In this document: positions 1-64,000 of the stretch, piece after piece
Layout of the letters: every line of letters starts with the position of its first letter
Numbering within the stretch: position 1 is the first letter of the stretch
Assembly (NCBI GenBank): GCA_913055685.1
Contig: CAJXKC010000001.1
Span: forward strand, 1 to 64,000
Length of the DNA: 64,000 nucleotides
Direction: 5' to 3'
Source: an uncultured Flavobacteriales bacterium
GTDB lineage: Bacteria; Bacteroidota; Bacteroidia; Flavobacteriales; Schleiferiaceae
Made by a program: the position numbers and the translations under genes
Notes under the pieces: generated by a model
Database searches by the model: none
The model's input: the letters and a program-made list of their open reading frames with translations, nothing else
What the model was told of the DNA's origin: nothing

Positions 1-257
1 AAAAGGAATAAAAAACAAGTGTTAACTTTAATCAGTAATTAAATGTAAAACCTGACAACCAAAAGCAGGAAAGGACAGGCGTTGAGGTAATACGCTCCTC
101 CTCTCCTCCTCTCATCTTCTCTTCCCCTCTTCTCCTCTCCCTCCTACGCTACTCTCCCTGCACCCCTGCACCCCCTGCCCCTCCGAGCCCCTGAACTTCT
201 GAGCTTCTGAGCTTCTCTTCCTTCATTTTCGCTATCTTCCAAATCCAAAAAACCTCA
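1..257. other. Non-coding leader with polypyrimidine tract
   Basis: No gene is visible before the first coding region. From about 96 to 240 the plus strand is almost pure C and T, with short iterations of CTCCT/CTTCT and two copies of GAGCTTCT. GTAATACGC at 87-95 recurs at 7121-7129 beside another CT tract. TATCTTCC at 231-238 sits where a -7 box would be expected for the gene starting at 258, but it departs from TAnnTTTG at the last two bases. Confidence 0.6.
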
Positions 258-1028
258 ATGAAGACAAAACAAGAAATCGTAAACAACTGGCTTCCGCGCT
301 ACACCGGCGTACCACTCGAAGAATTTGGCGACTACATTTTACTCACCAATTTTGATCACTATGTAAAACTCTTTAGCGAACTCACCGGAACCGAGGTAAA
401 GGGTTTGGATAAGAGTATGCCCAGCGCCACCAGCGGCGATATTAGCATCATCAACTTTGGCATGGGCTCTCCCAATGCCGCGACCATCATGGATCTCTTA
501 GGCGCCATCAAACCCAAGGCAGTATTGTTTTTAGGGAAATGCGGCGGACTCAAAAAACGCAATAAGATTGGCGACATGATATTACCCATTGGTGCCATTC
601 GTGGCGAAGGAACTTCCAATGATTACTTCCCCCCCGAAGTACCGGCCATGCCCTCTTTTGCCCTGCAAAAAGCCATTAGTACCACCATTCGCGACCACGA
701 CATCAATTACTGGACCGGCACGGTATACACCACCAACCGCCGGGTATGGGAATTCGATAAAAACTTTAAGAAATACCTCCGCAAGGTGCGCGCCTATGCC
801 ATTGATATGGAAACCGCCACCCTATTTTCGGTAGGCTTTTTCAATAAAATCCCTACCGGAGCCCTCTTACTGGTCACCGACCAACCCATGGTCCCCGATG
901 GAGTTAAAACCCTTGAGAAGGATCAGGTCAATTCCCGCAAATTCGACGAAAGCCACGTCCAAGTAGGTATTGACTCCTTGAAGCAATTGATTAATAAGGG
1001 GGAGACGATAAGACACTTGAAGTTTTGA
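258..1028 (+). CDS. amn: AMP nucleosidase, short Bacteroidota type
   Basis: Predicted to hydrolyse AMP to adenine and ribose 5-phosphate in purine salvage, in the cytoplasm. The 256 residues form one nucleoside phosphorylase (PNP/UDP) domain. A glycine-rich phosphate-site segment FGMGSPNAAT lies at 67-76, LFLGKCGGL at 90-98, and IDMETATLF at 182-190 carries the Met-Glu pair that contacts ribose in this superfamily; TDQPM follows at 207-211. Enterobacterial Amn is nearly twice as long, with an extra N-terminal domain. The catalytic-domain-only form is the usual Bacteroidota version. A related nucleosidase or phosphorylase specificity cannot be excluded from sequence alone. The gene stands alone between two CT-rich gaps. 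Confidence 0.85.
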   Translation: MKTKQEIVNNWLPRYTGVPLEEFGDYILLTNFDHYVKLFSELTGTEVKGLDKSMPSATSGDISIINFGMGSPNAATIMDLLGAIKPKAVLFLGKCGGLKKRNKIGDMILPIGAIRGEGTSNDYFPPEVPAMPSFALQKAISTTIRDHDINYWTGTVYTTNRRVWEFDKNFKKYLRKVRAYAIDMETATLFSVGFFNKIPTGALLLVTDQPMVPDGVKTLEKDQVNSRKFDESHVQVGIDSLKQLINKGETIRHLKF

Positions 1029-1046
1029 ACTCGCTAGACGAGACCA

Positions 1047-1140
1047 AAGGATGAGAAGATGAGAAGAATAGAGGATGAGGATCCTATTCCTCTTTTCTTC
1101 TCCTCTTCTCTTCTTCTCTTCCTCTATTCTTCTCCTCTAA
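1047..1140. repeat. Purine/pyrimidine hairpin and CT tract after amn
   Basis: A purine-rich stretch (about 1047-1080) is followed directly by a pyrimidine-rich stretch (1083-1140). A perfect 13-bp inverted repeat pairs 1062-1074 (AGAAGAATAGAGG) with 1121-1133, and the switch point holds the palindrome AGGATCCT at 1078-1085. It begins 18 bases after the amn stop and could act as a terminator or as an RNA structure. A similar element follows the serine hydrolase gene near 4140. Confidence 0.6.
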
Positions 1141-1145
1141 TTCCC

Positions 1146-1153
1146 TACCTTCG
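1146..1153 (+). promoter_or_regulatory. Possible -7 box (TACCTTCG)
   Basis: TACCTTCG differs from the Bacteroidota TAnnTTTG box at one base and lies 20 bases before the start codon at 1174. No clear -33 TTTG is present at the usual spacing, so the call is tentative. Confidence 0.3.
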
Positions 1154-1173
1154 TCCTAACCTAATTTGCTTAC

Positions 1174-1857
1174 ATGCGCTACCTACTCATTCTTTGCTTT
1201 CTAAGCACTAGCTTATTGGCCCAGTCGCCCTGGTCGGCTAGTTTACATGTGAACCTGGGCTATGGAGAAATCAGCTCCATTCAAATTTTTGAAACCAATG
1301 TCTCCTATTTCGGGACCTATACCTACGGACTCAATTGTGGAGTACACTACTCCCTTAACGACCGTTGGGAATTCAGTACTGGCCTGGCCTTCCAAGACCG
1401 TGGCGAAAAAGCTTATTTCCATATACCGGATCAATGGATTGGTTCAGGTGGCAATGTGATAAAGGACCCAGCAATCCCCACCGACGATTTCTACTATAGA
1501 GATGGTTACCTATTCTTGGAGTTACCCTTAGGCATCAACTATTACTTCCAGGATAAGATAGCGGGTTGGCTCTTGAGGGCTCAGATATTGAATAGCTTTT
1601 ACCTTAGCACTGCCCGGCATACCCGTTCTATCAACCCTAACGTCGACGATGAATTCGACACCTTTAGGGATCAAAGTATAAAAGTCTATCAGATCAATCT
1701 TATGATGGGCGGCGCCTACCGCTGGAAACTCAGTAATAACTGGTCTACCAATCTGGGTTTAATGCTTCAACAATCCATCACCCCCTTAAATGCCGGTAGC
1801 AGCATTTATCTGCATCATATGATCGCAGTAGAAATGGGTCTTATTAAACGGTTCTAA
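1174..1857 (+). CDS. Outer-membrane beta-barrel protein
   Basis: A 227-residue protein with a signal peptide (MRYLLILCFLSTSLLAQ, cleavage after about residue 17). The rest is alternating aromatic and polar strands typical of small 8- to 10-strand porin-like or OmpA-like barrels, such as HVNLGYGEI near the N-terminus. It ends MGLIKRF; a terminal phenylalanine is the usual outer-membrane barrel signature. No catalytic motif or plug is visible. It probably sits in the outer membrane, but substrate and role are unknown. The neighbouring gene at 2025 encodes another barrel of similar size without obvious close similarity. Confidence 0.7.
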   Translation: MRYLLILCFLSTSLLAQSPWSASLHVNLGYGEISSIQIFETNVSYFGTYTYGLNCGVHYSLNDRWEFSTGLAFQDRGEKAYFHIPDQWIGSGGNVIKDPAIPTDDFYYRDGYLFLELPLGINYYFQDKIAGWLLRAQILNSFYLSTARHTRSINPNVDDEFDTFRDQSIKVYQINLMMGGAYRWKLSNNWSTNLGLMLQQSITPLNAGSSIYLHHMIAVEMGLIKRF

Positions 1858-2024
1858 GAAAAGAGACATTACCTTTCTATCTGCAAATTGACCACAAGGC
1901 AAAGACGCAAAGGACCCGGCATTTCGCTGAGCTAATTCATCTTCTCTTCCCATCCCCCTATACACCTTAAAAAAGCGGTACCTTTAGATTTATTAATTCA
2001 AATTAACCCCTTAATCTATTAACC

Positions 2025-2666
2025 ATGAAAAAAGGATTAATCGCTTTTGCCTTAGTCTTTGTAAGTCATTTTACTTACGGCCAATTTAGTTTCGGTGTTT
2101 CACCAGGCCTAAGCCTCAATGGCGCCTATTTTGGCTACCAAATCAAAGAGAACTTTGTACCCTTTGTGAGCTTCCAGTTTCTCCGTGGAAATATTGCCCT
2201 TGAATCCACCGGTCGAGAATTTGACTGGGATCTTATGCAAATGGTTGATTACAGCTATACTGCCAATAGTTCCGCCGGGATTTACCTACCCTCAGTCGGA
2301 CTCAAGTACTTCTTCAAGAATCATAATAAGCTAAAAGCCTACGGGAGTTTGGCCATCACCAAACCCATCCTTAGTGTTTCCCAGGAAATTGATGGCGATG
2401 AAGACGAAGCCCTAAAAGAATACGTAGATGGAATCAGCCTCTGGGGCGGTGAAATCGGCTTTGGCATCGAGTATTTCTTTGATGAAAACTTTAGCCTGGG
2501 CGGCGAGTTCGGCATCCGCTATTTAAACCTCAGCATCGAGGAAACTTACAAAAGCACGGTTTACAATCCCAACACCGGATTGGATGAAAGTGCCAATTTT
2601 GAAGATAGCTTTAGTTACAGCCTCAACCCAAGCTACACTAAAATTAGCCTAAACTATTATTTTTAA
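2025..2666 (+). CDS. Outer-membrane beta-barrel protein
   Basis: 213 residues, with signal peptide MKKGLIAFALVFVSHFTYGQ (cleavage after about 20). Repeated amphipathic strands follow, for example SLGGEFGIRYLNLSI near residue 165, and the protein ends SLNYYF with the C-terminal aromatic residue expected of an outer-membrane barrel. The start ATG follows an AT-rich stretch containing TACCTTTA, close to a -7 box. The ligand is unknown; an adhesin or small porin role would be a guess. Confidence 0.7.
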   Translation: MKKGLIAFALVFVSHFTYGQFSFGVSPGLSLNGAYFGYQIKENFVPFVSFQFLRGNIALESTGREFDWDLMQMVDYSYTANSSAGIYLPSVGLKYFFKNHNKLKAYGSLAITKPILSVSQEIDGDEDEALKEYVDGISLWGGEIGFGIEYFFDENFSLGGEFGIRYLNLSIEETYKSTVYNPNTGLDESANFEDSFSYSLNPSYTKISLNYYF

Positions 2667-3011
2667 GAGGAGGGCAATTGCTTTGCACGCCTTCGCTCCA
2701 CGCAGAACGTGGAGCGAAGGCAGGGGTGCAGGGCGTGCAGGGAGCGCAGGCTTGCCTGCCGAAGCTTCAGCGAAGGCAGAAGCTCAGCATGACAGTAATT
2801 TTAGCTCCGCGCTCGCCGTGTTCGCCCTTGGAACTGCCTGCCTGCCGAAGCATTGCGAAGGCATGGTTTTACGTTCGTGTGAGACTCTAGCCACAAGGTC
2901 TCTTCCTTTCGCCCTTCGCGCCCTTCCCGTCCCCTCTTCGACTGAACTTCTATGCTCCTCCTCTTCTGAGCTTCTCTTCCCCTCTTCCTCTCTTCTCCTT
3001 ATCTTCCCCTC
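2667..3011. other. Repeat-bearing non-coding gap
   Basis: This 345-base gap holds the inverted pair CTTCGCTCCACG / CGTGGAGCGAAG (2692-2703 and 2708-2719), copy A of the 104-bp repeat, and a CT-rich tract (about 2928-3010) that runs up to the next start codon. Open frames in it follow the repeat and show no protein character. Confidence 0.6.
2786..2889 (+). repeat. 104-bp intergenic repeat, copy A
   Basis: Aligns without gaps to 5828-5931, with 6 differences in 104 bases by eye. It starts AGCATGACAGTAATTTTAGC and ends GTTCGTGTGAGACTCTA. It is preceded by GCCTGCCGAAGC-type words that recur inside the repeat. No terminal inverted repeats, open frame or target duplication is evident, so it is a non-coding interspersed repeat of unknown origin. 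Confidence 0.85.
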
Positions 3012-4118
3012 ATGAAAAACCACCCCGCCATCCTCCCTGCGACCTTTTTCGTCCTACTCAACCTCTTCGTCCAAAGGAGCCCAGCTCAAAGTCAAATCAT
3101 CGCAAGCTGGGATCAAAGCACTATTCCCTATTCGGAGCTTTACGCAAAGGTCGATAGCCTGCGCGCAGCCCTGCAAGTCCCGGCGCTTTCCATGGCTATT
3201 ATCAACCACGATAAGATCGTCTTCAGTGAAAACTTCGGCTACAGCGATGCGGAGAATCAGCATCCGGTCGACTCCCTCAGCATCTTCGAAGCCGCCTCCC
3301 TCTCCAAGCCGCTCTTTGCCTTTTGGGTGATGCAAAAAGCAGAACAAGGTCTTATTGATTTAGATAAACCCTTAGTCGATTACTTGGAGCATCCCCATAT
3401 AGACTCCGCCTACCGTGACTTATACCGACCCCTTACCGCCCGAATGGTTCTCTGCCACCGCAGTGGTTTCCCCAACCATGCTTTTGGCAAACCCATCAGC
3501 CTCAGCTTTCCGCCCGACAGTGGCTTTGCTTATTCTGGAGAAGCCTATCAATATCTAGCGCGGGTGCTGGCTCATCAAATGAATCTAGACTTCGACGCTA
3601 ATTTCAATGCCCGCATGCGCAACGAGCTTCTAAAGCCTATGGGCTTGGCGCATTCCAGCTACACCTTTAGCGATTATTTTTATGATCATAAAGTATTCGG
3701 CCATGGCGATACTATCGAAGACCGTAATCCCAAGCTTGGAGTTTGGGGCGCCAATGAATACCTCGCTTACGCCAGTTTGCACAGCAATGCCGTAGAATAC
3801 GCCCATTTTCTTTTATGGATGCTTAAAGGTAAAGGCTTACAGCCCGAAAGCCACACCGAAATGCTTAAAGAGCATACACACTTCAAGGACGACAATCCTC
3901 TAAAAAAACAGATTGGTCAGACCGGTTGGGGCCTCGGCTTCGCCCAAAAACAAAAGGAAAATTTCACCCTTCATTTCCACACCGGCAACAACCATGTCTT
4001 TCAGTCCTACGCCATGTTCATCCCAAGTAAAAACTACGGCATTGTCCTCTTTACCAATTGCGGTAAGATGATATCCATCATCGAGGGCCTTGGCTCCATC
4101 CTCGGACCTCAGATTTAG
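3012..4118 (+). CDS. Serine hydrolase, beta-lactamase/PBP4* family
   Basis: A 368-residue exported penicillin-binding-protein-like hydrolase. A signal peptide covers about residues 1-25. The catalytic motifs are visible in order: S96-L-S-K99 (nucleophile serine and general-base lysine), Y174-S-G176 (the YxN position, here YSG) and H323-T-G325 in place of the KTG motif. HRSGFP at 149-154 is typical of the class C-related esterase/D-aminopeptidase family (PF00144). It probably works in the periplasm or at the surface on an ester or peptide; true beta-lactam resistance is not implied. The gene is flanked by a CT tract before the start and a purine/pyrimidine hairpin after the stop. Confidence 0.85.
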   Translation: MKNHPAILPATFFVLLNLFVQRSPAQSQIIASWDQSTIPYSELYAKVDSLRAALQVPALSMAIINHDKIVFSENFGYSDAENQHPVDSLSIFEAASLSKPLFAFWVMQKAEQGLIDLDKPLVDYLEHPHIDSAYRDLYRPLTARMVLCHRSGFPNHAFGKPISLSFPPDSGFAYSGEAYQYLARVLAHQMNLDFDANFNARMRNELLKPMGLAHSSYTFSDYFYDHKVFGHGDTIEDRNPKLGVWGANEYLAYASLHSNAVEYAHFLLWMLKGKGLQPESHTEMLKEHTHFKDDNPLKKQIGQTGWGLGFAQKQKENFTLHFHTGNNHVFQSYAMFIPSKNYGIVLFTNCGKMISIIEGLGSILGPQI

Positions 4119-4137
4119 GAAGGGACACGGGGGCGCA

Positions 4138-4205
4138 GAGAGGAAAAGAGGAAGAGGATCCTCATCCTCTTTTCCCCTCTTCCCCTCCTCCTCTTTCCCC
4201 TTTCC
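4138..4205. repeat. Purine/pyrimidine hairpin and CT tract after serine hydrolase
   Basis: The stretch GAGAGGAAAAGAGGAAGAGG is followed by its near reverse complement in pyrimidines, centred on the palindrome GAGGATCCTC at 4154-4163, and then a CT tract to about 4205. The architecture matches the element after amn. TATCTTCG at 4218-4225, a one-mismatch -7 box, ends the gap just before the kinase start. Confidence 0.6.
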
Positions 4206-4229
4206 CACTCAAAATAATATCTTCGTACT

Positions 4230-5141
4230 ATGTTTCGAAAAGAGCATTTTATCAAGCCTTGGGTAATTGTATTGGTTTCGGTGTCTTCCTCCGTAATTAT
4301 TTACAGTTTTCTAATTGTACTTCTGGATTTGAAGGAACCTATGGTAGGGATGGCCATTGCCATTGGGGCGCCATTTGTGGTTTCGCTACCCATTGCTCTT
4401 ATTATCAGCAGTTACATTAAAAGGATTCAAGAAAAGAATGAGAAACTAGCCAAGCTCGACGATATTAATAAGCGATTGTTTTCCCTCCTATCCCACGACC
4501 TTCGTAGTCCGCTCGCAAGTCAGAAGCAAGCCTTGGATCTTTTACTAAAGGAAGACCTCGATAGCCAATCGGGTAAAGAAATATTAGCCGAGGTCTCCGA
4601 CCGCACCGACAAGCTTATCCACTTTTTAAATAATGTTCTGGAATGGGCGCATAAGCAACGGACTGGCGAAAAGGTAGAACGTAGCCTTTTCCTTGCCCAA
4701 GACATTATCTTACCTCTACTCGACCTTTACCAAGCGCCTTTAAAGAGTAAAAACTTGAAGTTACGCTTAGGAGACATTGCCTATGAGGTCTATGCCGACC
4801 CCGAGAGCTACTCCTTCGTATTCCGCAATCTACTGCACAATGCGATAAAGTTCACCCCTAAGGGTGGCGAAATAGAAATTCACGCCCAGCGAAGTAATAA
4901 TGAAGTGCACACGATTATCAAGGACAATGGTGTAGGCATGAGCCCCAGTCAGCTTGAATCGATCAAAAGCGCTAAATGGATCAGTACTCAAGGCACCGAA
5001 AATGAAATGGGCACGGGCTTTGGCATCAACTCTTGTCTTAATTACCTTGAGCTCAACCAGGGAGAATTGCGTATCGACAGCGAAAGCGGTAAGGGCTCTC
5101 GCTTTGAAATTATTCTCCCCGCCGCCTCCCCCCCAAAATAA
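4230..5141 (+). CDS. Membrane-bound sensor histidine kinase
   Basis: 303 residues. Two hydrophobic helices at about 10-33 and 40-61 anchor it in the inner membrane with almost no periplasmic loop, so it probably senses a membrane or cytoplasmic cue. A short linker leads to a HisKA domain with the phosphoacceptor H89 in LLSHDLRSPL. The HATPase_c domain follows: N box around NLLHNAIKFT at 200-209, G1 DNGVGM at 232-237, G2 GTGFGI at 261-266. No receiver domain and no adjacent response regulator, so its partner lies elsewhere. It is shorter than most hybrid kinases of the phylum. Confidence 0.88.
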   Translation: MFRKEHFIKPWVIVLVSVSSSVIIYSFLIVLLDLKEPMVGMAIAIGAPFVVSLPIALIISSYIKRIQEKNEKLAKLDDINKRLFSLLSHDLRSPLASQKQALDLLLKEDLDSQSGKEILAEVSDRTDKLIHFLNNVLEWAHKQRTGEKVERSLFLAQDIILPLLDLYQAPLKSKNLKLRLGDIAYEVYADPESYSFVFRNLLHNAIKFTPKGGEIEIHAQRSNNEVHTIIKDNGVGMSPSQLESIKSAKWISTQGTENEMGTGFGINSCLNYLELNQGELRIDSESGKGSRFEIILPAASPPK

Positions 5142-5226
5142 ACACCCCTCATCCTCTCCTCCTCTTTCCTAACATTTCTCATTTTCCAGCTCAGCCCTAG
5201 CCCCGACCTTTAGCCAAAATAAAGGC

Positions 5227-5622
5227 ATGGAATTTTTTAGGATCCTCACCCTAGAGACCAGCGAGACCGAACTGCAAGAGAAACTGGTACTCAGTCAGCT
5301 CGAAGCATACAGCACCCTATTTTTCCCCATTGGGGAGCTTCATTCGAATCAGGTGGAAATTGGTGGATTATGGGGTGAATTCACTTTGGTACGCAGCGAA
5401 ATCAAAGGAGGCCTGCGCTTTGCCCTAAAGGAATGTCCCAATGCCCTCTGTTGGACCCTCACCACCGGCTACCCGCCAAAACGCGATGCCCTTATCATTC
5501 ACCTTACTATTAACCGGCAGCAAAAAAAACCTGACTTCCTTGAGGAAATCGAAGACTTCCTCGACGATCACCAAGCTTGCCTCGAAGAATTTCTGAAAAA
5601 GGAATCGGTTAAAATCTCCTAA
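5227..5622 (+). CDS. Hypothetical protein, 131 aa
   Basis: I do not recognise this family. The protein has no signal peptide or membrane segment and is acidic overall. The N-terminal half looks alpha/beta, with alternating hydrophobics (VEIGGLWGEFTLVRSEI near 43-59). A C-terminal charged helix, EEIEDFLDDHQACLEEFLKK near 105-125, could be an oligomerisation helix. Codon use and frame length look genuine, and its ATG lies 86 bases after the kinase stop on the same strand. It may be co-transcribed with that kinase; nothing links it to a specific function. Confidence 0.6.
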   Translation: MEFFRILTLETSETELQEKLVLSQLEAYSTLFFPIGELHSNQVEIGGLWGEFTLVRSEIKGGLRFALKECPNALCWTLTTGYPPKRDALIIHLTINRQQKKPDFLEEIEDFLDDHQACLEEFLKKESVKIS

Positions 5623-5827
5623 AGTGCGCAAAGCACCCTTTGTGACCTTTTAGGCTCAGCATGATATAATGAAATAGCTTCAAAGAAAAACCCTTGTCAT
5701 CCTGTTTACCTCGTTTTACAAGGAGCGTTCGACCAAAGGGAGAACTGGTCGAAGGACTTCTTGATTTTTATAGACATAGTGCTTCTATACCGTGCTTCGA
5801 CAAGGCTCCACGTAAAACGTGGCAGGC

Positions 5828-5931
5828 AGCATGACAGTAATTTTAGCTCCACGCTTGCCATGTTCGCCCTTGGAACTGCCTGCCTGCCGAAGCATAGCGA
5901 CGGCATGGTTTTACGTTCGTGTGAGACCCTA
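5828..5931 (+). repeat. 104-bp intergenic repeat, copy B
   Basis: Gapless partner of 2786-2889, with 98 of 104 positions identical by eye. The differences include three transitions in the GCTCC-CGCT-GCC segment. It is followed immediately by a module shared with the gap at 6993-7021, which copy A lacks, so the repeats are mosaics of smaller blocks. Confidence 0.85.
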
Positions 5932-5980
5932 TACCCAAAGTCTCTTCAAAGAAAGGTTTTCTTCCTCCCCTCGCCCCACC

Positions 5981-6012
5981 GACAAATCCCCTCCCCTTTT
6001 GGCCAAAAGGGG
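5981..6012. repeat. Palindromic repeat module, copy 1
   Basis: GACAAATC followed by the perfect 20-bp palindrome CCCCTTTTGGCCAAAAGGGG at 5993-6012. The same layout recurs at 6910-6941. Confidence 0.8.
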
Positions 6013-6056
6013 CAATCTCGCTGGCGAGATGGGTAATCGTCTGCCTAGCCTAAGCT

Positions 6057-6080
6057 CTATATTCTATATTCTATATTCTA
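6057..6080. repeat. Heptamer tandem repeat (CTATATT)
   Basis: Three full copies of CTATATT plus CTA, with no mismatches. It is a short simple-sequence repeat in the gap before the lipoprotein gene, long enough to be prone to slippage. Confidence 0.8.
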
Positions 6081-6126
6081 AGTTCTTAAAGCTTTCGGCC
6101 TTTTTAAAAGCTAAGCTTTAAGTTAT

Positions 6127-6134
6127 TATCTTTG
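6127..6134 (+). promoter_or_regulatory. -7 promoter box TATCTTTG
   Basis: Exact match to TAnnTTTG, 50 bases before the lipoprotein start at 6185. At 19-base spacing upstream the sequence is T-rich (TTTTTAA) but not a perfect TTTG. Confidence 0.5.
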
Positions 6135-6184
6135 ATAAGCGCCCCTAGTTTATATGGAGCGAACATTAATCAAACAAGACCGGC

Positions 6185-6784
6185 ATGAAAATTAGCAGTT
6201 CCTCCTTAAGTATCCTTGCTGCAATCGCTTTTGCAACCGCATGTAATTCCAGTAATACCGACCAAAACGCGGCCGACAGCGCCCTAGAAAATACAGTAGC
6301 CAGTGAAGCAGAGGCCGCCGCAGAAGCGACCGAAGCCGAAACATTGGATGTCGACGCCCTTGTTAGCAGCATCAATGAACGTAAAGAAACCATTGAGAAA
6401 AGCATCGGCCAAGGCGAATCCATCAGCACGGAAAATCTACGCGCTAAACTGCGTCAGAAGTGGTCGAAAATCGACTATTACACCGATGAGCTTGGCGCCG
6501 TAATCCGGATTAAAACCTATCCTCACGAAGGCATCTCCCAACGTACCGAAGAATTTTACTTCGACGGCGTTGAATTGGTTCTGGCAGTAATCGAAGACAA
6601 TGGCTCCGCTCCCCGCAGCGAAGAAGGCGAGGCCGACAAGATGTATTATTTCCACAATTGGGAGCCTATCAAGGAAGTACGCACCAATAACGAAGACGAA
6701 AACGGCTACAAAGAAAGCGACGCCGAAGAGCTTCTGGCCGAAGCCCGTGAATATTTGAGGATTTATACCGAACGGAAGGGCTAG
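6185..6784 (+). CDS. Secreted lipoprotein of unknown function
   Basis: 199 residues, with a lipoprotein signal peptide MKISSSSLSILAAIAFATAC whose lipobox cysteine is C20. The mature protein starts with a low-complexity acidic, alanine-rich linker (about 21-60; AEAAAEATEAE). A folded region of about 130 residues follows, with ITKT-like strands and many Glu/Asp residues. No recognised domain. The lack of a positive charge after the cysteine suits export to the outer membrane or surface. It is monocistronic, with a good -7 box upstream. Confidence 0.72.
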   Translation: MKISSSSLSILAAIAFATACNSSNTDQNAADSALENTVASEAEAAAEATEAETLDVDALVSSINERKETIEKSIGQGESISTENLRAKLRQKWSKIDYYTDELGAVIRIKTYPHEGISQRTEEFYFDGVELVLAVIEDNGSAPRSEEGEADKMYYFHNWEPIKEVRTNNEDENGYKESDAEELLAEAREYLRIYTERKG

Positions 6785-6794
6785 GCCTTGCTAA

Positions 6795-6822
6795 GTGAGA
6801 TGTGAGATGTGGGATGTGGGAC
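6795..6822. repeat. Heptamer tandem repeat (GTGAGAT/GTGGGAT)
   Basis: GTGAGAT, GTGAGAT, GTGGGAT, GTGGGAC in direct succession, 11 bases after the lipoprotein stop codon. Confidence 0.75.
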
Positions 6823-6909
6823 TGTTTATTAGGCTTTGCTTCACTATAGAGATGCAGAGTTTAGAATAACACAGAGCCCAATGCATTATAAGGACATACA
6901 TGCCTAATA

Positions 6910-6941
6910 GACAAATCTCTTCCCCTTTTGGCCAAAAGGGG
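6910..6941. repeat. Palindromic repeat module, copy 2
   Basis: GACAAATC, a short CT stretch, then the same 20-bp palindrome as at 5993-6012 (here 6922-6941). The surrounding bases differ, so the conserved unit is the GACAAATC-plus-palindrome block. Confidence 0.8.
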
Positions 6942-6992
6942 AGGAATTCTAACACAACCGGTAGCTTGGATAAGCAAGCAGTATTTCTTTGG

Positions 6993-7021
6993 CAAAGTCT
7001 CTTCAAAGAAAGGTTTTCTTC
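6993..7021. repeat. 29-base repeat module
   Basis: CAAAGTCTCTTCAAAGAAAG and the nine bases after it are identical to 5936-5964. In the first gap this module follows the 104-bp repeat; here it precedes a GTGTGAGACCCT remnant, so block order is rearranged. Confidence 0.8.
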
Positions 7022-7188
7022 GCGTCCTTCGTGTGCTTCGTGTGAGACCCTCTCCACCAAGCATTTCCCTGCGCCCCTGCACCCCTGCGCTCAATTCTCG
7101 CCTCGCGAGCGGGCGCTGATGTAATACGCACCTCTTCCTCTCTTCTCCTCTTCCTCTCTTCCTCCTTGGGACGTTTTACGTCCTCTCC

Positions 7189-7959
7189 CTACTTCGAACA
7201 AACATAAAGAACCTCACCCTCCATCAAAGCATAGCGCTTTAATTCATCCGCACTAAGCATCTCGGTCGTATTGTAGGGCTTCACCTCAAAGCCTGCTTCT
7301 TTCAAGCGCTCGGGATAGTCACGGCCATATTGACGCACGTGATCGTACTGCCCAAAACGACGAATGCGCTCTTCGGGGTCGGTAATACTCGGATCTTCAT
7401 CGGTTATCTCCTGACCCGCCTTAAAGGGCACCTGCATAATTGCCAGACCGCCAGGCTTAAGCACGCGCTGTAACTCGCGCATGCATTGTTTATCATCATT
7501 CACATGCTCGAGTACGTGATTGCAGAAGATTACGTCGAAGTGATTATCGGGATACTGAATATCATGGATATCCATTTTCACATCCGCTATAGGCGAGTCT
7601 AAATCCGCCGTAAGGTAATCGAGGTTCTTCATCTTGCGGAAGCGCCCGTAAAAACATTGCTCGGGTGCCACGTGCAACATCGACTGCTGCTTGCTAAAGA
7701 AATCGGTTTCCTGCTTTAAATACAACCACAGCAAACGATGACGTTCCAGAGACATACTGGCCGGCGCCAAAGCGTTTTCGCGCTGCCGACCTTTATAGCC
7801 ATAAGGCAGTAATTTGCGGTATTTCCGACCGTCAATCGGGTCCTCAAAACGATCGCCTTTATAGAAAAAGGCCAAGACCGGAGCCGCCAAATAACTCAGG
7901 CGAATTAACCACTGACGGGGAATGGTATTGAGGGCGAACTTGAATAGTGATTTAATCAT
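7189..7959 (-). CDS. Class I SAM-dependent methyltransferase
   Basis: 256 residues with a Methyltransf_11-type fold. The SAM-binding motif I is unusual, LHVAPE at 95-100 in place of a GxGxG loop. The acidic motif II is at TADLDS (117-122), CNHVLEHV at 146-153 is the motif III/IV region, and LKPGG at 167-171 follows. The first about 45 residues are basic and hydrophobic and may lie on the membrane. The substrate is not evident. The gene is last in the gpmI-HAD-map operon and its start overlaps the end of map by 8 bases, so it is translationally coupled. A proline in motif I also occurs in related uncharacterised proteins, so it should not be read as inactivation. Confidence 0.8.
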   Translation of the reverse strand: MIKSLFKFALNTIPRQWLIRLSYLAAPVLAFFYKGDRFEDPIDGRKYRKLLPYGYKGRQRENALAPASMSLERHRLLWLYLKQETDFFSKQQSMLHVAPEQCFYGRFRKMKNLDYLTADLDSPIADVKMDIHDIQYPDNHFDVIFCNHVLEHVNDDKQCMRELQRVLKPGGLAIMQVPFKAGQEITDEDPSITDPEERIRRFGQYDHVRQYGRDYPERLKEAGFEVKPYNTTEMLSADELKRYALMEGEVLYVCSK

Positions 7960-8737
7960 CGGGATTGATTCCTAAAGCCTCGTAAATATAATCGTAGGTA
8001 GACAAAATTTGGGGCTCGCCGTCAACCAAAGCAACATCGTGTTCGAAGTGAGCAGCGGGTTTGCCATCGACGGTATTAATGGTCCAACCGTCCGACAATT
8101 GCTTAACGCGATAAGTACCCATGGTAATCATCGGCTCAATGGCCAATACCAAACCATTCTTCAACATCTTGCCCTTACCGGGTTTGCCGTAATTGGGAAC
8201 CTGCGGGTCTTCGTGGAGCTTGGTACCGATACCGTGACCCACCAATTCGCGTACTACGCCGTAACCGTGACTCTCAGCATGCTTCTGAATAGCAAAACCA
8301 ATATCTCCCAGACGATTACCGGCTCTAAAAGCTTCGATTCCGAGGTATAAACTCTCTTTGGTGACTTCCAATAACTTCTTAACTGCCGGATCTACTTCAC
8401 CCACCTCAAAGGTATAGGCATGATCACCGTAATAACCATTGAGAATTGATCCACAGTCGATGCTCACTACATCCCCTTCTTGCAATGGAATATCGGTAGG
8501 TAAACCATGTACCACCGTTTCGTTCTTGGAGATCAGTAAGGTGCTTGGGCAACCGTATAGGCCCTTAAAACCAGGCTCGGCTCCTTGTTGACGAATATAG
8601 TCTTCCGCCATGCGGTCGAGGTCCACCGGCTTTACCCCCGGCTTTATTTCTTTCGCCAGCATCCCTAAAGTTCTACTCACTACCAAAGCTGCTTCGCGCA
8701 ACTTCTCGATCTCGCTGGCCGATTTTAATTTGATCAT
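7952..8737 (-). CDS. map: Type I methionine aminopeptidase
   Basis: Removes the initiator methionine from nascent proteins; cytoplasmic, two-metal enzyme. 261 residues in the pita-bread fold. The five metal ligands fall at the expected positions: D94 (VSIDCGS), D105 (YGDHAYTF), H168 (VGHGIG), E201 (AIEPM) and E232 (HFEHDVAL). H78 in VVHGLP is the substrate-contacting histidine. There is no N-terminal zinc-finger extension, as is usual for bacterial type I enzymes. Its ATG lies one base after the stop of the HAD gene. Confidence 0.95.
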   Translation of the reverse strand: MIKLKSASEIEKLREAALVVSRTLGMLAKEIKPGVKPVDLDRMAEDYIRQQGAEPGFKGLYGCPSTLLISKNETVVHGLPTDIPLQEGDVVSIDCGSILNGYYGDHAYTFEVGEVDPAVKKLLEVTKESLYLGIEAFRAGNRLGDIGFAIQKHAESHGYGVVRELVGHGIGTKLHEDPQVPNYGKPGKGKMLKNGLVLAIEPMITMGTYRVKQLSDGWTINTVDGKPAAHFEHDVALVDGEPQILSTYDYIYEALGINPDD

Positions 8738-9151
8738 CTAAAATTTAAAAAAGCGTTTCTTGGATTTCTTCTTTTGCTCCGGCCCGGTGACTGCCTCCCC
8801 ACCGGCAATTTGATGGTATATCTCTCCCCATCCTGGGAAGCCGCCAAAGTTACGGTCGTCGATAAACATATCGGCATGTAGCTTTCTACTGGCCTTACGT
8901 TCATCGAACTTTTCTTCGGGATAGCTGGCATTCACGGCATAAAACTCAATGCCATGTTCTTTGCAAAAGGCTACGGCCTCATCCAGTTTACGGCCATAGC
9001 GATAGGTCCACAGAATTAATCGGTGTCCATCCCGCTGCAACATCTTTAAAGTGTCGAAAGCAAAAGGCATGGGCTTCCCGATTTTCGGATAAGCGTCTTC
9101 TACAATGGTGCCGTCAAAATCAACGGCGATTAGTTTCGAATCTAGATTCAT
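8738..9151 (-). CDS. Small HAD-superfamily hydrolase
   Basis: A 137-residue HAD phosphatase-like protein resembling the small cap-less group known from Bacteroides (BT0820 type). Motif I is D11-F-D13-G-T15, with the nucleophile D11 and acid/base D13. T49 in ILWTYR is the motif II position, K90 fits motif III, and D98-D99 in FIDDRNFGG is motif IV. The C-terminal 15 residues are strongly basic (KKKSKKRF). The substrate is unknown; a phosphorylated metabolite is likely. It overlaps the gpmI stop by 4 bases (ATGA). Confidence 0.8.
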   Translation of the reverse strand: MNLDSKLIAVDFDGTIVEDAYPKIGKPMPFAFDTLKMLQRDGHRLILWTYRYGRKLDEAVAFCKEHGIEFYAVNASYPEEKFDERKASRKLHADMFIDDRNFGGFPGWGEIYHQIAGGEAVTGPEQKKKSKKRFFKF

Positions 9152-10665
9152 GCTAAGAGCGTTTTACCGGTCATCGCCGCCGGTTGTTCTACCTCCATTA
9201 AATCTAAAATGGTAGGCGCTACATCGCCCAGTACTCCCTCGTGCATGGGCGTCCCGTCCACATTATTTCCTACTAAGAAACAGGGAACAGGCTGAGTAGT
9301 ATGGGCGGTATTTACCGTACCATCATCATTAAGCATGCAATCGGCATTACCGTGGTCGGCTAAGATGATAAAGCGGTAATCGTGTTTTAAACCTTCTTCG
9401 ACCACCGCCTGTAGACATTGATCTACCGTTTCACAAGCTTTAATCGCTGCTTCCATTACGCCCGTATGCCCCACCATATCGGGATTAGCAAAATTGAGGC
9501 AGATGAAATCGGGACTTTGCTTTTGCATGTCCTCAATTATGGCATCACGCACCTCAAAAGCCGACATCTCCGGCTGTAAATCGTAGGTAGCCACCTTGGG
9601 CGAATTGATCAATAAACGATGCTCGCCGGGGAATTCCGTTTCGCGACCGCCACTAAAGAAGAAAGTTACGTGGGGATACTTTTCGGTTTCCGCAATTCGT
9701 ACTTGGCTGCGATTGGCATTAGAAAGCACCTCACCCAAAGTATCGCTAAGATTGTCTTTTTCATAAACCACCTTTACCCCTTGGAAAGTATCGTCGTAAC
9801 GGGTTAGGGTTACATAGTACAAGTCCAACTTCTTCATTTCCTGTTCGGGGAAATCCTGCTGCGTAAGGGCCATACTTATCTGACGACCACGATCAGTCCG
9901 GAAGTTGAAATTCACCACTAAATCGCCCGCTTCGATAAGACCTTCGCTATCGATAAGTCCAGGTTCGATAAATTCATCGGTAGTGCCTGCGGCGTAGTTC
10001 TTTTCCAAACAAGCTGCAGCTGATGGGAAGGCTTCTCCTTTTCCATGGGTCAGCAAGTCATAGGCCTTGCGCACCCGCTCCCAACGCTTATCGCGATCCA
10101 TGGCAAAATAGCGACCAATTACCGAAGCTATCTTCCCACTAGTCTGAGCCATATGTTTTTCCAAATCAGCAACATAGCCCAAACCACCTTTGGGGTCGGT
10201 ATCGCGACCATCGGTAAAGGCGTGTACATACACTTTTTCCAAGCCCTCATTATGGGCCGCGGTACATAAACCTTTAAGGTGATTGATATGGGAATGCACC
10301 CCACCATCCGACAATAGTCCGATGAAATGCACTTTTACTTGTTTTTCCTTCGCGTAGGCAAAGGCTTCCTGCAAGACCTTTTCTTGGGCCAGACTACCGT
10401 CTTCAACCGCGAGGTTAATCTTCACCAGGTCTTGGTAGACCACCCGGCCGGCGCCCAAATTCATATGGCCCACTTCCGAATTACCCATTTGGCCTTCCGG
10501 TAAACCTACCGCCATGCCCGAGGCTTGTAGACGGGTATTAGGATAATCGTGGTACAAAGAATCTACAAAGGGAGTCTTTGCTTTGTCGATGGCCGATACG
10601 GCGATATTCTTCGCAATACCCCAGCCATCCAATATGATTAAAGCCGCTTTTTTACTGCTGCTCAT
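9148..10665 (-). CDS. gpmI: 2,3-bisphosphoglycerate-independent phosphoglycerate mutase
   Basis: Interconverts 3- and 2-phosphoglycerate in glycolysis and gluconeogenesis; cytoplasmic, two-manganese enzyme of the alkaline phosphatase superfamily. I take the ATG at 10665 (MSSSKKAAL, 505 residues). A longer frame adds MPPKFCS, but the ATG at 10665 starts the conserved ALIILDGWG segment sensibly. Metal ligand D13 lies in ILDGWG, the phosphorylated nucleophile S63 in MGNSEVGH, and the late ADHGNAD motif supplies more ligands. It leads the operon with HAD, map and the methyltransferase. A -7 box TAATTTTG lies 19 bases upstream. Confidence 0.95.
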   Translation of the reverse strand: MSSSKKAALIILDGWGIAKNIAVSAIDKAKTPFVDSLYHDYPNTRLQASGMAVGLPEGQMGNSEVGHMNLGAGRVVYQDLVKINLAVEDGSLAQEKVLQEAFAYAKEKQVKVHFIGLLSDGGVHSHINHLKGLCTAAHNEGLEKVYVHAFTDGRDTDPKGGLGYVADLEKHMAQTSGKIASVIGRYFAMDRDKRWERVRKAYDLLTHGKGEAFPSAAACLEKNYAAGTTDEFIEPGLIDSEGLIEAGDLVVNFNFRTDRGRQISMALTQQDFPEQEMKKLDLYYVTLTRYDDTFQGVKVVYEKDNLSDTLGEVLSNANRSQVRIAETEKYPHVTFFFSGGRETEFPGEHRLLINSPKVATYDLQPEMSAFEVRDAIIEDMQKQSPDFICLNFANPDMVGHTGVMEAAIKACETVDQCLQAVVEEGLKHDYRFIILADHGNADCMLNDDGTVNTAHTTQPVPCFLVGNNVDGTPMHEGVLGDVAPTILDLMEVEQPAAMTGKTLLA

Positions 10666-10683
10666 GCTACAAAATTTAGGGGG

Positions 10684-10691
10684 CAAAATTA
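10684..10691 (-). promoter_or_regulatory. -7 box TAATTTTG of gpmI operon, with adjacent palindrome
   Basis: On the minus strand TAATTTTG matches TAnnTTTG and lies 18 bases before the gpmI ATG. Immediately upstream, GGCATT-A-AATGCC (10692-10704) is a 13-base palindrome-like element at the spacing where a regulator could bind. No -33 TTTG at 19 bases. Confidence 0.45.
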
Positions 10692-10728
10692 GGCATTAAA
10701 TGCCGAAGACCCTGATATTTAGAGGGAA

Positions 10729-11412
10729 TTATGCCTGAAGCTTGGTGAGGGCGGTAACCGCTTGTTTGATATTATCGCGCACCTCCAGAATATTAGCCTC
10801 CATCATGTAACAGGGAGCCGATATTATTTTAAGCTCGGTGTCGATACTGATCTCCTCGATGGTAGCCGCGGTAGCTTGAGCGCCGGCTGCTTCCATCCCG
10901 CCGGAAATAGCCTCGATATCATAGGGCGATGCTTCCGCGGATGAGCCTACCGATAAGCGGGCCGAGAAGGAAGTGCCCTCGAGGGCTTTAGCTACGGTAG
11001 TCGGACTCATACACAAAGCCACGATCGGCTTCTTATTTTGCAGCATGCCCACAATGAGTTGCTTTACTTCTGGCAGTATTTTTCCCTCCGGACCACTAAA
11101 GGCCCACTTAGTAATATTCTTGGCGGTGCCAAAACCACCAGGCATAAAAAGAGCATCCATATCGCTGGGCTTCACCTCTGCCAAATCTTTGATTTCGCCG
11201 CGGGCAATGCGCGCCGATTCCACCAAAACATTACGCGTTTCGGCCATCTCTGAACCATCGAGGTGGTTCACCACATGATGTTGATCTACATTGGGCGCGA
11301 AACAAAAATACTCGTGCCCCGCTTCGGCCAAAGCCAATAAACTCAGTACTGCTTCGTGAATTTCCGTACCATCAAACACTCCGGATCCGTGGAGTAATAC
11401 GCCTACTTTCAT
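10729..11412 (-). CDS. elbB: ElbB-type glyoxalase (DJ-1/PfpI superfamily)
   Basis: 227 residues in the class I glutamine amidotransferase-like fold. It has the ElbB layout: VLLHGSGVFDGTEIHE at 5-20, MPGGFGTAKN at 90-99, and nucleophilic C134 in ALCMSPTT at 132-139. Escherichia coli ElbB has glyoxalase activity and was linked genetically to isoprenoid production; the natural role is unclear, and methylglyoxal-type detoxification is the safest inference. It is monocistronic on the minus strand, downstream of a divergent region shared with the T9SS protein at 11503. Confidence 0.9.
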   Translation of the reverse strand: MKVGVLLHGSGVFDGTEIHEAVLSLLALAEAGHEYFCFAPNVDQHHVVNHLDGSEMAETRNVLVESARIARGEIKDLAEVKPSDMDALFMPGGFGTAKNITKWAFSGPEGKILPEVKQLIVGMLQNKKPIVALCMSPTTVAKALEGTSFSARLSVGSSAEASPYDIEAISGGMEAAGAQATAATIEEISIDTELKIISAPCYMMEANILEVRDNIKQAVTALTKLQA

Positions 11413-11502
11413 TGTTTTGCTTTTGCCTCTAAATTAAAGACATCTTGCGCAACAGGCAACCTTTCTTATCTTCATCGTCTTAAAACCAGAAAAACCCGTT
11501 TA

Positions 11503-14034
11503 TTGATTCGCTTTTACCTCACGCTATACAGCTTGCTTTTAGGGCTTTGCTCCTTGTCGGGACAGGTGATAGAACATTGGAACCCTAATTTCGAATTAGA
11601 CCAGCCCCTTTTCCTCGAATGGCGTAGCGGTTTTCACGCTCAGGATAGCCTGGCCTTCATCGAACAGGATTCCGGTTGGGTCTTATACAATCCGCTTAGC
11701 AATGAAGCGGAGTTCATCACCACTAAAGACCCTATAACAGGCAATAAACTCGCACCTATTTGGAGCCTCTGGCTCAACAATCGTGTATGGTTTTTGGCTA
11801 ATCATCAGATCTATTTTTACCAAGAGGGCAAGACGTATCGTGGTGACAGCCTTTGGCCCGGCCAAAACTTCACCGAAGTTAACTACCTCTTTAGCGACGA
11901 TCAGCGTCTATTATTTGTGGCAGATTCTAAACTCTGGATCTGGGACCAGGATAGTTTAGGGTCGATACACATTCCCTGGGATGTAGGTCAAGAAAAAACT
12001 TACAAAGCATTCCATGCCGCTCATGCTTCGGTATACGCTCTGTCCCGTGGTAACCTTTATCTTTTAGAAAAGGATCAGTGGAAAAGCTTCTCCTTACCAC
12101 AAGGGACTAGTGTTGGTAATACCTACACAAATCTCTTCATCAGCCACTCAGAAGCACTGTACTTAAGCCTTGGCTTTGTGGGAAGCTATCGCTTTTCTCC
12201 CCAGGCGGGCTTCGTAAAACTCACTGATGCTATTTTCCAAGACTTCAAAGAAGACCGTAGCCAAAACTTATACGGTTTAAATCGAGAAGAAGAATTGGTC
12301 CGCATCGAAGCCGGAAAATTAGACACCCTTGAGGGCTACAAGCTCTACAGCATGCGCCAGTATTTTCGCGGCGCCAGCAACCTATTTTACGGACTTAAGG
12401 ATTACAACGGACTAATAACGCTGCGCTTAGATGCCCTTCATAATCCGCGCAGCACAGCAATCTTAAACAATGGCATTTGGCAGGCGGGCCTGAGTTCAAG
12501 CGGGGGGCTATTCGATCAAAGTTATGGCCCTTACGGGGAGGAGCAAAGGGCCGAAGACCCCTTAAATTTCCAGAGTGTAGCTGAAGGAAATCACCTGGTT
12601 ACCGATGCCGGTCTATGGCTAAGTTACCGGATTGAAGTCGATTCAGGGACCAAAACCTATTTCGACGGCACCGCCCTTAAGTCCAGGGTTTTTAATGATG
12701 CTGGGGATATCAACTTTGGACCGATCAGCTTTAAGCGGGATGAGCATTTTCGGCAGCGCTACAATCGTGTATGGAAAGTAGACCAAGCCATGATCCGTGA
12801 TTTCCGGCGCAATTACGAGGACCCTTTTTATCCCATTCCGGAAGTTATACAAAACTGGCCGGCGCATGGCGATACCACCAAGGGCGAAGCCTGGCTACTG
12901 GCTCCCTTTGTGGATCTCAATTACAATGACATCTATGAACCCCATAAGGGCGACTATCCCTCTATTAAAGGAGAGGCGGCTCTTTTAGCCATCTTCAACA
13001 ATGCGCGCCGTAGCAATGAAAGTGAAATCTCTGGTATTCTGGGCCTACCCGACTCCTTGCTTATAGAAGGCCTAATCATGCTTTACCATTTACCTAAAAA
13101 TGGTATTGCCAGCGACAGCGCAGTGTTTGTGGAATACAAAATTACCAACCGCGGCCGGCGACTTGAAGAACTCCATATAGGCATGGAAGCTAGATTACAC
13201 AACAAATCTTCTGGGGATCGCTTAAGGGCCTGTGATAGCATAAATAACAATGCCTTCATTTATCCGATGAACCCTTATAATGGGGCCTGGCAAAGTGCTT
13301 TTGTAAGCGTACCCGACCAACAAATGATAAGCCATACGGTGGTACATTCACCGGAAGAGACTAGTTCCATCGCCTACCAACCCCGAAATCATTTCCCGAT
13401 GGGCGCCGATCATTTTTACAATTACCTCAACTCCTATTTTTGCTGGGGAAAAAAGCAAGTGAGAAGACCAACGGAGATTCAAAACGATAGTCTTAGTGGT
13501 GTGCCGACAGCCTCTAAATATCCCTTAAGCAAGTTTCAATTCAACGCCTACTATAATTGGAAAGCCCTACAGGGTAGGTACCCATTTGGTCAAAATCGCA
13601 GCAGTCTACTGCGTCATCCTAATGTAAACCTAGAAACAAATGAAAGCCTCTGCCTAACTTATGCCTTTCACTTTAGCTCTTCCACCAAGAGCTGGCAGCA
13701 ATCCGTCTTAGGTGGTCAGGCGCAAAGCCAAGAAATTGGTGATTATTTGGATGCGCAAGATTCTTGTTGGACTCAGATTCTAAGGGGCAATCAATTGGAG
13801 CCACAAAGCTTTTTAATAAGCCTTTGGCCTAATCCTAGCGCCTCGGTTCTGCAAATTCAATTAGACCCCGAAAATAAACTGCTAAGCTCTAGGATCTATA
13901 GCATCAATGGCAGTCTGGTCGCAAGCTATGGGGCGCTAAAAAGTCTAGATATACACCAACTCAAAGCGGGCCTCTACCTCATCGAATGCGAAACGGAAGA
14001 AGGCAGCGCCCTCCTTAAATTCATTAAGCTTTAA
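11503..14034 (+). CDS. T9SS-secreted protein with C-terminal sorting domain
   Basis: 843 residues. The frame opens with TTG at 11503, and no ATG gives a comparable signal peptide (MIRFYLTLYSLLLGLCSLSGQ). About 740 residues of beta-rich sequence without a recognised catalytic motif follow. The C-terminal 75 residues are a type A T9SS sorting domain: LWPNPSASVLQIQ, then IYSINGSLVAS, LKAGLYLIECE, ending LLKFIKL. The protein is therefore predicted to cross the outer membrane by type IX secretion and to be anchored or released. The central region has many Trp/Tyr-rich repeats (QDSLGSIHIPWD) that could form a propeller, but that is inference. It ends 2 bases before the convergent AlkD-like stop. 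Confidence 0.85.
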   Translation: MIRFYLTLYSLLLGLCSLSGQVIEHWNPNFELDQPLFLEWRSGFHAQDSLAFIEQDSGWVLYNPLSNEAEFITTKDPITGNKLAPIWSLWLNNRVWFLANHQIYFYQEGKTYRGDSLWPGQNFTEVNYLFSDDQRLLFVADSKLWIWDQDSLGSIHIPWDVGQEKTYKAFHAAHASVYALSRGNLYLLEKDQWKSFSLPQGTSVGNTYTNLFISHSEALYLSLGFVGSYRFSPQAGFVKLTDAIFQDFKEDRSQNLYGLNREEELVRIEAGKLDTLEGYKLYSMRQYFRGASNLFYGLKDYNGLITLRLDALHNPRSTAILNNGIWQAGLSSSGGLFDQSYGPYGEEQRAEDPLNFQSVAEGNHLVTDAGLWLSYRIEVDSGTKTYFDGTALKSRVFNDAGDINFGPISFKRDEHFRQRYNRVWKVDQAMIRDFRRNYEDPFYPIPEVIQNWPAHGDTTKGEAWLLAPFVDLNYNDIYEPHKGDYPSIKGEAALLAIFNNARRSNESEISGILGLPDSLLIEGLIMLYHLPKNGIASDSAVFVEYKITNRGRRLEELHIGMEARLHNKSSGDRLRACDSINNNAFIYPMNPYNGAWQSAFVSVPDQQMISHTVVHSPEETSSIAYQPRNHFPMGADHFYNYLNSYFCWGKKQVRRPTEIQNDSLSGVPTASKYPLSKFQFNAYYNWKALQGRYPFGQNRSSLLRHPNVNLETNESLCLTYAFHFSSSTKSWQQSVLGGQAQSQEIGDYLDAQDSCWTQILRGNQLEPQSFLISLWPNPSASVLQIQLDPENKLLSSRIYSINGSLVASYGALKSLDIHQLKAGLYLIECETEEGSALLKFIKL

Positions 14035-14036
14035 GA

Positions 14037-14729
14037 TTATCGCGCGGCTTTTTCCTTTAAGCGCGCTATTTGAATGGGGTCACACAACTCCCGATAAGCA
14101 TCGCCTGCAGCCCAGTAGGCAAAGCGTCCGTTCTCCTCTTGCCAGTGCTTTTGGATATAGGTCACCACCTGCTCATTAAGCCAAAGACTGCGCTTGCCTA
14201 AAGTGCGCAATGCCCAAGAATGGGCCTTCTTCACAAAATTGCGGTCGTCCTCGATATATTCCTTAATCAGATCCAGATAAGGCAGGAAATCGGCATCGGG
14301 CATTTTCTTTTGCTTCATCGATAAACAGGCTATCATCACTATGCCTGCGCGCCGATTAAACTCACCGGGCAAGGGACTCCACAAATAAGGCAGCTCTTTA
14401 GCAAAGCTGGTTTTGGCAAATAGATTGGAACAATATTGATCGACTAAATCCCAAGAGTATAAAGGAGTCATTAGGTAATCGGCCTTTTCGGGACTAAGCT
14501 CCTTATAGGGGTAGATTAAACCCGCCGCCATCTTTGCCTCGTGGATATCACTTTCAAAAAGGGCTTCGGCTAAGGCTTTATCGTTCTTAAAAGGTTTTAG
14601 ATAATTGCGCAAATCGGGCATCCGCACCCCTATGGCATGCTCGGCCGGAATACCAAAGCCAAAAAGTTTCTGACGGTAATTCTCATCCGCCAAAGCGTAG
14701 AGGCCCTCGATAAAGCTGGCCGCCTCCAT
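14037..14729 (-). CDS. DNA alkylation repair protein (AlkD-like HEAT-repeat)
   Basis: 230 residues, all-helical, in the AlkC/AlkD HEAT-repeat superfamily (PF08713). It starts with a typical helix (FIEGLYALADENYRQKLFGF), then GVRMPDLRNYLK at 33-44, a segment with the conserved tryptophan of YSWDLVDQYC (about 91-100), and RNFVKKAHSWALRTLGK near 160-176, where the conserved Trp-Ala-Leu-Arg of the family lies. Expected to excise N3- or N7-alkylated bases from DNA. Its ATG overlaps the pepE stop as TAATG, so the two genes are coupled; the functional link between them is not obvious. Confidence 0.8.
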   Translation of the reverse strand: MEAASFIEGLYALADENYRQKLFGFGIPAEHAIGVRMPDLRNYLKPFKNDKALAEALFESDIHEAKMAAGLIYPYKELSPEKADYLMTPLYSWDLVDQYCSNLFAKTSFAKELPYLWSPLPGEFNRRAGIVMIACLSMKQKKMPDADFLPYLDLIKEYIEDDRNFVKKAHSWALRTLGKRSLWLNEQVVTYIQKHWQEENGRFAYWAAGDAYRELCDPIQIARLKEKAAR

Positions 14730-15457
14730 TAGCCCAATAAAAAGCTAATATCTCCGGGTTCTATTTCACGAGCCGCCTTAGCCGCTTCGAATAAACGGGC
14801 GCTATGCGGACCTTTCAATTCCAGACGATTGTTTTCCAAGCGCAACCAACTGCCTTCCCGAATACCGATAACCGGCTGTGAGTTTTGGCAGTGGAATTCA
14901 TTGATGCGGGTTTCGCGAGTTTCCCCTTGATGCTTAGAATCAGGTACCGGATCCAAATAATGGGGATTAATATTAAAGGGCACTAAAGTAAGGGCATGGA
15001 AGCTGGGTGGATATACAATGGGCATATCATTGGTGGTGCCAATGCTTAAACCGGTGATATTGCTACCGGCGCTGCTTCCCATATAAGGGGTTCCGGCTAC
15101 CACCGCTGCGCGCAAAGGCTCAATCAGCTCCAGCTCATATAAAGTCTTGGTGAGTAAAAAAGTGTTTCCTCCGCCTACAAAAATCGCCTCTGCTTCGGCT
15201 ATCGCCTTCATCGGATCGGCGTATTCGTGAATACCCTTTACCTCAATACCAATCGGCGCCAAGGCCTTTTGGGGATAGCTGGTGTATTCATCATAAGAAA
15301 TTCCGCCGGGCTGGGCGTAGGGAATAAATAAAAGGCTTTTGCGCTCCCCCATAAAATCCTGCAGCTCGTCCAAGAGATATTCCATGTACTCCGAACCGTA
15401 AATCTTAGAGGTGGAGATCATCAATATCTTGGAGCGTTCGCTGTGGTATGCTTTCAT
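14729..15457 (-). CDS. pepE: Dipeptidase E (alpha-aspartyl dipeptidase)
   Basis: Cleaves dipeptides with N-terminal aspartate; cytoplasmic, peptidase family S51. 242 residues. The nucleophile S129 is in GSSAGSN (127-133) and the catalytic histidine H166 in FNINPHYLD. Both are offset by nine from the S120/H157 pair of the enterobacterial enzyme, which fits the slightly longer N-terminus here. FVGGGNTF at 93-100 and TTNDMPIV at 141-148 are family hallmarks. MISTSKIYGS at residues 13-22 could mark an alternative start at M13, but the ATG at 15457 keeps the first beta strand complete. Confidence 0.9.
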   Translation of the reverse strand: MKAYHSERSKILMISTSKIYGSEYMEYLLDELQDFMGERKSLLFIPYAQPGGISYDEYTSYPQKALAPIGIEVKGIHEYADPMKAIAEAEAIFVGGGNTFLLTKTLYELELIEPLRAAVVAGTPYMGSSAGSNITGLSIGTTNDMPIVYPPSFHALTLVPFNINPHYLDPVPDSKHQGETRETRINEFHCQNSQPVIGIREGSWLRLENNRLELKGPHSARLFEAAKAAREIEPGDISFLLG

Positions 15458-15507
15458 GGGAGGGTTTTTGGGCTCACAAAGATATTTAAAGCAAATCGAT
15501 TTTGGAG

Positions 15508-16788
15508 CTATTTAGTCTCTTGATAGAGATGGGTCCAGATCCCCATCACCAAACCATCGATGCGGGTCCAGATCGGTCGAACCATCCCCTTTACCGCCGA
15601 AATATGATTGTAATCGCCGAAGAAGACCATGGGATTTGACTCAAATGGCTTTTCGGAAATCTTAATATTTTCCCAGCTATCCCCGCTATCTCTACTCACC
15701 GCCATATACACATCGGTGTAAAAGCCTTCCAGATCACGGCGATCGTAAAAGACGGTGTAGAGATAGCCACTACTTTGATCAACGGTCATCCAAGTAAAAA
15801 ACTGATCGGCTTCGCCTCCATCATCGTTAATCTTTTGGGGCTCCGACCAGGTAGCTCCGCCATCGTCACTCTTGATGAACCACACATCGTAATTCCCCAA
15901 GCGATCGTCTACCCAATTTACGTAGATATGTCCGCGGTAAGGCCCCTCACTTAGATCGCAAACCGTAACCGGCATGCCATTGGCGCGTTGAATCCCTTCC
16001 ACATCAATATCCCAACCGCCGGGCTGCTCGGCAATCACCAAATCTTCTTCCATCCAAGTCTTTCCGCCGTCGGTCGACTTATCGAAAAACAATTTATTCT
16101 GATTGGCCCAGGTGACATAAAGCGCCCCATTCGGTCCTACTGCCGGTACCGCTCCCTCTGTGGTACTATCGCCATCTAGGCAATTACCGGCCACTTCATT
16201 AATGCGAATGGCCTCCGACCAAGTTTCGCCGCCGTCCAGCGATTTGGAGAACAGAATATTGCTTTCATAAGCCGGATCATTAGTGCCGTATTTGTCGAAT
16301 TGGGTCCAGGTAACATACAAAGCATTGGTTCGTGGATCTACCACTGCCCAATGCTTATCCTGATCTTTGGGATGAAACATTCCCGTGTAGGAACCATTGT
16401 TCCAAGACTTTCCGCCGTCGACTGACTTCTGAATCACAATACGATCGAGTATTTGATCGCCGGACCAATTATCGCCATTGGGGTCGGATAAGTGCAGAAA
16501 ATAATGGGCGCCCGCGGTATCACTTACGATTACGGGATCACCCCACACGCCATAGGAGGACACCAGGGTATCGCCCTGCCAGGTCTTCCCCGAATCGGTC
16601 GAATAAAAAAACTGGTCTAATACCGCTCCCGCCACTACATTGGCCGGGTCTACCGGGTTTATACTTATACTCGGTTCACATAAACCACGGCCTCGCAAGA
16701 GACTACCCTCGCCAATCTTTACATTTTGGGCCATTAGGCTGTAGCCTGATGCGACTCCTACAATAATTGCTATAAACTTCTTTGTCAT
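15508..16788 (-). CDS. Exported Asp-box (BNR) repeat protein, sialidase-like fold
   Basis: 426 residues from the ATG at 16788, which overlaps the O-methyltransferase stop as ATGA; an ATG five codons earlier adds only MYSEE. A signal peptide MTKKFIAIIVGVASGYSLMA precedes Q21. Six Asp boxes (S/x-x-D-x-G-x-T/S-W) sit at about 63-70, 122-129, 183-190, 238-245, 307-314 and 365-372, the signature of a six-bladed propeller. This is the fold of sialidases and of several other proteins. I cannot place the arginine triad and Tyr/Glu pair of true sialidases, so glycosidase activity is unproven. There is no T9SS tail, so a periplasmic or outer-membrane-associated location is likely. Confidence 0.75.
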   Translation of the reverse strand: MTKKFIAIIVGVASGYSLMAQNVKIGEGSLLRGRGLCEPSISINPVDPANVVAGAVLDQFFYSTDSGKTWQGDTLVSSYGVWGDPVIVSDTAGAHYFLHLSDPNGDNWSGDQILDRIVIQKSVDGGKSWNNGSYTGMFHPKDQDKHWAVVDPRTNALYVTWTQFDKYGTNDPAYESNILFSKSLDGGETWSEAIRINEVAGNCLDGDSTTEGAVPAVGPNGALYVTWANQNKLFFDKSTDGGKTWMEEDLVIAEQPGGWDIDVEGIQRANGMPVTVCDLSEGPYRGHIYVNWVDDRLGNYDVWFIKSDDGGATWSEPQKINDDGGEADQFFTWMTVDQSSGYLYTVFYDRRDLEGFYTDVYMAVSRDSGDSWENIKISEKPFESNPMVFFGDYNHISAVKGMVRPIWTRIDGLVMGIWTHLYQETK

Positions 16789-17426
16789 TTCTTCCGAATA
16801 CACATTAATCCATCGCGTAGGGGCAAGAGTAAATTCTCGACCCGCTCATCTTCTTGCACGAAGGTATTGAATTCCAAGAGGGCTTTAGTGCTTTCGTCAT
16901 TGGGGTCCAATTCTTCCAAAACCTTGCCACTCCACAGTACATTATCGGCTAAGATTAGGGCTCCGCCTGGCAAGCCGTCAATAAGCTTTTTGTAGTAATC
17001 CAGGTATCGGGGTTTATCGGCATCAATAAAGACCAGATCCCAGGGTTTTTGCAAATGATCTAAAGTTTCCAGTGCATCACCAATATGCATGTGAATTTGC
17101 CCGGCGTAGGGCGAACGATCAAAAAAACTGCGACTAAAAGTCTCCAGTTCATCGTTGATCTCGAGGGTATGCAATTCGCCATCCCCCGCCAAACCTTCGG
17201 CCAAGCAAAGGGCCGAATAACCGGTATAGGTGCCAATCTCTAAAATGTACTGGGGCCGGATAAGTTTCGAAATCATGGCCAGGTATCGGCCTTGTATGGG
17301 GCCACTTAGCATGCGCGGCTGCAAGACCTTTAAATGGGTTTCACGGTTTAATTGGGCCAATAATTCGGGCTCTGCATCATGATGCTGGGCCAGATAATCT
17401 TCGAGTTCCTCACTAATAAAATGCAT
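16785..17426 (-). CDS. O-methyltransferase (catechol/caffeoyl-CoA type)
   Basis: 213 residues from the ATG at 17426; a GTG two codons earlier is possible. Class I SAM methyltransferase of the Methyltransf_3 family: EIGTYTGYSAL around 66-76 is the glycine-rich SAM loop, LHTLEIN near 93 the motif II acid, and LVFIDADKPRYLDYY near 139-153 carries the metal-binding aspartates and lysine. ILADNVLWSG near 164 is the conserved D-N motif. Transfers a methyl to a hydroxyl on a small acceptor, magnesium-dependent. TACTTTTG (minus strand, 17432-17439) lies only 5 bases upstream of the ATG, so the mRNA may be nearly leaderless. Confidence 0.87.
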   Translation of the reverse strand: MHFISEELEDYLAQHHDAEPELLAQLNRETHLKVLQPRMLSGPIQGRYLAMISKLIRPQYILEIGTYTGYSALCLAEGLAGDGELHTLEINDELETFSRSFFDRSPYAGQIHMHIGDALETLDHLQKPWDLVFIDADKPRYLDYYKKLIDGLPGGALILADNVLWSGKVLEELDPNDESTKALLEFNTFVQEDERVENLLLPLRDGLMCIRKK

Positions 17427-17473
17427 AAGCACAAAAGTAGGGAATAAGCAAGGCGAATGTTTAATTTAGCCCC

Positions 17474-18706
17474 ATGATCAAGATTCGTCCTTTTAAAGCT
17501 ATTCGTCCCCCGCGCGACAAGGCCTATTTGGTGGCCACTCGTTCTTATATGACCTATACCGAGGCCGAAATGGACGATAAGCTCAAGAACAATCCCTACA
17601 CCTTCATGCATGTAATCGACCCTAAAGAAGGGCGCGATTTACCCTATGGTAGCGCGAAGTACGATTTGGTAAAAAAGACCTTTAAGCAATGGTGTGAGGA
17701 AGAAATCTTCCATCAAGATCAGCAAGCGGCTTTTTACCTTTACTCCCAACTTAAAGACGGTAATGAGTACATTGGTATTATTGCCGCGGTAAGCGTAGAG
17801 GACTATGTAGAAGGGCGTATCAAAAAGCATGAAAACACCCTTAGTGCGCGCGAAGAGATGTTCACCAATTACCTCGAGCACACCGGCTTTAATGCCGAAC
17901 CAGTACTCTTGATCTATCACGACGATTTTCAATTAAATAAGCTCTACGCTCGATACATTGAAAGTCGAGCGGAGTACGAATTCACGAGCACCGATAAGGT
18001 CTTTCATCAACTCTGGCCCATCCACAATGCTGAAGATGTTGCCCTCATCCAGGCGGCCTTCGAAAAGCAAGAAGCGCTCTATATTGCCGATGGTCACCAT
18101 CGCAGTGCCAGCTCGGCCTTATTGGCGGAACGCGCCAAAGAACAAGGGCGTAGCGGCGATCTGCACCAATACTTCATGGCCTTCCTAATTGGCGAGGAGC
18201 AAATGAAGATTTACGATTACAATCGCTTAGTAAAAAACGACAGTGGCAAGAGTAAGGAGCAGATTTTAGAGGAATTACATCAGAGTTTCCAAATAGAACC
18301 CAAGTATCAAGAAACTTTCCACCCCCAAAAGCTCCACGAAATGGGGATGTATATGGAGGGTGAGTGGTTTAAGCTGAGTCCTAAAATGGGGAGCTTCGAC
18401 CCGAGTGATGCGGTAGCCCACCTCGATGCTGAAATCTTAAGTCGTAATATCCTTGACCCGGTCTTTCACATCAAGGATTTGAAATCCGACAACCGTGTAG
18501 GCTTTGTACCGGGCACTCACGGCCTGGAAGAACTCGAGCAAATTGTGAATAAGGGTAAGTACGATATCGCCTTTAGCCTACACCCCGTAAGCATCGAACA
18601 GATAAAAGCGGTAAGTGATGAGGGTAAAATTATGCCTCCGAAAAGCACCTATATCGAACCCAAGCTGCGCAGTGGCCTAGTGATCTACAAGATTCTGGAA
18701 GACTAG
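17474..18706 (+). CDS. DUF1015 family protein
   Basis: 410 residues, cytoplasmic. It matches DUF1015 throughout: KIRPFKAIRPPRDKA at the N-terminus, the central IADGHHRSASSALLAER motif (about 196-212) with its histidine pair, and the C-terminal FVPGTHGLEELEQIVNKGKYDIAFSLHPVSIEQIKAVSD segment. The function is unestablished; in other genomes these proteins are often found near serine biosynthesis genes, but not here. Its stop overlaps the convergent HupE-like stop by 4 bases (CTAG, both strands reading TAG). Confidence 0.85.
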   Translation: MIKIRPFKAIRPPRDKAYLVATRSYMTYTEAEMDDKLKNNPYTFMHVIDPKEGRDLPYGSAKYDLVKKTFKQWCEEEIFHQDQQAAFYLYSQLKDGNEYIGIIAAVSVEDYVEGRIKKHENTLSAREEMFTNYLEHTGFNAEPVLLIYHDDFQLNKLYARYIESRAEYEFTSTDKVFHQLWPIHNAEDVALIQAAFEKQEALYIADGHHRSASSALLAERAKEQGRSGDLHQYFMAFLIGEEQMKIYDYNRLVKNDSGKSKEQILEELHQSFQIEPKYQETFHPQKLHEMGMYMEGEWFKLSPKMGSFDPSDAVAHLDAEILSRNILDPVFHIKDLKSDNRVGFVPGTHGLEELEQIVNKGKYDIAFSLHPVSIEQIKAVSDEGKIMPPKSTYIEPKLRSGLVIYKILED

Positions 18707-19278
18707 AAAGGCCAGGTTTCCAGGCACATAATCAGCGCCAAACCAAAGGCAGCTCCCGAAACAAAGAGGTTCCAATCGCGAATCTTGCGATTAAAGATCA
18801 AGGTGTAAATCCCCATAATCACCAGCATGATTAGCACCACTAATAATTGAGCCAACTCAACCCCCAAATTAAAGGGTAAAAGGGCCTGCCAATAATTACC
18901 GTCGCCCATAACCAACATGCCATAATAATTAGAAAAGCCCAAACCGTGTATCAATCCGAATACTCCGGCTATCCAGTATTTCGACTTAGAATTAACATTC
19001 TGTCCGGCCTTGGTCATATTAAACAAGGCGGTGAGCACAATGGTAAGAGGAATTAAAAACTCAATCAGGCTCTTGTCGATTTTTACCATATCAAAGGCCC
19101 CCAGACTAAGGGTGAGGGAATGCCCAAGGGTAAAGCAGCTTACTGCAATCACCACCTTTAACCAATGCTTGGTTTGGTAAACCGCCATTAAAGCGACAAT
19201 AAAAAGGATGTGATCCAAAGCATCTAGACTCAGAATGTGTTCGTAACCTAAACGCAGGTAATTGCTAAATCCCGACAT
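18703..19278 (-). CDS. HupE/UreJ-type membrane protein
   Basis: 191 residues with about six transmembrane helices. The first segment, GYEHILSLDALDHILFIVAL, carries the family's two histidines (H14 and H23). TLGHSLTLSLG (52-62) and GLIHGLGFSN (113-122) hold the other conserved histidines and glycines. HupE/UreJ proteins are associated with nickel/metal transport; the metal here is unknown and the divergent Bacteroidota branch may do something else. It lies 1 base after the DUF6702 gene on the same strand, a pairing common in this phylum. Confidence 0.82.
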   Translation of the reverse strand: MSGFSNYLRLGYEHILSLDALDHILFIVALMAVYQTKHWLKVVIAVSCFTLGHSLTLSLGAFDMVKIDKSLIEFLIPLTIVLTALFNMTKAGQNVNSKSKYWIAGVFGLIHGLGFSNYYGMLVMGDGNYWQALLPFNLGVELAQLLVVLIMLVIMGIYTLIFNRKIRDWNLFVSGAAFGLALIMCLETWPF

Positions 19279-19279
19279 T

Positions 19280-19759
19280 TTAAAATTCTAAAATCGTTTC
19301 CCCTTCTCCCGGGCTCAGAAATGCCGAACGCAGTTCTTCCCCCACTTTAACATTGACAATGTTACTCTGATCCTCAAAACTATCGAAAAATATTTGATTC
19401 CGAACCAACAGCTCCTTAGGCGGCTCTACACAAGGGAATTCTAGGTACAAATAGCTTAGCTCATATTCTACCTCCAAGCCGATATAGCGCATGGGCAGCT
19501 CCATTCCATCCGCCTCAAAGGCCAATACTTCGCGCAGATATTCCGCAATTAATTCGGGGGCTTTTTCGTGCTCGGTAGGCGTTCCTAAATCTAAATCCAA
19601 TCCCGATTGCTCCTCAAGACGATCCTCTAGATCTTCGGTAAAGACCCGCAAGGTCATCTGTAAACTCTGCTGTTTATAGTCAACCTGGGCGATGCTCACG
19701 TGGAAATCGTGCCGAGGCATAAAGATTGTCAATAAGAGAAGGCTCCAAATCGATGGCAT
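19280..19759 (-). CDS. DUF6702 family protein, exported
   Basis: 159 residues. An N-terminal hydrophobic stretch (MPSIWSLLLLTIFM) acts as a signal peptide, followed by HDFHVSIAQVDYKQQSLQMT, the family hallmark with paired histidines. The remainder is a small beta-sandwich-like domain. The rarely broken association with a HupE-type membrane protein just downstream suggests a periplasmic accessory for that transporter; this is inference. The gene is divergent from the pirin gene. Confidence 0.72.
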   Translation of the reverse strand: MPSIWSLLLLTIFMPRHDFHVSIAQVDYKQQSLQMTLRVFTEDLEDRLEEQSGLDLDLGTPTEHEKAPELIAEYLREVLAFEADGMELPMRYIGLEVEYELSYLYLEFPCVEPPKELLVRNQIFFDSFEDQSNIVNVKVGEELRSAFLSPGEGETILEF

Positions 19760-19812
19760 ATTCGTCTTGCTTTTGCTTTTGCTAATGTACCTTTAAAAGC
19801 AAAATTTGTTCG

Positions 19813-20694
19813 ATGTCCAATCAAGATTTAATCATCCCCGAACGCAGTCGCGATATTGGCGACTTCCTGGTAGGCCGTCTCTTACCCTTCCGCAAAAAGC
19901 GCATGGTAGGCCCCTTTATCTTTATTGATCATATGGGTCCGGTTGACCTAAAAGCGGGGCATTATATGGATGTCGACCAACATCCGCATATCGGCCTGGC
20001 CACCCTTACTTTTCTTTTGGAAGGGGAAATAGAACATCAGGATTCCTTGGGTACACGTCAAGTAATTCGACCCGGCTCGGTAAATTGGATGGTAGCGGGT
20101 TCGGGTGTAGCCCATACCGAGCGCACGCCTGCCTATATTAGGGATAAGCAGGAAAGTTACCGCATGCATGGCTACCAGATTTGGGTGGCTTTACCCAAAG
20201 ACCTGGAAGACAGCGAGCCTTCTTTCCATCACTTTGATGCCCAAGACTTACCAAGCTTTACTTTAGGGGAAAATAAAATGACCCTAGTTGCCGGCGAGGC
20301 ATTTGGACGCCAGTCTCCGGTGCCGGTTCACTCACCCTTATTTATGGTCGAACTCAAAGCAGAAGCAGATAATGAAATTGACCTTAGCGGACAAATGAAG
20401 GGCGAAATTGGCATTTGCGTAGTAGAGGGTGCGGTCTATGCCTGTGATCAAAAAGTGGAAGCCGGCAATCTACTGGTAGCCAAGGAAGAAGATGTCTGCA
20501 AACTGGGGATTGAAAAAGGATCCCACCTATTATTCTTTGGGGGTGAAGCCTTTCCTGAAGGCCGACACATCTATTGGAACTTTGTTTCCAGCGATGCCGA
20601 GAAAATTGAAGCCGCCAAAGAAAAGTGGAAAAATTGGGACTGGCCCAAAGTTGAGGGCGACGATAGCTATGTCCCTTTGCCGGGAACTAAATAA
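19813..20694 (+). CDS. Pirin family bicupin protein
   Basis: 293 residues, two cupin domains. The N-terminal metal ligands are H57 and H59 (DQHPHIGL), H101 and E103 (GVAHTERTP), essentially the H56/H58/H101/E103 set of human pirin, so an iron-binding, functional site is expected. Bacterial pirins act as quercetin 2,3-dioxygenases in vitro or as redox-related regulators; which applies is not visible. Monocistronic. TACCTTTA at 19788-19795 with CTTG 18 bases upstream is an acceptable promoter, and an AAAATTTG stretch leads to the ATG. Confidence 0.88.
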   Translation: MSNQDLIIPERSRDIGDFLVGRLLPFRKKRMVGPFIFIDHMGPVDLKAGHYMDVDQHPHIGLATLTFLLEGEIEHQDSLGTRQVIRPGSVNWMVAGSGVAHTERTPAYIRDKQESYRMHGYQIWVALPKDLEDSEPSFHHFDAQDLPSFTLGENKMTLVAGEAFGRQSPVPVHSPLFMVELKAEADNEIDLSGQMKGEIGICVVEGAVYACDQKVEAGNLLVAKEEDVCKLGIEKGSHLLFFGGEAFPEGRHIYWNFVSSDAEKIEAAKEKWKNWDWPKVEGDDSYVPLPGTK

Positions 20695-20775
20695 AATTGA
20701 CCCTTACATAATTAGCCCGGGCCTACAATACAATAAATTACCGCCTTTTGTCGCTAGTATAGAAATACTCCCACT

Positions 20776-21435
20776 ATGCGACTATCAATTTTCCTTAGCT
20801 TACTGCTCTTTGGCAGTCAGCTTGCCGCCCAATACCACAGTTTTGGCTTTGGCGCAGGCAGCTCCGCCTTCCGCGGCGAGACCACCAAAAATCAAAGCAT
20901 TTTCGAAGAAGCCGGCCTCAACCTTTATGGCTACTATTCCTACTGGTTGGCCGATGACGAACGCTGGCAATTAGTGGCGCAAGCCCGCCTTGATTACATA
21001 AACGGACGCCGTGAAGGTCAAGCCAGTGATGCCGATTATTCCTACCGGGCTAACTCCTTCCTTTTAAGCCCCTTGGCGGGGATTCGCTTTTATGCTGACC
21101 GCGATATTATGGAATATGTGCCCGAAAAATGGCAAGGCGGTTTATTCCTTGGGCTCTATGCCGGAGCGGCGGTAGCCTACAGTGACTACAGCATCCCACA
21201 AGTCATCGACCCGGCTAGCCCGCACTTTAAAACTAGTCCGACCATCACCTTTAACAGCATGTTCGAAGTCGGTTACCGGATGTTTTGGAATCAGTTTTGG
21301 GCCTACGAAATATCGCTGGGCTTACAACATGGATTCAACGATCGTTGGGATGGTTTTAAAGGCAATACCACTACCAATGATTTTGTGACGCATATTTCGG
21401 TCGGGGCCACCTATTCCTTTTACGCCTTCCGCTAA
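20776..21435 (+). CDS. Outer-membrane beta-barrel protein
   Basis: 219 residues with signal peptide MRLSIFLSLLLFGSQLAA (cleavage before QYHSF). The body is amphipathic strand sequence resembling the Bacteroidota THC0290_0291-like outer-membrane family: GFGAGSSAFRGE near the start, SYRANSFLLSPLAGIRFYADR in the middle, and HISVGATYSFYAF at the end, where an aromatic residue precedes the final Arg. No enzyme motif. The stop overlaps the LysE-type exporter stop (CTAA), so there is no room for a terminator. Confidence 0.65.
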   Translation: MRLSIFLSLLLFGSQLAAQYHSFGFGAGSSAFRGETTKNQSIFEEAGLNLYGYYSYWLADDERWQLVAQARLDYINGRREGQASDADYSYRANSFLLSPLAGIRFYADRDIMEYVPEKWQGGLFLGLYAGAAVAYSDYSIPQVIDPASPHFKTSPTITFNSMFEVGYRMFWNQFWAYEISLGLQHGFNDRWDGFKGNTTTNDFVTHISVGATYSFYAFR

Positions 21436-22073
21436 TTAAGCCAAGCAGAACTAAAGAGGCCTATGGCCAATAAAAGCAGAATCGTAATTTGAAACCAGCG
21501 ACTAAAAGTTTGAAAGGCTGGGCTGTTTAAATACGCCGCTAATCGTCCCGCTAAAAAGGCAATGGTTGAAAAGATGAGAAAGGCTTGTAGCATGAAACTT
21601 AAGCCCATACTAAACATCTGAGCAAAAGCCGACCAGTCTGCTTGCTGATCGACAAACTGCGGCAAAAGAGCCAGGAAAAAGACCGTGACCTTAGGGTTAA
21701 GGACATTCATGAGAAAGCCCTTACGATAACTGCGCCAGAAACTGGGCTGCGGACCAAGACTCTTACTACCCTCAATGGTAATTTCCTTGGCTTTTTCGCG
21801 ATAGGTGCCATAGGCGATGTAAAGAAGATAGAGTCCACCGATGATCATAAGTCCGTTAAAAGCCCAAGCTCTTGCCTGCAAGAGAAGCGCCAAGCCACTG
21901 GCCGCCAAACTAGTATGCACCAGCACCCCCGAAGCCAAACCCGCGGAGAGACTAACTCCCCTTTTGCTGCCTCTTAATATAGATTCACTGAGCACAAAAA
22001 GATTATCTGGCCCCGGCATGAGGGTCAGACCAATTGCGGCAATGAGGAAGGTTAAATAGAGTTCGCTGTTCAC
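21432..22073 (-). CDS. LysE/RhtB-family amino acid exporter
   Basis: 213 residues with six predicted transmembrane helices. The family start LTLMPGPDNLFVLSESI (16-32) contains the conserved P-G-P-D/N motif, and SLSAGLASGVLVH (42-54) is typical of LysE/RhtB. Predicted inner-membrane proton-driven efflux of amino acids such as homoserine, threonine or leucine; specificity cannot be read from sequence. Monocistronic and divergent from the UpxY-like gene. Confidence 0.87.
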   Translation of the reverse strand: MNSELYLTFLIAAIGLTLMPGPDNLFVLSESILRGSKRGVSLSAGLASGVLVHTSLAASGLALLLQARAWAFNGLMIIGGLYLLYIAYGTYREKAKEITIEGSKSLGPQPSFWRSYRKGFLMNVLNPKVTVFFLALLPQFVDQQADWSAFAQMFSMGLSFMLQAFLIFSTIAFLAGRLAAYLNSPAFQTFSRWFQITILLLLAIGLFSSAWLN

Positions 22074-22139
22074 AAATTGAAATTGGCCCTTAAATTAATC
22101 ACACTTGCAAAATAGAGCCACATAAAGCACCTTTGTTTT

Positions 22140-22646
22140 ATGCAAAATACCGCTGAGAAATACTGGTTTGCCCTCTACACCAAGCCCCGTGCGGAAAAAA
22201 AACTAGCCGAACGCCTGCTAGCCAAAGGCTTTGAAGTTTATGCCCCTACCCAAACCCTGCATAAGCAGTGGAGCGACCGCATAAAAAAGGTGGAAGAACC
22301 TTTTTTTAAGAGCTATGTCTTTGTGCGCTTTAGCGAAGAGGAAAAGCTCAGCGTTTTACAGACCCAAGGGGCGGTAGCCCTAGTAACTTGGTTGGGAAAG
22401 CCGGCTAAAATCCGCGACTCCGAAATTGAGGCCATCCGCGACTTTTTAGCCCGCTATGAAGGGGTGAAAATTGAAAACATCGACATTAAACCGGGTCAGG
22501 CGGTGCGCATTAAGCATGGCTCGCTTGAGGACCAGTTTGGCACCGTCCTGCGCCAAACGAAAAATAAAGTTACCTTAGAAATTGAGCAATTGGGTATGCG
22601 GCTTTTGGCCGAAGTTCCTAAGAGCCAAATTGAAATTGAATCATGA
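22140..22646 (+). CDS. UpxY-type NusG paralogue (transcription antitermination factor)
   Basis: 168 residues. An NGN domain (about 6-105) contains WFALYTKPRAEKKLAERLLAKG, and a C-terminal KOW domain covers IKPGQAVRIKHGSLEDQFGTVLR (about 120-142). It matches the UpxY/RfaH-like group, which binds RNA polymerase and promotes elongation through long leader regions. In Bacteroides such genes begin capsule loci; no polysaccharide gene is nearby here, so its targets must be elsewhere or it acts generally. It shares an ATGA junction with the following thioredoxin-like gene. CACCTTTG with CTTG 20 bases upstream sits 4 bases before the ATG. Confidence 0.87.
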   Translation: MQNTAEKYWFALYTKPRAEKKLAERLLAKGFEVYAPTQTLHKQWSDRIKKVEEPFFKSYVFVRFSEEEKLSVLQTQGAVALVTWLGKPAKIRDSEIEAIRDFLARYEGVKIENIDIKPGQAVRIKHGSLEDQFGTVLRQTKNKVTLEIEQLGMRLLAEVPKSQIEIES

Positions 22647-23188
22647 AAATAGCTGCTACTCTACTCATTATCCTTTCCGCCTTTAGTTTAGAACTGCAAG
22701 CCCAGGAAAAAATAAACTGGATTAGCATTGAAGAGTTGGAAGCGGCTCAGGCGAAAGAACCACGCAAGGTCTTTATCGACATGTACACCAATTGGTGTTC
22801 TTGGTGTCATAAAATGGACAAAGCCACCTTTCAACACCCCGGCATCGTAAAGTACATCAACGAAAACTACTATGCCGTGCGCTTTAATGCGGAAAGAAAA
22901 GATACCGTGGTTTACCGCGGACAAGCCTATAGCTTTATCAAAAATGGTCGTCGCGGCTACCATCAACTGGCAGCGATTTTAATGAATGGCCGCCTTTCTT
23001 ATCCTACCATCGTTTACCTCGATGAGGAATTACAAATGATTCAGCCGGTACCCGGCTATATGGGACCCCAGGATTTTGAGCGCACCATCACCTACCTCGC
23101 AGGGGACTTCTATAAAAGTGAAGCTTTCGAAGATTACAAAAAGCGTTACACAATCGTTCATACAGCGAAAGAAAAGGAAGCGAATTAA
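22643..23188 (+). CDS. Exported thioredoxin-fold protein (DUF255-like)
   Basis: 181 residues, with signal peptide MKIAATLLIILSAFSLELQAQ (about 21). A thioredoxin-like domain follows, with the redox pair C52-S-W-C55 in NWCSWCHKMD at 50-59. The WCxWC-H-x-M arrangement is that of the DUF255/SoxW-like soluble group that reduces or disulfide-exchanges periplasmic proteins. The predicted location is periplasmic. YPTIVYLDE near 118-126 supplies the cis-proline loop. It is translationally coupled to the UpxY gene, which is not an obvious functional partner. Confidence 0.83.
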   Translation: MKIAATLLIILSAFSLELQAQEKINWISIEELEAAQAKEPRKVFIDMYTNWCSWCHKMDKATFQHPGIVKYINENYYAVRFNAERKDTVVYRGQAYSFIKNGRRGYHQLAAILMNGRLSYPTIVYLDEELQMIQPVPGYMGPQDFERTITYLAGDFYKSEAFEDYKKRYTIVHTAKEKEAN

Positions 23189-23234
23189 TTCTGCTTTTGA
23201 ATTTAGAATCTTAAGGCTAAACGAGCATTTCCAT

Positions 23235-23242
23235 TAACTTTG
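23235..23242 (+). promoter_or_regulatory. -7 box TAACTTTG of pheT
   Basis: Exact match to TAnnTTTG, 19 bases before the pheT ATG; the -33 region at the normal spacing is not TTTG-like. Confidence 0.5.
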
Positions 23243-23261
23243 CCGCTTTCAAATTATCGGC

Positions 23262-25688
23262 ATGAAAATCTCCTATAACTGGCTTAAGCAGTATTTAGAT
23301 ATTGACCTTCCCGCAGATCGGGTTTCCGAAATTTTAACCGACACCGGCTTAGAAGTAGAGGGCCTCGAAATGGTAGACACCATTAAGGGCGGTTTACGCG
23401 GAGTGCTTATCGGTGAAGTTTTAGACACTAAGCCACACCCAAATGCCGATCGTTTAAAGCTTTGCACTGTAAATATTGGCGCCGAAGCACCGGTGCAAAT
23501 TGTTTGTGGTGCTAAAAATGTGGCCGCCAATCAGAAAGTACCGGTGGCTACCGTTGGTGCCGAACTTTATACCGAAGAAGGGTCTTTCACCATCAAAAAG
23601 AGCAAATTGCGCGGCGAAGTTTCGGAGGGCATGATTTGCGCCGAAGACGAATTGGGCCTTGGTGATGATCACGATGGCATTATGGTGCTCGACCCGCAAG
23701 CCGAAGTGGGTTCACCCGCCGCCGATTATTTCAATATCGAATCCGATTACTTAATCGAAATTGGCCTAACCCCCAACCGCACCGATGCCATGTCGCATTA
23801 TGGAGTGGCCCGCGACCTTAGAGCAGCCCTACTGCGCTTTGGAGAAGACAACATTGACTTACACTTACCTTCTACCGCCAACTTTGTAGTTAAAAGCAAG
23901 GATCTTCCGGTAGATGTAGATATTCAGTGCCCCGATTCTTGCTACCGCTACATGGGCGTAAGCCTGAAAGGCGTAAAAGTGGGGGCCTCGCCAGAGTGGA
24001 TCCAGAACCGCTTGCGAAGCATTGGCTTAAAGCCTATAAACCTAGCGGTAGACGTAACCAATTTCGTATTACACGAATGTGGACATCCCCTGCACGCCTT
24101 TGATGCCGATAAAATCAAGGATCATAAAATTATAATCCGTAAAGCTCAAGAAGGGGAGGCTTTCACCACTCTAGATGAAACTGAGCTTAAACTGAGCGCA
24201 GAAGACATGGTTATTGCCGATTCCGAAAAAGCCTTGGTCTTAGCTGGGGTTTACGGTGGTTTAAACTCGGGAGTTAGCGAAGAAAGCCAAAACATTTTCT
24301 TAGAAGCCGCTTATTTCAATCCGGTTAGCATCCGCAAGAGCGCCAAGCGTCATGCCCTTAATACCGACTCCTCCTTCCGTTACGAAAGAGGCGTCGATCC
24401 GGAGATGACCGAATACGCCTTAAAGCGCGCCGCTAGCCTTATCCTTGAATATGGTGGTGGAGAAATCGCCATGGATATTCGCGATGAACATCCGGTAAAA
24501 CTGGAGCCATTCCAGGTGAGCCTAGATTTAGACTATATGGATACCCTTATTGGTGAATCCATCCCCATGGAAATGGTACGTACCATTTTAGCAGGCCTCG
24601 ATATTCGTATCATGGCCGAGGTTAGTCGCACCCTACAATTGGAAATTCCTCAATACCGCCAAGATGTGCAGCGTCCGGCCGATGTTGTGGAAGAGGTATT
24701 ACGTATTTACGGTTTTAATGCCGTGCCTTACGAAGGCGCGATGCAGCTTTCGGTGGCTAAAATTGATCCACGTGACGACGCTCGACAAAGAGAGGCAATC
24801 AGCAGCCTGCTTAGTGGCATGGGCTTCCATGAAATGCTTAACAACTCCCTAACCAAAGCGAGCCATTACGAGAAATACGGCTTTAAGCCTGAAGCGAGTG
24901 TAGCGATGATTAATCCCCTTAGTCAGGATTTAGGCGTAATGCGTCAATCTATGCTCTTCGGCGGATTGGAAGTAATCGACTATAACCGTAAACGCCAGCG
25001 ACCCGACCTTAAGCTTTATGAGTTTGGCCGCACTTACCGCATGGAAGAAGACGGTTCTTACAAAGAAGCGGAACGTTTAGGTATTTGGATTAGTGGCCAG
25101 GAGCGCCCCGAAAACTGGAAGTTCCCAAACCAGGACTCCGATTTCTTTAGCCTTAAGAATGCCGTCCTAAATGTTTTAGACCGCCTCGGAATAAAAGGCT
25201 ATCAAGAAGAAGGCTTCCAGGACGAATTGTTTGGCGAAGGACTTCGCCTGGCCCGCGGGAAAAGCAGCTTAGTCGACTTAGGCTTGGTGCATCCTAAAGT
25301 TTTAAAGGACTTCGATATTAAGGCGCCGGTGTATTATGCCGACTTAAACTGGGATATGATCCGCAAGGCGGCCAAGAAGGTGCAGATTGTAATGGAGGAC
25401 TTGCCTAAATATCCTGAAGTACGACGCGATTTAGCCTTATTGGTAAACAAGGAAGTGACTTATAACGAGCTTGCCTTAAGTGCAGCCAAAGCGGGAGGCA
25501 AATTACTGCGAGCCATCAACCTATTTGATGTCTACGAAGGCAAGAATCTACCGGAAGGTAAGAAGTCTTATGCCCTAAGCTTTGTATTCCGCCACGACGA
25601 GAAAACCCTCAATGACAAGGCAGTAGAGCAGTTTATGGATAAGATTTTGAAAAGCCTCGAAAAGAACCACCAGGCCAGCTTGCGCTAG
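23262..25688 (+). CDS. pheT: Phenylalanyl-tRNA synthetase beta subunit
   Basis: 808 residues, the normal length. Forms the alpha2-beta2 enzyme that charges tRNA-Phe. The N-terminal segment MKISYNWLKQYLDIDL is the family start. An EMAP/tRNA-binding OB domain with GEVLDTKPHPNADRL (51-65) and VCGAKNV (81-87) follows. SSFRYERGVDP and EVLRIYGFN mark the B3/B4 and B5 domains, and the ferredoxin-fold anticodon-binding domain (about 715-808) with EDLPKYPEVRRDLALL ends the chain. pheS is not in this window, so the two subunits are unlinked here, as often in this phylum. Confidence 0.97.
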   Translation: MKISYNWLKQYLDIDLPADRVSEILTDTGLEVEGLEMVDTIKGGLRGVLIGEVLDTKPHPNADRLKLCTVNIGAEAPVQIVCGAKNVAANQKVPVATVGAELYTEEGSFTIKKSKLRGEVSEGMICAEDELGLGDDHDGIMVLDPQAEVGSPAADYFNIESDYLIEIGLTPNRTDAMSHYGVARDLRAALLRFGEDNIDLHLPSTANFVVKSKDLPVDVDIQCPDSCYRYMGVSLKGVKVGASPEWIQNRLRSIGLKPINLAVDVTNFVLHECGHPLHAFDADKIKDHKIIIRKAQEGEAFTTLDETELKLSAEDMVIADSEKALVLAGVYGGLNSGVSEESQNIFLEAAYFNPVSIRKSAKRHALNTDSSFRYERGVDPEMTEYALKRAASLILEYGGGEIAMDIRDEHPVKLEPFQVSLDLDYMDTLIGESIPMEMVRTILAGLDIRIMAEVSRTLQLEIPQYRQDVQRPADVVEEVLRIYGFNAVPYEGAMQLSVAKIDPRDDARQREAISSLLSGMGFHEMLNNSLTKASHYEKYGFKPEASVAMINPLSQDLGVMRQSMLFGGLEVIDYNRKRQRPDLKLYEFGRTYRMEEDGSYKEAERLGIWISGQERPENWKFPNQDSDFFSLKNAVLNVLDRLGIKGYQEEGFQDELFGEGLRLARGKSSLVDLGLVHPKVLKDFDIKAPVYYADLNWDMIRKAAKKVQIVMEDLPKYPEVRRDLALLVNKEVTYNELALSAAKAGGKLLRAINLFDVYEGKNLPEGKKSYALSFVFRHDEKTLNDKAVEQFMDKILKSLEKNHQASLR

Positions 25689-25723
25689 TGAACATTTTTG
25701 GGGCATCACGCTTTGTATAGCTT

Positions 25724-26626
25724 GTGCTAAAGATAGCTTACGATCCTATTTACCACCATCCACTGCCTAAGGGACACCGTTTTCCGATGGCGAAATACAG
25801 CCTCTTACCCGAGCAATTGATGTACGAGGGTACTTGCACTGAGGACAATTTCTTTAGTCCGGGCTTACTTACCGAAGCACAAATATTGCGCAGTCATAGC
25901 GCTGATTATTGGCAAAAGCTAAAAAGCCTTAGTCTTAGTCGAGCCGAAGAGCGCAAAACCGGCTTCCCCCTATCCGCGAAGCTAGTAGAACGAGAAAGAC
26001 GCATTAACCAAGGCAGTATCGAATGTGCGCTACATGCCTTAAATGATGGCGTAGCTCTTAATATTGCTGGTGGCACGCACCACGCTTACAGTAATCGAGG
26101 TGAAGGCTTTTGTCTGCTAAACGACATCGCCATTGCCGCGCATTACCTCCTCGACGAGGGCTTGGCGAAAAGAATTTTGGTTATCGACTTAGACGTACAC
26201 CAAGGCAATGGTACCGCCGAAATTATGGCGGAGGAAGAACGGGTCTTTACCCTTTCTATGCACGGCGCCAAGAACTACCCTTTAAAGAAGGAGCAAAGTG
26301 ATTTGGATATTGAACTCCCCGATGGCTGTGATGACCATTATTACCACCAGCAGATGGAGCGCTTTATTCCGGCCACCATTGATAGCTTTGAACCCGATTT
26401 CCTCTTTTTCCAAAGTGGCGTAGACGTTTTAAAAACCGATAAACTCGGGCGTTTAGGATTAAGCATGCAAGGTTGCAAAGAAAGGGACCGTAAGGTCTTT
26501 CAATGGGCTAAAGATTATCAAATTCCGATCGCGGTGAGTATGGGCGGCGGTTACAGTGAGCGCCTCGCCGATATTGTAGAAGCGCATGCCCAAACCTTTC
26601 GCTTAGCGCAGGAGTTTTGGTTTTAG
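25724..26626 (+). CDS. Histone deacetylase-superfamily amidohydrolase
   Basis: 300 residues from a GTG start at 25724, 35 bases after pheT. Zinc-dependent class II-type HDAC fold (acetoin-utilization/acetylpolyamine-type). The charge-relay histidines H119-H120 lie in GGTHHAY, and the zinc ligands are D157 and H159 in IDLDVHQGNGT plus D234 in QSGVDVL. Y277 in MGGGYSER is the transition-state tyrosine. All key residues are present, so it should be active on a small acetyl-lysine- or acetyl-polyamine-like substrate; the true substrate is unknown. The stop shares TTAG with the convergent PAS kinase. Confidence 0.88.
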   Translation: MLKIAYDPIYHHPLPKGHRFPMAKYSLLPEQLMYEGTCTEDNFFSPGLLTEAQILRSHSADYWQKLKSLSLSRAEERKTGFPLSAKLVERERRINQGSIECALHALNDGVALNIAGGTHHAYSNRGEGFCLLNDIAIAAHYLLDEGLAKRILVIDLDVHQGNGTAEIMAEEERVFTLSMHGAKNYPLKKEQSDLDIELPDGCDDHYYHQQMERFIPATIDSFEPDFLFFQSGVDVLKTDKLGRLGLSMQGCKERDRKVFQWAKDYQIPIAVSMGGGYSERLADIVEAHAQTFRLAQEFWF

Positions 26627-29600
26627 CTTAGGGGTAAGTAAATCGAGAAGCTAGTGCCCTTATCCACTTTACTTTTTACTTCCACTTTTCCACCCATGGC
26701 TTCAACCTGACTTTTTAGGATATATAAGCCCAAACCCCGGGCAGCGGGATTATTATGGAAAGTTTGGTACAATTCGAAGAGTTGCTTTCCGTGCTTTTTA
26801 AGGTCAATGCCCAAACCATTGTCTTTCACCTTAATCCGACTAAAACCTCCCTCCTCCTGTAAACTTATTTTTAAGCTAAGCTCGCGGCTGGGATCCCGAT
26901 AGCGGATTGCATTGGTCACCAAATTGAGAATAATACTTTCTAGATAAGAAGGAACCGCCAGAACCTTATCCGCTTCCTCCACTTCAATACTTAACTGAGC
27001 ATTTATCGATACCAGTTCATGCTGTAACATGGAAGTGATATGATTAATCGACTCGAGCAGCTTAATACTTTGTTTCTGCTGATTTAAATTGGTGTTCACG
27101 GAAATAACCTCATTGAGATTGCGAATAGTTTCATCCAGGCCCTTGGAAACATCACGCAGGTATTGCCAAAGCTTTTGCTTTTCATCATCCCGATCGGAAT
27201 ACTCATATGCATCAAGCAAGCCCGCGAAGTTAGCCGAGTAAGAGCGAATATTATGCGAAACGATAAAGGTAAAGCTCTGTAGCCTTTTGTTCTGATCGGC
27301 AGTAAGATCCAATAATTGCTGCATCTCGACCTGCTTGCTGCGCATCTCATTAATATCCCGCACAATTAGCAATCCGTAGAGGTACTCTCCATTGTCATTC
27401 CAAATTGGCTTGTGCTCAATATCTACCCAGAGACTGCCCTCAGCCGCAGATTGTAAGCGAATCTGCTTCTCGGCTCCCCTGTAAAAGCGCATCTCTTCCA
27501 ATAAGTCTTGATAATCCCTTAGGCTTTCCTCCTCTACCTTTATTAGATCTTCAAATAGGGAGTTTTTAGGCTTGCTTTGATCGTGGATAAATCGCAAGGC
27601 GGCTTCATTTTGCCACTGCAAACGAATGTCTTTATCAAGGATAAAAATACCGTCCGTTACATTACCCGTGGCATGAGCCAATTGCTTTTGCTGCTCCTCT
27701 ACCCTTTTGTAATCACTTAAATCACTCAGCACCCCATACCAGGTAGCATGATTCCCCTCGCCTTTACTAAGACTAGCATCGGCCCTAAGCCAACGTAGCT
27801 CTCCCTTTGCATCCCGTATTCGGAACTCGAGGTTTAAGGGCTTAGACTTTCGATAGGCGTATAGGATCGATCCCAATACCATGGAATAGTCGGCATTGTA
27901 AATCCGATCAACAATTCCTTTGGGCTTAGCCAGCATTTGTTCCCGACTAAGACCAAGATCTAGCTCACTGTAAGAAGGGCTAAGAAAACTGAAATCCAGT
28001 TGATCGCCATGCTGCTCCAGCTGAAAGACTACCCCTGGGATGCGAGCGGTTAAATTCTTGAGTCGCTCCCGACTCTCCACTAAGGCCTGCCGGGCCTTTT
28101 CACTGGCCGTTACATCTTGTTGAACACCGAAGTTTCCCAGGATTCGACCTTGCTCATCCTTCAACAAAATATAATCCCCTTCAATAATTAGTTCGCTACC
28201 ATCTTGTTTACGCTCATTGGATTTCACGCGCCAATGGCCACGATCGAATAGGTCCTTCCACAATTGACGACCGTGCGCCATATCGTGTTGGTAAAAATCT
28301 TTAGGTCGTCTACCGATCATATCATTCTCGGTCTCGTAACCGTACTGATCAAGAATCGCTCGATTGACCCGCGTAATCATTTGATTCTCAAACACCCAAT
28401 CCAGTGCCTCCTCCTTATCTACTCCATCATGCCATTCTAAAGGCTCAGGCAGCATCATAAAAAAGGCACCAAGTAGGGTATTATCAAAAAAGAGGGCCAA
28501 TTCTTCCTCCTTCTTTTTCACCTCCTGACGCATGCGTTCCTCTTCAGTAATATCGCGGGAATTGGCTACTATATACTCCTCCCCTTTGAGCTCTACCAAT
28601 TTAGCTACCACCTCTACGATAGCCTCCTGACCATTACTGAGGTTAAGATTTACCGCCTTAACCTTTTGCACCTGATTATCCTTCAGGTTTTTAACGTGCT
28701 CCGCCCAAGCTTGTGGGTTTTCCAGAAAGGCTTTATCAAATTGTTGTACTCGGTATTTCTGCAGCTCCGCCATGGGTATCCCCAAGCGATTAGAAGCCTC
28801 AGCATTGAGGTAAATCAGATTACCCTCCAAATCGGAAACTTGCAAAGCATCGTAGGTATTCTCGAAAAAAGCATGGTATAGCTTAAGCTCGCGCAATTGC
28901 TCTTCCAATTGATGCGAAGCTTTTTCCAGGGCCGACACATCGTAACCCCTGGCAAAAACGCCATGAAAACTCCCATCATAATTGGGCCAAGCAACAAACT
29001 GCCAAACTGTACTTAGCACCTCACCATTGGTTAATTGCTTTTCCAAAATCACATCTACTGCATTGCCGGGCTCAGCGATACATTCTTCCACTGCCTGATA
29101 GGCTTCGGCATGCGAGGATTCTAAAATATCGCGCATCGCATCCTCACCAATTCGTGAAGCCTCATTCGGATCCAAAAAGACCGCTTGGTAATTGTCGTTA
29201 TAATAAATGTAACGCCCTTCTAAATCAGTTTTTAGGCAATAGTTGTAGGCAATTTGCGGATTCTTAGGCCAAGGAAAGTCCAGCTTATCTTCATGGCTTA
29301 ACAAAAGGTAAGCCCTTGTATCAAGTTCAATCTTAAGAACTCGGACTCTGAAAAACAAAGGTTTTTCCGCTAAATAGTATTCCAGTCGTAATCCCTGTGC
29401 TAAAACATCTTCGCTAGTCCACAATTGCTGCCATTGCTGCTCGCCAAGGAGACTACGTATTTTTTTGCTCTGAATACTTTGATCCGGGTCAAGGCCCATT
29501 GCAATGGCCCATTTTGACTCATAGAAACACTCGGCCGCATCGTCTTTAGCCACTAAGCAAAAGCCAAATTTGGCCTTTAGGGGAGGTTCAAAGTCGTTTC

Positions 29601-29652
29601 GCCTTTGAGCAAGGAGATCATGGGCCATTTTAAAGACCTGATCTTTTTTCAT
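26623..29652 (-). CDS. Multi-PAS sensor histidine kinase
   Basis: 1009 residues with no transmembrane segment, so a soluble cytoplasmic kinase. Successive PAS/PAC modules fill residues 1-770, with repeated PAS landmarks such as YNYCLKTDLEGRYIYYND, FENTYDALQVSDLEG and ILGNFGVQQDVTASE. A short HisKA-like helix has the phosphoacceptor H800 in IVSHNIRSYSANF, then HATPase_c with LVTNAIRYR, KDNGLGIDL and GLGLYILKSQVEAMGG. The region after His, N-I-R-S-Y, is the Bacteroidota variant of the usual SHDLRxP. No receiver domain and no adjacent response regulator. It follows the OlsF-like gene by 10 bases. Confidence 0.88.
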   Translation of the reverse strand: MKKDQVFKMAHDLLAQRRNDFEPPLKAKFGFCLVAKDDAAECFYESKWAIAMGLDPDQSIQSKKIRSLLGEQQWQQLWTSEDVLAQGLRLEYYLAEKPLFFRVRVLKIELDTRAYLLLSHEDKLDFPWPKNPQIAYNYCLKTDLEGRYIYYNDNYQAVFLDPNEASRIGEDAMRDILESSHAEAYQAVEECIAEPGNAVDVILEKQLTNGEVLSTVWQFVAWPNYDGSFHGVFARGYDVSALEKASHQLEEQLRELKLYHAFFENTYDALQVSDLEGNLIYLNAEASNRLGIPMAELQKYRVQQFDKAFLENPQAWAEHVKNLKDNQVQKVKAVNLNLSNGQEAIVEVVAKLVELKGEEYIVANSRDITEEERMRQEVKKKEEELALFFDNTLLGAFFMMLPEPLEWHDGVDKEEALDWVFENQMITRVNRAILDQYGYETENDMIGRRPKDFYQHDMAHGRQLWKDLFDRGHWRVKSNERKQDGSELIIEGDYILLKDEQGRILGNFGVQQDVTASEKARQALVESRERLKNLTARIPGVVFQLEQHGDQLDFSFLSPSYSELDLGLSREQMLAKPKGIVDRIYNADYSMVLGSILYAYRKSKPLNLEFRIRDAKGELRWLRADASLSKGEGNHATWYGVLSDLSDYKRVEEQQKQLAHATGNVTDGIFILDKDIRLQWQNEAALRFIHDQSKPKNSLFEDLIKVEEESLRDYQDLLEEMRFYRGAEKQIRLQSAAEGSLWVDIEHKPIWNDNGEYLYGLLIVRDINEMRSKQVEMQQLLDLTADQNKRLQSFTFIVSHNIRSYSANFAGLLDAYEYSDRDDEKQKLWQYLRDVSKGLDETIRNLNEVISVNTNLNQQKQSIKLLESINHITSMLQHELVSINAQLSIEVEEADKVLAVPSYLESIILNLVTNAIRYRDPSRELSLKISLQEEGGFSRIKVKDNGLGIDLKKHGKQLFELYQTFHNNPAARGLGLYILKSQVEAMGGKVEVKSKVDKGTSFSIYLPLS

Positions 29653-29662
29653 CTGGACCGAA

Positions 29663-31363
29663 TTACAATTCTAAATCTTGACGATGAATATACATAAATC
29701 CATCTAATGAATTGTTAAACAGCGGGTCTACATTAAAACAAACCATTAAGGCATTTTGCTGCAGATATTTTTTGATGAGCGGCGGCATGCGTAAATCACC
29801 AGGCTCAATTTCATCTATTTTACGGTCAAATTTCACTAGGTCCTCGGCGCTAGAGTGCATCACTATTTCTCGACCTTCCTTATTGAGCTTCGGTTTAAAA
29901 GTCTTGCGTGCTTTAATCTCCATGGCTAAATGTGCATCCCCAAAATTCTTCAGCAAATAGGCCACCATCAAGGCCTTACTAAAGGGAGAGAAATTATTGC
30001 TGATACTCGCGCAACCCATGATGTATTTTAGGTCGGTTCGCTCGCGCATCAAAGCGCGAATCCCTTCCCACATAACAAATAGTGGCATGGGCTTATTCTG
30101 ATGGGCCGGCACTACAAAGGCCCGCCCCATTTCCAAAGCTTCACCCAAGAGGGGCTTAACCCGATTGCTAAACTTGAAAAGAGTATTTAGGTAAAAACCT
30201 TTGTGGCCGTAGGCTGAGAAAATTTCGGGTCCAATCGCTAATCGATAAGCACCGGCAATCGTTTCCTCTTCTTCACACCATAAAACCAAGTGGTGGTAAT
30301 GCTGATCAAAACTATCTAGATCTAGAGATAAGTTAGACCCTTCCCCAATGGCGCGAAAAGTTAGCTCTCGTAAGCGACCAATTTCCCGCAGGATATTAGG
30401 GATCTCATCCGCCTCAGCGAGATAACATTTATAATTTCTACGCTCACTCACCTCTGCACCCGATAAATGCAGCGCGCGAATCTCCGCTTTAATCAGCTGA
30501 GCATCAACCGGCTCAATTATAGGCTCTTCCTTTTCGGGTCGGTTTTGCTGGAAGAGTTTAAAGCTGGGCTTAAGGGCATTACTCAGTATATACACCTTCG
30601 ACTTTAGGAACTTCGCTAAGTCTTCAGGCTCTGGGTACGCCCCTATTTCTTTAGGATAGATCGATTTACCAAAGCGTACAATTACCGGCTTTGATTTTAC
30701 CCTTCTTAATTCTGAAGGCATGCGAATCTCATCTACCGCCGGTATTAGTCGGCGAAAAATCTGATAAGCTATATTGCGATGGGCCTTAAAATAAACCGGG
30801 ATAACCGGCACCCCCGCTTTGGCCACCTCGCTAATTAATCCAAGGTCCCAATTTCCATCGCGCATCTGACGACGCGATAAATCAAAATGCGAACTCACTT
30901 TTAAAGATGGGAAAAGTGCAACCAGCTTATCCTTAGCTAAAACATCGCTAAGGGCAGACTCACTTAGCGCTTCCTGCGGTAACTCAAAATCCCAGTACTC
31001 GCTTATTGCTTCTACATTTTGCTTTAATCGAGAACCAACAATCTTTAAGTCGGGACGCTTCTCTTTTAACAGCTTTATAAGAATAAGGGCGTCTAAGCCC
31101 GAAAGAGGGTGATTGCAAATAAGGATTGCCGGACCCTTTTCGGGCACCCTTCTTAATTCTTCTTCAAAGAACTCAAAGCTGAGTTCCAGCTCCTCTAAAA
31201 ACTTGCTGATAATATCTTCTTCCCCCGAAGCGGCTAATTTGGCTAACAAAGACTTTCGTCCTTCTAATCCGGTTAAGGTTCTTAGGGTTTCTTGCCAGGC
31301 TTGGCGCTTGGATGCGGTGAGCCTAACCTTGCGTAGCACAGCTTTGGGGTTAATCTTGGCCAT
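29663..31363 (-). CDS. olsF: Bifunctional aminolipid acyltransferase (OlsF-like)
   Basis: 566 residues with two acyltransferase domains. The N-terminal PlsC-like domain (about 70-260) has ILICNHPLSGLDALIL at 80-95, the catalytic His85 with an Asp91 five residues on (H-x5-D), and PVIPVYFKAHR. A C-terminal GNAT/hemolysin-fold N-acyltransferase (about 300-530) includes RELTFRAIGEGSN and HHLVLWCEEEETIAGAYRL. This is the order of Flavobacterium and Serratia OlsF, where the C-terminal half N-acylates ornithine and the N-terminal half O-acylates it. The amino acid used (ornithine or glycine, as in Bacteroides glycine lipids) cannot be told. Starts 1 base after the aspartate kinase stop. Confidence 0.8.
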   Translation of the reverse strand: MAKINPKAVLRKVRLTASKRQAWQETLRTLTGLEGRKSLLAKLAASGEEDIISKFLEELELSFEFFEEELRRVPEKGPAILICNHPLSGLDALILIKLLKEKRPDLKIVGSRLKQNVEAISEYWDFELPQEALSESALSDVLAKDKLVALFPSLKVSSHFDLSRRQMRDGNWDLGLISEVAKAGVPVIPVYFKAHRNIAYQIFRRLIPAVDEIRMPSELRRVKSKPVIVRFGKSIYPKEIGAYPEPEDLAKFLKSKVYILSNALKPSFKLFQQNRPEKEEPIIEPVDAQLIKAEIRALHLSGAEVSERRNYKCYLAEADEIPNILREIGRLRELTFRAIGEGSNLSLDLDSFDQHYHHLVLWCEEEETIAGAYRLAIGPEIFSAYGHKGFYLNTLFKFSNRVKPLLGEALEMGRAFVVPAHQNKPMPLFVMWEGIRALMRERTDLKYIMGCASISNNFSPFSKALMVAYLLKNFGDAHLAMEIKARKTFKPKLNKEGREIVMHSSAEDLVKFDRKIDEIEPGDLRMPPLIKKYLQQNALMVCFNVDPLFNNSLDGFMYIHRQDLEL

Positions 31364-32623
31364 TTATTCTCTCAGTACAATTTGATAAGTGTCGGCACTT
31401 ATCTGTTCCAATATTTTACGACCGCGACTTTGGATATAGGCTAAGGCCGAGTCGTTGTAATGACGAACTGTGTACAAGCTTAGCTCACTCACCATACTCA
31501 CATCGAAACTCTGCTTTAACTGCTCAATAAGCTGCGGCGTGGCAATAGGATCGTCATTTACACAAAAGTAAGAACTTGTAGCTGAATGCTGCGAAAGGTT
31601 AACGCGCAAGCCAAATTGATGAAACAATTTGTAAATCTTCGCCTGATGATCCTCAGCAATAAAGGCGAGGTCACGCGTGGCCAAACCAATTAGCTGTTGT
31701 TTTTCTTTACGAATGAAACAAGATAGATGGGGCTCAAGCGGAGCCCCTTCAGTAATGGTAGTTCCCGTGGCGTCAGGCGCCTCAAAGGATTTTACCCTAA
31801 GCGGAATATTGCGCTCTTGCAGAGGCTGTATCGTCTTGGGGTGTATAACCGAAGCGCCATAATAAGCCAGCTCAATCGCCTCCCGATAAGAAATCTGATT
31901 CAGCAATTTGGTATCTTCAAATACCTTGGGATCGCCATTTAATACTCCGGGTACATCCTTCCAAATCACTACTTCTTCGGCCTGCAATACATAGGCTAAA
32001 ACCGAAGCGGTATAATCCGAACCTTCTCGTCCTAGGGTAGTGGGATTTAAGTCGTCATCCGAACCAATGAATCCTTGTACCACATAGCGCATACCTTCCT
32101 GTACCGTTTCCGTAACCATCCGGCGGGTAAAATTCCAGTCTACCCGTGCGGCTCGGTAATTCTGATCGGTTCGTATTAAGCGACGTGAATCCAACCAACG
32201 GTTTTCATAGCCAATACTATTGAGGTAAGCAGACACTATCTTGGTTGAAAGCAATTCGCCAAATGACACAATTTGATCGTAAACCCGATTGAATGAGCCT
32301 ACCGGAGAGGCCGATAGAATAGACTCTAATTGGGTAAAGAGCTGTTCAATATCTTGAAAGACCTTATGCTCTCTTTGTCCTTCGAAGAGACCATCTGCAA
32401 TGTCTAGATGAAAGGTCTTTAGTTTAGCTAGCTTTTCCTTGGAAGCAAGCTCATCTCCCTTAAGGAAAGAAGCTACCAGCTCTTCCAAGGCATTGGTTGT
32501 CTTACCCATGGCAGAGACTACTACCAAGATATTTTCTTCCGGAAAATGGTTGAGAACAGAGGCTACGCGCTGCACCCCGGGCACATCTTTCACACTGGCG
32601 CCACCAAACTTAAATACTTTCAT
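31364..32623 (-). CDS. lysC: Aspartate kinase
   Basis: Phosphorylates aspartate, first step of the lysine/threonine/methionine pathway; cytoplasmic. 419 residues. KFGGASVKD at 5-13 is the ATP-site hallmark, VVSAMGKTTNALEEL about 35-49 the nucleotide-binding loop, and GREGSDYTASVLAYVL around 194-209 the aspartate site. ACT-like sequence fills the C-terminal third (about 300-419). Monofunctional, not fused to homoserine dehydrogenase. lysA, encoding the last step of lysine synthesis, is in the same strand block at 37867. The feedback amino acid is not evident. Confidence 0.9.
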   Translation of the reverse strand: MKVFKFGGASVKDVPGVQRVASVLNHFPEENILVVVSAMGKTTNALEELVASFLKGDELASKEKLAKLKTFHLDIADGLFEGQREHKVFQDIEQLFTQLESILSASPVGSFNRVYDQIVSFGELLSTKIVSAYLNSIGYENRWLDSRRLIRTDQNYRAARVDWNFTRRMVTETVQEGMRYVVQGFIGSDDDLNPTTLGREGSDYTASVLAYVLQAEEVVIWKDVPGVLNGDPKVFEDTKLLNQISYREAIELAYYGASVIHPKTIQPLQERNIPLRVKSFEAPDATGTTITEGAPLEPHLSCFIRKEKQQLIGLATRDLAFIAEDHQAKIYKLFHQFGLRVNLSQHSATSSYFCVNDDPIATPQLIEQLKQSFDVSMVSELSLYTVRHYNDSALAYIQSRGRKILEQISADTYQIVLRE

Positions 32624-32639
32624 ACAAGACTATTGGCAG

Positions 32640-32647
32640 CAAAATTA
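32640..32647 (-). promoter_or_regulatory. -7 box TAATTTTG of aspartate kinase operon
   Basis: Minus-strand TAATTTTG lies 16 bases before the kinase ATG and matches TAnnTTTG. A 6-bp hairpin (TCCCTT-GGCG-AAGGGA, 32666-32681) lies just upstream and may mark the end of the sbtB transcript; it has no U tract. Confidence 0.4.
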
Positions 32648-32697
32648 GCAAATGTGCTGTATCGCTCCCTTGGCGAAGGGAAAACCTATGTTAAATT

Positions 32698-32991
32698 TTA
32701 ATGCTTAACCCAATTAGCATCCGATACGGCACAAATACCGCCGGAGTCTTCTAAGAGGTCGCGAATCGCTTCCTTGAGTTTCTCGAATTTGGCTGGCGCG
32801 CAATACCACACAATCATCGAGTTGGTAAAGGCATCGGTTAGCCCCATACCATCCTGAATTCCTCGGTGTCCCATGCCAATTACCTTATCGATTAAGGTAT
32901 AGCCCTCTACTTTCTCACGGGAGAACAAGCTGAGTACATTTTCAACCTCAGCCCGAGGAACGATAATTTCAACGCGTTTAATATTTTCCAT
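32698..32991 (-). CDS. sbtB: PII-like regulator, SbtB type
   Basis: 97 residues. The ferredoxin-like PII fold starts with IKRVEIIVPRAEVENVLSLF, followed by EGYTLIDKVIGMGHRG at the base of the T-loop, and ends GGICAVSDANWVKH. It lacks the canonical PII tyrosine segment YRGAEY, so uridylylation is not expected. It also lacks the C-terminal CGPEGC-type R-loop of cyanobacterial SbtB, so a redox switch is not expected. In cyanobacteria SbtB binds cAMP/AMP-type nucleotides and closes SbtA. Here it lies directly after sbtA, 2 bases away, supporting the pairing. Confidence 0.83.
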   Translation of the reverse strand: MENIKRVEIIVPRAEVENVLSLFSREKVEGYTLIDKVIGMGHRGIQDGMGLTDAFTNSMIVWYCAPAKFEKLKEAIRDLLEDSGGICAVSDANWVKH

Positions 32992-32993
32992 AA

Positions 32994-33962
32994 TCAGGCG
33001 TATAAATGCTGGAGAATAAGATAGTAAATGGGAATCCCCACAATAATGTTTATCGGAAAGGTAATACCTAAAGACATAGGCACATAAATACCCGGATTAG
33101 CTTGCGGCACTGCCATACGCATGGCCGCTGGTACTGCGATATAACTAGCACTGGCCGCCAGAATGGTTAGCAAAAAGGCATTACCTAAACTGATGCCAAA
33201 AATCGGACAAAGCACCATGGTAACGCCTGCATTAATTAGGGGCACTAGGATACCGAAGAGCAGTAAAAATCCCCCTTTGGTACGCAAGCCCGAAATACGT
33301 TTTCCGGCCAAAAGCCCCATATCTAACATAAACAGACTAAGAATACCCTTAAATAAGCTGTCGCTGAAGGGGGCTACCCCGGCATATTGCTTGTCTGAGA
33401 TTACCATGCCAATGATTAAGCTAAGCAGAATAATAAAAACCGAGCCATTGGTAAAAGCCTCGTGTAACACATGCTTTAATTTATTCTTGCCCTTTTTCTG
33501 GCTCGCAAAGCGGCCGATGAGGATCACGCCTACGATAATTGCGGGTGACTCCATAATCGCTAAAGCCGCAATCATATGACCACCGAAATCGACCCCCGCT
33601 TCCTGTAAAAAGCTCACCGCTGTCACAAAGGTTACCGCACTTACCGAACCATAAGTAGCGGCAATAGCCCCGGCATTGTAAACATCAATTTTCTTCTTGA
33701 GAATAAAGAAGGTGTAGAGGGGCACCACCACCGCCAGCAAAACCGCAAAGACCAAAGGCTTTAACATCATCGCCAAGTCTTCACCGTGCGCTAACTCCAT
33801 CCCACCTTTTAAGCCAATGGAAAAAAGCAGGAAAAGAGATAAAAATTTCGCCACGTCCCGAGGAATCTCCAGGTCGGAGCGCACCGCAACTGCCAATAGT
33901 CCGCCCAAAAAGAATAAGATGGGCGGACTAAGGAAGTTGTCTATTATTAAACTAGTGTTCAT
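32994..33962 (-). CDS. sbtA: Sodium-dependent bicarbonate transporter SbtA family
   Basis: 322 residues from the ATG at 33962. An in-frame GTG at 33971 inside the dehydrogenase stop region is less likely because the ATG follows that stop by one base. About ten transmembrane helices in a two-domain repeat are visible: FLSPPILFFLGGLLAVAVRS opens the first half, ATYGSVSAVTFVTAVSFL the pore-lining segment, and AASASYIAVPAAMRMAVPQANPG the equivalent segment of the second half. SbtA proteins take up bicarbonate with sodium in the inner membrane. In a non-autotroph it probably supplies anaplerotic carboxylases; the transported ion is inferred from family only. Confidence 0.85.
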   Translation of the reverse strand: MNTSLIIDNFLSPPILFFLGGLLAVAVRSDLEIPRDVAKFLSLFLLFSIGLKGGMELAHGEDLAMMLKPLVFAVLLAVVVPLYTFFILKKKIDVYNAGAIAATYGSVSAVTFVTAVSFLQEAGVDFGGHMIAALAIMESPAIIVGVILIGRFASQKKGKNKLKHVLHEAFTNGSVFIILLSLIIGMVISDKQYAGVAPFSDSLFKGILSLFMLDMGLLAGKRISGLRTKGGFLLLFGILVPLINAGVTMVLCPIFGISLGNAFLLTILAASASYIAVPAAMRMAVPQANPGIYVPMSLGITFPINIIVGIPIYYLILQHLYA

Positions 33963-33963
33963 A

Positions 33964-35430
33964 TTATTCACCCTGACCTAAAGAGAAGGCCAGTTTACCG
34001 TCGAAGTAATACAAGTTTTCCGTCTTAATTACGTCTACACCATTGCTTACTAAGTTAGCAATAAGCGCGGGAACGCTTTCGCGTGAAACGCTCTTCATCT
34101 GATTAACGTCTTTGGGATTGTCTTTATGCACGAAGCGACAACGCCAGTGATCGGTGCAGAATGTTTCTGGTAATCCATCAGGGAAAACCTTAACACCGCG
34201 GTTGGTGATCATTTTTAACTTCATGGTATCACCGGCTAAAGCTTGCAGCTTAGCCCCTAGATCGTCGGCACTAATAGTAGCATCATCTACAAAGACATCA
34301 ACCCCTACCAGGTCTTTCTGCTGCACTGGGCGCTCGTATTCTTCGATTTCGATTGGCTTAAAGCCATCTTGATCTAATTTATGTGCTTCGATGTTTTGAG
34401 GCATCTGACCTAAGCGCTCAATCACCGCATCGGCAAACTCTTTAGTGCCTACCTTTTGCTTAGAACTACCTTCGCGGAAGATATCGCCAGTGTGGATACC
34501 ATCTTCAATAGTCTTGTACCATGCATTGGCTACTTTTTCCGCAACTTCTAACTGCCCCACATGCTCGAGCATAAGCACCGCCGCTGAAAGTAAGCCACTA
34601 GGGTTAGCCATGTTTTTCCCAGAAATATCCGGTGCCGAACCATGAACCGCTTCAAACATAGCAAAGCCTTTTCCAATATTTGATGAGCCTCCTAAACCAA
34701 CGGAGCCAGTAATTTGCGCCGCAATGTCGCTGATGATATCACCGTAAAGGTTTAAGGTTACTACCACGTCAAAATCCTCGGGGCGATCCGCCAATAAAGC
34801 CGCACCGATATCTATAATCTTTAATTCAGACTCAATATCAGGGTACTCGGCCGAGATTTCGCGGAATACTTGCGAGAACAAACCATCGGTAACCTTCATG
34901 ATGTTATCCTTCACCATACAAGTCACCTTCTTACGGTTAAAGTTACGCGCGTACTCGAAAGCGTGACGAATGATTTTACGGGTACCAGGGATAGTAATCA
35001 GCTTCAAACACTGAAATACGTCAGTGGTCTGACGGTGCTCGATACCAGCGTAAAGATCCTCTTCGTTCTCGCGAACGATAATCACATCCATATTAGGGTG
35101 CTTACTTTCGATGTAAGGCGATAGCGACTTACAAGGACGAATATTAGCGTACAAGCCCAGAGATTTGCGGATGGTCACATTTAAGCTCTTGTAACCACCA
35201 CCTTGCGGAGTGGTAATAGGAGCCTTTAAGAAAACTTTGTTTCTGCGTAAGGTATCCCAGGATTCATTGGTAATGCCTGCCGTGTTACCCGATAGATATA
35301 CTTTTTCACCGATATCAATGAAATCGTAGTCTAGTTCCGCGCCGGCTGCTTCGATAATTCGCAGAGTAGCGTCCATGATTTCGGGTCCGATACCGTCCCC
35401 TTTTGCAACCGTGATTCTTGTTTTGCTCAT
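33964..35430 (-). CDS. icd: NADP-dependent isocitrate dehydrogenase
   Basis: Oxidatively decarboxylates isocitrate to 2-oxoglutarate and carbon dioxide in the TCA cycle. 488 residues: a standard isocitrate/isopropylmalate core (about 1-335) with KGDGIGPEIMDATLRIIEAAG, VTIRKSLGLYANIRP, VRENEEDLYAGIEHR and LYGDIISDIAAQITGSVGLGG, plus a C-terminal domain of about 150 residues as in the longer Thermus and Rickettsia enzymes. The S of TIRKSL is intact. NADP preference is inferred from the family. It lies 16 bases after the TetR gene and 1 base before sbtA, so one transcript is expected. Confidence 0.93.
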   Translation of the reverse strand: MSKTRITVAKGDGIGPEIMDATLRIIEAAGAELDYDFIDIGEKVYLSGNTAGITNESWDTLRRNKVFLKAPITTPQGGGYKSLNVTIRKSLGLYANIRPCKSLSPYIESKHPNMDVIIVRENEEDLYAGIEHRQTTDVFQCLKLITIPGTRKIIRHAFEYARNFNRKKVTCMVKDNIMKVTDGLFSQVFREISAEYPDIESELKIIDIGAALLADRPEDFDVVVTLNLYGDIISDIAAQITGSVGLGGSSNIGKGFAMFEAVHGSAPDISGKNMANPSGLLSAAVLMLEHVGQLEVAEKVANAWYKTIEDGIHTGDIFREGSSKQKVGTKEFADAVIERLGQMPQNIEAHKLDQDGFKPIEIEEYERPVQQKDLVGVDVFVDDATISADDLGAKLQALAGDTMKLKMITNRGVKVFPDGLPETFCTDHWRCRFVHKDNPKDVNQMKSVSRESVPALIANLVSNGVDVIKTENLYYFDGKLAFSLGQGE

Positions 35431-35446
35431 TGTGCTTTTTTTGAGA

Positions 35447-36121
35447 TTACTTTAGTGAATTGAACAAGATTTGGATTAAGAATTCTGTTAGTTTCTGATT
35501 TTGTTGATCCTTTGGAAAATCAGTGAGCGATGGCAAATGCTCTTGGTAAAACTCAAGGCTATGCGCCATCTCTATAAGGGTGGTAGCCAAAGCAAAAGGA
35601 AAAGGATGCTTGGGACTCACCGTTACTATCATATCTGCCAATAGCTTAACCACACTCTTAAAGGGGGCAAATAACTTTTTGGCATTGTCTTCATCTACCT
35701 GAATGTGGTGATACGCTTTGGAGCCTTCTAAAATTACTAGGTTTCGTAAATCCTCCTTACTCACTAAGCCAGGGTCGGCAGCTACCGCAGGGATTTGCCC
35801 CACCACTCTTACCGCCTTGCGCAACTTTTCCTCCGGATCAGTTTCAATAGCCGTAAAAACCTTAATCTGTTGCTCCAACCAAGTCCAGTACAACTGAAAA
35901 TAGTATTGCAACAAGCGCTGTTTATTGGGGAAATACTTATAGACCGTGGCCTCGGTGGTAGAGGCAGCAATAGCAAGCTTCTTGGCGGTAAAGGACTCCA
36001 AGCCCATATCGAGTATAAGCTTAGCACCAACACTTAATATCTTCTTACCGACTTCCGAACTAAGCGGGTCTTTTAAATAAAGATCACTGCTAAGAGTAAA
36101 TGAATACTTGCTAATAGCCAT
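35447..36121 (-). CDS. TetR-family transcriptional regulator
   Basis: 224 residues. The N-terminal helix-turn-helix domain (about 24-72) contains GKKILSVGAKLILDMGLESF and TEATVYKYFPNKQRLLQYYF, which are TetR landmarks. The C-terminal ligand and dimer domain is not specific enough to name an effector. It is the first gene of the unit tetR-icd-sbtA-sbtB, and an inverted repeat overlapping its own promoter (36138-36165) is a probable autoregulatory operator. Control of a TCA enzyme and a bicarbonate transporter by this protein is inferred from operon structure. Confidence 0.88.
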   Translation of the reverse strand: MAISKYSFTLSSDLYLKDPLSSEVGKKILSVGAKLILDMGLESFTAKKLAIAASTTEATVYKYFPNKQRLLQYYFQLYWTWLEQQIKVFTAIETDPEEKLRKAVRVVGQIPAVAADPGLVSKEDLRNLVILEGSKAYHHIQVDEDNAKKLFAPFKSVVKLLADMIVTVSPKHPFPFALATTLIEMAHSLEFYQEHLPSLTDFPKDQQNQKLTEFLIQILFNSLK

Positions 36122-36137
36122 GCTTCAGTTAAGTATA

Positions 36138-36165
36138 GTTTTACTTTACCTGGCAAAAGTAAAAC
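36138..36165. promoter_or_regulatory. Probable TetR operator (inverted repeat)
   Basis: GTTTTACTTT (36138-36147) and AAAGTAAAAC (36156-36165) are perfect reverse complements, 10 bases each, with an 8-base spacer. The element begins 17 bases upstream of the tetR ATG and covers the promoter -7 box, a typical position for autorepression by a dimeric TetR protein. Confidence 0.75.
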
Positions 36166-36184
36166 CCCTCGCTTAATTGACAAA
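36154..36184 (-). promoter_or_regulatory. Promoter TTTG-N19-TACTTTTG for tetR-icd-sbtAB
   Basis: On the minus strand TTTG (36181-36184), exactly 19 bases, then TACTTTTG (36154-36161). Both boxes and the spacing match the Bacteroidota primary sigma consensus TTTG-N19-TAnnTTTG without mismatch, the best promoter in the window. It overlaps the inverted-repeat operator. Confidence 0.8.
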
Positions 36185-36202
36185 CACTTTTTTTTAAAAA
36201 AA

Positions 36203-37420
36203 TTACTGAGCGCTAGCCCGTCCAGCTAAAAAGCCGCTAGTCCACGCGTGTTGGAAATTAAAACCGCCGGTTATTCCATCTACATCGATAAGCTCTCCGA
36301 CGGCGTAGAGGCCAGGAAACTTTTTAAGCGAATAATCCTTAAAATCGAGCTCTGACAGGGCGATACCCCCGGCAGTTACAAACTCTTCTTTGAATGTAGT
36401 TTTACCAGAAACCTTGAACTCCGCTCTTAGAATTTGCTCCCGAATTCGATTTAGCTCCTTTTTACTAAGATCGACCCAGCGCTTATCGAGTGAGACCTGA
36501 GCCCTTAGCACTAAACGTTCCCATAAGCGACGCGGTAGTTCGGAAATACGGGCATTAGCCAATTTCTTTTTAGCAAACAGTTTTAGCTGCTCCCCTACAA
36601 ATGCTTCATAATCGGTATCGGTCCAATTAAGCCAATTAATTAGAATGGGGAACTTATAATTGCGCTCTGCCAAATCGCGCGCCTGCCAGGCCGAAAGTTT
36701 TAAGACCGCCGGACCCGAGAAGCCCCAATGGGTAATTAGCAGAGGACCATCTTGCTGCCACTTTGTACCAGGAATTTGCACCTTAGCCATTGGCACGGAA
36801 AGCCCCTGTAAATCCTTTAAATCTGAATCCGGTACATTAAAAGTGAATAATGAAGGTAATGGTGACACAATATCCAAGCCTAGCGGATCCAAGGGGCCAA
36901 AGCCTCTTATCTGAGCTTGTCCTCCCATGGCTAAAATCACCCGATCAAAGCTTTCCTTTACTGAACCGAAGTCCAATTCGAATTGTGCCCCCTTAGCAAC
37001 AACTGCTTTAAGACGTTTACTAAAATGAATGGGGATATCAGCCGCTTTCAGCTCACCTAAAAGAATATCGATTACCGATTGCGAATCATCGCTAGACGGG
37101 AAAACCCGGCCATCGGACTCCACTTTTAAGGCTAAGCCTCTCGACTCGAACCAAGCCCGAGTCTCGGGATAGGCAAACTGACCAAAAGCCTTGCGCATTG
37201 CCTTAGAAGAACGCGGAAATGCTTTTAAAAGCGCACCATTATTCTGGACATCATGGCAAACATTACAGCGTCCGCCACCGCTAATTTTAACCTTAGCTAA
37301 TGCCTTATTAGAGGCTTCAAATATTTGTACCTGACTATTGCCCTGGGCGGCATGAATGGCCGCAAAAACTCCGGCTGCCCCCGCCCCAATTACGGCAATA
37401 TTTAAGCCTTGATCCGCCAA
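36203..37420 (-). CDS. BaiN/HI0933-type FAD-dependent oxidoreductase
   Basis: 405 residues. The dinucleotide-binding fold begins IAVIGAGAAGVFAAIHAAQG, with GAGAAG at 12-17. The family motif KISGGGRCNVCHD at 45-57 follows. The C-terminal end GLYAVGELIDVDGITGGFNFQHAWTSGFLAGR (about 372-403) is the second FAD-contact region of the YhiN/HI0933 group. Members reduce steroid or flavin-type substrates in some gut bacteria, but most are uncharacterised. It follows the acetyltransferase gene by 3 bases on the same strand, so it is probably in the lysA transcript. Confidence 0.85.
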   Translation of the reverse strand: MADQGLNIAVIGAGAAGVFAAIHAAQGNSQVQIFEASNKALAKVKISGGGRCNVCHDVQNNGALLKAFPRSSKAMRKAFGQFAYPETRAWFESRGLALKVESDGRVFPSSDDSQSVIDILLGELKAADIPIHFSKRLKAVVAKGAQFELDFGSVKESFDRVILAMGGQAQIRGFGPLDPLGLDIVSPLPSLFTFNVPDSDLKDLQGLSVPMAKVQIPGTKWQQDGPLLITHWGFSGPAVLKLSAWQARDLAERNYKFPILINWLNWTDTDYEAFVGEQLKLFAKKKLANARISELPRRLWERLVLRAQVSLDKRWVDLSKKELNRIREQILRAEFKVSGKTTFKEEFVTAGGIALSELDFKDYSLKKFPGLYAVGELIDVDGITGGFNFQHAWTSGFLAGRASAQ

Positions 37421-37423
37421 GGA

Positions 37424-37867
37424 TCAGAGCCACCATTTACAGTTCCACCACTCCTTTTCGATATCCGCCCCCAAGCTTTCATAAAACTTTACCGCGGACT
37501 CATTCCAATCCAATACCTGCCAATCGAGGCGCTTCGCCCCCTTTGCCCGAGCCGCATCCGCTGTAGCCAGCAACAATTGCTTACCATAGCCCTTACCGCG
37601 ATAGTCCTGCTTTATGTAAAGATCTTCCAGATAATAGCAAAAGCCTTTCCAGGTAGAATAACGGGGATAATAGAGACTAATACCGATTAACTCTTCACCC
37701 AGGTGCATTACCAAAAACTCGTAGGCACCGGCTTGCCAATCTTTTAGCAATTCCTCCTCGGTAGTAATAACCTCCTGAGGCGCTTTTTCAAAAAGGGCCA
37801 ATTCTTTAATGAGAGCCAATAGCCCCGCCATATCCTTTTCCTTTCCAGCCCGAATGATCACCTCCAT
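37424..37867 (-). CDS. GNAT acetyltransferase, diamine/SSAT-like
   Basis: 147 residues. The acetyl-CoA pyrophosphate loop is QDYRGKGYGKQLL at 87-99, with the preceding YLEDLYI strand. WNESAVKFYESLGA at 121-134 resembles the WNEPSINFYKRRGA segment of spermidine/spermine acetyltransferases, so a diamine or polyamine acceptor is a reasonable guess, unproven. It starts within the lysA stop as TAATG and is followed 3 bases later by the flavoprotein gene, forming a lysA-GNAT-BaiN unit. Confidence 0.85.
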   Translation of the reverse strand: MEVIIRAGKEKDMAGLLALIKELALFEKAPQEVITTEEELLKDWQAGAYEFLVMHLGEELIGISLYYPRYSTWKGFCYYLEDLYIKQDYRGKGYGKQLLLATADAARAKGAKRLDWQVLDWNESAVKFYESLGADIEKEWWNCKWWL

Positions 37868-39102
37868 TACCAGTCGATTTCTACTTGGTTAGCGGTTAAA
37901 TCTTCGAGATTTTGCCTGCGAGTAATAAGCTGAGCCTTTCCCTTATGTACCAGAACCTCCGCCGGCTTAAAGCGGCTATTGTAATTATTGGCCATGGTAA
38001 AGCAGTAGGCACCAGCATTGCGGAAGCCAAGCACATCGCCTTCTTTCACTTCGGTTATCTGACGGTCATTCGCGAAGGTATCGGTCTCGCAGATATAGCC
38101 CACCACCGAGTACACCCGCTTGTGACCCTCAGGATTGCTCACATTTTCGATGTGATGGTAGGCATCGTAAAACATCGGACGAATTAAATGATTCATCCCG
38201 GTATCCACCTGAGCAAATACGGTAGCAGTAGTTTGCTTTAAGCCATTCACTTTGCAGAAAAAGGTGCCGGACTCAGACACCAGGAACTTACCCGGCTCAA
38301 ATTCAATTTCCAATTCGCGACCATATTCAGCGCAAAAGTCATTGAACATCTTGGTCATTTTGGAACCTAATTCCTCAATATCAGTGGCAATATCTCCTGG
38401 CTTATAAGGCACCTTGAAACCCGAACCAAAGTCGATGTATTGCAGATCCTTAAAATCGTGAGCCACATCAAACAAGAGCTCTGCCCCTTTTAAAAAGGTG
38501 TCTACATCTAAAATATCACTACCGGTATGCATATGCACCCCTTCAACTTTAATATCCAGACTCTTCACGAGGCGCTCGAGGTGACGTCTTTGGTGGATGG
38601 AGATACCAAATTTTGAATCAATATGCCCCACCGATATCTTACTATTTCCACCCGCCATAATATGGGGGTTCATGCGAACACAAACTGGATAGCTATTACC
38701 GTATCGCGCTCCAAAGCGCTCTAAAATACTGAGGTTATCAATATTAATTCGCACACCAAGGTCTACCGCCTTTACGATTTCATCGAAGGAAACTCCATTG
38801 GGGGTATAGATGATATCTCCAGCCTCAAAACCTGCCTTTAGGCCCAATTGCACCTCCTGGATAGAGACGGTATCCAAACCTGCCCCTAGGGACTTAAAAA
38901 AGCGGAGGACGTTGATATTGGTAAGGGCCTTACAGGCATAATTAATCTTCAACTTAGAACCCTTAAAAGCCTTTGTAATCCGTTTATACTGCGCCTCCAT
39001 TTTGGCGGTATCGTAAACATAAAGTGGGGTGTCGAATTCCTGACAAATATCCAAGGCCGGAATGCCACCAATTTCAAAGTGCTTATTTCTAAGTTCTAAC
39101 AT
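37867..39102 (-). CDS. lysA: Diaminopimelate decarboxylase
   Basis: Decarboxylates meso-diaminopimelate to lysine; PLP-dependent, fold III. 411 residues from the ATG at 39102. A TTG at 39123 would add seven residues but begins inside the TACCTTTG promoter box, so the ATG is preferred. PLP lysine K58 sits in NYACKALTN, and MHTGSDI and the glycine-rich DFGSGFKVPY are the phosphate-binding region. CETDTFANDR near 340 carries the active-site cysteine from the partner subunit. Overlaps the next gene by one base. Confidence 0.92.
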   Translation of the reverse strand: MLELRNKHFEIGGIPALDICQEFDTPLYVYDTAKMEAQYKRITKAFKGSKLKINYACKALTNINVLRFFKSLGAGLDTVSIQEVQLGLKAGFEAGDIIYTPNGVSFDEIVKAVDLGVRINIDNLSILERFGARYGNSYPVCVRMNPHIMAGGNSKISVGHIDSKFGISIHQRRHLERLVKSLDIKVEGVHMHTGSDILDVDTFLKGAELLFDVAHDFKDLQYIDFGSGFKVPYKPGDIATDIEELGSKMTKMFNDFCAEYGRELEIEFEPGKFLVSESGTFFCKVNGLKQTTATVFAQVDTGMNHLIRPMFYDAYHHIENVSNPEGHKRVYSVVGYICETDTFANDRQITEVKEGDVLGFRNAGAYCFTMANNYNSRFKPAEVLVHKGKAQLITRRQNLEDLTANQVEIDW

Positions 39103-39120
39103 ATATTTGAATATTGCCCG

Positions 39121-39128
39121 CAAAGGTA
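39121..39128 (-). promoter_or_regulatory. -7 box TACCTTTG of lysA
   Basis: Minus-strand TACCTTTG is an exact TAnnTTTG match, 18 bases before the ATG at 39102. It helps to decide that start against the upstream TTG at 39123, which lies inside it. Confidence 0.6.
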
Positions 39129-39151
39129 AACCTTCAAACCTAAATTAAACC

Positions 39152-39631
39152 ATGAACCAAAGCTTTCAAGAAAGTCAGAATTTGCGCAGTATTTTGATGT
39201 GGATAGTCTTGATTGGCCTCCTCTTCTTTAGCATATTCCTAAGTTTAAGTCAGCTTTTATTTAAGATTCCCGTTGGCAACAACCCGATGCCAAACTGGGC
39301 GGTAGTTTGCCTGCTGCTCTTTAGCATTCTGCTCTTACTAATGACCGCTTTAACCAGGCTTGATCTGAGCATAAACAACGAGGGAATCAAAATTGACTTT
39401 CGCCCCTTAGGCAAAGAAGAAATTCTTTGGCGCGAGGTTAAGCAGGTTAGCATTAAGCCTTTAAACATGATTAGCATTGGTCGACGCTACAGTCCCAAAA
39501 CCGGACATATTTACAATGCCGGCGCCGATCATTCGCTAAACATCGAATTAAAAAATGGTCGCAAAGTGATGGTCTCTACCCGCCAGGTAGATTCTCTTAA
39601 GGTTTATTTAAAGCGAATAAAGAAGCTTTAA
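39152..39631 (+). CDS. Membrane protein with PH-like domain, unknown function
   Basis: 159 residues, two transmembrane helices at about 13-35 and 48-67 (LMWIVLIGLLFFSIFLSLS and WAVVCLLLFSILLLLMTAL). A soluble domain from about 70 has the alternation LDLSINNEGIKIDFRPLG...ILWREVKQVSIKPL typical of bacterial PH-like folds. It faces the cytoplasm by the positive-inside rule. No named family is certain. It is divergent from lysA and 52 bases before fbp, so the two may be co-transcribed, although fbp has its own -7 box. Confidence 0.65.
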   Translation: MNQSFQESQNLRSILMWIVLIGLLFFSIFLSLSQLLFKIPVGNNPMPNWAVVCLLLFSILLLLMTALTRLDLSINNEGIKIDFRPLGKEEILWREVKQVSIKPLNMISIGRRYSPKTGHIYNAGADHSLNIELKNGRKVMVSTRQVDSLKVYLKRIKKL

Positions 39632-39655
39632 AGGCTGATAATTAAAACGGGAGCT

Positions 39656-39663
39656 TAACTTTG
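39656..39663 (+). promoter_or_regulatory. -7 box TAACTTTG of fbp
   Basis: Exact TAnnTTTG match, 20 bases before the fbp ATG. The same TAACTTTG octamer also precedes pheT at nearly the same distance. Confidence 0.5.
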
Positions 39664-39683
39664 CCCCATACCTCTCAAAAGAC

Positions 39684-40694
39684 ATGAAAAGACATATTAC
39701 GCTCGGTGAATTCATCATCGAAAATCAAAAAGATTTCCCCTACGCCAAGGGTGAGCTAAGTGCCCTCCTCAGTTCGATTCGCCTCGCTGGTAAAATGGTG
39801 AATCAAGAAATTAATAAAGCCGGTCTCGCCAATATTATTGGTGCGGTGGGTGAAGAAAATGTGCAGGGCGAAGACCAACAAAAGCTCGATGTCTTAGCGA
39901 ACGACCTTTTCATTAGCACCCTGCAACGTCGCGGTGAGATTTGTGGCTTGGCTTCGGAAGAGATGGAGGACTTCATTGCCTTCAATCAAGAAATCCACAG
40001 CGATGCGAGATACGTGGTTTTAATCGACCCATTGGATGGTAGCAGTAATATTGATGTGAACGTTTCCGTAGGAACCATTTTCAGTATTTACCGACGCGTA
40101 AGTAAAGTTGGAGGTCCGGTACAATTAGAGGACTTTCTACAACCTGGCAACAAGCAGGTAGCGGCGGGCTATTTGGTTTACGGCACCTCTACCATGTTGG
40201 TTTACACCACGGGAAAGGGCGTGCACGGTTTCACTTATGATCCCGGCATTGGCTCCTTCTTCCTTTCCAATCCGAATATGCGGGTATCGGAAAACGGAAA
40301 AATTTACTCCATCAATGAAGGAAACTATGTACACATGCCTGAGGGGGTGAAGAAATACATCAAATGGTGCCAGGAATTAGACCCTGCCACCAATAGACCG
40401 CTCACTTCGCGTTACATTGGTTCATTGGTAGCCGACTTCCACCGCAATCTCCTCAAAGGCGGGATTTACATTTACCCTCGCGGAACCACTGCTCCCAATG
40501 GCAAATTACGTTTGCTCTACGAATGTAACCCAATGGCTTTCTTAATTGAGCAAGCCGGCGGTAAGGCCAGCGATGGACATACCCGTATTATGGACATCGA
40601 TCCCAAAGAACTTCATCAAAGAGTTCCCTTCTTCTGTGGAAGTCCAAAAATGGTAGAGAAGGCCGAAGAGTTTATGGCTAATCACCCCGACTAA
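39684..40694 (+). CDS. fbp: Fructose-1,6-bisphosphatase, class 1
   Basis: Removes the 1-phosphate from fructose 1,6-bisphosphate, the committed step of gluconeogenesis; cytoplasmic. 336 residues. Metal-ligand motifs are ASEEMEDF (about 92-99) and [23 protein letters not shown] (about 116-138). The sugar-phosphate site lies in [16 protein letters not shown] (about 254-269), and [20 protein letters not shown] is near the end. All metal-binding acids are present. Together with gpmI this covers key gluconeogenic steps. A bidirectional hairpin follows the gene. Confidence 0.95.
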
Positions 40695-40710
40695 TACCCA
40701 TCTTAAAATA

Positions 40711-40743
40711 AAAAACGGCCCCGCTATGCTGGGCCGTTTTCTT
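40711..40743. terminator. Bidirectional hairpin terminator after fbp
   Basis: AAAACGGCCC, 9-base loop, GGGCCGTTTT, then CTTAAA: a 10-bp stem with A and T tracts on the two sides, so usable from both strands. It lies between convergent fbp and the LytTR gene. Confidence 0.9.
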
Positions 40744-40853
40744 AAAGGGGAAGGAATTAAGGTTTTTTCAAACCTGAGGTAAAGAAAGTCGAATTGCCCA
40801 CCCACACCAAGAAATTGGCATAAACGACGGATTAATTAGCATTAAATACAGAC

Positions 40854-42587
40854 TCAAGCTTCCCTTTTCTCCTTAAACCGGGCTTGCAGCTCCTCCTTAT
40901 AAGTACGTGATACGGGTAATTCTGTCCCATCGGCAAGAAGCACCTTGGTCGCATATACTGCTTTTAGATGTTTACAGTTCACCAAATAAGAGCGATGGAT
41001 GCGCTGAAAATCCTGACCTTCTAATTCTTCTTGCAAAGCCTTTAGTGAAGTTCGGTCCACCTCAGGCTTATCTTTTTCCTTTAAAAAGAGGTTTACATAG
41101 TGCCCCTCAGATTGGGCATAAATAATTTCCGCAACAGGTATTACCGCCTTCGATTTTAGCTTCAAGTGGGCATTTCCCGAACCAGACTCAGATGCTCCGG
41201 GTCTAATTTCATGTACTTGACTCTTATCCTCAAATTGAAAAGTGGCTCCATCACTTCCGAGGAAAATTTCGGAACGCTTATGCTTTTTAAGCTTAGTGTT
41301 CCAGTAAATCCAGAGACCAATTAAACTAAGTCCGAATAGGATTAAGCCATAAGTAAGCGTTTTCCGATATCGACCCTCAAGACGACCTTTCTCCGATTTA
41401 AGCCCAATTAATTCTACCGCATTTGCAGCCTTTTTTATTGCTTCTGCATCGCGCTCACGCTGTATTTTTTCTTCCAACTCATTGGCTGCCTTCAGGTAGG
41501 CTAGGGCCGAATCTTGCTCACCGATTAACTCATAATATTGAGCAAACCTTTCCATGAGCTGATAATCATTTTTAATCCGCTTATAACCTAAAGTCTCTAT
41601 TAATTTTTGCTGCCAGGATTTAGCCACATCCGCCTGCTTCTCAATAATCGCTAAGTCCAAGCTTAAAACCCAAATATTACGCAAAATGAGACTTGCACGA
41701 GGGTTTCTTTCATCTAAGGCCTGCAAGGCAGCATCAAGATTTTCGTGAGCCAAGGATAAATCGCCCATTTCTATAGCATTGCGGGCCAAGTTGCCCCTTA
41801 TTTCAACCTGATCGAAGACCGACCCCAGCTCTTCTTGAATAGCCAATGCTTTGCTCAAATAATACTGAGCGGAATCGAGGCGCTCCATTTCCCGGTAGGC
41901 CACTGCCATATTATTGTAAATACGACCTTCCAACCTTCGATCGGGCGTATTCTCAATGCGCGCCAAAGCCATTCTAAACCACGACATCGCTTCTTGAGGC
42001 TGAGCCATACGACCAAAAATGGAACCCATACTCATATATGCCAAGGGAATACCCTGGTAGTCTATAGCCTCGTAAATCGCAATGGCATCCTTCATTAATA
42101 AGACTGCCGAATCGTACTCTTCGCGTACCATTTTCGCATTGGCGCGATTTTTTTGGGCAAGAGCAAAACCCAGACTATCCCCCTTTTTTAGACAATAATC
42201 CCGCAGGACCCTAAAGGCTGAGTCGCCCTGGGCATATTCCTGAGCCCGATAATTGGCGATACCTAAATTTTTTAGCACTACTGCATAGGTAAAGCGCTGA
42301 TCATAAACCGTATCGGGATGCATGTAGGAAAGGGCCTTTTTATAGGCTTGCGCAGACTGAGCCGCTTTGGCACCGTAATTTAAAGCTAGCCCCCTCACAA
42401 AATAAGCTCGTGCCTGCATTTCGGCATCATCATATTCGAGCATAGCTTCCGAAAGCGGCATTAAGACCCTTGGATCGCGGGTATTTTTTAAGGACTCCGA
42501 AATTAGGGAGTCCCTGGAACTAGAGGCAAAAGCAATAAAATCAATACAGCATAAAAGACCTATAAGGCCTATTTTTCGGATCCCCAT
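40854..42587 (-). CDS. Membrane-tethered LytTR transcription factor with TPR repeats
   Basis: 577 residues. An N-terminal hydrophobic segment (about 5-23) acts as a signal peptide or anchor. About ten helical-repeat (TPR) units fill 30-380, with consensus pieces such as YNNMAVAYREMERLDSAQYYLSKALAIQEELG. A short coiled segment (380-410) leads to a transmembrane helix (about 413-431), and the last about 110 residues are a LytTR DNA-binding domain, VIPVAEIIYAQSEGHYVNLFL and HRSYLVNCKHLKAVYA. The TPRs should be periplasmic and the LytTR domain cytoplasmic. It is a one-component sensor-regulator common in Bacteroidota; the signal is unknown. Confidence 0.85.
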   Translation of the reverse strand: MGIRKIGLIGLLCCIDFIAFASSSRDSLISESLKNTRDPRVLMPLSEAMLEYDDAEMQARAYFVRGLALNYGAKAAQSAQAYKKALSYMHPDTVYDQRFTYAVVLKNLGIANYRAQEYAQGDSAFRVLRDYCLKKGDSLGFALAQKNRANAKMVREEYDSAVLLMKDAIAIYEAIDYQGIPLAYMSMGSIFGRMAQPQEAMSWFRMALARIENTPDRRLEGRIYNNMAVAYREMERLDSAQYYLSKALAIQEELGSVFDQVEIRGNLARNAIEMGDLSLAHENLDAALQALDERNPRASLILRNIWVLSLDLAIIEKQADVAKSWQQKLIETLGYKRIKNDYQLMERFAQYYELIGEQDSALAYLKAANELEEKIQRERDAEAIKKAANAVELIGLKSEKGRLEGRYRKTLTYGLILFGLSLIGLWIYWNTKLKKHKRSEIFLGSDGATFQFEDKSQVHEIRPGASESGSGNAHLKLKSKAVIPVAEIIYAQSEGHYVNLFLKEKDKPEVDRTSLKALQEELEGQDFQRIHRSYLVNCKHLKAVYATKVLLADGTELPVSRTYKEELQARFKEKREA

Positions 42588-42615
42588 TCTGGTTTGTTTA
42601 AATTCTTCCCTTGGC

Positions 42616-42623
42616 TAAAGATA
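42616..42623 (-). promoter_or_regulatory. Possible -7 box TATCTTTA of the LytTR gene
   Basis: Minus-strand TATCTTTA is one base from TAnnTTTG and lies 28 bases before the ATG at 42587. No clean -33 box. Confidence 0.3.
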
Positions 42624-42743
42624 ATAGAATCTGTGAATTGGAAAATTGTTTGAAACACTTGGAACAAAATCGAGTGAAGAGCTACCTTTAGCCCCTCATA
42701 ACCACCCCCTCAAGAGAGCCGGGTGGATTAGGCATTTAGAGGC

Positions 42744-45700
42744 ATGGCTCAAGCAGGAAAACTTTTTTTCGACCTATATCAGGACGACCAACGGATACAA
42801 ACTATTACTGAAGCATGGAACGGTGCTGCTAACACAAAAATTTTAGCCAAGGGCTTTAGTGGTTCCCTGCCGAGCATTGCCATTGCGCAAAGCTTTCTAA
42901 ATAGTGAAAAGCCACACCTAGTAATTCTAAACGATAAGGAGGAAGCGGCCTACTTTTTAAACGATCTGGAAAGTCTAATCGGCGAAAAAGACGTTTTATT
43001 CTACCCGGCTTCCTACCGCCGACCTTACGACACCGAGGAAACCGATAATGCCAATGTCTTGCTTAGGGCGGAAGTACTAAACCGACTTAATAGCCGTAAA
43101 AAACCAGCTCTACTGGTCAGTTATGCCGATTCACTCTTCGAGCAGGTGGTAACTCGCAAAACGCTCAATGCCCATACTTTTACGGTCCGAGTTGGCGACG
43201 AATTAAGTATCGATTTCTTAAACGAAACTCTCTTTGAATACCAATTTGAAAGAGTAGACTTTGTGGTTGAACCCGGGCAGTTTTCGGTACGTGGAGGTAT
43301 TGTAGATGTCTATTCTTTTAGTCACGACCAACCTTATCGAATTGAATTTTTTGACGACGAGATTGAAAGCATTCGCCTCTTCGACATTGAAAGCCAGCTG
43401 AGTATCGACCAACTCAAGAAAATACAATTGGTGCCAAATGTGGAGAATAAGGTATTAATGGAGAAGCGGGAAAGCTTCCTCCATTATATAAACGACAATA
43501 CCATCATTTGGACGCGTAATCAAGAGTTGAGCGCCAAGAAACTAGACGACCTTTACGACAAAGCGCTTCAAGCCTTTAAGGAGGTGTCGGGCGAATTAAA
43601 CCGCAGCGAGCCGGCCGAACTTTACCTCAATGGCTCTCGCTTCTTGGAGGGACTCAAAGACTTCTCCCAAGTGGAAATGTCGGGTGGGAATTCCTTTCAG
43701 CCCCAGCTGCAAATAAATTGGGAAAGCCTACCTCAACCGAGTTTTAACAAAAAGTTTGAACTTCTAGCTGAAGACCTTCATCTCAAGGAGTCAGAAGGTT
43801 ACCAAAACATCCTCCTGTGCTTGAATGAAAAACAGGTGGATCGTTTTCATGCGATTTTCGAAGACCTCGATAAGGAGTCAAAGTTTCAGCCCTTGGTCCA
43901 CTCCCTACACGAAGGGTTTATTGATAAGCAAGCAAAAGTCTTGGTCTACACCGATCACCAAATCTTTGAGCGCTACCAAAAGTTTCGTTTACGGAATGGC
44001 TATGAAAAACGTCAAGCGGTTAGCCTAAAGGAACTCACCTCCTTACAAGTGGGCGATTACATTACGCATATCGACCATGGTATTGGCGAGTTTGGCGGGC
44101 TTCAAAAGATTGAAGTAAACGGCAAGCAGCAAGAGGCCATCAAACTGATCTACTCTGGAGGCGATGTGCTTTATGTAAGCATCCATTCTCTGCACAAAAT
44201 AACCCGCTTTAACGGTAAGGAAGGCAGTGTACCTACTATACATAAATTAGGTTCGGGCGTTTGGCAGAAAACTAAAGCCAAAGCCAAAACGCGGGTTAAG
44301 AAAGTGGCCTTTGACCTCATTAAGCTGTACGCCAAACGAAAGTCGGCCCAAGGCTTCAGCTACTCTCCCGATAATTACCTCCAACACGAATTAGAGGCTT
44401 CTTTTATTTATGAGGACACACCCGACCAAGAAAGTGCCACCGCGGCGATAAAACAAGATATGGAAGCTAGTATGCCTATGGACCGACTAATATGTGGGGA
44501 CGTAGGCTTTGGAAAAACCGAATTAGCCATACGAGCCGCCTTTAAAGCGGTAAACGACAATAAACAAGTCGCGGTTTTAGTGCCCACAACCATCTTGGCT
44601 TTCCAACACTTTAAGACTTTTAGTAAAAGATTAGGCGACTTCCCCGTTAATATCGAATACCTGAATCGCTTTCGCAGCAGAAAACAACAAACTGAAATCC
44701 TTAAAAAACTTGAAGAAGGCAAGGTGGATATCATTATTGGTACCCACCGACTAGTTGGGAAGGATGTGAAGTTTAAGGACCTTGGCCTATTGGTAATTGA
44801 TGAAGAACAGAAATTTGGGGTAAGCGTAAAGGATAAGTTGAAAAATATGAAGGTGAATGTAGACACCTTAACCCTTACCGCCACTCCGATCCCTCGTACC
44901 TTGCAGTTTTCACTGATGCAGGCGCGCGACCTCAGCGTAATGACTACGCCTCCCCCAAATCGGCACCCGATTGAGACCCAATTAATTCCCTTTAATGAGG
45001 AAATCATTCGTGATAGCGTGCGCTATGAATTAAGCCGTGGTGGTCAAATCTTCTTCATCCACAATCGGGTAGAGAACATTAAGGAAGTGGCGGGTATGCT
45101 GCAGCGCTTGGTGCCGGATGCCAAAATTGGTATTGGTCATGGTCAGATGGAAGGCAAAAAACTCGAAGAGGTAATGCTCAACTTCATTAATGGTGAGTTT
45201 GACATTCTGGTGGCGACTTCCATCATCGAAAATGGTTTAGACGTTCCCAATGCCAATACCATTATCATTAATAACGCCCACAATATTGGGCTAAGCGATT
45301 TGCACCAAATGCGTGGTCGGGTGGGCCGAAGTAATAAAAAGGCATTTTGTAAACTCATCACCCCGCCCTTATCGGCCATGAGCGATGAAGCACGTAAGCG
45401 CATGCAGGCCATTGAGAAGTTCAGCGACTTGGGCAGTGGCTTCCATATCGCCATGCGGGATTTGGAAATTCGAGGCGCAGGCGACTTATTAGGAGCCGAG
45501 CAGAGCGGCTTTATTAATGACATTGGCTTTGACACTTTCCAGAAAATATTAGCCGAAGCCATTGAAGAGCTCAAGGAAAGTGAGTTTAAGGAGCTTTACG
45601 CTGATGAGATTAAAAATAAAGAGCAAATAAGTGACACCTTGCTCGATACTGATCTCGAAATTCTGATTCCGGACAACTATGTAAACAAGGTCGATGAGCG

Positions 45701-46076
45701 TTTAAAACTCTACCAAGAACTGGATCAGGTTAAAGACGAAAAGGAATTGGAGCACTATGCCGAGGCCCTAAAAGATCGTTTTGGCCCCTTGCCTTCCGAA
45801 GTTGAGGAACTGTTCGACTCTCTGCGCTTACGCCGTTTGGGCCGAAAGATTGGCTTCGAGAAAATTGTGCTGAAACAAGAACGCTTACTCTGTTATTTTA
45901 CCTCCGATCAAGACTCACCCTATTTCCAAAGTGAGCGCTTCCAAAAAGTTTTGCTCCATTTACAAGCTTACAAAGAAGCCCAATTAAAGGAGCGCAATAA
46001 TAAACTTTACCTTAGTTACCAGAAAGTAAGCTCGGTGCACCAAGCCTACTCTATACTCCAATCTATTTTGCAATGA
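42744..46076 (+). CDS. mfd: Transcription-repair coupling factor
   Basis: 1110 residues. Releases RNA polymerase stalled at lesions and recruits UvrA. The UvrB-homology segment is about 100-220, with RPYDTEETDNANVLLR and FVVEPGQFSVRGGIVDVYSF. The RNA-polymerase-interacting CarD-like domain starts near LQVGDYITHIDHGIGEFGGL (about 434). Walker A GDVGFGKTEL is near 584 and the DEEQ motif (VIDEEQKFGV) near 685. SNKKAFCKLIT and DLEIRGAGDLLGAEQSG follow, and the C-terminal D7 TRCF domain ends the chain. All ATPase motifs are intact. Overlaps the next gene by ATGA. Confidence 0.97.
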   Translation: MAQAGKLFFDLYQDDQRIQTITEAWNGAANTKILAKGFSGSLPSIAIAQSFLNSEKPHLVILNDKEEAAYFLNDLESLIGEKDVLFYPASYRRPYDTEETDNANVLLRAEVLNRLNSRKKPALLVSYADSLFEQVVTRKTLNAHTFTVRVGDELSIDFLNETLFEYQFERVDFVVEPGQFSVRGGIVDVYSFSHDQPYRIEFFDDEIESIRLFDIESQLSIDQLKKIQLVPNVENKVLMEKRESFLHYINDNTIIWTRNQELSAKKLDDLYDKALQAFKEVSGELNRSEPAELYLNGSRFLEGLKDFSQVEMSGGNSFQPQLQINWESLPQPSFNKKFELLAEDLHLKESEGYQNILLCLNEKQVDRFHAIFEDLDKESKFQPLVHSLHEGFIDKQAKVLVYTDHQIFERYQKFRLRNGYEKRQAVSLKELTSLQVGDYITHIDHGIGEFGGLQKIEVNGKQQEAIKLIYSGGDVLYVSIHSLHKITRFNGKEGSVPTIHKLGSGVWQKTKAKAKTRVKKVAFDLIKLYAKRKSAQGFSYSPDNYLQHELEASFIYEDTPDQESATAAIKQDMEASMPMDRLICGDVGFGKTELAIRAAFKAVNDNKQVAVLVPTTILAFQHFKTFSKRLGDFPVNIEYLNRFRSRKQQTEILKKLEEGKVDIIIGTHRLVGKDVKFKDLGLLVIDEEQKFGVSVKDKLKNMKVNVDTLTLTATPIPRTLQFSLMQARDLSVMTTPPPNRHPIETQLIPFNEEIIRDSVRYELSRGGQIFFIHNRVENIKEVAGMLQRLVPDAKIGIGHGQMEGKKLEEVMLNFINGEFDILVATSIIENGLDVPNANTIIINNAHNIGLSDLHQMRGRVGRSNKKAFCKLITPPLSAMSDEARKRMQAIEKFSDLGSGFHIAMRDLEIRGAGDLLGAEQSGFINDIGFDTFQKILAEAIEELKESEFKELYADEIKNKEQISDTLLDTDLEILIPDNYVNKVDERLKLYQELDQVKDEKELEHYAEALKDRFGPLPSEVEELFDSLRLRRLGRKIGFEKIVLKQERLLCYFTSDQDSPYFQSERFQKVLLHLQAYKEAQLKERNNKLYLSYQKVSSVHQAYSILQSILQ

Positions 46077-46549
46077 TCTTGAAAAGCTATATCGAATCGG
46101 AGCCCAATGGCTATGCGCCGCAGATCTTCTGCACCTATGATCAAGCCAAGGATTTCATCGAGAATCATAGTAGCCGAGTAATAATTATTGGTCCGGATGG
46201 CAAAAAGCTGCACCGCGCCTTGCAATTGCGCAAAGACGGCTACGCTTTAATTATGCTTAGTCGTGCTGTTCTAAAATCTTGGCGCTGCGAGATTGGTGAT
46301 TTTGTAGAAGTAGAAATGCTGCCCGACACCAGCGAGTTCGGCATGGCCTTTCCCGAGGAATTTCAGGTGGTATTGGACCAAGACCCCGAAGCCGACAAAG
46401 CTTTCCGCGCCCGCAAACCGGGCAAGCAAAGGGGAGTTCTGCATTATATTGATTCAGGCAAAACCGAAGCAACCCGTATCAAGCGGTCCCTAGAAATGGC
46501 CGAGCGCTTGAAAAATAATGCGCTGTACGGAGAGGAGAATCATCAATGA
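46073..46549 (+). CDS. YdeI/OmpD-associated (DUF1905-like) protein
   Basis: 158 residues, cytoplasmic. The N-terminal half has GKKLHRALQLRKDGYALIMLSRAVLKSW and GDFVEVEMLPDTSEFGMAFPEEF, resembling the DUF1905 beta barrel. A C-terminal helical segment (RKPGKQRGVLHYIDSGKTEATRIKRSLEMAERL) is the YdeI/OmdA bacteriocin-protection type domain. The role is poorly established in any species. It overlaps the mfd stop by four bases and shares its transcript; no evident functional connection. Confidence 0.72.
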   Translation: MILKSYIESEPNGYAPQIFCTYDQAKDFIENHSSRVIIIGPDGKKLHRALQLRKDGYALIMLSRAVLKSWRCEIGDFVEVEMLPDTSEFGMAFPEEFQVVLDQDPEADKAFRARKPGKQRGVLHYIDSGKTEATRIKRSLEMAERLKNNALYGEENHQ

Positions 46550-46612
46550 GTATCTAGTAAAATTAAATTACTCGCAATGGCTAGCAAATCGAGCTTTAAA
46601 ATAGTTTAAGGC

Positions 46613-46652
46613 TAAAAAAAAGGGGACCCATAAAAGCACGGTCCCCTTCTAA
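46613..46652. terminator. Bidirectional hairpin terminator
   Basis: A-rich run, AAGGGGACC, 11-base loop, GGTCCCCTT, then TCTAAAT. A 9-bp stem with A's on one side and T's on the other, between the convergent genes ending at 46549 and 46673. Confidence 0.85.
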
Positions 46653-46672
46653 ATACTAGCTACTACGAATCA

Positions 46673-47929
46673 CTACACCTTCGCCAAGGCTTGCTCTAAA
46701 TCGGCAATTAAATCATCGGGATGTTCTACCCCAACTGATAATCGAACCAGCTTTTCAGAGATTGCTAATTGATCGCGTAATTCTTTATCCACGCCAGCGT
46801 GGGTCATTGTTGCAGGATGTTCGGCCAGAGATTCCGTTGAACCGAGACTCACGGCTAATTTCACCAATTGCAAGGCATTTAAGAAGCGGAAAGCTTCTGC
46901 TTCACCACCTTTCACATCGAATGACAGCATTGCACCAGCAGAGCTGCATTGTCGCTTATAAATATCCGCATGACGTTGGTCTTTTTCATCCAGCATTCCA
47001 AGGTAGTAGACCTTCTCCACTTTAGGATGTTGCACCAACCATTCGGCCACCGCTTTGGCGTTTATAGCTTGTCGTTCCATACGCACCTTAAGAGTTTCGA
47101 GGCTTCGCATTAATAACCAACCAGTATGTGGCCCGGCCATATTACCTAGGAAGGTACGAAGTTCTTTCACCCGCTTCATCACCTCGAAGCTGCCCAAAAC
47201 TGCACCAGCAATCACATCGCTATGTCCACCTATATATTTGGTCGCTGAGTAAAGAACGAAATCCGCTCCATGCTTTAAAGGATGCTGCCACAAAGGCCCC
47301 ATATAAGTATTATCTACCGCCACATAAACGCGATCCTCTTCACTACGTGAATAATGCTTGGCAAGGGCTACGCACTCCTCGATATCAAATAAATCTAAAG
47401 TTGGGTTGGCTGGTGTTTCTACATAAATCATCGCCAAACGATCCTTAGCCGGATGCGCCTCAATCATCGCTTCGATATCTGCACGGCTATCGGCCGGACT
47501 AAACCCTAAGACCTCGATGCCAAATTTGGTAAGAACATGCTTTATAAAATGATCGGTACCTCCATAGACAGGATTTGAGTAAAGGAGCAAGTCCCCAGGT
47601 TTCAAGAATTCCATTAAAACTGTAGAGATTGCCGACATACCACTCTCAAAGACGGCTGCATCATCGGCTCCATCCCAAAGAGTTAATCGATTTTCTAAAA
47701 TTTCAAGATCCGGGTTGTTTAGGCGACTGTATATAAGTCCCAGTTCTTCATCCGCTCCTTTCTCGCGCATACCATAGGCTACTTCAAAAAAGGCCTTGCC
47801 TTCTTCAGCGGTTTTAAAAACGAAAGTAGAAGTTTGAAATATTGGGCATTTTACTGCGCCTTCAGAGAGGTGTGGTTTGTACCCGTAAGACATCATTAGA
47901 CTTTCGGGGTGCATCTTTGATTTATCCAT
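46673..47929 (-). CDS. Trans-sulfuration PLP enzyme (cystathionine gamma-synthase/methionine gamma-lyase family)
   Basis: 418 residues from the ATG at 47929; a TTG at 47953 extends the frame by eight residues. Cys/Met metabolism fold I family (PF01053). PLP-binding K231 sits in YSATKYIGGHSDVIAGA. The phosphate-binding segment is ESGMSAISTVL, the cofactor tyrosine is in LIYSRLNNPD, VAVDNTYMGPLWQHPL precedes the lysine, and SLGSTESLAEHPATMTH marks the C-terminal substrate end. It could be a gamma-synthase or a gamma-lyase; sequence alone does not decide. Confidence 0.85.
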   Translation of the reverse strand: MDKSKMHPESLMMSYGYKPHLSEGAVKCPIFQTSTFVFKTAEEGKAFFEVAYGMREKGADEELGLIYSRLNNPDLEILENRLTLWDGADDAAVFESGMSAISTVLMEFLKPGDLLLYSNPVYGGTDHFIKHVLTKFGIEVLGFSPADSRADIEAMIEAHPAKDRLAMIYVETPANPTLDLFDIEECVALAKHYSRSEEDRVYVAVDNTYMGPLWQHPLKHGADFVLYSATKYIGGHSDVIAGAVLGSFEVMKRVKELRTFLGNMAGPHTGWLLMRSLETLKVRMERQAINAKAVAEWLVQHPKVEKVYYLGMLDEKDQRHADIYKRQCSSAGAMLSFDVKGGEAEAFRFLNALQLVKLAVSLGSTESLAEHPATMTHAGVDKELRDQLAISEKLVRLSVGVEHPDDLIADLEQALAKV

Positions 47930-48007
47930 TTTTTGCTTTTTGAGAGACCACAAATGAAGTCAAAATCCTAGAACTAGACAGCGACTTTTATCAGTTTCAA
48001 AAAAAAT

Positions 48008-48046
48008 CCCCGGTTCACACCCTTTTTTCCCCGGCTCACTCCCTTT
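48008..48046 (+). promoter_or_regulatory. Direct repeat, possible LytTR binding site
   Basis: CCCCGGTTCACACCCTTT (48008-48025) and CCCCGGCTCACTCCCTTT (48029-48046) agree at 16 of 18 bases with a period of 21. LytTR proteins bind two direct repeats about 21 bases apart, and this pair ends 4 bases before the -33 region of the TonB receptor promoter. The receptor operon itself encodes a LytTR regulator. Confidence 0.5.
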
Positions 48047-48049
48047 CAA

Positions 48050-48080
48050 TTTCATAAGAGTGGTCAGCATCGCACCTTTG
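48050..48080 (+). promoter_or_regulatory. Promoter of the TonB receptor operon
   Basis: TTTC (48050-48053), 19 bases, CACCTTTG (48073-48080), 20 bases before the receptor ATG. One mismatch in each box from TTTG-N19-TAnnTTTG, with exact spacing. Confidence 0.5.
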
Positions 48081-48099
48081 ACTCACTAAAACATGCAAA

Positions 48100-50490
48100 A
48101 TGAAAACACTTCGAATCGCTCTTATTGCTTTAAGCAGTATTTTAAGCATTAGCCTTTCGGCTGATGTGGAGCCCGCGGAAATCACCCAAACCATTAAAGG
48201 CAGGGTTTTAGACCAGCAATCCCAAACACCTTTACCAGGTGTTAACGTAGTCGTGCTAAGTGCAGGCCAACAATTTGGCGCTAGCACCGATTTTGACGGT
48301 TATTATAAAGTTGAAAGCGTACCCACTGGCAGGGTCGACATCAGCATAAGCTTTATAGGTTATGAAACTCGAGTATTCCCGAAAATGGAACTGCTTGGGT
48401 CCAAAGAGTTGGTGCTTAACATTAGTCTCATCGAGAAAACTGAAAAACTCGAAGAGGTGGTGGTAAAAGCGCGGGTCAATAAAACGCGGACGGCCAATGA
48501 AAGGGTTAATGTTTCGGGGCGGACCTTTAGCATTGAGGAGACCCAACGCTTTGCCGGCGCCAATAATGATGTTTCCCGGATGGCCTCGAACTTCGCCGGT
48601 GTTCAGCGCAGTAATGATGCCTCCAACGACATTGTTATTCGAGGAAACTCGCCTTTCGGCCTAATATGGCGTTTGGAAGGGATGGATATCCCGAATCCCA
48701 ACCACTTTGGTGGCATTGGTGCAACCGGAGGACCAGTAAGTATGCTAAACAATAATGTTTTGGCCAATAGCGACTTTCTTACTTCGGCCTTCCCTTCCGA
48801 TTATGGAGATGGAGTATCCGGAGTATTTGACCTACAGATGCGTAATGGCAATTATGAAAAGCATGAGTTTTTAGGGCAAATTGGCTTTAATGGACTCGAG
48901 TTTGGTGCGGAAGGACCATTAAACAAAGACTCCAAGGCCTCTTACCTTATTAATTACCGTTACTCAACTTTAGGAGTAATGTCGGCTTTGGGAGTAGATT
49001 TTGGCACCGGCACTGCCGTTCCAGAGTACCAAGACTTAAACCTTAAGCTTAACTTCCCCAGCCGCAAATACGGTAGTTTTCAAGTATTTGCATTAGGCGG
49101 AATTTCATCGATTGAATTTCTAGACAGCGAGAATGAAGAAAATGAAGACGGTGGTTTTTACAGCGATGATCAAGATTTACGTAATCAAGTAGGCTCTGGT
49201 GTTATTGGCGCAAGTCATCAATATTTCTTCAATCCTAAAACCTATTCTAAAATAAGTCTAGCCTTTAGTGGCATTCAAAACAAGACCACGGTAGACACCA
49301 TTAATAACGATGGCAGTATTATTAGTCCGGTTTACGGGCAACGTTTTATGCGCACTAACTTCCAAGTAAATGCCCTACTCAACCATAAGTTTAATGTAAA
49401 CCACGTGTTGAGAGCAGGAAGCTATATTACCTATCGAAATTTTAATCTTTTAGATTCTGCCTATTCCAACAATTGGAATGGCTTTCGTCGCATTCGTGAT
49501 ATTCAAGGGGCCAATATGCTTTACCAGCCTTATGTTAACTGGCAGTACCGTATTAACGATCAATGGGAAATGAATACCGGAGTTCATACCATGATCCTTG
49601 AAAACGATTACAACATTGAGCCTCGTTGGGGATTATCCTATCGCCCCAACCGAAAAAGCAGCCTTAATATTGGTTATGGTCTCCACAGCCAGCAAGCCCA
49701 TGAATTACTCATCTACAACCAAGAGGTATTAGCTGACGGTAGTATTTTCCGTCCCAATGAAAAACTTGGCTTAATGAAGAGTCATCATTTTGTACTCGGT
49801 TACCAAACTGGCTTTGGGCAGAACTGGAATTTTAAAGCAGAGACTTATTACCAATACATATACGATGCAATTGTAGATGTAAATCCCAATTCCTTTTCTA
49901 CCATCAATAATGGAACCTTCGACATTGTATTACCCGACACGGCACAAAATGGGGGTATTGGCTACAATTACGGAATTGACTTTACGGTCGAGAAGTATAT
50001 GGACAAAGGTTTCTATATGTTAAACACCCTCTCGATATTTCAGTCAAAATACCAAGGAAGCGATAAGGTTTGGCGTAATACCGCCTTTAATGGAAACTAC
50101 GTATTCAATGTAGTTGGAGGTAAAGAGTTTTTACTGAGTAAAAAAGACAGCGAAAGCCGAAAGACCCTAACGGTAGACGCCAAAGTGACTCTAGCTGGAG
50201 GTCAGAGGTACACCCCAATCGACCTAGCAAAATCCAGAGCAGAGGGCGAAGCGGTATACGACTTCGACAATGCCTATGGCTCGCAGTTCGACCCCTATTT
50301 TAGAGCTGATATCCGAGTGGGTTACAAAATTGCCGGATCAAGATTCACCCAAGAATGGGCATTGGATATCCAGAACGTCAGCAATCAGCAAAACCCCTTT
50401 GCGCAAGATTTTGACCCTGCCACCGGTGAAGTGGAGACCACTTATCAATTAGGTTTATTCCCCATGTTCCTTTACCGCATAACTTTTTAG
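48100..50490 (+). CDS. TonB-dependent receptor with carboxypeptidase-like domain
   Basis: 796 residues; outer-membrane receptor. Signal peptide about 1-21 (MKTLRIALIALSSILSISLSA). A carboxypeptidase-regulatory-like (CarboxypepD_reg) domain follows at about 30-115, with IKGRVLDQQSQTPLPGVNVVV and DFDGYYKVESVPTGRVDISISFIGYE. The plug begins near VVVKARVNKTRTANERV and contains VIRGNSPFGLIWRLEGMDIP. The barrel ends GLFPMFLYRITF with a C-terminal phenylalanine. The ligand is unknown; no SusD-like partner is adjacent, so it is not a classic glycan-utilisation pair. It heads an operon with three small regulators. Confidence 0.88.
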   Translation: MKTLRIALIALSSILSISLSADVEPAEITQTIKGRVLDQQSQTPLPGVNVVVLSAGQQFGASTDFDGYYKVESVPTGRVDISISFIGYETRVFPKMELLGSKELVLNISLIEKTEKLEEVVVKARVNKTRTANERVNVSGRTFSIEETQRFAGANNDVSRMASNFAGVQRSNDASNDIVIRGNSPFGLIWRLEGMDIPNPNHFGGIGATGGPVSMLNNNVLANSDFLTSAFPSDYGDGVSGVFDLQMRNGNYEKHEFLGQIGFNGLEFGAEGPLNKDSKASYLINYRYSTLGVMSALGVDFGTGTAVPEYQDLNLKLNFPSRKYGSFQVFALGGISSIEFLDSENEENEDGGFYSDDQDLRNQVGSGVIGASHQYFFNPKTYSKISLAFSGIQNKTTVDTINNDGSIISPVYGQRFMRTNFQVNALLNHKFNVNHVLRAGSYITYRNFNLLDSAYSNNWNGFRRIRDIQGANMLYQPYVNWQYRINDQWEMNTGVHTMILENDYNIEPRWGLSYRPNRKSSLNIGYGLHSQQAHELLIYNQEVLADGSIFRPNEKLGLMKSHHFVLGYQTGFGQNWNFKAETYYQYIYDAIVDVNPNSFSTINNGTFDIVLPDTAQNGGIGYNYGIDFTVEKYMDKGFYMLNTLSIFQSKYQGSDKVWRNTAFNGNYVFNVVGGKEFLLSKKDSESRKTLTVDAKVTLAGGQRYTPIDLAKSRAEGEAVYDFDNAYGSQFDPYFRADIRVGYKIAGSRFTQEWALDIQNVSNQQNPFAQDFDPATGEVETTYQLGLFPMFLYRITF

Positions 50491-50492
50491 CT

Positions 50493-50864
50493 ATGTACAT
50501 TAGTGTAACCGCTTTCAAGCCGGTGGGACTTTGGCCCAAAATTCTCTTCCAGATGCATGCGCTAACTTCTTTTTTACAAGTGAATAAGGCTCCTGGTTTA
50601 ATTAAGGCGCAGACCTTTAAGCCGGAACCGGGTATACACAGCACCCTTAGCTATTGGGAGTCCAAAGAAGCCATGCTCGCTTATCGAAACTCAGGTTCTC
50701 ATTTAAAAGCAATGAAGGCCAGTGGGAAATTAGGCAAAGGCATAAGTGCTGGTTGGGAAAGCAGTGCTGCGGAAAGCACAGAATTTGCCTACCAAAGGCT
50801 AGTATCTCTAAAAGGTAATTTACATTTAAGCGATGAATTCGAAAATCAACTGGTCGGCAGTTAA
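50493..50864 (+). CDS. Small dimeric alpha/beta-barrel protein (DUF3291/monooxygenase-like)
   Basis: 123 residues, no signal peptide. The pattern YISVTAFKPVGLWPKILFQMH, then a central HSTLSYWESKEAMLAYRNSGSHLKAMKASGKLG, is that of ferredoxin-fold dimeric alpha+beta-barrel proteins such as DUF3291 or antibiotic-biosynthesis monooxygenases. No haem or metal ligand can be named. It starts 2 bases after the receptor stop and overlaps the kinase gene by 32 bases, so translation is coupled; a role as cytoplasmic processing enzyme or sensor for the receptor's ligand is inference. Confidence 0.65.
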   Translation: MYISVTAFKPVGLWPKILFQMHALTSFLQVNKAPGLIKAQTFKPEPGIHSTLSYWESKEAMLAYRNSGSHLKAMKASGKLGKGISAGWESSAAESTEFAYQRLVSLKGNLHLSDEFENQLVGS

Positions 50865-51924
50865 AGATTACACCTTTACCAAGGGTAATTTATGGGTAAT
50901 TCTCGGCATCGGTATTTTCCCTCCAGTTTTTGGCACTTTGCAGTTTTTAAGTGGAATCGGCAATGATGAGCACACAAGCCTGCACTGGACCGCCTTCGAT
51001 GGTTTCTTAAATGTAATTTACTCCTATATCGTCACCTCTGTAATGGTATTGGGTGCCTCTGCGATTATTGCCATTTTAAACCAGCTTATTCCCTGGAAAG
51101 GAAATATTACTAAGCGCATTTTTGTAGAAGCATTTTTGGTAATTCTACTGGCAACCGCTTTTCAGAGTCTTTTACTGTATCTATTGGAAGGCACACGTAT
51201 GATTTATATCCGTCGTGAACTCACCTTTCAGGATTATTGGCAAAACATCATTTTCACCAATACGGTAACCATCATTGCCACCGCCATTTTTGAAGGAGCT
51301 TTTTTCTTTCGGAATTGGCGTGATTCTCTAATCGCCACAGAACGACTACAAAAGGAGCAAGCGATGAGTCAGGTTGCAAGCCTGCGTTCCCAAATGGACC
51401 CGCACTTTTTATTTAACAGCCTCAATGTTTTAAGCGGCCTCATAAAGCAAGACCCCAATCGGGCTGAAGCTTTTGTCAATGACTTCGCCAAAGTATACCG
51501 CTATTTACTGGAGGTTAAAGACGAAATGGTGGTCCCTTTGCGTAAAGAATTAGCTTTTGCCGAGCAGTATTTGCATTTACAGCAAACGCGTTTCCAGGAA
51601 GGCTTAGAAGTTAGCATTCAACTTGAGCCCAGTAGTTTAGATAAATACCTACCACCACTCAGTTTACAAGAAGCAATAAGCAATGCTATTAAGCACAATA
51701 GTCTTACCAAAGAGTACCCCTTAAAAATTGACCTTAAAGCCGATGAGCAGAAAATAAGCATTTGCAACAACTTCCAGCTGCGATCTCAAAAAGCAGACAG
51801 CACGGGTACCGGCTTGCAAAATATCAAGGAACGCTACCGCTTGTTAGAAGCTAATGCGCCACGCTTTGAAAGGCATGGCGAAATTTTCTTAGTTGAACTT
51901 CCTTTGCTTAGCTTAGAAGAATGA
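50833..51924 (+). CDS. LytS-type sensor histidine kinase
   Basis: 363 residues. Four predicted transmembrane helices occupy about residues 15-160 (for example NLWVILGIGIFPPVFGTLQFL). The His_kinase domain has H191 in SQMDPHFLFNSLNVLSGLI, followed by an atypical HATPase_c with SLQEAISNAIKHN and the glycine motif STGTGLQNIKERY. It pairs with the LytTR regulator whose ATG overlaps its stop (ATGA). The input is probably membrane-localised or depends on the TonB receptor encoded upstream. Confidence 0.9.
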   Translation: MNSKINWSAVKDYTFTKGNLWVILGIGIFPPVFGTLQFLSGIGNDEHTSLHWTAFDGFLNVIYSYIVTSVMVLGASAIIAILNQLIPWKGNITKRIFVEAFLVILLATAFQSLLLYLLEGTRMIYIRRELTFQDYWQNIIFTNTVTIIATAIFEGAFFFRNWRDSLIATERLQKEQAMSQVASLRSQMDPHFLFNSLNVLSGLIKQDPNRAEAFVNDFAKVYRYLLEVKDEMVVPLRKELAFAEQYLHLQQTRFQEGLEVSIQLEPSSLDKYLPPLSLQEAISNAIKHNSLTKEYPLKIDLKADEQKISICNNFQLRSQKADSTGTGLQNIKERYRLLEANAPRFERHGEIFLVELPLLSLEE

Positions 51925-52667
51925 AATTCTGGATATTAGAGGATGAGGCTTTTGCCGCCCAAGCTTTAATGGACAAGGTGAATAAGCTAAAGCCCGATTG
52001 GCTTTGTTTAGGAATATTACCTAGCCTTAAGTCGGCTCGAGCGCAATTAATTAATAGTCAGGCCGACTTTCTGTTTGTCGATATCCACCTTGGCGATGGT
52101 CATTCCTTCGAATTATTGGAGGAGCTTGATATCCAGCTTCCTTTAATTTTCACTACTGCTTACGACCAATATGCCCTAAAAGCCTTTCAGCTAAATAGCT
52201 TAGACTATTTATTAAAACCAATTCAAGAGGATGAATTGCAAAGAGCGCTTCATAAAGTAGAGCTAAGAGAGAAAGAGCAGAATAAAGATTGGTCGCAGCT
52301 TTTGGCCGATTTGAAACCCAATTATAAGGAGCGTTTTCTAGTAAGCAGCGGTGAGCGCTTACGCAGCATCAATAGCGAGTCGATTGCCTTTTTTTACGCC
52401 AGTGGAAAGCATTGCTTTCTGTGCGATGAATTGGGGCGCCAATATTTAGTGGATTTCAAATTAAAGGACTTGATCGAAAAGTTAGACCCAAAGATTTTCT
52501 TCCAAATCAATCGGCAGTTTATAGTCAATCTCAATTTTATTGAAGAGCTCCAGCCTTATAGCAAATCGAGGGTAAAAATAATCTGCAAGCCCGCCCTACC
52601 CGAAGAGGGTGTTGTGAGTGTGGAACGCTCTGGAAAATTTAAAGCTTGGCTCGAGGGCGAACTTTAA
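51921..52667 (+). CDS. LytTR-type response regulator
   Basis: 248 residues. Receiver domain 1-120 with phosphoacceptor D54 in LFVDIHLGDGHS, acidic E7/D8/E9, and K99 in YLLKP. The LytTR DNA-binding domain covers about 140-245 and contains NSESIAFFYASGKHCFLCDE and NRQFIVNLNFIEELQPYSKSRVKI. A predicted target is the direct repeat at 48008-48046 upstream of its own operon. The stop shares TTAA with the convergent small gene. Confidence 0.92.
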   Translation: MKFWILEDEAFAAQALMDKVNKLKPDWLCLGILPSLKSARAQLINSQADFLFVDIHLGDGHSFELLEELDIQLPLIFTTAYDQYALKAFQLNSLDYLLKPIQEDELQRALHKVELREKEQNKDWSQLLADLKPNYKERFLVSSGERLRSINSESIAFFYASGKHCFLCDELGRQYLVDFKLKDLIEKLDPKIFFQINRQFIVNLNFIEELQPYSKSRVKIICKPALPEEGVVSVERSGKFKAWLEGEL

Positions 52668-52828
52668 TCCAAGGCCTCTATTCTTTTGGCTACCGCATCG
52701 GCTAGAGCGGCAACTTTATCGCTCTCCGCCCGGTTGATAGTTGAAAGGCGATGCGATTCACGCATTAATTTTTCGTATTCCGCCTGCAGCTTTTCCTTCT
52801 CCGTTTTCTTCTTAAATAAACCAAACAT
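52664..52828 (-). CDS. Lacal_2735-type small protein
   Basis: 54 residues from the ATG at 52828 (MFGLFKKKTEKEKLQAEYEK); a longer frame begins at 52855. The whole protein is one charged helix, with KKKTEKEKLQAEYEKLMRES followed by NRAESDKVAALADAVAKRIEAL. The Bacteroidota Lacal_2735 family has this MFGLFKKK start and helix; its function is unknown. It lies between the two LytS/LytTR systems, downstream of the second response regulator by 45 bases. Confidence 0.72.
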   Translation of the reverse strand: MFGLFKKKTEKEKLQAEYEKLMRESHRLSTINRAESDKVAALADAVAKRIEALD

Positions 52829-52873
52829 GGGTAATCCTTTTAGAATTAAACCCATGCACCGGGTATTAGTTCG

Positions 52874-53605
52874 TTATAAACCCAAAACTTCGCGCAGTTC
52901 TGAAAACCCATTTCTGCTAACCGGTACTCGCGAACCATCCTTCAGAAGGGCCACATGATCATTCTTCCCGTAAGGATCTAAACGATCGATATGATCTACA
53001 TTTACCAAGAAGGACCGGTGCACCCTAATAAATAAGGGTTGAGGAAGGAGTTTCTCATAATAGGACAGGGTCTTTTTCTTAGCGTAAGTTCCCTTCTCAG
53101 AGACGATCTTCACATAATCGCCATCAGCTTCAATACGAATTAGTTCGGGAAAAGGAATTATCCGGATCCGCGCTCCATCCTTAACCACTAAGCGATCTTT
53201 AGGTCCGTGATCCTGGTTTTTCTGCAAGGCCGATATGGCCTCCTTCATAAACTTTGGCTGCGCCAAGAATTTGGCAATCGCCTGCCCAAAGCGTTCTTCT
53301 GAAAAAGGTTTTAGGAGATAATCCACCGCCGATGCTTCAAAGGCCTTTATGGCATATTCATCAAAGGCGGTAGTAAATATAATTGCTGGCGGATCTTCCA
53401 GTAATTCCAAAAAATCGAAACCCGTAAGCTTTGGCATTTGCACGTCCAAAAAAATAAGGTCGGGCTTTTCTTGCTGCACGCTTTTCAAGGCCGCAAAACC
53501 GTCTAAACAACGATCAATCACCTCAAAATCGGGATGCGTCTCAAGATACTCTTGTACCAAATCGGCCGCTAAGGGCTCATCATCAACTATCAGAACTTTG
53601 TACAT
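52874..53605 (-). CDS. LytTR-type response regulator
   Basis: 243 residues. Receiver domain 1-120 with DDE at 8-10, phosphoacceptor D54 in IFLDVQMPKL, and K99 in YLLKPF. LytTR DNA-binding domain about 140-243 with FPELIRIEADGDYVKIVSEKGTY and HRSFLVNVDHIDRLDPYGKND. It is encoded with the kinase at 53583 (23-base overlap) and the LiaF-like protein, forming one signalling operon distinct from the 50833-52667 pair. Targets are unknown. Confidence 0.92.
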   Translation of the reverse strand: MYKVLIVDDEPLAADLVQEYLETHPDFEVIDRCLDGFAALKSVQQEKPDLIFLDVQMPKLTGFDFLELLEDPPAIIFTTAFDEYAIKAFEASAVDYLLKPFSEERFGQAIAKFLAQPKFMKEAISALQKNQDHGPKDRLVVKDGARIRIIPFPELIRIEADGDYVKIVSEKGTYAKKKTLSYYEKLLPQPLFIRVHRSFLVNVDHIDRLDPYGKNDHVALLKDGSRVPVSRNGFSELREVLGL

Positions 53606-54638
53606 CGGCTTGGGGTATGGTTAGTTTGGCGCTAAAAACCTGATTTTTTATTTCAGTTTTCAACAAATCGGTTCTCCCGAAGATAAGGTATAAACGCCTT
53701 TGAATGGAAGGAATGCCAAAGCCGGTACCTCCCGGAGCACTGCTACCATCTTCAAAAGGATTTTTTAATTCAATTTCTAAGTTTCGCCCTTGCATCTTCA
53801 CCTTCATGCTAATCTCCAAGTCTCCTACCGTACCATAAAGGCCATATTTAATGGCATTCTCCAATAAAGGCTGAATAAGCAATGGGGGTAATTTCGCTGC
53901 TAAAGCCAACTCATCAATATCTCGTTTAACCTGTAAACGGTGACCAAAACGCAAGGTTTCCAAATCGAGGTATAGATTGAGGTGATTTAGCTCCTCTTCC
54001 AAGCTCATTAAAATACCCTCCTCCCGATTGAGGGTCCCCCGCAAGAACTCCGAAAGCTTTTGGGTCATTTGCCGCGCTTCTTTTGGTCGACTGCCAATTA
54101 AGCTATTGATGGAATTAAGGGCATTAAATAAAAAGTGAGGCTGAATTTGTTGGCGTAATTTAAAAAGCTCTGCTTCTTTAGCCATGCGTTCGGTCTCCTG
54201 CTTCCGTTGCTCCTGAGCGCTACGCTCATCCAAGCGATACCAGAGCATGCTAAAACCAATAACTCCTACCTGAATTAAATAGGCCACATTAGCTCTAAAC
54301 TCACCGGTAACTTCCATCCAGTGCATGGCTGTTTCACCCTGGTGTATTCCCGCTACCAACATATGCGAAACCTGATACCATACATAGGTAAGGCCAACCG
54401 GCAAGATTAAAGCAATTAAAACCTTAAACTTAGGGGGATTAAAGAAGGAGAAAGAATTGACCAAGCCATAGCAAATGGCACCAAGTAGGCCCCAGTGTAC
54501 CAAGGCATGAATCACTGAAAACTGCAGATCCAGTGAATCTCTATAATGCATCGAAACCACCTGTAAAGCACTGAGCAGCAATACTGCACCAATGTAATAC
54601 AGGTAGTTTCGATCTTTCAGCAAAGGGTTGCGCGCCAT
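53583..54638 (-). CDS. LytS-type sensor histidine kinase
   Basis: 351 residues. Four transmembrane helices cover about 13-30, 42-62, 72-92 and 118-133. The phosphoacceptor H168 is in LRQQIQPHFLFNALNSINSLI, and the kinase core has LIQPLLENAIKYGLYG and GGTGFGIPSIQRRL. Partner response regulator at 52874. It follows the LiaF-like gene by 18 bases; in Gram-positive bacteria LiaF inhibits the LiaS kinase, and an analogous inhibitory role is suggested here by adjacency only. Confidence 0.9.
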   Translation of the reverse strand: MARNPLLKDRNYLYYIGAVLLLSALQVVSMHYRDSLDLQFSVIHALVHWGLLGAICYGLVNSFSFFNPPKFKVLIALILPVGLTYVWYQVSHMLVAGIHQGETAMHWMEVTGEFRANVAYLIQVGVIGFSMLWYRLDERSAQEQRKQETERMAKEAELFKLRQQIQPHFLFNALNSINSLIGSRPKEARQMTQKLSEFLRGTLNREEGILMSLEEELNHLNLYLDLETLRFGHRLQVKRDIDELALAAKLPPLLIQPLLENAIKYGLYGTVGDLEISMKVKMQGRNLEIELKNPFEDGSSAPGGTGFGIPSIQRRLYLIFGRTDLLKTEIKNQVFSAKLTIPQADVQSSDS

Positions 54639-54656
54639 TTGCCTAAGTTACGCTTT

Positions 54657-55349
54657 CTAGTAATTTACGATATCTAAACCGCCAAAGACTACCGTACCAG
54701 TAATGGTAAGGATTTTATCGTCTTCGGTTACAATTTCCACTGCCGATAAGCGCTTGTCATCTACACCGCCAAAAATGGTGGTTACCTCTGGTCTTACCTC
54801 CCAATTTCTTGGGATGATCAATTTAGCGCCACCGAATAAAACGGTAACTTCTAAATGCGAATGACCACTAATATCGGCTTGCATAAGGTTAAGCTCGGTA
54901 CCGCCAAAAATGGTTACAACCTCGCCGCCTTGAAAAGACTTACTGGTAATATTTCGTTTCACTCCGTTGAATACCGAAACCGAATCCAGCTTATCTCCAG
55001 AACCACCAGCATTAATATTGATCCGTTTGGCACGAATTCGCGATTGGAAAATAATTATCAGACCTACTGTAATTACCAAGAGCGGCCAGAAGTAATCCAT
55101 CACCCGAAAGGGTATTCCAAAAACATCATCGATTAAGAACACCCCTCCAATAATCATTAAAATATAGGAGGTAGGGTTTTTAAATTTAGTATCAATACCA
55201 ATTACCGCACCGATCGCGATAAGCAACATTTCCCAGCTGAAGAGCCAATAAGGCAGCTCCAAACCAGCTCGACGCAATAACCAGACTACTCCAATGAGGA
55301 GAATTACCACCCCGGTGTAAATCGACTTATTTCTCTTTTGCGCTGTCAT
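54657..55349 (-). CDS. LiaF-like transmembrane protein
   Basis: 230 residues. Four short transmembrane helices in the N-terminal half (about 11-110; GVVILLIGVVWLLRRAGLELP is typical of LiaI/LiaF transmembrane regions, DUF5668-like). A beta-rich C-terminal domain from about 125 has VSVFNGVKRNI, FGGTELNLMQADISGH and VLFGGAKLIIPRNW, matching the cell-wall-active antibiotic response (LiaF C-terminal) domain. Glycine-rich FGG repeats recur three times, as usual for that domain. It heads the operon with the kinase and regulator and likely senses or damps envelope stress. Confidence 0.85.
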   Translation of the reverse strand: MTAQKRNKSIYTGVVILLIGVVWLLRRAGLELPYWLFSWEMLLIAIGAVIGIDTKFKNPTSYILMIIGGVFLIDDVFGIPFRVMDYFWPLLVITVGLIIIFQSRIRAKRININAGGSGDKLDSVSVFNGVKRNITSKSFQGGEVVTIFGGTELNLMQADISGHSHLEVTVLFGGAKLIIPRNWEVRPEVTTIFGGVDDKRLSAVEIVTEDDKILTITGTVVFGGLDIVNY

Positions 55350-55543
55350 ATTCTTTCCTTTTTAAGTTTCGTTTTTTTTCGTTCTTATGTTTTAGTGAGG
55401 CTAAAGTAGTTCACCTCAAGGCTTCGGCTATCATCGATATCGCTCTATGGCGTATACTTCGTCGGTGAATGGTGGAGAAAGGGTGATTGGATAATTATGA
55501 AATTCTATTTCCTACCTTTTTAGCCTAATTAAGCCTTACAAGC

Positions 55544-56146
55544 ATGATAATTTACGGTCATCGTTTAGCCCATATCGGAACAGACTCATCGGATGCCAAT
55601 TGTCCAAATTGCGGAGAGCAAGGAGGGTTAAAGATTCACACTTTTAGACGTCACGTACATATTTTCTGGATCCCCCTGTTCCCCATTGGAAAGAAATCGG
55701 TGACAGAGTGCACCGCTTGTAATACTGAGATTAAAAAGAAAATGATGGCCGAACCCTTGCGTTTGGAAGTCCAGTATTACCGTAAAAACGCCAAAGGACC
55801 CCTTTGGCAATTCTCGGGCCTAGCTCTAATCTTCATCTTAGTAATTGTTGGAATTGTGGCCGTAAAGAATCAGGAAAGCAATGAACAGGAATACCTCGAC
55901 GCTCCGCTAAGCGGCGACGTTTATGAGCAAAAATTAGGCTCAAATAGTTATACCAGTCTTAAAGTTACTGCTGTAGATGAGGACAGCGTTTACGTGGCAC
56001 CCAATGAATACGAAATAAATCGTGCGGGCAATCTTTCGGAACTAGATAAAGAGGAAAACTACATGCCCTTTAGTTACGGTATTCATCGCGATGATTTAAA
56101 AGCCATGTATGAGGCCGATGAGATTTTACAAATTCGAAGGAGATAA
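55544..56146 (+). CDS. Membrane protein with N-terminal zinc ribbon
   Basis: 200 residues. A four-cysteine ribbon has C20-x2-C23 (CPNCGE) and C56-x2-C59 (CTACN) with RRHVHIFWIPLFPIGK between; the HIFWIPLFPIGK segment is conserved in zinc-ribbon membrane proteins. One transmembrane helix lies at about 90-107 (SGLALIFILVIVGIVAV). The C-terminal 90 residues are hydrophilic and presumably periplasmic. Function unknown; the metal site is seen, the role is not. The start follows TACCTTTT, a weak -7 box. Confidence 0.72.
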   Translation: MIIYGHRLAHIGTDSSDANCPNCGEQGGLKIHTFRRHVHIFWIPLFPIGKKSVTECTACNTEIKKKMMAEPLRLEVQYYRKNAKGPLWQFSGLALIFILVIVGIVAVKNQESNEQEYLDAPLSGDVYEQKLGSNSYTSLKVTAVDEDSVYVAPNEYEINRAGNLSELDKEENYMPFSYGIHRDDLKAMYEADEILQIRRR

Positions 56147-56226
56147 GCTTTCTTTAAATTCAAACAGCGCATTCAATTACGATGAGCTATCTTAGAGCTA
56201 TGCATTCATTGCCAAATTGCTATGCC

Positions 56227-58098
56227 ATGTTTAGACGGAGCGTTTTTTTAGCCCTTATCCTATTTCTCTTCTCGGAGTTTCAGATAATTTACGCTCAGAG
56301 CGATAGCACAACCATTCAAGACAGCATCCTTTCAGTTCAGCAAGATCTAAGCAAAAGCTTGCAAAACGAAAGTGACTCGATACATCAAGCCGATTCGCTG
56401 GCGCAATTGGCTTTGTTGCAGCAAATTTCCCAGCTTAGAGCTCAAGATGCCCAGAAAAAGCTAGAGCTGCAAAACCGTCTCGACTCCTTACAAAAGGCGC
56501 AAGAAATGGCGCGGCTTAAAATTAAAGCGGAAGTAGACTCTCTGCGATCCACCACCAAAGGAATTCCAGTCATTGTCTTTGAAGACACCCTCTTTAACAT
56601 CCATTCAAAATTAGGCGCTTTTACCCCCAGTGAACGGGCAAAAAGTTTAGCTAGTAAAATTGAGGGCTTAGTAGATAACCAACTCTTCGACCCGGCCCTG
56701 CTGGTGGTGGCCGAAAGTGAAGAAAGTGCGGATCTGGTCCACGGTGAAGTAATTCTACTTAGCCTCAACGACCGCGATGCCTTTTGGCTGGACCTACCCA
56801 AATTGAGGCTAGCAGAGATGTACCGCGATAAGATCATCGAAAGCATTCGCGATTATGAAGAAAAGACCGGTTGGTGGTCTATCTTAAAAAGGAGCGCCGC
56901 TTTAGTGCTGGTGATCATCATTTTCTACTTTATTCTGCGCTACCTCAACAAGGCGTTTTACACCTTCAATCAATGGATGTTGCGAAAAGGAGCTCCTTAC
57001 CTCGAAGGGATAAAAATCAAAAATTACGAGATCCTTTCGAAGGAACGCGAGGAACAAGTTGTTGCGGGCTTCTTTAGGGTTTTGCGATGGTTTACCTTGC
57101 TTTTGGTTGTCTACCTCTCCCTTCCCGTGGTCTTCAGCATTTTTCCGGCCACGCAGGGAATTGCCACCACCTTAATTTCCCTCATCCTCAATCCCTTTAA
57201 AAGCTTTTTTGGCGGAATCATTTCCTACATCCCCGAACTTATAACGATCATCGTAATTGTATTTATTGCTCGCTACTTTATTCGATTCCTGGCCTTTTTA
57301 AGCAGTGAGGTAGAAGAAGGAAAATTAGAGATTCCTGGTTTTTACCCCGATTGGGCGGCACCGACCTTTAACCTGCTCAAGATTATTGTTTACGCCTTCA
57401 CCTTCGTGATTATCTTCCCCTATTTACCGGGTAGCGAATCGGAAGTTTTTAAAGGGGTGAGCGTATTCTTTGGACTACTGATATCCTTAGGCTCCTCTTC
57501 GGCGATTAGCAACATCATTGCTGGTTTAGTGATTACTTATATGCGGGCCTTCCGCATAGGTGACCGAGTTAAAATTGGGGAAACCAGTGGCGAGGTATTG
57601 GAAAAAACCATGCTGGTAACCAGAGTGCGCACCATCAAGAATGAGGATGTAACCATTCCTAACTCCGCCATTTTAAATGGCAGCACCATCAATTACAGCT
57701 CCAGCGCCCAAAGCTTAGGCTTAATTCTTAATACTTCGGTTACCATCGGCTACGATGTGCCTTGGCGGGAGGTTCACAAACAGCTTATTGGAGCTGCCTT
57801 AAAGACCGAACATATTAAGGATGAGCCCACACCCTTTGTGCTCCAAACTGGACTGGAAGACTTTTATGTAAGCTACCAGATTAACGCCTATACCGATAAG
57901 GTAGATAGAGCCGCGGCAATTTATTCTCAGCTGCATGCTAATATCCAAGACGCCTTTAATGAAGCCGGTATTGAAATCTTATCACCGCATTACCGCGCCG
58001 CTAGAGATGGAAATAATACCACCATTCCGGCCCAGTATTTAGGACCAAATTACCAAGCGCCGGGCTTCAATGTTAACCTGAATAAAGATTCGGAATAA
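56227..58098 (+). CDS. Mechanosensitive ion channel, MscS family
   Basis: 623 residues from the ATG at 56227, which puts MFRRS directly before the hydrophobic signal segment; the frame could open at 56182 and add 15 residues. After the signal peptide (cleavage near IIYAQ) comes a coiled-coil-rich periplasmic domain (SLQKAQEMARLKIKAEVDSLR). Several transmembrane helices follow, for example LVLVIIIFYFILRYL, IITIIVIVFIARYFIRFL and IIVYAFTFVIIFPYLPG. The MscS core has LGSSSAISNIIAGLVITYMRAFRIGDRVKIG and ILNGSTINYSS, then the cytoplasmic vestibule to the end. Opens under membrane tension to release osmolytes. The next gene overlaps by TAATG. Confidence 0.88.
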   Translation: MFRRSVFLALILFLFSEFQIIYAQSDSTTIQDSILSVQQDLSKSLQNESDSIHQADSLAQLALLQQISQLRAQDAQKKLELQNRLDSLQKAQEMARLKIKAEVDSLRSTTKGIPVIVFEDTLFNIHSKLGAFTPSERAKSLASKIEGLVDNQLFDPALLVVAESEESADLVHGEVILLSLNDRDAFWLDLPKLRLAEMYRDKIIESIRDYEEKTGWWSILKRSAALVLVIIIFYFILRYLNKAFYTFNQWMLRKGAPYLEGIKIKNYEILSKEREEQVVAGFFRVLRWFTLLLVVYLSLPVVFSIFPATQGIATTLISLILNPFKSFFGGIISYIPELITIIVIVFIARYFIRFLAFLSSEVEEGKLEIPGFYPDWAAPTFNLLKIIVYAFTFVIIFPYLPGSESEVFKGVSVFFGLLISLGSSSAISNIIAGLVITYMRAFRIGDRVKIGETSGEVLEKTMLVTRVRTIKNEDVTIPNSAILNGSTINYSSSAQSLGLILNTSVTIGYDVPWREVHKQLIGAALKTEHIKDEPTPFVLQTGLEDFYVSYQINAYTDKVDRAAAIYSQLHANIQDAFNEAGIEILSPHYRAARDGNNTTIPAQYLGPNYQAPGFNVNLNKDSE

Positions 58099-58445
58099 TG
58101 CCTTTTGACCCCTATTTAGGCGAACGTATTAGTGGGAGTCTTAAGCTCCATAAGGTAGAATTCGAGGCTAAGAAAATGATGGGCGGTCTGGTCTTTATGG
58201 TCCAGGGAAAAATGGCCTGTGGTATTCACATCGATAAGAAATTAGGGCATAGCCTATTAATGGCGCGGATTGGCGAAAAAGCTTACGCTGAAGAGATAAA
58301 AAAACAGCATTGTCTCCCCATGGATTTCACCGGTAGACCCATGAAGGGTTACCTTTTTGTGATGCCCGAAGGCTTTGACCTGGACGATGATTTAGATTAT
58401 TGGATTTCCAAGGTTCTGGAATTTAACCGTAGCCTGGTAGCCTAA
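58098..58445 (+). CDS. TfoX/Sxy N-terminal domain protein
   Basis: 115 residues, the TfoX_N domain alone (PF04993). EFEAKKMMGGLVFMVQGKMACGIH (about 23-46) carries the conserved KKMFGG-like glycine pair, KGYLFVMPEGFDLDDD is near 95, and the protein ends after YWISKVLEFNR. In gammaproteobacteria the full-length protein with a C-terminal domain activates competence genes; this single-domain form is common in Bacteroidota, role unknown. It overlaps the MscS stop by one base, so the two are coupled. Confidence 0.82.
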   Translation: MPFDPYLGERISGSLKLHKVEFEAKKMMGGLVFMVQGKMACGIHIDKKLGHSLLMARIGEKAYAEEIKKQHCLPMDFTGRPMKGYLFVMPEGFDLDDDLDYWISKVLEFNRSLVA

Positions 58446-58481
58446 AAAAAGGCCCCATCTAGAAGACAAGGCCTTTTGCTA
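58443..58481. terminator. Bidirectional hairpin terminator
   Basis: AAAAAAAGGCC, 15-base loop, GGCCTTTT. Stem about 8 bp with an A run before and a T run after it, between the stops of the TfoX gene and the convergent giant gene. Confidence 0.8.
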
Positions 58482-61400
58482 TTAATGTTTGATTACAAAT
58501 CGTCGCTGATCTATCGCTTCGGCTCCCTTACTTATTTTAAGGATATACACCCCTGCTCTTAAGGATAGATTAAACTCCTGTTGACTAAGCTTTTCACCTT
58601 TAATCCTCAAGAGCTCCCGGCCTTGCACATCCAATATTTGGAAGTTATAATCCTCCCAGTCACCTTCCTTAATTTTTAGGCTAAAGCGACCTTTATTGGG
58701 GTTAGGGTATAAATCCCAAGACTGCGTAAAGCTATAATCCACTAATCCGATCTGATTCTCCACTCTAATTTGTTTGGTTAGAGTATTACTGCAAGAGCGA
58801 TTATCTATAACCGTAAGTTTTACATTATAAAGGCCTTGCGCGCTATATTGGTGACTAGGGTTTTGCTGGGTGGAGGTAGTTCCATCGCCAAAGTCCCAAA
58901 TCCAGGTTACAGCATTGGGTGTACTATCGGTAAAATAGGCGGTATCACTCAGCTGAATAGTATCATTGCTAATCCCAAAATTAACCACCAAAGGATTCAC
59001 GGTAACGAACTTACTGATCGTATCAAAGCCAATTGAGTTAGTCGTACGCAAGGTCACCTTGTAAGTTCCTGGATTACCGAAAACATGATTAGGATTGCTC
59101 TGGTTTGAAGTGATTCCATCACCAAAGTCCCAGAATAAGGTATTATAGTATTGCGAATTTGAATTATCGAAGGACACTTCCCCAATACAAATATTCTCAT
59201 CGCTAAAGCTAAAGTCGGCTACCGGCATTGCCCCTGACTGACCATTTAAGCAAATGGTGCGATTCGAGTCATTGCTAATAATAAAGATCGAGGCGGAGAA
59301 ATTGCTAACCGATGTTGGAATGAAGTCGATATCTAAAACCAGGCTATCCCCCACAAGAATGGTTGCTGTACTCTGATAAATCTTAAATTGATTAGAGGTA
59401 GAAGTCATACTGCTAATCACTAAATCTTGGCAACCATTATTGTAAATAGTTACCGACCGCGCAGTAGTATCACCAAGTGGGGTTAGGGTAAAGTAGGCAC
59501 AGGTATCACTTAATGCTATTTCGGGCTCAGCGATAACATTAAACTTAACTGGTTTGCGGTAATTAGGCTGACTCGGACTATTATTAGCCACAACCATAGT
59601 GGTGTAATGCGTTCCTACCGGCAGCAAAGCGGCATTAAACAACAAGTTTCGATTCACAGAATCATTTGCGGGAATAGTTCCTGCATTGGCACCTAGTACC
59701 GAAACCCAGTTAACTGTTTGCACCACTTCCAACTCAACTCGGTGGAAAGAACCTGGACCACCATCAACACTGCTGGTATTGTACAAAGCAACGTCCAAAA
59801 TACCATCCGCCAATAGGCTCGACACCTGAGTCCCTACAATGAAAATATCCAAGGTATCACGCTGATAAAAACGGTTATTATCGTACAAAATCTGCCAGTA
59901 ATTACCGTCCAAATACAAGGTCGCCCTCTCGGAGAAGGCATCGTAATCACCGTTAATAATAATCTTCAGCTTAATACTGTCGGCGGTATTCGGTAGACTA
60001 TTAAAAGTATGCGTGGTAGTGGCACCAACGACATTATAAGCAATTTGTGAGCTATCGCTATAACGACCAAACTGAATATCAAAGTTCATCGAGCCCATAC
60101 CAATGTTCTTAACCTTCACTTGTTTGGTACCAATAACCTTACACTTTTGCAGGGTAAAGCTCAGAGTATCTCCTTCAATTTGTGGCAAGGCGGCTCCAAT
60201 TCCGCTACCCGAAACACAAATACTAAAGGTGGTATCATTGGTAGATACCAATAAGGTATCGGTGCTTAGCCCTACACCGAAGGGTGAGAAATGAACCGAA
60301 AGTTTAGCGGTGTCTCCAGGAGCAACACTAAGCGGTAAATTATCAATTGTAAAATCTGCATTAGCAGCGGTATAAGAGCTAATCTCAAGAGTATCACATC
60401 CTCTATTATAAACCTCAAAGGTGTCTCTGGCACTTGCGCCTTGCAGAGTAGGTGCAAAACTTAAACAAGAACTATCCACCACTTCAAGATTTGCGGTCCC
60501 ATTTACAACTAAATGCAAAGGCAGGCGCAAAGGATTATTCAGAGGATCATTGGTTTCAAAGTTTAAATCGTAATTGTAGGTACCATTAGTAATCCCCGCG
60601 GTATTAATGCTAATATTTATAAGAACCGAATCATTGACCGCTACCAGACCCGAGTCTGGGCTGGCCTGGATAAAGGCAGGCGCTCCGGTTTGAGAGGCTC
60701 CCCAATTGATACTATTCTGAAGCAAGCGCTCGATATCAATATTGGTTTGCCAATAATCGTAACCAATATGAATTGCTACACCGTCGCCATAAGGCTTAGT
60801 GGCTACCACTGCCTGATTACTTCCTTGGGCTCCAATTACCCTGGTTAAATTGGCAGTATTAGTAAAGGTTACCAGCTGGGTGGCGCTCAAATAGGATAAG
60901 CCAGTGCTGGGCAATCCTGCCGCAATTGGATGTCCCGGAATGCTAACCGGAATGGGAGAACTTGCCGTATTAGACATGCTTATAGGCATGATATTGTAGG
61001 CAGTGGACATGCTAACCGACATCCATGCGGTAATCACCACGCCGCCATTATTTAAAAAGTCTTGGTAGGCTGGGGCAAACAAGCTACTGGTAAAGGTAGA
61101 ACTACCTTCAGGCAATACAAGCACATCCATCGTATCCAGGTCTAAATAAACCTGAGCTAAAGTAGTTGGGGATATATATGCCAGGTTTACATTAGGCATC
61201 TGACTAATGGCACTGTACATATTATTCCTTTCGGTAAAATATACACTGGTAGACATCACCGCCACATTAATTTTAGCCCCTGAACGACCTTGAATGTACT
61301 TGTAGTCCAAATCGCTTAAACCAGTATTTCTTAAATAAACGGGGATGCTAATCGAATCCCCACAATTGGTAACGGTAACTGAAAGCGAATCGGGGTTAAA

Positions 61401-64000
61401 GGAAGCTTGAGGCGCCCCCAGAGCATATCCCTCCAAGCACAATTTCCAGAGGCTATCATTATTAGTTACCATTAAGGTATCGTAAACCCAGCCCAATTGG
61501 CTAGAATTAGGATTGAATGAAACCGGCAACCAAGCGGTATCATTTGGAGATATGCTTATTGGGCTTAAGCTGTGACTGAAATAAGCAGTTCCTAAGCTAT
61601 AGGCACTTAGAGTAAGATCGTCACAACCAGTATTAACAATCATTACCGAATCGATTGCTGTAGAACCGGTATAAAGCGTATCGTAATTTAGACAAGCCTG
61701 TGTGGCCATAAGATTAGGCTCGCCGATGATATTTAGATTAATGCTTATTAGGGTATCCGGAAATGCTGGATCATTACTTTGCACTCTTAAGTTTCTAGTG
61801 TAGCTTCCTGAACTTAAACCACTGGTTTGAATATAGCCAGAAACCAAAACAGAATCTCCCGCCGCGGTGGTACCGCTCGACGGACTAAAGGAGCTAGTTG
61901 CCGCGCTACTTACAATACGAAAATCATCTACTCGGTAGTGGTCATAACTGGAGCCAGTATAGCTCTGTTGATATAAACGAAGCTCCATTTGCCCACTTAC
62001 AGGAATAGGGAAGGAATAATAGGCGGCCGCTGTATTGTAATTATAAACGGTTCCGATGGTAGTCCAAAAGGTGCTTCCTACTAGTCTATACTGAACTAAA
62101 AGATCCTCTCCACCATCTGGGTTTTCACAACCTAAACCACCACTATTTCCAGGGAATGCCCAAAAACCAACCGAGTCTCCTTGATACAAATTAAGGGCAA
62201 CAGTCTGTGCGGTACGCAGGGTACCCATCATCGACATCGCATTCTGACCCGAACGCTGGTAACAACCATTGAAAATTTGATTCGATCCTTGGGTAGACCA
62301 AATGGCAGAGTTAAAGCCATTTTCAAAATCATCAAAAATACCGCTACCGCCAAGTAAGGTCCAATTTAGGCTTGCGCCTGAACCTTGGTTGTAGAGGTAG
62401 AATTGCATTGGAATGCTATCATTACAACCATAAGAATTTAGCGTATAACTAGCACTGTCGAAAGCAATGGCCGGAGCGGTAAAGGCCTGAGCGCTTAGGC
62501 ATAATATAGTATCCAGGTTACCCGTAAACTGTAGGGTATCGTTGAAAATACCGGTGGTGCTTGGAGTGTATCGCACAAAAATGAAAGCAGAATCACCCGG
62601 AGCTAAAGCTAGATTGGATTGCAAGCTTACAAAGTCGGGGTTACTCGTACTTAAACTACTTATAGTCAAACTGTCGCAACCATTATTATGGATAAGCATC
62701 GAGTCCAACTGTGCAATACCGATATAGCTTGTATCAAAATTAAAACAAGCGCTTGTAGCATCGAAAACCGGGGCGCCGGTCACATCAACAATCAATGGTA
62801 CTTCCACCAGACTATCTGGACCTATGGTATTGGTGCGCACTTCTAGAATATAATGCTGTATTCCCGCCAAAGAATTACTGAAGTCTACGCTAATCGGAAT
62901 CTGCACGGTGGCATTGGTAGTGCCAAGACTATCCGCAATACTAACTCTAGAAACATCCCCGCGTTTCTGCAATTGGATCGCGTCATAAGCTACTGTGGCC
63001 GAACTATTGTAATTAGCGATATCAATACGATCTATTTCTGTAGTGCTAGCATAATTGAAACTCATACCAGTAACTATGGCTGTCCCATTCAAATAGACGT
63101 CAAAAGTTCCGGCGGTATAATCAATATTGCGTACCTCAACCAGGTTCCAATTACCACTAGACAATATCGTAGACCAAGTGTAGGAACCATGAATCCTCAA
63201 GCTTCCATAGTACACCTCTAATCCGATTGCGGTATAATTAAAATTATTCTCCGTATCGGCTAAACGCATATAGGAGCGCGAACTACTATTGCTGTATACC
63301 AAAAAACTAAGGTAATTGGGATCAGCGCCATTAAAGGTGGCGTAAACTCCATCTTCCAGAGCTGCATAGCCACTTAATTGTAGATACGCATTACCCTGAC
63401 CAGCATTACCTAAAACTATATTCGAATTAAAGGTCGTTGGAGCGGTAGCCGAGCGAAGCAAGGGACTTAAACTTGACTCGAAATTGGCGTTTAGGAAGTT
63501 TTGGTCATTTAAGGACCGAACATCTAGGTCGTAAAATGCCGCTCCACCGCTAAGGTGCTGAAACTGTAGGGTGTCGCGGTATATTCCACCACATGGCACG
63601 GTGCCAAGAAGAGAATCTGGACTCACCGCAACCGAAGCGGCCTGCTGAACAGTAAGGCTACCGCTTATAGTATCCACACCAAAACAGTTGGACTGAATCA
63701 AGGTAAAGGTATAAACACCCGGTGCTGAATAAGCATGACTAGGATTGGCCAAAGTAGAGCTATCACCATCTCCAAAATACCAAGTGCTAATTCCACCCCC
63801 GGTAGAAGTATTAGTAAACTGAACCGGTTGCAAAAGGGCGGGATTGGTAGTACTAATAGTGTAAGCAGCAGTTGGCGCCGTAGTTCCGCCAGCCGACCAG
63901 CTTAAGGCAAATCCTCCACGGGTAATGGAATAGTCTGAGCTAAATTGAACTCTTGCCTCACCGCTGGGAATATTTATCGCCGCACCACCATTGGGCAACG
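58482..64000 (-). CDS. Giant T9SS-secreted multidomain protein (5' end outside window)
   Basis: At least 1838 residues; the frame is open to the right edge, so the true start is beyond 64000. In order (residues from the edge): end of a CUB-like domain (about 1-33); PKD domain (38-118); LamG/concanavalin-like module (150-345); choice-of-anchor D (410-505); reelin-like module with CENPDGGEDL (550-695); choice-of-anchor D (765-860); a flavodoxin/GATase-like Rossmann module (900-1105); choice-of-anchor D (1175-1265); a beta module (1270-1500); choice-of-anchor D (1500-1600); two PKD domains with FDNSNSQYYNTLFWDFGDG and WIWDFGDGTTSTQQNPSH (1600-1760); type A T9SS sorting domain starting LYPNPNKGRFSLKI. 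Surface adhesin or matrix protein; no catalytic triad identified. Confidence 0.85.
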   Translation of the reverse strand, partial: LPNGGAAINIPSGEARVQFSSDYSITRGGFALSWSAGGTTAPTAAYTISTTNPALLQPVQFTNTSTGGGISTWYFGDGDSSTLANPSHAYSAPGVYTFTLIQSNCFGVDTISGSLTVQQAASVAVSPDSLLGTVPCGGIYRDTLQFQHLSGGAAFYDLDVRSLNDQNFLNANFESSLSPLLRSATAPTTFNSNIVLGNAGQGNAYLQLSGYAALEDGVYATFNGADPNYLSFLVYSNSSSRSYMRLADTENNFNYTAIGLEVYYGSLRIHGSYTWSTILSSGNWNLVEVRNIDYTAGTFDVYLNGTAIVTGMSFNYASTTEIDRIDIANYNSSATVAYDAIQLQKRGDVSRVSIADSLGTTNATVQIPISVDFSNSLAGIQHYILEVRTNTIGPDSLVEVPLIVDVTGAPVFDATSACFNFDTSYIGIAQLDSMLIHNNGCDSLTISSLSTSNPDFVSLQSNLALAPGDSAFIFVRYTPSTTGIFNDTLQFTGNLDTILCLSAQAFTAPAIAFDSASYTLNSYGCNDSIPMQFYLYNQGSGASLNWTLLGGSGIFDDFENGFNSAIWSTQGSNQIFNGCYQRSGQNAMSMMGTLRTAQTVALNLYQGDSVGFWAFPGNSGGLGCENPDGGEDLLVQYRLVGSTFWTTIGTVYNYNTAAAYYSFPIPVSGQMELRLYQQSYTGSSYDHYRVDDFRIVSSAATSSFSPSSGTTAAGDSVLVSGYIQTSGLSSGSYTRNLRVQSNDPAFPDTLISINLNIIGEPNLMATQACLNYDTLYTGSTAIDSVMIVNTGCDDLTLSAYSLGTAYFSHSLSPISISPNDTAWLPVSFNPNSSQLGWVYDTLMVTNNDSLWKLCLEGYALGAPQASFNPDSLSVTVTNCGDSISIPVYLRNTGLSDLDYKYIQGRSGAKINVAVMSTSVYFTERNNMYSAISQMPNVNLAYISPTTLAQVYLDLDTMDVLVLPEGSSTFTSSLFAPAYQDFLNNGGVVITAWMSVSMSTAYNIMPISMSNTASSPIPVSIPGHPIAAGLPSTGLSYLSATQLVTFTNTANLTRVIGAQGSNQAVVATKPYGDGVAIHIGYDYWQTNIDIERLLQNSINWGASQTGAPAFIQASPDSGLVAVNDSVLINISINTAGITNGTYNYDLNFETNDPLNNPLRLPLHLVVNGTANLEVVDSSCLSFAPTLQGASARDTFEVYNRGCDTLEISSYTAANADFTIDNLPLSVAPGDTAKLSVHFSPFGVGLSTDTLLVSTNDTTFSICVSGSGIGAALPQIEGDTLSFTLQKCKVIGTKQVKVKNIGMGSMNFDIQFGRYSDSSQIAYNVVGATTTHTFNSLPNTADSIKLKIIINGDYDAFSERATLYLDGNYWQILYDNNRFYQRDTLDIFIVGTQVSSLLADGILDVALYNTSSVDGGPGSFHRVELEVVQTVNWVSVLGANAGTIPANDSVNRNLLFNAALLPVGTHYTTMVVANNSPSQPNYRKPVKFNVIAEPEIALSDTCAYFTLTPLGDTTARSVTIYNNGCQDLVISSMTSTSNQFKIYQSTATILVGDSLVLDIDFIPTSVSNFSASIFIISNDSNRTICLNGQSGAMPVADFSFSDENICIGEVSFDNSNSQYYNTLFWDFGDGITSNQSNPNHVFGNPGTYKVTLRTTNSIGFDTISKFVTVNPLVVNFGISNDTIQLSDTAYFTDSTPNAVTWIWDFGDGTTSTQQNPSHQYSAQGLYNVKLTVIDNRSCSNTLTKQIRVENQIGLVDYSFTQSWDLYPNPNKGRFSLKIKEGDWEDYNFQILDVQGRELLRIKGEKLSQQEFNLSLRAGVYILKISKGAEAIDQRRFVIKH

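Follow-up and report, generated by a model that had tools for sequence, protein, structure and literature searches.

In FecA/FecR/FecI-type surface signalling, the gene for a TonB receptor is linked with regulatory genes of its own. The BtsS/BtsR and YpdA/YpdB systems of Escherichia coli each combine a LytS-type kinase with a LytTR regulator and have a transporter gene as target. Passages of PMC4847170 describe LytTR sites as typically made of repeats of 9–11 nt with 11–13 nt between them, and give the YpdB binding site as a direct repeat, GGCATTTCAT twice; BtsS is characterised in PMC10653868 as a 7-TM pyruvate receptor. For HaeS/HaeR of Porphyromonas gingivalis, passages of PMC3764172 report a regulator that binds the promoters of TonB receptor genes and has many targets, its sites lying ahead of 57 genes. 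According to Table 2 of PMC10197871, on lines of Flavobacterium johnsoniae that had coevolved with Burkholderia thailandensis, the adjacent genes FJOH_RS09515 (LytTR) and FJOH_RS09520 (histidine kinase) between them had a mutation in 5/5 lines. We found no description of a TonB receptor paired with LytS/LytTR genes in titles, the opening parts of abstracts and text passages, a body of literature that takes in few of the subscription journals; nor is the pairing described in the text consulted from PMC12914433, PMC5552118, PMC4847170, PMC10197871, PMC5395568, PMC6801697, PMC2964297, PMC3764172 and PMC10653868.

Such a pairing is present in the 64,000-nucleotide stretch of an uncultured Flavobacteriales genome analysed here (the window), where a co-directional block of four genes spans 48100–52667 (Table 1). 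The junctions are, in order, a 2-base gap between the receptor and ABM genes, a 32-base overlap between the ABM and kinase genes and an ATGA overlap between the kinase and regulator genes, exactly as the first-pass annotation had them, and the ORF coordinates bear this out. Its term "fused" holds for overlapping genes only and not as a protein fusion, since four separate proteins are encoded. Its statement that SusD and a sigma/anti-sigma pair are absent also stands: no SusD, STN, FecR or sigma factor is found among the 17 proteins scanned with Pfam (E up to 0.001) between 39152 and 63998. Sigma-70 and terminator scans had totals below those of shuffles and were given no weight; with one sigma-70-like match at 50819–50846, separate internal promoters are possible. 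No RNA family is found within the window by Rfam at gathering thresholds, and hence no known riboswitch. The gene order is more than chance: receptor, kinase and regulator follow one another in this way at 15 close-relative loci. We think it probable that the block is an autoregulated operon, in which its own LytTR protein would bind a repeat ahead of the receptor gene and activate one promoter for all four genes, giving positive feedback.

Table 1. Coordinates of the operon genes and of the candidate control elements, numbered from the first base of the window
Feature	Position	Strand	Basis
First direct half-site of candidate LytTR binding site	48010..48018	+	Conserved in relatives
Second direct half-site, 21 bp after first	48031..48039	+	Period 21 in relatives
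Candidate promoter: TTTC (48050–48053), N19, CACCTTTG (48073–48080)	48050..48080	+	Sequence; TTTG at 42 bp in relatives
TonB-dependent receptor, N-terminal CarbopepD_reg_2 domain	48100..50490	+	ORF, 796 aa; Pfam, AlphaFold/Foldseek
ABM-fold (dimeric α/β-barrel) protein, accessory	50493..50864	+	ORF, 123 aa; AlphaFold model
LytS-type histidine kinase	50833..51924	+	ORF, 363 aa; Pfam; four hydrophobic N-terminal stretches
LytTR response regulator	51921..52667	+	ORF, 248 aa; Pfam

The receptor is, by its predicted structure, a TonB-dependent outer-membrane importer, import itself being a prediction. Its own Pfam scan gives CarbopepD_reg_2 (3e-18) and CarboxypepD_reg, with no Plug and no barrel match; across the receptor family, Plug is found in 48 of 60 members and STN in none of the 60. 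The AlphaFold model (pLDDT 86) is a plugged barrel, with the plug inside the β-barrel as in TonB-dependent transporters, and its Foldseek matches are transporters of this kind. The 50 matches listed carry varied ligands at 10–14% identity and thus give no clue to the ligand, while a PDB sequence search with the receptor profile returned four short matches of N-domain type. An EVVV motif, which may be a TonB box, precedes the plug in the receptor consensus. With matches at E up to 1e-150, the family is represented in 251 of the 396 Bacteroidia genomes, and we found no ligand or regulation assigned to it. At L145 7065–12182 and L290 1090–3444, the genes that come after receptor homologues lacking LytS/LytTR resemble those of pigment or aromatic-polyketide biosynthesis, a resemblance judged by eye and, for L145 only, partly by Pfam.

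The claim that the operon holds a complete two-component system is upheld by Pfam, which finds PF06580 (4e-24) alone in the kinase and Response_reg with LytTR in the regulator, the combination that defines a LytS/LytTR pair. The phospho-accepting histidine of the kinase, H191, is invariant in 15 rows, as are D54, T78 and K99 of the regulator. No HATPase match and no 5TM-5TMR_LYT or other Pfam sensor domain is found in the kinase at E up to 0.001; LytS-type kinases do not all require a Pfam sensor domain. The four hydrophobic stretches at its N-terminus fit a signal that would be received in or near the inner membrane.

The small protein between receptor and kinase is less constant. Its AlphaFold model (pLDDT 78, from a 4-row alignment) has the ABM dimeric α/β-barrel fold; PF13826 and PF03992 match below the cut-off, and a PDB sequence search with its profile found nothing at E up to 1. 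Eleven of the 15 colinear loci carry the gene and L047, L048, L051 and L055 lack it, so it is accessory rather than core. Heme-degrading ABM proteins of the IsdG type have an Asn-Trp-His triad. In the 12-row alignment W55 and H70 are invariant and no Asn is, and, with the gene dispensable, we have not adopted heme degradation as its function, though it may still have that role.

Other genes occupy this position in relatives, at least in the chosen part of the companions that was scanned. An NQO-type flavodoxin-fold enzyme lies between receptor and kinase in L147 and L160 (by Pfam) and L277 (by similarity); in the cut-off locus L159 such an enzyme follows the receptor, and in L251 it precedes it. 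Between receptor and kinase, L133 has a ferredoxin-nitroreductase plus LysE, L123 and L242 have proteins that look hydrophobic by eye (that of L123 has no Pfam match), and some relatives have nothing. Beyond the receptor lie NAD-binding/epimerase-type genes in the linked divergent loci L057 and L059, and a beta-lactamase-family gene in the divergent locus L064. Unlinked receptors have varied companions: a nitroreductase (L137), DUF4386 with MFS (L069), FAD-binding with DUF1702 (L145) and peptidase M23 (L052). The redox theme among these genes is a weak basis, and the sole one, for our guess, which we offer with considerable doubt, that the ligand may be quinone-like: a small redox-active compound of hydrophobic or aromatic character.

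How often do receptors of this family adjoin LytS/LytTR genes? Some degree of match to the receptor is seen in 96 of 99 relatives, distant paralogues counted. Forty stretches were taken around the best matches; L021 is too short to tell, and L041/L042, one genome split over two contigs, count once. In 20 of the 38 close-relative loci the receptor stands beside LytS/LytTR: the order receptor-LytS-LytTR is found in 15 (L037–L040, L041/L042, L043–L051 and L055), LytS-LytTR lies immediately upstream on the same strand in two (L054 and L056), and the pair is divergent in three (L057, L059 and L064). The other 18 stretches, some of them short contigs, have no such pair beside the receptor. A first wide set was drawn from named genomes and took the best 80 of 580 confirmed locations, with receptors 40–73% identical; four from genomes already used and four more with too little upstream sequence were set aside. 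In the remaining 72 loci LytS is downstream in 33, upstream in 2, in neither position in 26 and cut off by the contig end in 11, so that 35 of 61 informative loci are linked. A later set of 60 loci, one per genome, was picked by us among the highest-ranking entries for the 251 matching genomes (of 396 Bacteroidia); after removal of four that repeated receptors of the first sample, the 56 loci comprise 20 linked downstream, 3 linked upstream, 30 unlinked within about 3.5 kb and 3 cut off (23 of 53 linked). Homologous receptors thus do adjoin LytS/LytTR genes, contradicting the possibility, allowed for in the first-pass annotation, that they never would. The linkage is old. Many of the family's receptors lack adjoining LytS/LytTR genes.

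These unlinked receptors bear on whether receptor and pair are neighbours by chance, with no functional link, as might be suspected from a tree of 68 receptors in which 27 lack the pair and linkage needs no fewer than 14 changes. The same shuffles that supply the comparison argue against it, giving 21.5 changes with only 1 in 500 as low, and the linkage occurs in three arrangements with a repeat of fixed spacing. Also compatible with passive neighbourhood is a count over four genomes, where 10 of the 44 LytTR genes have a CarbopepD receptor frame within 5.5 kb, with 3.8 expected. Four of these ten are the operon studied and two its neighbour pair, and in the window genome, besides that pair, one of nine LytTR genes has a CarbopepD receptor start within 4.2 kb. 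The proposition that LytTR genes generally adjoin TonB receptors is not upheld, and we consider an accidental association here highly improbable. Other receptors beside LytS/LytTR genes do occur, in L228 (colinear, with a 217-aa gene between) and in L229 and L230 (divergent); the repeat pattern described below was not found at these three.

Ahead of the receptor start are two half-sites, CCGGTTCAC and CCGGCTCAC, whose starts are 21 bp apart; being 9 nt long with a 12-nt spacer, they have the dimensions of a LytTR site. The pattern CCSRYTCAY-N12-CCSRYTCAY has a single zero-mismatch match in the window, and with up to three mismatches still only this one, at 48010 (2.4 expected by chance). Among the matches listed over ten genomes, which reach to just before G009, six are free of mismatches, one each in G000, G003, G004, G022, G033 and G072, and every one is at the receptor operon; the pair at the operon has one mismatch in G002 and two in G005 and G019.

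The spacing of this repeat was compared across loci by counting TTCA pairs at spacings from 10 to 35 in the 200 bases upstream of the receptor. In the first wide set, 20 of the 33 linked loci and 3 of the 26 unlinked ones carry pairs at 21, the next-best spacing (20) reaching 6 of 33, the TTCA core having been chosen after these upstream regions had been viewed. The RYTCA core, derived from the window clade, gives 13/33 against 2/26 (p=0.007; 0.13 loci expected in shuffles) and [CT]TCA gives 23/33 against 3/26 (p=7e-6). The later set was fetched after the cores had been fixed and so provides held-out loci: here [CT]TCA pairs at 21 are found in 7 of 20 linked and 1 of 30 unlinked loci (p=0.005), RYTCA pairs in 4/20 and 0/30 (p=0.02), and strict TTCA pairs in 3/20 and 1/30 (p=0.29). 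A consensus-free measure, the TTTG-anchored likeness of two 12-base windows, was devised after a first look at both sets. Its mean at period 21 is 6.78 of 12 in linked loci of the first wide set (23 usable), compared with 3.6–4.5 at other periods and 4.04 in unlinked loci; in the later set it is 5.65 (17 usable), compared with 3.3–4.4 and 3.64. Loci with at least 8 of 12 bases alike number 9/33 linked and 2/26 unlinked in the first wide set (p=0.09), and 6/20 and 1/30 in the later one (p=0.012). The period-21 repeat therefore marks kinase-linked receptors much more than unlinked ones, held-out loci included, and its spacing is better kept than its letters, which are weakly kept in held-out loci. 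On the receptor tree, 49 of 66 rows show either both repeat and linkage (26) or neither (23); the pair is missing from 14 of 40 linked rows and present in 3 of 26 unlinked ones. Phylogenetically independent contrasts on well-supported branches number eight, of which about four favour the association, none opposes it and the others do not decide (median p 0.125): the direction is right and the number too few.

The repeat stands at a fixed distance from a candidate promoter, which resembles the Bacteroidota promoter consensus, TTTG-N19-TAnnTTTG. In the window the TTTG is the end of CACCTTTG, and TTTC lies 19 bases before that element. From the second TCA core to the TTTG is 42 bp in 12 of the 13 window-clade loci where a pair was found (15 given), in 7 of 20 loci with the pair in the first wide set, one more being at 43, and in 3 of 3 in the later set; of three unlinked loci carrying the repeat, two also have TTTG at +42. 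The combined pattern [CT]TCA-N17-[CT]TCA-N37-39-TTTG lies beside the receptor or kinase in 16 of the 20 linked close-relative loci, 12 of which were the source of the motif, so that the fair part is 4 of 6 (present in L054, L057, L059 and L064, not in L055 or L056). It was found in none of 17 unlinked close-relative stretches with upstream sequence. In the divergent loci L057 and L059 the pattern is directed towards the kinase gene, and in L059 it falls within that gene's ORF when this is read at its longest. In these four loci the site follows the regulator into other gene orders. The wiring proposed in the first-pass annotation is supported for receptor, LytS and LytTR, with their recurrent linkage and 5' repeat and promoter pattern; the dimeric-barrel gene is not core, and sensing by the kinase of what the receptor imports is hypothetical.

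Two further loci show this geometry in other settings. In L049 (22–3180; the same region as L106 1–4141) a second LytS-LytTR-receptor module, with a receptor 26% identical, lies upstream in tandem, and the region separating its regulator from its receptor shows this repeat and promoter geometry. In G015 (L225 5654–6189) the operon is deleted between its promoter and the last third of the regulator. Receptor, ABM protein and kinase have been lost, and what is left between mfd and the second LytS/LytTR pair is the promoter pattern, a C-terminal regulator fragment of 79 aa and two other small genes.

Does the pair control this operon, or mainly other genes, with the receptor as one of several targets of a wider response? 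Half-site pairs with up to two mismatches number 168 over the ten genomes, against 94 in the reversed control, an excess that may reflect further targets, and the full pattern RYTCA-N16-RYTCA-N38-TTTG has 77 matches over 59 genomes against 25 in the reversed control, nine of them placed at the receptor operon and one at the operon relic. In the 2.96-Mb window genome, however, the full pattern occurs once, at the operon, and half-site near-matches there (7 against 5) are at about control level. We thus regard a mainly wider role as unlikely. Near-sites at paralogous receptors are also seen: in G004, a 17-of-18 half-site match (L074 5503) lies about 280 bases before the longest reading of such a receptor, without the promoter geometry; G002 has a comparable pair with one mismatch before a paralogous receptor, likewise without that geometry, and both sites run counter to a single target.

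Next to the operon and convergent to it lies another LytS/LytTR pair, accompanied by a LiaF-like membrane protein (52874–55349) and syntenic in the genus. Since LytTR proteins share a site form, the repeat might be bound by another regulator, for instance the LytTR protein of this pair (52874–53605); but across distant loci the repeat accompanies the receptor's own LytS/LytTR, which makes binding by an outside regulator rather improbable. The sign of the control is a separate matter. A negative loop, with the regulator as a repressor of the operon or the kinase working as a phosphatase when ligand is present, would be compatible with the site, whose position alone does not fix the sign; the half-sites nevertheless lie upstream of the -33 element without covering it, a usual position for an activator, and a negative loop seems to us improbable.

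For the autoregulated operon that we favour, we propose the following sequence of events. The LytTR regulator would bind the direct half-sites, 21 bp or two helical turns apart, just upstream of the -33 element, and once bound would activate a single promoter for receptor, ABM protein, kinase and regulator. The receptor would import a compound across the outer membrane in a TonB-dependent manner; the kinase, with its four membrane stretches and without a recognised sensor domain, would detect, at the inner membrane, this compound or an effect of it and would then phosphorylate the regulator, closing a positive feedback. The genes, their recurrent linkage, the repeat, its fixed distance from the promoter-like element and the one full pattern in this genome are observed in silico, and from them we infer binding, activation rather than repression, a single transcript and what is sensed: binding because LytTR sites are typically such repeats, according to passages of PMC4847170, and activation because the repeat lies upstream of -33.

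What appears to be new is the arrangement of two half-sites 21 bp apart upstream of the receptor and, 42 bp on, a Bacteroidota-type -7 element. With regulator, site and promoter predicted at exact spacing, control of the operon is directly testable. The arrangement also offers a promoter grammar for LytTR regulators in Bacteroidota and a route to the ligand through operon-induction screening, for a receptor family that is common in Bacteroidia. It is possible, though we would not expect it, that this is a general mode of TonB-receptor control in Bacteroidota: an autoregulated module of receptor, four-helix LytS and LytTR, in which the promoter has a fixed layout (half-site, 21 bp, half-site, 42 bp, -7 element), different small redox enzymes are exchanged, and the whole serves to import and sense a hydrophobic aromatic compound, quinone-like or other. 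If true, this would be a further control route beside sigma/anti-sigma and Sus-type regulators.

The operon thus shares features with several known systems. Like FecA/FecR/FecI, it links a TonB receptor gene with regulatory genes of its own, but its family has no STN in 60 members and its 17 neighbours include no FecR or sigma factor. With SusC/SusD it shares a Bacteroidota TonB receptor with an N-terminal carboxypeptidase-like domain; it differs in having no SusD among those neighbours, a receptor of 796 aa, and LytS/LytTR in place of Sus-type regulators. HaeS/HaeR is likewise a two-component system with TonB receptor genes as targets, but its targets are many, and the passages of PMC3764172 give neither a LytTR label nor a receptor in its operon. 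With BtsS/BtsR and YpdA/YpdB it shares a LytS-type kinase, a LytTR regulator and a transporter as target. The TTCA core of the YpdB direct repeat, as given in the passages cited above, is also present in the operon's repeat. The kinase has four hydrophobic stretches where BtsS is described as having seven, and pyruvate is the ligand reported for BtsS whereas none is assigned here. Finally, the present target, in contrast to those of the two E. coli systems, is an outer-membrane TonB receptor encoded in the same operon.
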